Of a stretch of DNA of 12,306 nt, positions 1 through 12,306 are shown one piece after another; positions within the stretch are counted from its first letter, which is position 1; the number at the start of each line of letters is the position of its first letter. The notes under the pieces were generated by a model. That model saw only the letters and a program-made list of their open reading frames with translations, ran no database searches and was not told the origin of the DNA. The translations under genes were made by a program, and so were the position numbers. This DNA comes from Pseudomonadota bacterium (GTDB lineage: Bacteria > Pseudomonadota > Alphaproteobacteria > Acetobacterales > Acetobacteraceae), in the NCBI GenBank assembly GCA_021828605.1, contig JAJZEG010000053.1, forward strand, positions 1-12,306, given 5' to 3'.

Positions 1-553
1 GCGATGACGATGGCGGACATGAATGTATGAGCGCAGCGGTCGTAGCGCATGGCGATACGGCGCCAGTCCTTGATCCGACCGAACATGTTTTCGATTTTGT
101 GGCGCTGGCGGTAGAGCGTGGCATCGTAGGCGTGCTGGATTTTACGGTTCTTGCGTGGCGGGATGCATGGATTGATGCCTTTGTTGACCAGGGCGGCGCG
201 AAACTGGTCGCTGTCGTAGCCCCGGTCACCGAGCAATTCCTTGGCCGGTGGCAGGGCATCAAACATCAGTCTGGCAGCCTTGTGGTCGCTCATCTGCCCT
301 TCCGAGAGCAGCATGACGATCAGACGTCCTTTACCGTCACAAACCGCGTGCAATTTGGAGTTTAGACCCCCTTTGGTGCGCCCGATATGGCGGGGAACAC
401 CCTCCGCAGCCTTTCCATCAATGCCATGCATTGAACAAAGATGATCCCGCTGATTACCCGTCGATCATCAACCCGTGGAACTCCATGCGACAGCGGAAAA
501 TACGGCTCGATCCGCCGCACTTGGCTCGGCGTCAACCAAAACAAATCGCTCAT
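1..553 (-). pseudogene. IS5-family (DDE) transposase, internal deletion and frame break, 3' end outside window
   Basis: The - strand frame starting at 553 reads MSDLFWLTPSQVRRIEPYFP and later PRVDDRRVISGIIFV, the standard N-terminal domain of IS5-family transposases. A GGAGG ribosome site lies just upstream. Near 436-440 it jumps out of frame into the C-terminal part. In a single open frame from about 445 to the window edge this part reads IGRTKGGLNSKLHAV, LLGDRGYDSDQFR, IPPRKNRKIQ, YRQRHKIENMFGRIKDWRR and RYDRCAHTF. The second catalytic Asp (in GDRGYDSD) and the catalytic Glu (in KIENMF) are therefore present. The roughly 90 to 100 residues that should lie between the halves, including the first catalytic Asp (usually in an M-I-D-x-T-H motif), are missing. 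The upstream frame ends at a TAA at 362-364. The gene is a deletion derivative and cannot encode an active enzyme. Confidence 0.85.
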
Positions 554-620
554 GGCAGGCTCCTCCCGCCATCTCCAGAATCAGATCCAACCGCGTCGAT
601 GCAAGAATTTTAATGGGGCC
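1..620 (-). mobile_element. IS5-family insertion sequence relic, internally deleted, cut by the window edge
   Basis: This segment holds one end of an IS5-family element with the transposase reading leftwards. The left part leaves the window, so only one end is visible. The outer end is not fixed. It probably lies just before the CTAA around 620, because a GGCCCCATT-like stretch (read on the - strand) begins there, but no partner terminal repeat is available for comparison. The family call rests on the transposase; the boundary is a guess. Confidence 0.55.
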
Positions 621-626
621 TAACCG

Positions 627-680
627 TAGTGTCCTGCTTATCCCTGAAATTCATCCAATGAATTTCAGGGCAGGACACTA
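627..680. repeat. Near-perfect inverted repeat (MITE-like or fused IS ends)
   Basis: The left arm begins TAGTGTCCTG (627-636) and continues CCCTGAAATTCAT (642-654). The right arm (658-680) is the exact reverse complement of those two blocks joined. The arms pair over 23 bp, with a 5-nt bulge (CTTAT, 637-641) on the left and a 3-nt loop (CCA, 655-657). Both outer ends finish in TA, which would fit a TA target duplication of the IS630/Tc1 type. No poly-T follows, so it is not a standard terminator. It looks like a minimal non-autonomous element or two IS ends left abutting after an internal deletion. The family assignment is inference. Confidence 0.6.
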
Positions 681-865
681 GCTTCAAATGGAACTATAGC
701 GATTATGCGCGGAGGGTGCTTGATTCGATCATTGAATTTTATCCCGTTATTGTGGTCTGGTTGCTGCTTTCGACGTTTTTCGCTGATACATTGTTTCGAA
801 TGGTCCGGATCAGGCTGCGCAAGTCGGCAAATCAATGCAAGATCATAAAATCCTGGCCTTGCTGA
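662..865 (+). pseudogene. C-terminal fragment of a membrane protein truncated by the inverted-repeat element
   Basis: An open frame runs from inside the right arm of the inverted repeat to a TGA at 863-865. After the element sequence it reads WNYSDYARRVLDSIIEF, then a hydrophobic helix YPVIVVWLLLSTFFADTLF, then a basic tail RMVRIRLRKSANQ. The helix followed by Arg/Lys residues looks like genuine membrane-protein coding sequence. There is no well-spaced start: a GTG at 716 directly abuts GGAGG with no spacer. The simplest reading is a gene whose 5' part was lost when the element at 627-680 arrived. It overlaps the next frame (start 835) by 31 bp, so a frameshifted single gene is an alternative. 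Family unknown. Confidence 0.4.
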
Positions 866-1083
866 TTTCGATGGCGCTGTTCATCACCCCAGGCTTGGTA
901 TCGGTGCGGAATACCTGGCCGGGATCGCGCGCTTATGACGATGCAATCACGGTCCAATATGGCACCGATTTGTTTTTCGTTGCGGCCTTATTTTATTTTA
1001 TGTTCTTCGTTACTATCGTTACGATTAATGATGTGCGTCTTCAAGAAGATCGATCCAGCGCGGCGCGCGACGCAGGAGGGTGA
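835..1083 (+). CDS. Small two-helix membrane protein, function unknown
   Basis: This 82-residue frame has two convincing transmembrane segments, roughly residues 6-23 (ILALLISMALFITPGLV) and 45-65 (DLFFVAALFYFMFFVTIVT). A polar loop with RNTWPGSRAYDD lies between them, and a charged C-terminal tail follows. I do not recognise the family. No clear ribosome site precedes the ATG at 835; its translation could be coupled to the upstream fragment that overlaps it by 31 bp. Alternatively, the two are pieces of one gene split by a frameshift near 835-860, because hydrophobic and charged segments alternate naturally across the junction. Sequence composition is balanced for G and C, unlike the copper genes further right. 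Confidence 0.45.
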   Translation: MQDHKILALLISMALFITPGLVSVRNTWPGSRAYDDAITVQYGTDLFFVAALFYFMFFVTIVTINDVRLQEDRSSAARDAGG

Positions 1084-1245
1084 TCGCGGTGGGGCGGGTT
1101 GGGACGGATTGGCTCGTGGTCTGGACAGGCCGAAACCTGCATCGGGCCCGTGCTTGGCAGGATCACCCTGCAAGATTGCGCCAAAGACATCGAAGATGCC
1201 GCATAGGCAATCTGAACCTATCACGCTTTCAACGTGCTGGAGACA

Positions 1246-1704
1246 ATGAAGCCGATGAGCAATCATGATATTTTGCACGGTGGCTGCTTATGCGGTCAAA
1301 TCCGATACGCGATCTCACCCGGAAGCGTATTCGATGCTGGATGGTGCCATTGTCGGCAGTGCCGACAGATGACGGGGTCTGCCGCTCTTCCATTCTTCAA
1401 CGTCACGCGGGCAGAATTCAAGATTCTTCAAGGCAACCCCAGACATTATCGCTCCTCCGATCAGGGCTGGCGCGTCTTCTGCGGTGATTGCGGATCACCG
1501 GTCTGGTATCAGCCGACCGAACCGGGAGGTCATATCGCCGTCAATACCGGGACTCTCGATCATCCCAACGACGCCTCGGTCCGACCCAGGTTCCACATGT
1601 TCGACGTCGAACGGCTTGCCTGGTTTGACGCGAACCCGGCGCTGCCGCGATTTGCCGATAACCAGCTGACCCATCCCGATACCAGAGAGACCTATCATCC
1701 TTGA
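1246..1704 (+). CDS. GFA family (glutathione-dependent formaldehyde-activating / CENP-V fold) zinc protein
   Basis: The 152-residue product carries the full cysteine pattern of the GFA/CENP-V family. It has CxC in GGCLCGQIRY (Cys14, Cys16), CxCxxC in WCHCRQCRQMTG (Cys34, Cys36, Cys39) and CxxC in FCGDCGSPVWY (Cys79, Cys82). In this family these residues bind two zinc ions, one structural and one at the active site. The founding member was proposed to speed formaldehyde-glutathione adduct formation, but most members have no proven substrate, so only the fold and zinc binding are safe. GGAG at 1239-1242 lies just 5' of the ATG at 1246. The in-frame ATG at 1255 (MSNHDILHGG) is an equally good start and matches the usual family length. 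The gene stands alone, is complete, and has no obvious operon partner. Its composition differs from the copper genes that follow. Confidence 0.88.
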   Translation: MKPMSNHDILHGGCLCGQIRYAISPGSVFDAGWCHCRQCRQMTGSAALPFFNVTRAEFKILQGNPRHYRSSDQGWRVFCGDCGSPVWYQPTEPGGHIAVNTGTLDHPNDASVRPRFHMFDVERLAWFDANPALPRFADNQLTHPDTRETYHP

Positions 1705-2016
1705 TGTCGCGAATTTTGCGCCCGGCCCGGTAATGTCACGCGCCGATGGTTGGCCCGACTCTGCCGGCCCGGCAGCGCATGATCGCGCTTTGGCGGCGGC
1801 GTTTTCGGAAATTGGCTGCGCGGTAAGCTGATCAGTCTATTTTAGATGACGCCGCCGCCACGGCTCTCGGGTTTGGCGCTGATTGTCGATGAGTTGGCGT
1901 GGGCGCTTGAAGATTGGGGCGCTTGAAGATTGGGGTGTCGCGTTCCACCTGAACAAGGCTGGATTACGTTCGCTCGATAGTTTTGCAGCACGCGGTTGGA
2001 GCAAAAGGCGGTTGTC
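1705..2016. other. Intergenic region between the GFA gene and the multicopper oxidase
   Basis: This 312-bp stretch holds a short perfect inverted repeat at 1761-1775 (CTGCCGG, one base, CCGGCAG) with no T-run after it. It also holds the disrupted small frame and the tandem duplication listed separately. I see no convincing promoter or metal-responsive operator for the copper genes. Confidence 0.6.
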
Positions 2017-2020
2017 ATGA
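1846..2020 (+). pseudogene. Possible small leader gene broken by a 16-bp duplication
   Basis: An ATG at 1846 opens a frame (MTPPPRLSGLALIVDELAWA) that stops at a TGA at 1924-1926, inside the second copy of a 16-bp tandem repeat. If one repeat copy is removed, the frame continues for 52 codons to a TGA at 2018-2020. That stop forms a classic ATGA overlap with the ATG (2017) of the multicopper oxidase gene. A restored frame that meets the next start in this way suggests a former translationally coupled small protein. The family is unknown, codon evidence is thin over so short a span, and the match may be chance. Confidence 0.3.
1901..1935. repeat. 16-bp tandem duplication (2.2 copies)
   Basis: GGGCGCTTGAAGATTG occurs at 1901-1916 and again, identically, at 1917-1932, followed by a further GGG. 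The copies are exact, which suggests a recent slippage or duplication event. The 16-bp length shifts any reading frame crossing it. Confidence 0.9.
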
Positions 2021-3531
2021 AAAATTCTCTTTCTCGGCGGTCATTTGGGTTGTTGTCGGGCTCGGCTTTGGTGCTGCCGGGGGTTTTGACCTCGGAGGCG
2101 GCGGCGCAAGCGACAGCGGGGGGATCGAAGGCGGGGGCGCCGCTTGGGTTGGTGGCGGAGACCCGGACTTTGGAGGTTAATGGCAAAGCGGCGCGGGTGT
2201 TTGGGTTGCGCGGGCCTGATGGGCGGCATGGGTTGAGTTTGGCGCCGGGGGAGCGGTTTCGGGTCGCGCTGCATAATCAGACGGGGCATAACCAGGCGGG
2301 GGTGCGCACGATTATTCACTGGCATGGCCAGCCCGCACCTTGGCAGCAGGATGGGTTTCCCTGGCCGCAGACCCCTCCCCTCGCCGTGGGTGCGACCCGG
2401 CAATTTGATTTCGAGCCGATTGCCGGGACGTTTTGGATGCATTCGCATCAAGGGTTGCAGGAACAACAATTGATGGCGGCGCCGTTGATTATTCATAGTG
2501 CGGCGGAATTGCGCGAGGATCGGCAAGAGATTGTGCTGATGCTGCATGATTTCAGTTTCGAGTCACCCGATGCGCTGCTCGCCGGGCTGAACCATCAGCC
2601 GGTGGGGCAGATCCATGAGGCGATGCGCATGGCGGAGAATGCGCCGGTGCCCAAGCATGCGCCGAAATATGTCAAATTGAAGAAAAGCGGCAAAATTTCT
2701 ATGCCGCCGGAGCTTAATGACATTACCTATGATGCGTTTTTGGCGAATGATCGCACGCTTGATGATCCGGCGGTGGTGCGGGTTGATCAGCGCGGCAAAG
2801 TCAGGCTGCGGATTATTAATGGCTCGGCATCGAGCCAGTTTTGGATTGATTTGGGTCGGCTGCACGGGCGGGTGGTGGCGGTTGATGGACATGGGGTGCA
2901 TCCGGTGGCGGGGCGGATATTTCCGATTGCGATTGCGCAACGGTTGGATATTCTGGTTGATCTGCCTACCACTGCGGGGGCGTTTCCGATTATGGCGACG
3001 CTGGAGGGCACCACGCGGCGGACCGGGATTATTTTGGCGCAGCAAAACGCCGCGATTGGTCGGGTGAGTCCAACGGCTGCGCACCAAGCGCCGCCGGTGG
3101 ATAATTCGCTGGAAACCCGGCTGGTGGCGACAGCACCACTCAAACCGCGCCATGCGGATTTGGTGCATAAAATTGCGCTGGCGGGGTCGATGGCGCCGTT
3201 TCGATGGTCGTTGGATAAGCAATATTGGCCCTCGATTACGCCATTGATGCTGAAAAAAGGGCAGCGGGTGGAAATTGAGCTGATTAATCATTCGATGATG
3301 GCGCATCCGATGCATTTGCACGGGCATAGTTTTCAGGTGATTGAGGTTGACGGGCAGAAAATTAACGGGGCGATGCGTGACACGGTGTTAGTGCCGGGCA
3401 AAAAAGGCGCGCAAGTGCGGATTGCGTTTGATGCGGATAATCCGGGGCGATGGGCGTTTCACTGCCATAATTTATATCATATGGCGGCGGGGATGATGAC
3501 GGAATTTCGGTATCATGGGATTCCGGTTTGA
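2017..3531 (+). CDS. Tat-exported multicopper oxidase (CueO/CopA-like laccase family)
   Basis: The 504-residue protein starts with a twin-arginine signal (SRRSFGLL, residues 6-13) followed by a hydrophobic stretch and an Ala-rich cleavage region near residue 31. All four copper-ligand motifs are present: HWHG (His101, His103), HSH (His142, His144), HPMHLHGH (His430, His433, His435, plus His437) and HCHxxxHxxxxM (His482, Cys483, His484, His488, Met493). This gives a complete type 1 site with an axial Met and an intact trinuclear cluster. Such enzymes oxidise Cu(I) or phenolic substrates in the periplasm while reducing oxygen to water. The substrate here is inferred to be Cu(I), from the Tat signal and the DUF4396 partner; there is no long Met-rich insert as in E. 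coli CueO. I chose the ATG at 2017, with AAGG 8 bp upstream, because it places the signal peptide at the N-terminus. Codon third positions are rich in G and T. Confidence 0.93.
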   Translation: MKNSLSRRSFGLLSGSALVLPGVLTSEAAAQATAGGSKAGAPLGLVAETRTLEVNGKAARVFGLRGPDGRHGLSLAPGERFRVALHNQTGHNQAGVRTIIHWHGQPAPWQQDGFPWPQTPPLAVGATRQFDFEPIAGTFWMHSHQGLQEQQLMAAPLIIHSAAELREDRQEIVLMLHDFSFESPDALLAGLNHQPVGQIHEAMRMAENAPVPKHAPKYVKLKKSGKISMPPELNDITYDAFLANDRTLDDPAVVRVDQRGKVRLRIINGSASSQFWIDLGRLHGRVVAVDGHGVHPVAGRIFPIAIAQRLDILVDLPTTAGAFPIMATLEGTTRRTGIILAQQNAAIGRVSPTAAHQAPPVDNSLETRLVATAPLKPRHADLVHKIALAGSMAPFRWSLDKQYWPSITPLMLKKGQRVEIELINHSMMAHPMHLHGHSFQVIEVDGQKINGAMRDTVLVPGKKGAQVRIAFDADNPGRWAFHCHNLYHMAAGMMTEFRYHGIPV

Positions 3532-3538
3532 GGGTGGG

Positions 3539-4195
3539 ATGGTGCCGCGCTTGCTTTATGTGATTGCCATTGTCTCGTTAGTGGCGGCGCTGGTGAGTGC
3601 GCTGGTGATTGTGCTTGATTTGCGGCGGCATCCGCAAAAAATGGCGGTGATGAACGCGGTTTGGCCGGTGACGGCGCTGTATTTCGGGCCGCTGGCGGTT
3701 TGGGCCTATTGGGTGATGGGGCGACAGGTTGGGCAAGGTTCGCGCGAGAAGCCGTTTTGGATGAGTATTTTTGTTGGCGCGACCCATTGCGGCGCGGGCT
3801 GTACTTTGGGCGATATTATTGCCGAGTTCTTGATTTTTTTCACCGGTTTGGACATTGCGGGATCGCGGTTCGGGACCGAGTTGGTCGGTGATTATTGTTT
3901 GGCTTTCGCGCTTGGGATCGCGTTTCAGTATTTTGCGATTATGCCGATGCGCAAGATTAGTCCGGGTCAGGGGTTGATGGCCGCGTTGAAGGCGGATGCG
4001 GCGTCGCTGACGAGTTTCGAGATTGGGTTATTCGCCTGGATGGCGTTGATGCGGTTTGTGCTGTTTCATCCGGCGTTGCAGCCGAATGATCCGGTATTCT
4101 GGTTCATGATGCAAATTGGCATGATTGTTGGGTTTGCCACGACCTTGCCGGTGAATTGGTGGTTGGTGCGTGTGGGGATTAAGGAGGCGATGTGA
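3539..4195 (+). CDS. DUF4396 family integral membrane protein
   Basis: The 218-residue product has about six hydrophobic segments (roughly residues 4-26, 41-59, 75-101, 117-135, 160-178 and 187-209). The second half of segment three carries ATHCGAGCTLGD (His83, Cys84, Cys88, Asp92), the hallmark of DUF4396 proteins and a plausible intramembrane metal site. Function is not established; the family often occurs beside multicopper oxidases and other copper genes, and transport or metal sensing is possible. It starts 7 bp after the multicopper oxidase stop if the ATG at 3539 is used (GAGGG at 3530-3534). An upstream in-frame ATG at 3515 would overlap the oxidase gene by 17 bp and add eight polar residues. 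Either way the two genes must be co-transcribed. The third-position G/T bias matches the oxidase, so the pair has a common history. Confidence 0.85.
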   Translation: MVPRLLYVIAIVSLVAALVSALVIVLDLRRHPQKMAVMNAVWPVTALYFGPLAVWAYWVMGRQVGQGSREKPFWMSIFVGATHCGAGCTLGDIIAEFLIFFTGLDIAGSRFGTELVGDYCLAFALGIAFQYFAIMPMRKISPGQGLMAALKADAASLTSFEIGLFAWMALMRFVLFHPALQPNDPVFWFMMQIGMIVGFATTLPVNWWLVRVGIKEAM

Positions 4196-4225
4196 GGGGT
4201 TGGGTGTGTCTGAATTGAGATGTAG

Positions 4226-4281
4226 GGCGGCGGGGATGATGACCGCGTTTCGTTATCATGGGATTGCGGTTTGAGGGTGGG
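4226..4281 (+). pseudogene. Relic of the 3' end of a second multicopper oxidase gene
   Basis: This 56-bp stretch aligns without gaps to 3483-3538, the last codons of the multicopper oxidase plus its downstream GAGGGTGGG, with five mismatches. In frame it encodes AAGMMTAFRYHGIAV and a stop; the intact gene ends AAGMMTEFRYHGIPV and a stop. The changes keep the frame and the stop, so this looks like the tail of a diverged paralogue rather than a fresh duplication. Nothing upstream of 4226 resembles the rest of an oxidase gene: DUF4396 ends at 4195. Confidence 0.8.
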
Positions 4282-4312
4282 TTGCGCGAGCAAGGGCCTG
4301 AGGGGCGCGTAA

Positions 4313-4627
4313 TTAGGTATGGGTTGCTGGGGCGGTGGCGTGATGGGGGCCGTTATGGGGCATTACCAGAGTGGGATCGAGCCGGTGCAGCACCAGCAAG
4401 ACCAGCAGCAGAATGATGAGGGCAGCGAAAATGCCGCCGAACAAGCGGATCGCCAGAACGATGAGGGCAATGGCAATCACCACGAGAAGAACCGTCTGGA
4501 TCGGTTCGGGGATGTGCGCCAGGACCATCGCGCGGACGAGAGCTTGGTCGATAAAGGCGATTAACTGCATCACCAACCCGGCCAATTCGTAGATGATTGA
4601 GAGGATGACGTTGATCGCGTGTTTCAT
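4313..4627 (-). CDS. Small hydrophobic membrane protein with His-rich tail, function unknown
   Basis: The 104-residue product has three hydrophobic segments: about residues 5-27, 43-60 (TVLLVVIAIALIVLAI) and 63-80 (FGGIFAALIILLLVLLVL). It ends in a short polar tail with five His in the last 24 residues (HRLDPTLVMPHNGPHHATAP region). The ATG at 4627 has AGGAA about 9 bp upstream, and the frame ends in TAA at 4313. The unbroken alternation of helices with charged turns argues for a real gene. It converges with the DUF4396 gene and the oxidase relic, so it is a separate transcription unit. I do not recognise the family. The His-rich end next to copper genes hints at metal contact, but that is speculation. 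Confidence 0.65.
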   Translation of the reverse strand: MKHAINVILSIIYELAGLVMQLIAFIDQALVRAMVLAHIPEPIQTVLLVVIAIALIVLAIRLFGGIFAALIILLLVLLVLHRLDPTLVMPHNGPHHATAPATHT

Positions 4628-4964
4628 GGCTTGATTCCTATTCCGTTACGAGCCGTATAGACACTTTACGAGGCAACTGATCATTGCTGGCAGCTAAACT
4701 TATGGCCAGAAAACCAGGGTGCCGGAGATTACGAGGGAATGAGAGGTGGTAATCCCCCCTGAGATTAAGGGACTTGATAAGTAGAATTTTCTCGGAACAT
4801 TGTCTGAGGCGATTGGCATGAAAACATTGAGATAGAGCGAGCCCCAGATCCTTGCGATTGTGCGCCAAGCCGGGGGAGCGTTCCGTCACGCAGCTATGTC
4901 GAAAATAGCGCATGAACAACGCGACAGGGGCGCTACCCGACGGCAACTCCTTGTTGGCCGATCT
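4628..4964. other. Gene-poor spacer holding IS3 debris
   Basis: From 4628 to about 4746 I see no gene, only the upstream region of the small membrane protein. From about 4747 to 4926 lies the IS3-family relic described separately. From 4927 to 4964 there is unassigned sequence between that relic and the stop of the nuclease-like gene. A 102-codon frame on the - strand (4638-4946) runs antisense through the relic and is not believed. Confidence 0.6.
4747..4926 (+). mobile_element. IS3-family element relic: left end plus decayed orfA start
   Basis: From the ATG at 4818 the + strand reads MKTLR, a stop at 4833-4835, then SEPQILAIVRQA (4836-4871). After a small frame slip it continues TQLCRK, a stop, and RMNNAT (4888-4926). 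Intact IS3-family OrfA proteins begin MKTSRFSEPQILAI(V/L)RQAEGGVPV and continue with ELCRxHGMSNATFYKW, so the order and spacing match across two stops and a frame shift. GAGG lies upstream of the ATG, and the preceding TGGTAATCCCCCCTGAG at 4747 looks like the element's left terminal repeat. The sequence ends abruptly after the NAT codons, so the rest of orfA and all of orfB are gone. The family call is firm from the peptide pattern; the left boundary is approximate. Confidence 0.75.
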
Positions 4965-6482
4965 TCACGCGGCCTTTGAAGCCGATGGCTTATTGTCACG
5001 GCGAGCATCAATCAACACCACATCCTTATTCCCTTCCAAACCTAACTCTTTAAGGATGCCTTTCACCCGCGCGAGTTCGGACGCGGTAAAGTAGATAATC
5101 GCCTTAATAGCGTTCTTCGCATCACTGGCCGCTTGATAAATCTCTACTTGCTTGGCAAGGTTTTTCTTGAGTTTTGTATTTTTGGCAAGCTTCATTTCCA
5201 CTAACGTTTTATCTTGGCCTCTGCTGATCTTGAAATCAACAGGTCCCCGGCCATCGTTGGCCTCGGCGCTAGCGTCTGATGGTGTACCGAACCACACCAG
5301 GCGAAAAAGGACATGAAGATCTTGCTCACGCTCGATTTGCCTGCCGTTTTTGTCGTAGAAAAACCGGTGGCCACCCTTGTTCTCAATTACATCCTTGAGG
5401 TACGCGAGACGAGCGTGAGCTTCTTCGTAGGTTGTCTTGCCGACCTTATAGAATTTTGTGTTCGCCAGCAGAGCGGATTGGAGCTCTCCCAACTGCTCGA
5501 TGAACAAATACTCGGTCGCAAGCACTCGCTCCTGGCTCATATCCTTCGCTTGGTCGCCCCACATCTCTTTTAATTTGATATAATAATCAACGATCTGCGG
5601 AAATTTTTGCATTGTTACGATAACAGCCGCCGAGCGTTCTTTCTTTGTGGGTTCCCTCTCTCTGGTATGCGTCCGTCGGACTTTAAGATCAGGAGTGTCC
5701 ACTTTTGTCCGGCGACGTAGCTCTAATTCGAAATAATCGAAAACTGCCGTTCTGAGTTGGACATCAGGTATGGCTTCGGGGATATCTTCGAACCCGAAGA
5801 TTAAATCGTTACGATTAATCCAGTTCTCGTCACGAGTCAGCATGTCTTTTGGGGTGAGAATTACATAGTCGCCATTGACCCATGGCAACTTGTAGCGCTC
5901 ACGAGACCAACACTGCGTATGGTAATTAAATTTGGCGCGGTTTATCGATACTTCCCGCACCGCATGCGTTGGCAAATATTTTGCAGCAAACTCTTCAGTA
6001 TAGATGCACAAAAAGTCTTGGATCAAATTCGTGGTGAAGTCGCTGATGTTATCACGGCCCACCCCGTCCGACACCAAGCAAACTTTCTCAAGGTGGCTGC
6101 TCTCGGTGATTTTTTCTACGCCGAAATCAGAAAAGATGACGTGCAGATTGGCGTGCAAATTTCTGGCGAAATCGATACCGAGACCTGCTCCGCCATTGCC
6201 TCTTTCCGAAAATCCCAGCCAATTCTGTTTTACCTCGGGAAAGCAGTACCAGTTTCGTAATTGACCCTCACTCACATGTCCGTTGGCGGCACGGTCACGC
6301 AAAAAAACCAAATATTTAATAATCTGCTCATGTAGGGCCATGTACTCTGCCTTTTCGCTGTGGAAAAGCAGGAACGGGTCGATAAACAAGGGCAAGTCGT
6401 TGACTACGGATATGTTCACCGCGCCGTAGCTTTCGAATGCCGCCGTATCTATGCCTAAGTAATCATTGAGAAATGTCGCCAT
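4965..6482 (-). CDS. Uncharacterised 505-residue protein with C-terminal PD-(D/E)XK nuclease-like domain
   Basis: I cannot assign a named family. The N-terminal half (residues 1 to about 260) has conserved-looking stretches LPLFIDPFLLFHSEKAEY (about 30-47), WYCFPEVKQNWLGFSERG and GAGLGIDFARNLHANLH. A basic, helix-rich linker follows (about 265-380). The C-terminal part resembles a PD-(D/E)XK fold: Asp416 in GPVDFKI, Glu429-x-Lys431 in LVEMKLAK, and Gln445-xxx-Tyr449 in KQVEIYQ. These are the D, ExK and QxxxY motifs known from RecB-like and restriction-type nucleases, which cut DNA with a metal ion. The ATG at 6482 has AAGGG 4 to 5 bp upstream and follows an AT-rich leader. Codon use and lower GC differ from neighbours (25 G+C in 5581-5640). 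It is a single-gene unit between an IS3 relic and a gene-poor spacer, which suggests horizontal transfer. An anti-phage or plasmid-defence nuclease is the leading guess, unproven. Confidence 0.8.
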   Translation of the reverse strand: MATFLNDYLGIDTAAFESYGAVNISVVNDLPLFIDPFLLFHSEKAEYMALHEQIIKYLVFLRDRAANGHVSEGQLRNWYCFPEVKQNWLGFSERGNGGAGLGIDFARNLHANLHVIFSDFGVEKITESSHLEKVCLVSDGVGRDNISDFTTNLIQDFLCIYTEEFAAKYLPTHAVREVSINRAKFNYHTQCWSRERYKLPWVNGDYVILTPKDMLTRDENWINRNDLIFGFEDIPEAIPDVQLRTAVFDYFELELRRRTKVDTPDLKVRRTHTREREPTKKERSAAVIVTMQKFPQIVDYYIKLKEMWGDQAKDMSQERVLATEYLFIEQLGELQSALLANTKFYKVGKTTYEEAHARLAYLKDVIENKGGHRFFYDKNGRQIEREQDLHVLFRLVWFGTPSDASAEANDGRGPVDFKISRGQDKTLVEMKLAKNTKLKKNLAKQVEIYQAASDAKNAIKAIIYFTASELARVKGILKELGLEGNKDVVLIDARRDNKPSASKAA

Positions 6483-6540
6483 GTTACCCTTGTAAAATAT
6501 AATTTATAATAAGTTAACGATATCAAAATAATTTGGTATT
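6483..6540 (-). promoter_or_regulatory. AT-rich putative promoter region of the nuclease-like gene
   Basis: The 60 bases 6481-6540 contain only 11 G+C, far below the rest of the window. On the - strand they include TTGATA as a possible -35, with TATAAA and TATATT as possible -10 boxes, but the spacings (about 13 and 20) are not ideal. The ribosome site AAGGG follows directly before the ATG. The region is very likely to carry the promoter; the exact boxes are uncertain. Confidence 0.4.
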
Positions 6541-6889
6541 GCCTAGATCTGGCCAAAAAAATGTTTGGTGATGATCAATCCTCGAATAACTCCATCCGAT
6601 GTTGGTATTAGGGGGGCTAGGTGTCCGCACGGACAAATGACCGCCATGAGCGCGAATTTTCCCGCTGAGGCCGTGTGCAAACGTGCGCTTGGCCCGATGC
6701 TCCAACCCTGTCCGTGATCGCGGTTCCTGCCGTTCCAAGATCATGGAGAGAGAGGCTGCTGCCGCCGGGGTTGGGAGGCGAAAATATCGTTACGGCTCTG
6801 GTTGGGCTTGTTGATAGATTGCATCGTTATGCTGATGGCATTAACATAACTGCTCGTTATAACGATTTAAAACAGGCGGGAGGTTTATT
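6541..6889. other. Gene-poor spacer between the nuclease-like gene and aqpZ
   Basis: No credible gene is visible. The stretch contains a small inverted repeat TGTCCG-CA-CGGACA (6622-6635), three copies of TCGTTA (6787, 6824, 6854) leading into the aqpZ palindrome, and a ribosome site for aqpZ. A - strand frame at 6523-6744 has no recognisable domain, and it runs into the AT-rich leader of the nuclease gene. This may be the right flank of the acquired segment. Confidence 0.5.
6854..6865. promoter_or_regulatory. Perfect 12-bp palindrome upstream of aqpZ, possible operator
   Basis: TCGTTATAACGA is a perfect palindrome 24 bp before the aqpZ start. The half-site TCGTTA recurs at 6824-6829 and 6787-6792. 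The centre TTATAA could also serve as part of a -10 element, so a repressor binding here would block transcription. Operator function is inferred from symmetry and position only. Confidence 0.35.
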
Positions 6890-7618
6890 GTGGTTCGTCG
6901 ACTTGGCGCGGAGTTTCTTGGCACTTTTTGGTTGGTGTTTGGCGGTTGCGGCAGTGCGGTTCTGGCGGCGGCTTTTCCGCATCTTGGGATTGGTTTTGCC
7001 GGGGTTTCGCTGGCATTTGGCCTGACCGTGGTCACCGGGATTTATGCCGTTGGTTATATTTCGGGGGGTCATTTCAACCCCGCCGTCACGATTGGGTTGT
7101 GGGCCGGTGGGCGGTTCGCTGCGAAGGATATTCCGGCTTATGTGGTCACTCAGGTGATTGCGGCGATTGTTGCGGCGATGGTTTTGTATTTGATCGCGAG
7201 TGGCAAGCCGGGTTTTGTCGCGGGCGGGTTTGCATCGAACGGCTATGGGGCGCTCAGCCCGGATCATTTTTCGCTGGTTTCGTGCCTTGTCGGTGAAGTT
7301 GTTTGCACGTTCTTTTTTGTCACGGTGATTTTGGGTGCGACATCGGCGCGGGCGCCGGTCGGATTTGCCGGGCTTGCCATCGGCTTGACCCTGACATTGA
7401 TCCATCTGGTGATGATCCCGGTTGATAATACCTCGGTTAATCCCGCGCGCAGCACCGGGCCCGCTTTGATTGCCGGTACGGCACAAATTGATCAGCTCTG
7501 GGTGTTCTGGGTGGCACCGATTGCCGGGGCATTGATTGCCGGGCTGGTCTATCGGTGGCTGAGCCGCGACGCAGCGGTGCCCGCCGCGATGGCGACGGCG
7601 GAGTTGGTGGCCGGTTAG
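6890..7618 (+). CDS. aqpZ: Aquaporin Z, water channel
   Basis: The 242-residue product is a six-helix major intrinsic protein. It has both NPA boxes (Asn63-Pro64-Ala65 in GGHFNPAV and Asn184-Pro185-Ala186-Arg187 in TSVNPARS). The selectivity-filter residues match E. coli AqpZ with a two-residue offset: Phe43, His172, Thr181 and Arg187. This is the water-specific set; glycerol facilitators lack the His. It should carry water across the inner membrane during osmotic change. I chose the GTG at 6890, which has GGCGGGAGG ending 6 bp upstream and gives the conserved N-terminus [12 protein letters not shown]; no ATG is available. It is a single-gene unit, with a perfect palindrome upstream and a strong terminator downstream. 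The length is typical for the family. Confidence 0.95.
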
Positions 7619-7660
7619 TTTTCGCTCACTTTTTAGTGCGAGGCTGAGCAACGCCTGTTA

Positions 7661-7681
7661 TTGCCGCGCATTGCGCGGCAA
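7661..7681. other. Perfect GC-rich hairpin downstream of aqpZ
   Basis: TTGCCGCGC pairs with GCGCGGCAA across a three-base ATT loop, a 9-bp perfect stem. No T-run follows, so on its own it is not a standard terminator. It could stabilise the 3' end of the aqpZ transcript upstream of the true terminator. Confidence 0.5.
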
Positions 7682-7707
7682 TTCCAAACGATGAGCCTCT
7701 GGTCGAT

Positions 7708-7749
7708 AAAGATCCACAGGGTTTGCGTTGCTCTGTGGATCTTTTTTTT
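7708..7749 (+). terminator. Rho-independent terminator of aqpZ
   Basis: AAAGATCCACAG (7708-7719) pairs perfectly with CTGTGGATCTTT (7733-7744) across a 13-nt loop, and the stem runs into eight T residues (7742-7749). It lies about 90 bp after the aqpZ stop. On the opposite strand only three T's follow the stem, so it would stop cysQ transcription poorly. Confidence 0.9.
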
Positions 7750-7831
7750 GTGATAGCGACGATGCTGGGAGAACCAGGATTGGAAGGTCGTCGCGACCAT
7801 CATTTCGAGCGGCGAGACATCGCGCGTTTGC

Positions 7832-8605
7832 TCAATCGAGGCCGGTGCAGAAAAAATGAGGGTTTTCGTAGTTGGGTTTGCCGTAGAGGAGGGGTGCGGA
7901 ATCGGCGGTGCGGACATGGCCGCCGGCGGCTTCGAGCAGGGCTTGGGGGGCGGCGGTGTCCCACTCCATGGTGCGGCCTAGGCGCGGGTAGAAATCGGCT
8001 TCGCCTTCGGCGATGCGGCAGAATTTGAGGGCCGAGCCGATATTGGTGAGATGGGCGACTTTGTAGCGAGCGAGGCAGGCTTCGAGCGCGGGGTCGCCCG
8101 CGTAGTGGCGCGAGGCGAAGACGGTCATGCCTGCTGCGGGGGTTTTGCGGGCTTGGATTGGGGTGCGGGTGGTGCCCTGTTGGCGAAAGGCGCCTTGGCC
8201 GACAATGCCGCCATAGATAACGCCTTGCGCTGGAGCGCCGACGGCGCCGAGGATGGCGCGCTGGTCGATGATCAGGCCGATATTGACCACGAACTCATCG
8301 CGCCCGGCGGCGAATTCGCGGGTGCCGTCCAGCGGGTCGACTAGCCAGAAGCAGCGACCGGGTTCGGTTTGGCGTCCGGCGGCGACTTCTTCCTCGGCGA
8401 TGACGGGAATATCGGGGGTGAGAGCGCGCAAGCCCGCAGCGATGATGCGCTCGGCGCGCATGTCGGCGATGGTCACGGGAGATTGATCGGATTTATGGTC
8501 GACCGCGAAGCCTTGGGCGCGCACGGCGAGAATTTCCTCGGCGGCGGCTGCAACCAAGCGAACGGCATGGTCAAGAAGATGCGGTAGATCAGGGGTATGG
8601 TGCAT
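7832..8605 (-). CDS. cysQ: 3'(2'),5'-bisphosphate nucleotidase CysQ
   Basis: This 257-residue protein belongs to the inositol-monophosphatase superfamily. Metal-binding motifs are intact: EEE at 71-73 (PVIAEEEV), DPLDGT at 90-95 (LVDPLDGTREF) and WDTAA at 215-219 (MEWDTAAPQALLEAAGG). PVTIADMRAE (43-52) corresponds to the usual VTxAD segment. CysQ removes the 3' phosphate from 3'-phosphoadenosine 5'-phosphate, which is left over from sulfate assimilation, using Mg2+ in the cytoplasm. An inositol monophosphatase is the alternative, but the length, the DGTREF form and the C-terminal pattern favour CysQ. The ATG at 8605 has no strong ribosome site. The gene diverges from pepA across 138 bp. The + strand stays G-rich here (26 G against 13 C in 8041-8100), so the coding strand is C-rich. 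Confidence 0.92.
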   Translation of the reverse strand: MHHTPDLPHLLDHAVRLVAAAAEEILAVRAQGFAVDHKSDQSPVTIADMRAERIIAAGLRALTPDIPVIAEEEVAAGRQTEPGRCFWLVDPLDGTREFAAGRDEFVVNIGLIIDQRAILGAVGAPAQGVIYGGIVGQGAFRQQGTTRTPIQARKTPAAGMTVFASRHYAGDPALEACLARYKVAHLTNIGSALKFCRIAEGEADFYPRLGRTMEWDTAAPQALLEAAGGHVRTADSAPLLYGKPNYENPHFFCTGLD

Positions 8606-8743
8606 TGCGGGGTAATACAGGCTGGTGGGGTAAAGGCCAAGCCGGGGCTCGCTGCGGTGGGATTTATGGTGCGGTGCAGTATTTTACAGCGGCGCAAAAA
8701 GCGGGATAGGAGTGGGTGAGAACAATGATCGGGGACATGTTTC

Positions 8744-10267
8744 ATGATTGATATCGCCTTTGCCAAACCGAGCCTCCCGCAATCGGGCGCGGTGGCGCTG
8801 TTGTTGGCGTCTGACCAAAAATTGAGCGGTTTGGCGGAGACGCTGGATCAGGCGCTGGGGGGCGGGTTGAGCCGGGCGCTGGCGGTTGCTGAATTTACCG
8901 GCAAGTTTGAGCAGACGGCGGTGCTGTTGGCACCGGGCGCGGGGCTGGATCGGGTGGTGGTGGTGGGGCTTGGCGAGCCGGATAAGCTGACTTTGCATCG
9001 CGCAGAGCGCGCGGGTGCTGTCGCGGCGGCGGCGCTGGCGCGTGATGAGCAGGCCACCGTGATTGCCGAGACGTTAGGGGCGGCGCAGTTGGCGCATGTC
9101 GGGCTGGGCGCGCGGCTGCGCAGCTATCGGTTTGAGCAGTATCATACAAGCAAAAAGCCGGACCAAAAGTTGAAATTGCGGCAGGTGACTTTGTTGACGG
9201 CGGATTTGGCGCGGGCACGCTCGGCTTTTGCGCCGCTGGCGGCGATTGCGGCGGGGGTGGAGCGGACTCGCGATTTGGTGAGTGAGCCTGCGAATATTTT
9301 GACGCCGGTGGAATTTGCCGATCGGGCGGAGACGCTGGAGGCGTTGGGCGTGAAGATTGAGATTTTTGATCGTCACGACATGGAAAAACTGGGTTTCGGG
9401 GCTTTGCTGGGTGTGGCGCAAGGTAGCGCCAATGAGCCGCGCATGGTGGTGATGCAGTGGCTGGGTGCGTCGCGCAACGAGGGGCCGAGCAAGGGCAAGA
9501 AGGCGAGTAAGGTCAAGGCGCATGATCCGCTGGTATTTATTGGCAAGGGGGTCACGTTTGATACGGGCGGGATTTCGATTAAGCCCGCTGGCGGCATGGA
9601 AGATATGAAATGGGACATGGCCGGGGCGGGTACGGTTGTCGGGTTGATGGCGGCGCTTGCCGGGCGGCAGGCGCGGGTTGATGCGGTGGGGTTGATCGGG
9701 CTGGTGGAGAATATGCCGTCGGGCACAGCGCAGCGGCCTGGCGATGTGGTGACCTCCTATTCGGGGCAGACGATTGAGGTGTTGAACACCGATGCCGAGG
9801 GGCGGTTGGTGCTGGCGGATGTGCTGGCTTATGCGCAAAAGCGGTTTGCTCCGCGCTTGATGGTTGATTTGGCGACACTGACCGGGGCGATTGTGATTGC
9901 GCTGGGTCACGAAAATGCGGGCTTGTTCTGCAATGATGATGAGCTGGCCGAGCAGTTGGTGTCGGCGGGTGGGGCGACCGGCGAGGAGGTTTGGCCGATG
10001 CCGCTCAGTGCGGCTTATGACAAGCTGCTGGAGAGCGACATTGCCGATATGAAAAATATCAGCGGGGCGCGGGGGGCCGGTGCGGTGACCGCGGCGCAGT
10101 TTTTGCAGCGGTTTGTTGATACGAAATCGGGGCCGATGCCGTGGGCGCATTTGGATATTGCCGGGATGGCCTGGGCGGGTAAGGCGAGCGGGGTTACCCC
10201 AAAAGGGGCGACGGCGTTCGGGGTGCGGCTGTTGGATCGGCTGGTGTCGGACCATTACGAGCACTGA
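8744..10267 (+). CDS. pepA: Leucyl aminopeptidase (M17 family)
   Basis: The 507-residue product has the two-domain M17 layout: a variable N-terminal domain (to about residue 170) and the catalytic domain. All key residues are visible. KGVTFDTGGISIKP gives Lys268, Asp273 and Lys280, MKWDMAGAG gives Asp291, and NTDAEGRLVL (348-357) gives Asp350, Glu352 and the catalytic Arg354. It removes N-terminal residues from peptides in the cytoplasm using two metal ions; in some bacteria PepA also binds DNA at recombination or control sites. A Lys-rich insert at about 248-257 (SKGKKASKVK) before the first catalytic motif is unusual. The ATG at 8744 has GGGGA 8 bp upstream. The gene is intact and of typical length. 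Confidence 0.95.
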   Translation: MIDIAFAKPSLPQSGAVALLLASDQKLSGLAETLDQALGGGLSRALAVAEFTGKFEQTAVLLAPGAGLDRVVVVGLGEPDKLTLHRAERAGAVAAAALARDEQATVIAETLGAAQLAHVGLGARLRSYRFEQYHTSKKPDQKLKLRQVTLLTADLARARSAFAPLAAIAAGVERTRDLVSEPANILTPVEFADRAETLEALGVKIEIFDRHDMEKLGFGALLGVAQGSANEPRMVVMQWLGASRNEGPSKGKKASKVKAHDPLVFIGKGVTFDTGGISIKPAGGMEDMKWDMAGAGTVVGLMAALAGRQARVDAVGLIGLVENMPSGTAQRPGDVVTSYSGQTIEVLNTDAEGRLVLADVLAYAQKRFAPRLMVDLATLTGAIVIALGHENAGLFCNDDELAEQLVSAGGATGEEVWPMPLSAAYDKLLESDIADMKNISGARGAGAVTAAQFLQRFVDTKSGPMPWAHLDIAGMAWAGKASGVTPKGATAFGVRLLDRLVSDHYEH

Positions 10268-10269
10268 CC

Positions 10270-11409
10270 TTGGTTGAGGTGTCGGTGCCCCCGCTTAGCG
10301 TTCCAACGCGAGCGGTGCCGGATTACGCGGGCTGGGTTGCGGTGGGGCGGGGCTATACCCGGCGGCTACGGGTCGCAGGGGTGGCGGTGGCGACCCCTGC
10401 CCCGCCGCTGGCGGTTGCTGATCCGGCGTTGGTCGGGCGGTCCTTGGTGGAATTGCATTGCGGCGCGCTTGATCAGCCCGGTTTTGATCTGGCGATCACC
10501 GGGCCGCTTGCGGTGACGCTGAGCCGGTTCGGGATGGTTTGGCAGGAGGGGCATCTGCTGACCAGCGCAGAAATTTTGCCCGATTATGTGATGCCGCAAC
10601 TGCACGCCGCACCGGCGCATTTTTTCACCGGGCCGCGCGCGCTGCCCTGCCGCGCGGAGCATCGGCCTGGCTTCGTGTTCAGCGGCTGGGGGATGCATGT
10701 TTTCGGGCATTTTTTGATCGAGACCTTGCCGCGCCTGCTGCTCGCGCGCGCTTTGCCGCACTGGTTAGACGGGGCGTTGCCGGTGTTGGATCGGGCGATG
10801 CCGGATTGGTTGCAGGTGATTTTGCGCGAGCAGTTTGGGATTGGCGAGAGCAATGCGATCTGGTTCGATTCCAGGATCGAGCAGCTTGATCTGGCGCGCG
10901 CCTGGTTGATCCCTAATTTGCTGCGTCCAGGCGGGTTTCATCCGCTGGCGGCGGGATTGTTAGAGGCGTTTGGGCAAGGATTGGCGGGGCCTGCGCAGCA
11001 AGGCGGGGCGCGGTTGTTCATTGCGCGCGGCGATTATCACAACCCGCATTCGGCGCAGCGTTGTCTGGAGAACGAGGCGGCGCTGGCGGCGATGGCTGAG
11101 GCTGAGTTTGGTTGCACCGTGGTTTATCCACAGGATTTGTCGTTTACTGAGCAGGTCGCGTGTTTTAGCCGGGCCGAATTGGTGTTGGGGCAAGCGGGGT
11201 CGGCGCCGCATTTGGCGCTGTTTGCGCCGAAGGGAGCGCGGGTTGGGGTGTTGCGGTTCATGGCGCCGGATCAGTCATTTATTGCGGCGTTGCGCGGGCA
11301 GAAAATCGGCTATTTGACCGAAGGGATCAGTGAGACGGCGCCGGGGCAGTTTCGGATTGATCCTGAAAAATTCAGGATGTTTGGCGCGGCGATGCTGGCG
11401 ATCGATTAA
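10270..11409 (+). CDS. Glycosyltransferase family 61 (DUF563) protein
   Basis: The 379-residue protein shows the GT61 pattern. GWGMHVFGHFLIETLPRLL (139-157) carries the His-x3-His-x3-Glu arrangement, and a middle block reads FIARGDYHNPHSAQRCLEN. Near the C-terminus LVLGQAGSAPHLALFAPKGA (about 305-324) is the typical loop that contacts the nucleotide sugar. GT61 enzymes transfer sugars such as xylose or N-acetylglucosamine; bacterial members usually sit in capsule or exopolysaccharide loci, but no such genes are visible here and the substrate is unknown. The reading frame begins at TTG 10270, only 2 bp after the pepA stop, with no clear ribosome site, so translation probably depends on ribosomes finishing pepA. 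A GTG at 10279 or 10285 is an alternative start. The stop at 11407-11409 overlaps the stop of crtC on the other strand. Confidence 0.85.
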   Translation: MVEVSVPPLSVPTRAVPDYAGWVAVGRGYTRRLRVAGVAVATPAPPLAVADPALVGRSLVELHCGALDQPGFDLAITGPLAVTLSRFGMVWQEGHLLTSAEILPDYVMPQLHAAPAHFFTGPRALPCRAEHRPGFVFSGWGMHVFGHFLIETLPRLLLARALPHWLDGALPVLDRAMPDWLQVILREQFGIGESNAIWFDSRIEQLDLARAWLIPNLLRPGGFHPLAAGLLEAFGQGLAGPAQQGGARLFIARGDYHNPHSAQRCLENEAALAAMAEAEFGCTVVYPQDLSFTEQVACFSRAELVLGQAGSAPHLALFAPKGARVGVLRFMAPDQSFIAALRGQKIGYLTEGISETAPGQFRIDPEKFRMFGAAMLAID

Positions 11410-12306
11410 CCGAAACGTGGCATGCGGAAGGGCAGCATGGCGCGGATGATCGGCTGGCGCAGGCGATCGAGATCGAGGGTTTCGTGGATACAGGGGCCCG
11501 ATTGGCCATCGAGGCGGTTTTGGATCATCGCGCGGGCGTAAAAGGGGGCGTCTTCGAGGCGTTGGCGCTCGGTGGGGTGGCTGCCGGGATCGGCGCGGAT
11601 TTGGCGGGGTAGGCGCCAGACGGTGCGTTCAAGCGGTGCGAGCGGCGGCGGTGCAAAATGGGTGACGCCGCCGGTATTGGCGAAGCGGAGCGCGAGCGCG
11701 TGGCTGCTGGCGTCGCGGCGATTGGCATCGTAGCAAATTATCGCGCCGGTTGGGGTGGTCATGCGCGACCAGTGCCAGGTGCGAAAGGCGCTGGCGATGG
11801 GTTCGGCGCCGTGATTATGGTCGAGATAGGCAGGACCGGACCAGCGCAGAGCCGGGTGCTCGAAGGCGATCTCGATGCGCGCGCAGGGGGCGATGGGCGA
11901 CCAGATATGACGGCCTTCGGCGTCGAGCGGGTACGATTGGGTCTCAAGGGATGAGGGTGTTAGGCGGAGCGTGCCGCGCAGGCGGTGCGGGATCGGGGCG
12001 GTGACCTCGTTGATCGAGGCGTCGAGGGCCGAGCCGGTCCAATGCAGGGAACTGGGGCCGATTTGCAGGTGGGTGGCACAGCGGGTGACGCGGCGGCGTT
12101 CGGTCATCGCCCAGCGACTGGCGCGCGGGCGGTAGAGTGCGAGGTTGATGGCGCAGAATTGCTCGGCGATGCCGCGATTGCGGGTGATGGCGCGGTGATA
12201 ATAGGGCGAGAAGACCGAGCCGATGAAGGCGATCAACGTGAGGGCCTGGCTGCCATCATCGCTGATCGCGTCGAGATACCACCAGGCATAGCCGCCATCG
12301 GGGACG
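11406..12306 (-). CDS. crtC: Carotenoid 1,2-hydratase (hydroxyneurosporene synthase), 5' end outside window
   Basis: The frame is open to the right edge of the window (in-window N-terminus PDGGYAWWYLDAISDDG) and continues FIGSVFSPYYHRA, RWAMTERRR, YLDHNHGAEPI, WHWSR, LEDAPFYARAM and AMLPFRMPRFG. These are the conserved blocks of CrtC in order. About 300 codons are visible, so only a few N-terminal residues are missing. CrtC adds water to the end double bond of neurosporene or lycopene, an early step towards spheroidene or spirilloxanthin in purple bacteria and aerobic phototrophs. Such genes usually lie in a photosynthesis cluster with crtD and crtF, which would be expected beyond the right edge. 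The TAA at 11406-11408 shares bases with the TAA of the GT61 gene. The TTG at 12236 is not the start: homology continues upstream. Confidence 0.92.
   Translation of the reverse strand, partial: VPDGGYAWWYLDAISDDGSQALTLIAFIGSVFSPYYHRAITRNRGIAEQFCAINLALYRPRASRWAMTERRRVTRCATHLQIGPSSLHWTGSALDASINEVTAPIPHRLRGTLRLTPSSLETQSYPLDAEGRHIWSPIAPCARIEIAFEHPALRWSGPAYLDHNHGAEPIASAFRTWHWSRMTTPTGAIICYDANRRDASSHALALRFANTGGVTHFAPPPLAPLERTVWRLPRQIRADPGSHPTERQRLEDAPFYARAMIQNRLDGQSGPCIHETLDLDRLRQPIIRAMLPFRMPRFG

Follow-up and report, generated by a model that had tools for sequence, protein, structure and literature searches.

The gene under study encodes a solitary 505-residue protein on the minus strand of the window (the whole stretch of DNA analyzed, 12,306 nucleotides), in which a conserved N-terminal domain (N-domain) and a mostly helical linker precede a C-terminal domain of the PD-(D/E)XK nuclease type (Table 1). 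The reading frame proposed in the first-pass annotation is genuine: it opens with an ATG, carries an AAGGG sequence upstream, and has thousands of homologues (at E ≤ 1e-3, 6472 among 8000 scored candidates). Promoter-like matches number five in the leader region, against 2.7 expected.

Table 1. Features of the nuclease gene and its immediate surroundings, in window positions.
Feature	Position	Strand	Basis or remark
Nuclease gene, 505-aa solitary protein: N-domain, helical linker, C-terminal PD-(D/E)XK	4965..6482	-	ORF, homologues, predicted model
PD-(D/E)XK nuclease domain, residues 380-505, taken as PF28130	4968..5345	-	Predicted model, alignment, structural neighbors
Q445-xxx-Y449	5136..5150	-	Each residue in 104/107 homologues
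E429-x-K431, putative catalytic pair by motif	5190..5198	-	107/107 homologues
D416, putative metal-binding Asp by motif	5235..5237	-	104/107 homologues
Helical linker (mostly), residues 263-379, least conserved part	5346..5696	-	Predicted model, alignment
N-domain, residues 1-262, related to PADLOC PDC-M36A, taken as Pfam PF28123	5697..6482	-	Profile match, alignment
N-domain motif D144-x-I146-S147-D148 (DNISD)	6039..6053	-	D144, I146, S147, D148 identical in 10/10 aligned
N-domain motif D29-...-D35-P36 (DLPLFIDP)	6375..6398	-	D29, D35, P36 identical in 10/10 aligned
Shine-Dalgarno-like AAGGG, 4 bases 5′ of ATG	6487..6491	-	Sequence
Sigma-70-like promoter match, 9/12, AT-rich leader	6499..6526	-	Could be chance
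IS3-family transposase relic, ∼180 bases, 3′ of nuclease gene	4748..4924		Plasmid-collection matches

Compositionally, the gene stands apart from its surroundings, as had been claimed at first reading. Its GC content is the lowest of the eight genes measured (47.9%, GC3 55.7%), compared with 55–67% (GC3 64–80%) for the other seven, and its GC skew is slightly negative, against positive values over positions 1751–4750 and from ∼6500 onward (the skew is mixed before 1751). The IS3 relic described at its 3′ side is also real, though small: six of the ten plasmid matches listed (41 records) carry an IS3-family transposase annotation, at 70.7–72.8% identity. The 407-base spacer on the 5′ side (positions 6483–6889) has no match in the plasmid collection, and neither a tRNA nor an Rfam family at gathering score is found in the window. 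By Pfam, the neighbors are a multicopper oxidase, a DUF4396 protein, an aquaporin, an inositol-phosphatase family protein and a leucyl aminopeptidase; for the window's PepA, the best identity listed is 63% among 385 alphaproteobacterial genomes. Two overlapping minus-strand ORFs (3–553), truncated by the left edge of the window, resemble an IS5-type transposase by eye. A further minus-strand ORF, at 11406–12236, resembles by eye a carotenoid hydratase of the CrtC type, a hint that the host is related to phototrophs.

In the predicted structure, the C-terminal end has the fold of a PD-(D/E)XK nuclease. The model contains the alpha-beta-beta-beta-alpha-beta core of the superfamily (helix 386–395, strands 403–406, 417–421 and 424–432, helix 438–453, strand 457–464), and the superfamily active site D...(D/E)-x-K corresponds to D416, E429 and K431. 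Its structural neighbors are mainly nucleases (BamHI, OkrAI, McrC, EndoMS, Can2/Card1/Cdn1), aligned mostly to residues ∼346–497. The fold that the first-pass annotation had deduced from motifs is therefore borne out by the model. The five residues that it had named (D416, E429, K431, Q445 and Y449) lie where it placed them and are kept in 104 to 107 of 107 aligned homologues, the complete set with E386 and E407 being present in 103. The sequences aligned are the window protein, 33 selected database proteins and 73 loci out of 82 usable ones; L037, L057 and L067 (an X or a stop) were left out of the alignments and the tree, and L092 (stops) out of the alignments. The Pfam scan contributes a sub-threshold DpnII-MboI match (residues 415–465, E 0.018), and a viral fold library gives one unnamed match at E ≤ 0.001, with named PD-(D/E)XK and RecB-type nucleases among the lower-ranking matches. 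On these features, the protein probably cleaves DNA. A Janthinobacterium clade (P0121, P0125, P0126 and the plasmid copy L003:7983-9425) has lost D416, Q445 and Y449 while keeping E429/K431 and the N-domain; the plasmid copy adjoins divergent genes, an AAA ATPase gene and a gene for a protein that looks HNH-like by eye.

The N-terminal region had been described as fitting no named family, and this description does not hold. The PADLOC PDC-M36A profile matches residues 5–227 of 505 (E = 4e-20, profile positions 8–221 of 457), and Pfam entries also exist: PF28123 and PF28130 are precomputed on all 120 homologues listed in one search and on 115 of the 120 listed in another. PF28123 is assigned here to the N-domain because the N-terminal-only homologue P0217 carries it alone, and PF28130 is accordingly assigned to the C-terminal part. 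One E. coli copy bears the name DUF8370. Across ten aligned superfamily members, which include true PDC-M36A proteins, D29, D35-P36, E83, G90, G98, D144-x-I146-S147-D148, P211 and R244 are identical. Conservation is high (mean 70% over residues 1–150), which is unlike a fast-evolving sensor; the N-domain could be an enzyme. Modeled alone, it has no fold match in the PDB. Three arrangements of the domain are seen: with the present nuclease type, in PDC-M36, and on its own in an Acinetobacter plasmid protein. The plasmid region of the latter (L112:5992-7760) encodes a 304-residue N-domain protein without the nuclease part, followed by an 82-residue ORF and a 172-residue protein that is hydrophobic by eye, with ImmA/IrrE and MazF-type genes alongside.

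Sequence searches of Pfam, NCBIfam and the PDB gave no assignment to a known family, and no clear match to a known non-defense family, one outcome that would have spoken against the original proposal, emerged from Pfam, PADLOC, NCBIfam or PHROG. The matching PHROG 30194 and PHROG 27295 have no assigned function. A kinship with oligopeptidases was considered on two weak PDB profile matches (E 0.18 and 0.65, profile positions 213–359), which were taken as chance. In the main texts of the papers searched, PDC-M36, PDC-M36A, DUF8370, PF28123, PF28130 and two E. coli accessions are absent.

The family is widespread. Among 84,980 species genomes, 319 of 375 stretches encode a relative; 80 loci were kept, and the 77 with a phylum label span 16 phyla, many of them coming from metagenome bins. 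On a tree of 77 genome loci and the window, phylum labels cluster (20 changes, with a least possible 15 and a shuffled mean of 30.6). Well-supported branches nonetheless force at least four changes involving Pseudomonadota and two each involving Thermodesulfobacteriota and Nitrospirota; the Bacillota sequences group in a single clade. This pattern suggests descent mostly within phyla with some transfer, bearing in mind that bins can hold foreign contigs. In the Bradyrhizobium family, 6 of 149 genomes have any match and 3 a full-length one, one of these being the chosen center. Across the genomic, plasmid and viral sequences surveyed, the family is large, mobile, mostly solitary and patchily distributed.

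Genomic neighborhood analysis gives a mixed picture, with 5 kb present on both sides in only 49 of the 80 genome loci. Eight of the 80 loci (L021, L033, L043, L044, L053, L063, L079, L085) have type I restriction genes no more than 5 kb away, a raw count taken without a random-region baseline; seven of these loci were recognized by blastp clusters and L085 by Pfam, and single-member Pfam names come from L063, L079 and L085 only. All members of the hsdM cluster hold NPP[FYW], and all members of the hsdR cluster a P-loop and a DExH motif. In four loci the type I genes stand directly upstream, in the order hsdM-hsdS-gene (L063), hsdR-hsdM-hsdS-gene (L079) or hsdR-gene (L033, L085). The adjacent ORFs no more than 1 kb away, 134 proteins from 79 loci, matched 295 PADLOC models, with type I specificity in 4 of the 134, compared with 68 models, each in at most one protein, among ORFs beyond 6.5 kb (148 of 291 sampled); this comparison is a weak control, as it counts models rather than proteins, uses ORFs called by a simple script, and includes far ORFs that may share the same island. 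Pfam finds HEPN AbiV, resolvase and integrase domains twice each in the near set of 134 (among the best 25 of 91 families). SIR2, DUF3427 and GIY-YIG genes are found close to one distant relative. Many genome loci instead have metabolic neighbors (carboxyl transferase, citrate synthase, SelB), as does the window copy. The first-pass annotation had seen here the typical setting of a mobile single-gene system; the mobility is upheld by relatives on satellites, plasmids and prophage-like contigs, but the many genome loci with ordinary neighbors do not share that setting.

A first alternative is that the protein is an orphan or accessory restriction enzyme, which would cut directly at a DNA sequence or a modified base read by its N-domain; a methyltransferase, or the absence of the modification, would protect the host. 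Methyltransferase-type genes do occur within 5 kb in 8 of the 80 genome loci, and one also belongs to a Paenarthrobacter operon. However, no methyltransferase is found among the 7 window proteins scanned or between int and psu in 8 E. coli regions, which argues against an obligatory methyltransferase partner, and the Acinetobacter relative has the N-domain without the nuclease part. We regard this alternative as unlikely, though it is the strongest of the rivals weighed. The Paenarthrobacter operon itself (plasmid L002:1197-8572) consists of overlapping ORFs for a DNA methyltransferase, a DEAD/DEAH helicase and a GIY-YIG protein with the nuclease last, a possible multi-gene form; relatives of its methyltransferase lie 76 bp (L061) and 3.0 kb (L076) from the nuclease gene.

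Mobile elements carry the family in several forms. Fifteen plasmid records hold a relative, ten of them covering at least 80% of the query and nine being conjugative. IMG/VR yields six loci, among which L090 was left unclassified, and the INPHARED collection none (0 of 50,697 records, two queries). Two of the IMG/VR contigs are prophage-like, with terminase genes on both L087 and L088 and an integrase gene on L088. In a myovirus (L091, 6663-8144), an intact gene lies antisense between the tail sheath and tail tube genes; since the copy is intact, the nuclease cannot be hostile to every phage. A decaying phage copy in L092 was considered and dropped: L092 and L124 are ∼99.5% identical to L091 and L126, and the interruption may be an assembly error. 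The sheath–tube interval takes different cargo across a group of myoviruses.

The myovirus copy best supports a second alternative, a homing-type or exclusion nuclease that would cut competing elements lacking the gene, so that the gene spreads and defense is a by-product. NUMOD3 GIY-YIG genes are of a type known from homing endonucleases, and one lies antisense in the same interval of a related 608-kb contig (L128, sheath 61% identical), together with a gene for an uncharacterized 290-residue protein. Against this, the corresponding interval of L127 carries other ORFs without a Pfam match, the conserved N-domain is no known homing domain, and the gene occurs on satellites, plasmids and chromosomes with differing flanks, with no single target gene seen. 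A homing role thus appears improbable.

The most informative setting is found in E. coli, where 17 of 5426 genomes carry copies at least 99% identical to the query copy, pointing to few acquisitions. The single E. coli copy aligned with the window protein shows 49% identity to it along almost the full length. In all 17 copies the block tRNA-Leu/P4-type integrase/gene is unbroken, and in 16 it continues through psu. Eight of the E. coli regions were read, and in each of them the gene is the only one separating int from psu and so stands alone in a defense-type locus. Five other strains listed hold GmrSD-type restriction proteins (four) or an ATP-binding protein (one) in the same P4 place. A second satellite of the P4 type is the IMG/VR contig L089 (integrase E 4.8e-58, Psu E 3.4e-89), with 90.5% identity to E. 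coli for the gene, 92% for the integrase and 67% for psu. The P4 int-psu locus is described from 5,251 loci with more than 300 gene arrangements (Rousset et al. 2022, PMC9122126). Cloning in that study covered 18 systems as well as the canonical P4 genes, and seven sets protected against phage; this protein is absent from the seven active sets named in the main text (PMC9122126). The E. coli relative may have been left untried in that cloning, or may be among the sets without effect.

Comparison with known systems places the protein close to, but outside, two of them. PDC-M36, a candidate system of PADLOC, shares a homologous N-domain in its A protein, and PDC-M36A also ends, by eye, in an E-x-K nuclease-like segment. 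In both PDC-M36 loci read (Methylobacterium L111, Leptolyngbya L113), however, a pair of small B proteins comes after PDC-M36A, whereas no B protein lies beside the window gene (the small neighbor at 4313–4627 has no PADLOC match) or in the 8 E. coli regions; moreover, the full A model is not matched, the C-terminal half of this protein lying outside the A profile. The two PDC-M36 loci (L111:5995-8125, L113:5980-8170) each hold two B paralogues behind umuC-type genes, on two unrelated plasmids. Shedu (SduA) may be the nearest system in its way of working, by analogy, but has a different N-domain and a structural Z too low for kinship; DUF4263 is not found at E ≤ 1 in the Pfam scan, nor any Shedu model in the PADLOC scan. 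On sequence grounds the protein is neither Shedu, lacking DUF4263, nor PDC-M36, lacking the B genes. Restriction-modification systems have a cognate methyltransferase beside the nuclease, which is found neither among the 7 window proteins scanned nor between int and psu in the E. coli regions read, and the systems of the P4 int-psu hotspot are related by position, the E. coli relative occupying their cargo site. Among the E. coli systems validated in the DefensePredictor study, 13 are reported to place PD-(D/E)XK domains in new architectures; its main text mentions neither DUF8370 nor ‘P4-like’ (PMC13092281). The names given so far (PF28123, PF28130, DUF8370) say nothing about function, and the family may be among the systems in the supplementary tables of these two studies (PMC9122126, PMC13092281).

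The umuC-type genes bear on a third alternative, a DNA repair or replication-quality nuclease that mobile elements would keep for their own maintenance. This link is confined to the PDC-M36 branch; the patchy presence seen in the Bradyrhizobium family and the E. coli site, a cargo site with swapped genes, also argue against it. Of the explanations weighed, this is the least probable.

The reading we favor, with reasonable though far from complete confidence, is a horizontally mobile, single-gene system directed against phages or other mobile elements. The defense role, which the first-pass annotation had drawn from context, is supported by inference from the P4 int-psu hotspot, the mobile elements and the type I restriction genes near 8 of the 80 loci; the strongest support is the setting of the relatives, above all the P4 hotspot. 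Evidence against it includes the near-identity of the E. coli copies and the absence of the protein from the seven active P4 sets named in the main text (PMC9122126). The metabolic neighbors of many genome loci, the descent largely within phyla, the strong conservation of the N-domain, the intact myovirus copy and the lack of INPHARED matches also weigh against it. A PD-(D/E)XK domain alone is also a weak sign: as described in PMC13092281, 24 low-scoring cassettes remotely homologous to defense proteins, six of them PD-(D/E)XK, included one that protected.

Mechanistically, a nuclease that is solitary and tolerated by its host must be either specific or silent until triggered. The E. coli regions read have int and psu separated by this gene only, so one protein probably combines sensor and effector, and the sensor would most simply be the N-domain, the part common to relatives with different ends. 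In the proposed scheme, the nuclease would stay inactive as long as the cell is uninfected; the N-domain, with its conserved residues, would recognize a cue that infection produces or exposes; the helical linker would relay the signal to the C-terminal domain, perhaps through oligomerization; and the PD-(D/E)XK domain would then cut DNA, either the invader's or the host's own (abortive infection). A bolder reading, which we advance only tentatively and hold to be less likely than the defense role itself, is that the N-domain, with its invariant D29, D35-P36, E83, D144-x-I-S147-D148 and R244 and no fold match in the PDB, may be a new, very widespread infection-sensing or ligand-handling module whose effectors are interchangeable (C-terminal nucleases of at least two kinds and, on one plasmid, possibly a membrane protein encoded separately), forming a defense superfamily that hosts, satellites, plasmids and even a myovirus would use against one another.

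If the defense reading is correct, the family would represent an uncharacterized anti-phage nuclease found on contigs carrying the labels of 16 bacterial phyla, on plasmids that are conjugative and in E. coli P4 satellites. At 1.46 kb the E. coli copy is small, and it is solitary and present in a standard host, so its role is directly testable, and the conserved N-domain residues would provide clean mutants for asking what the N-domain senses.
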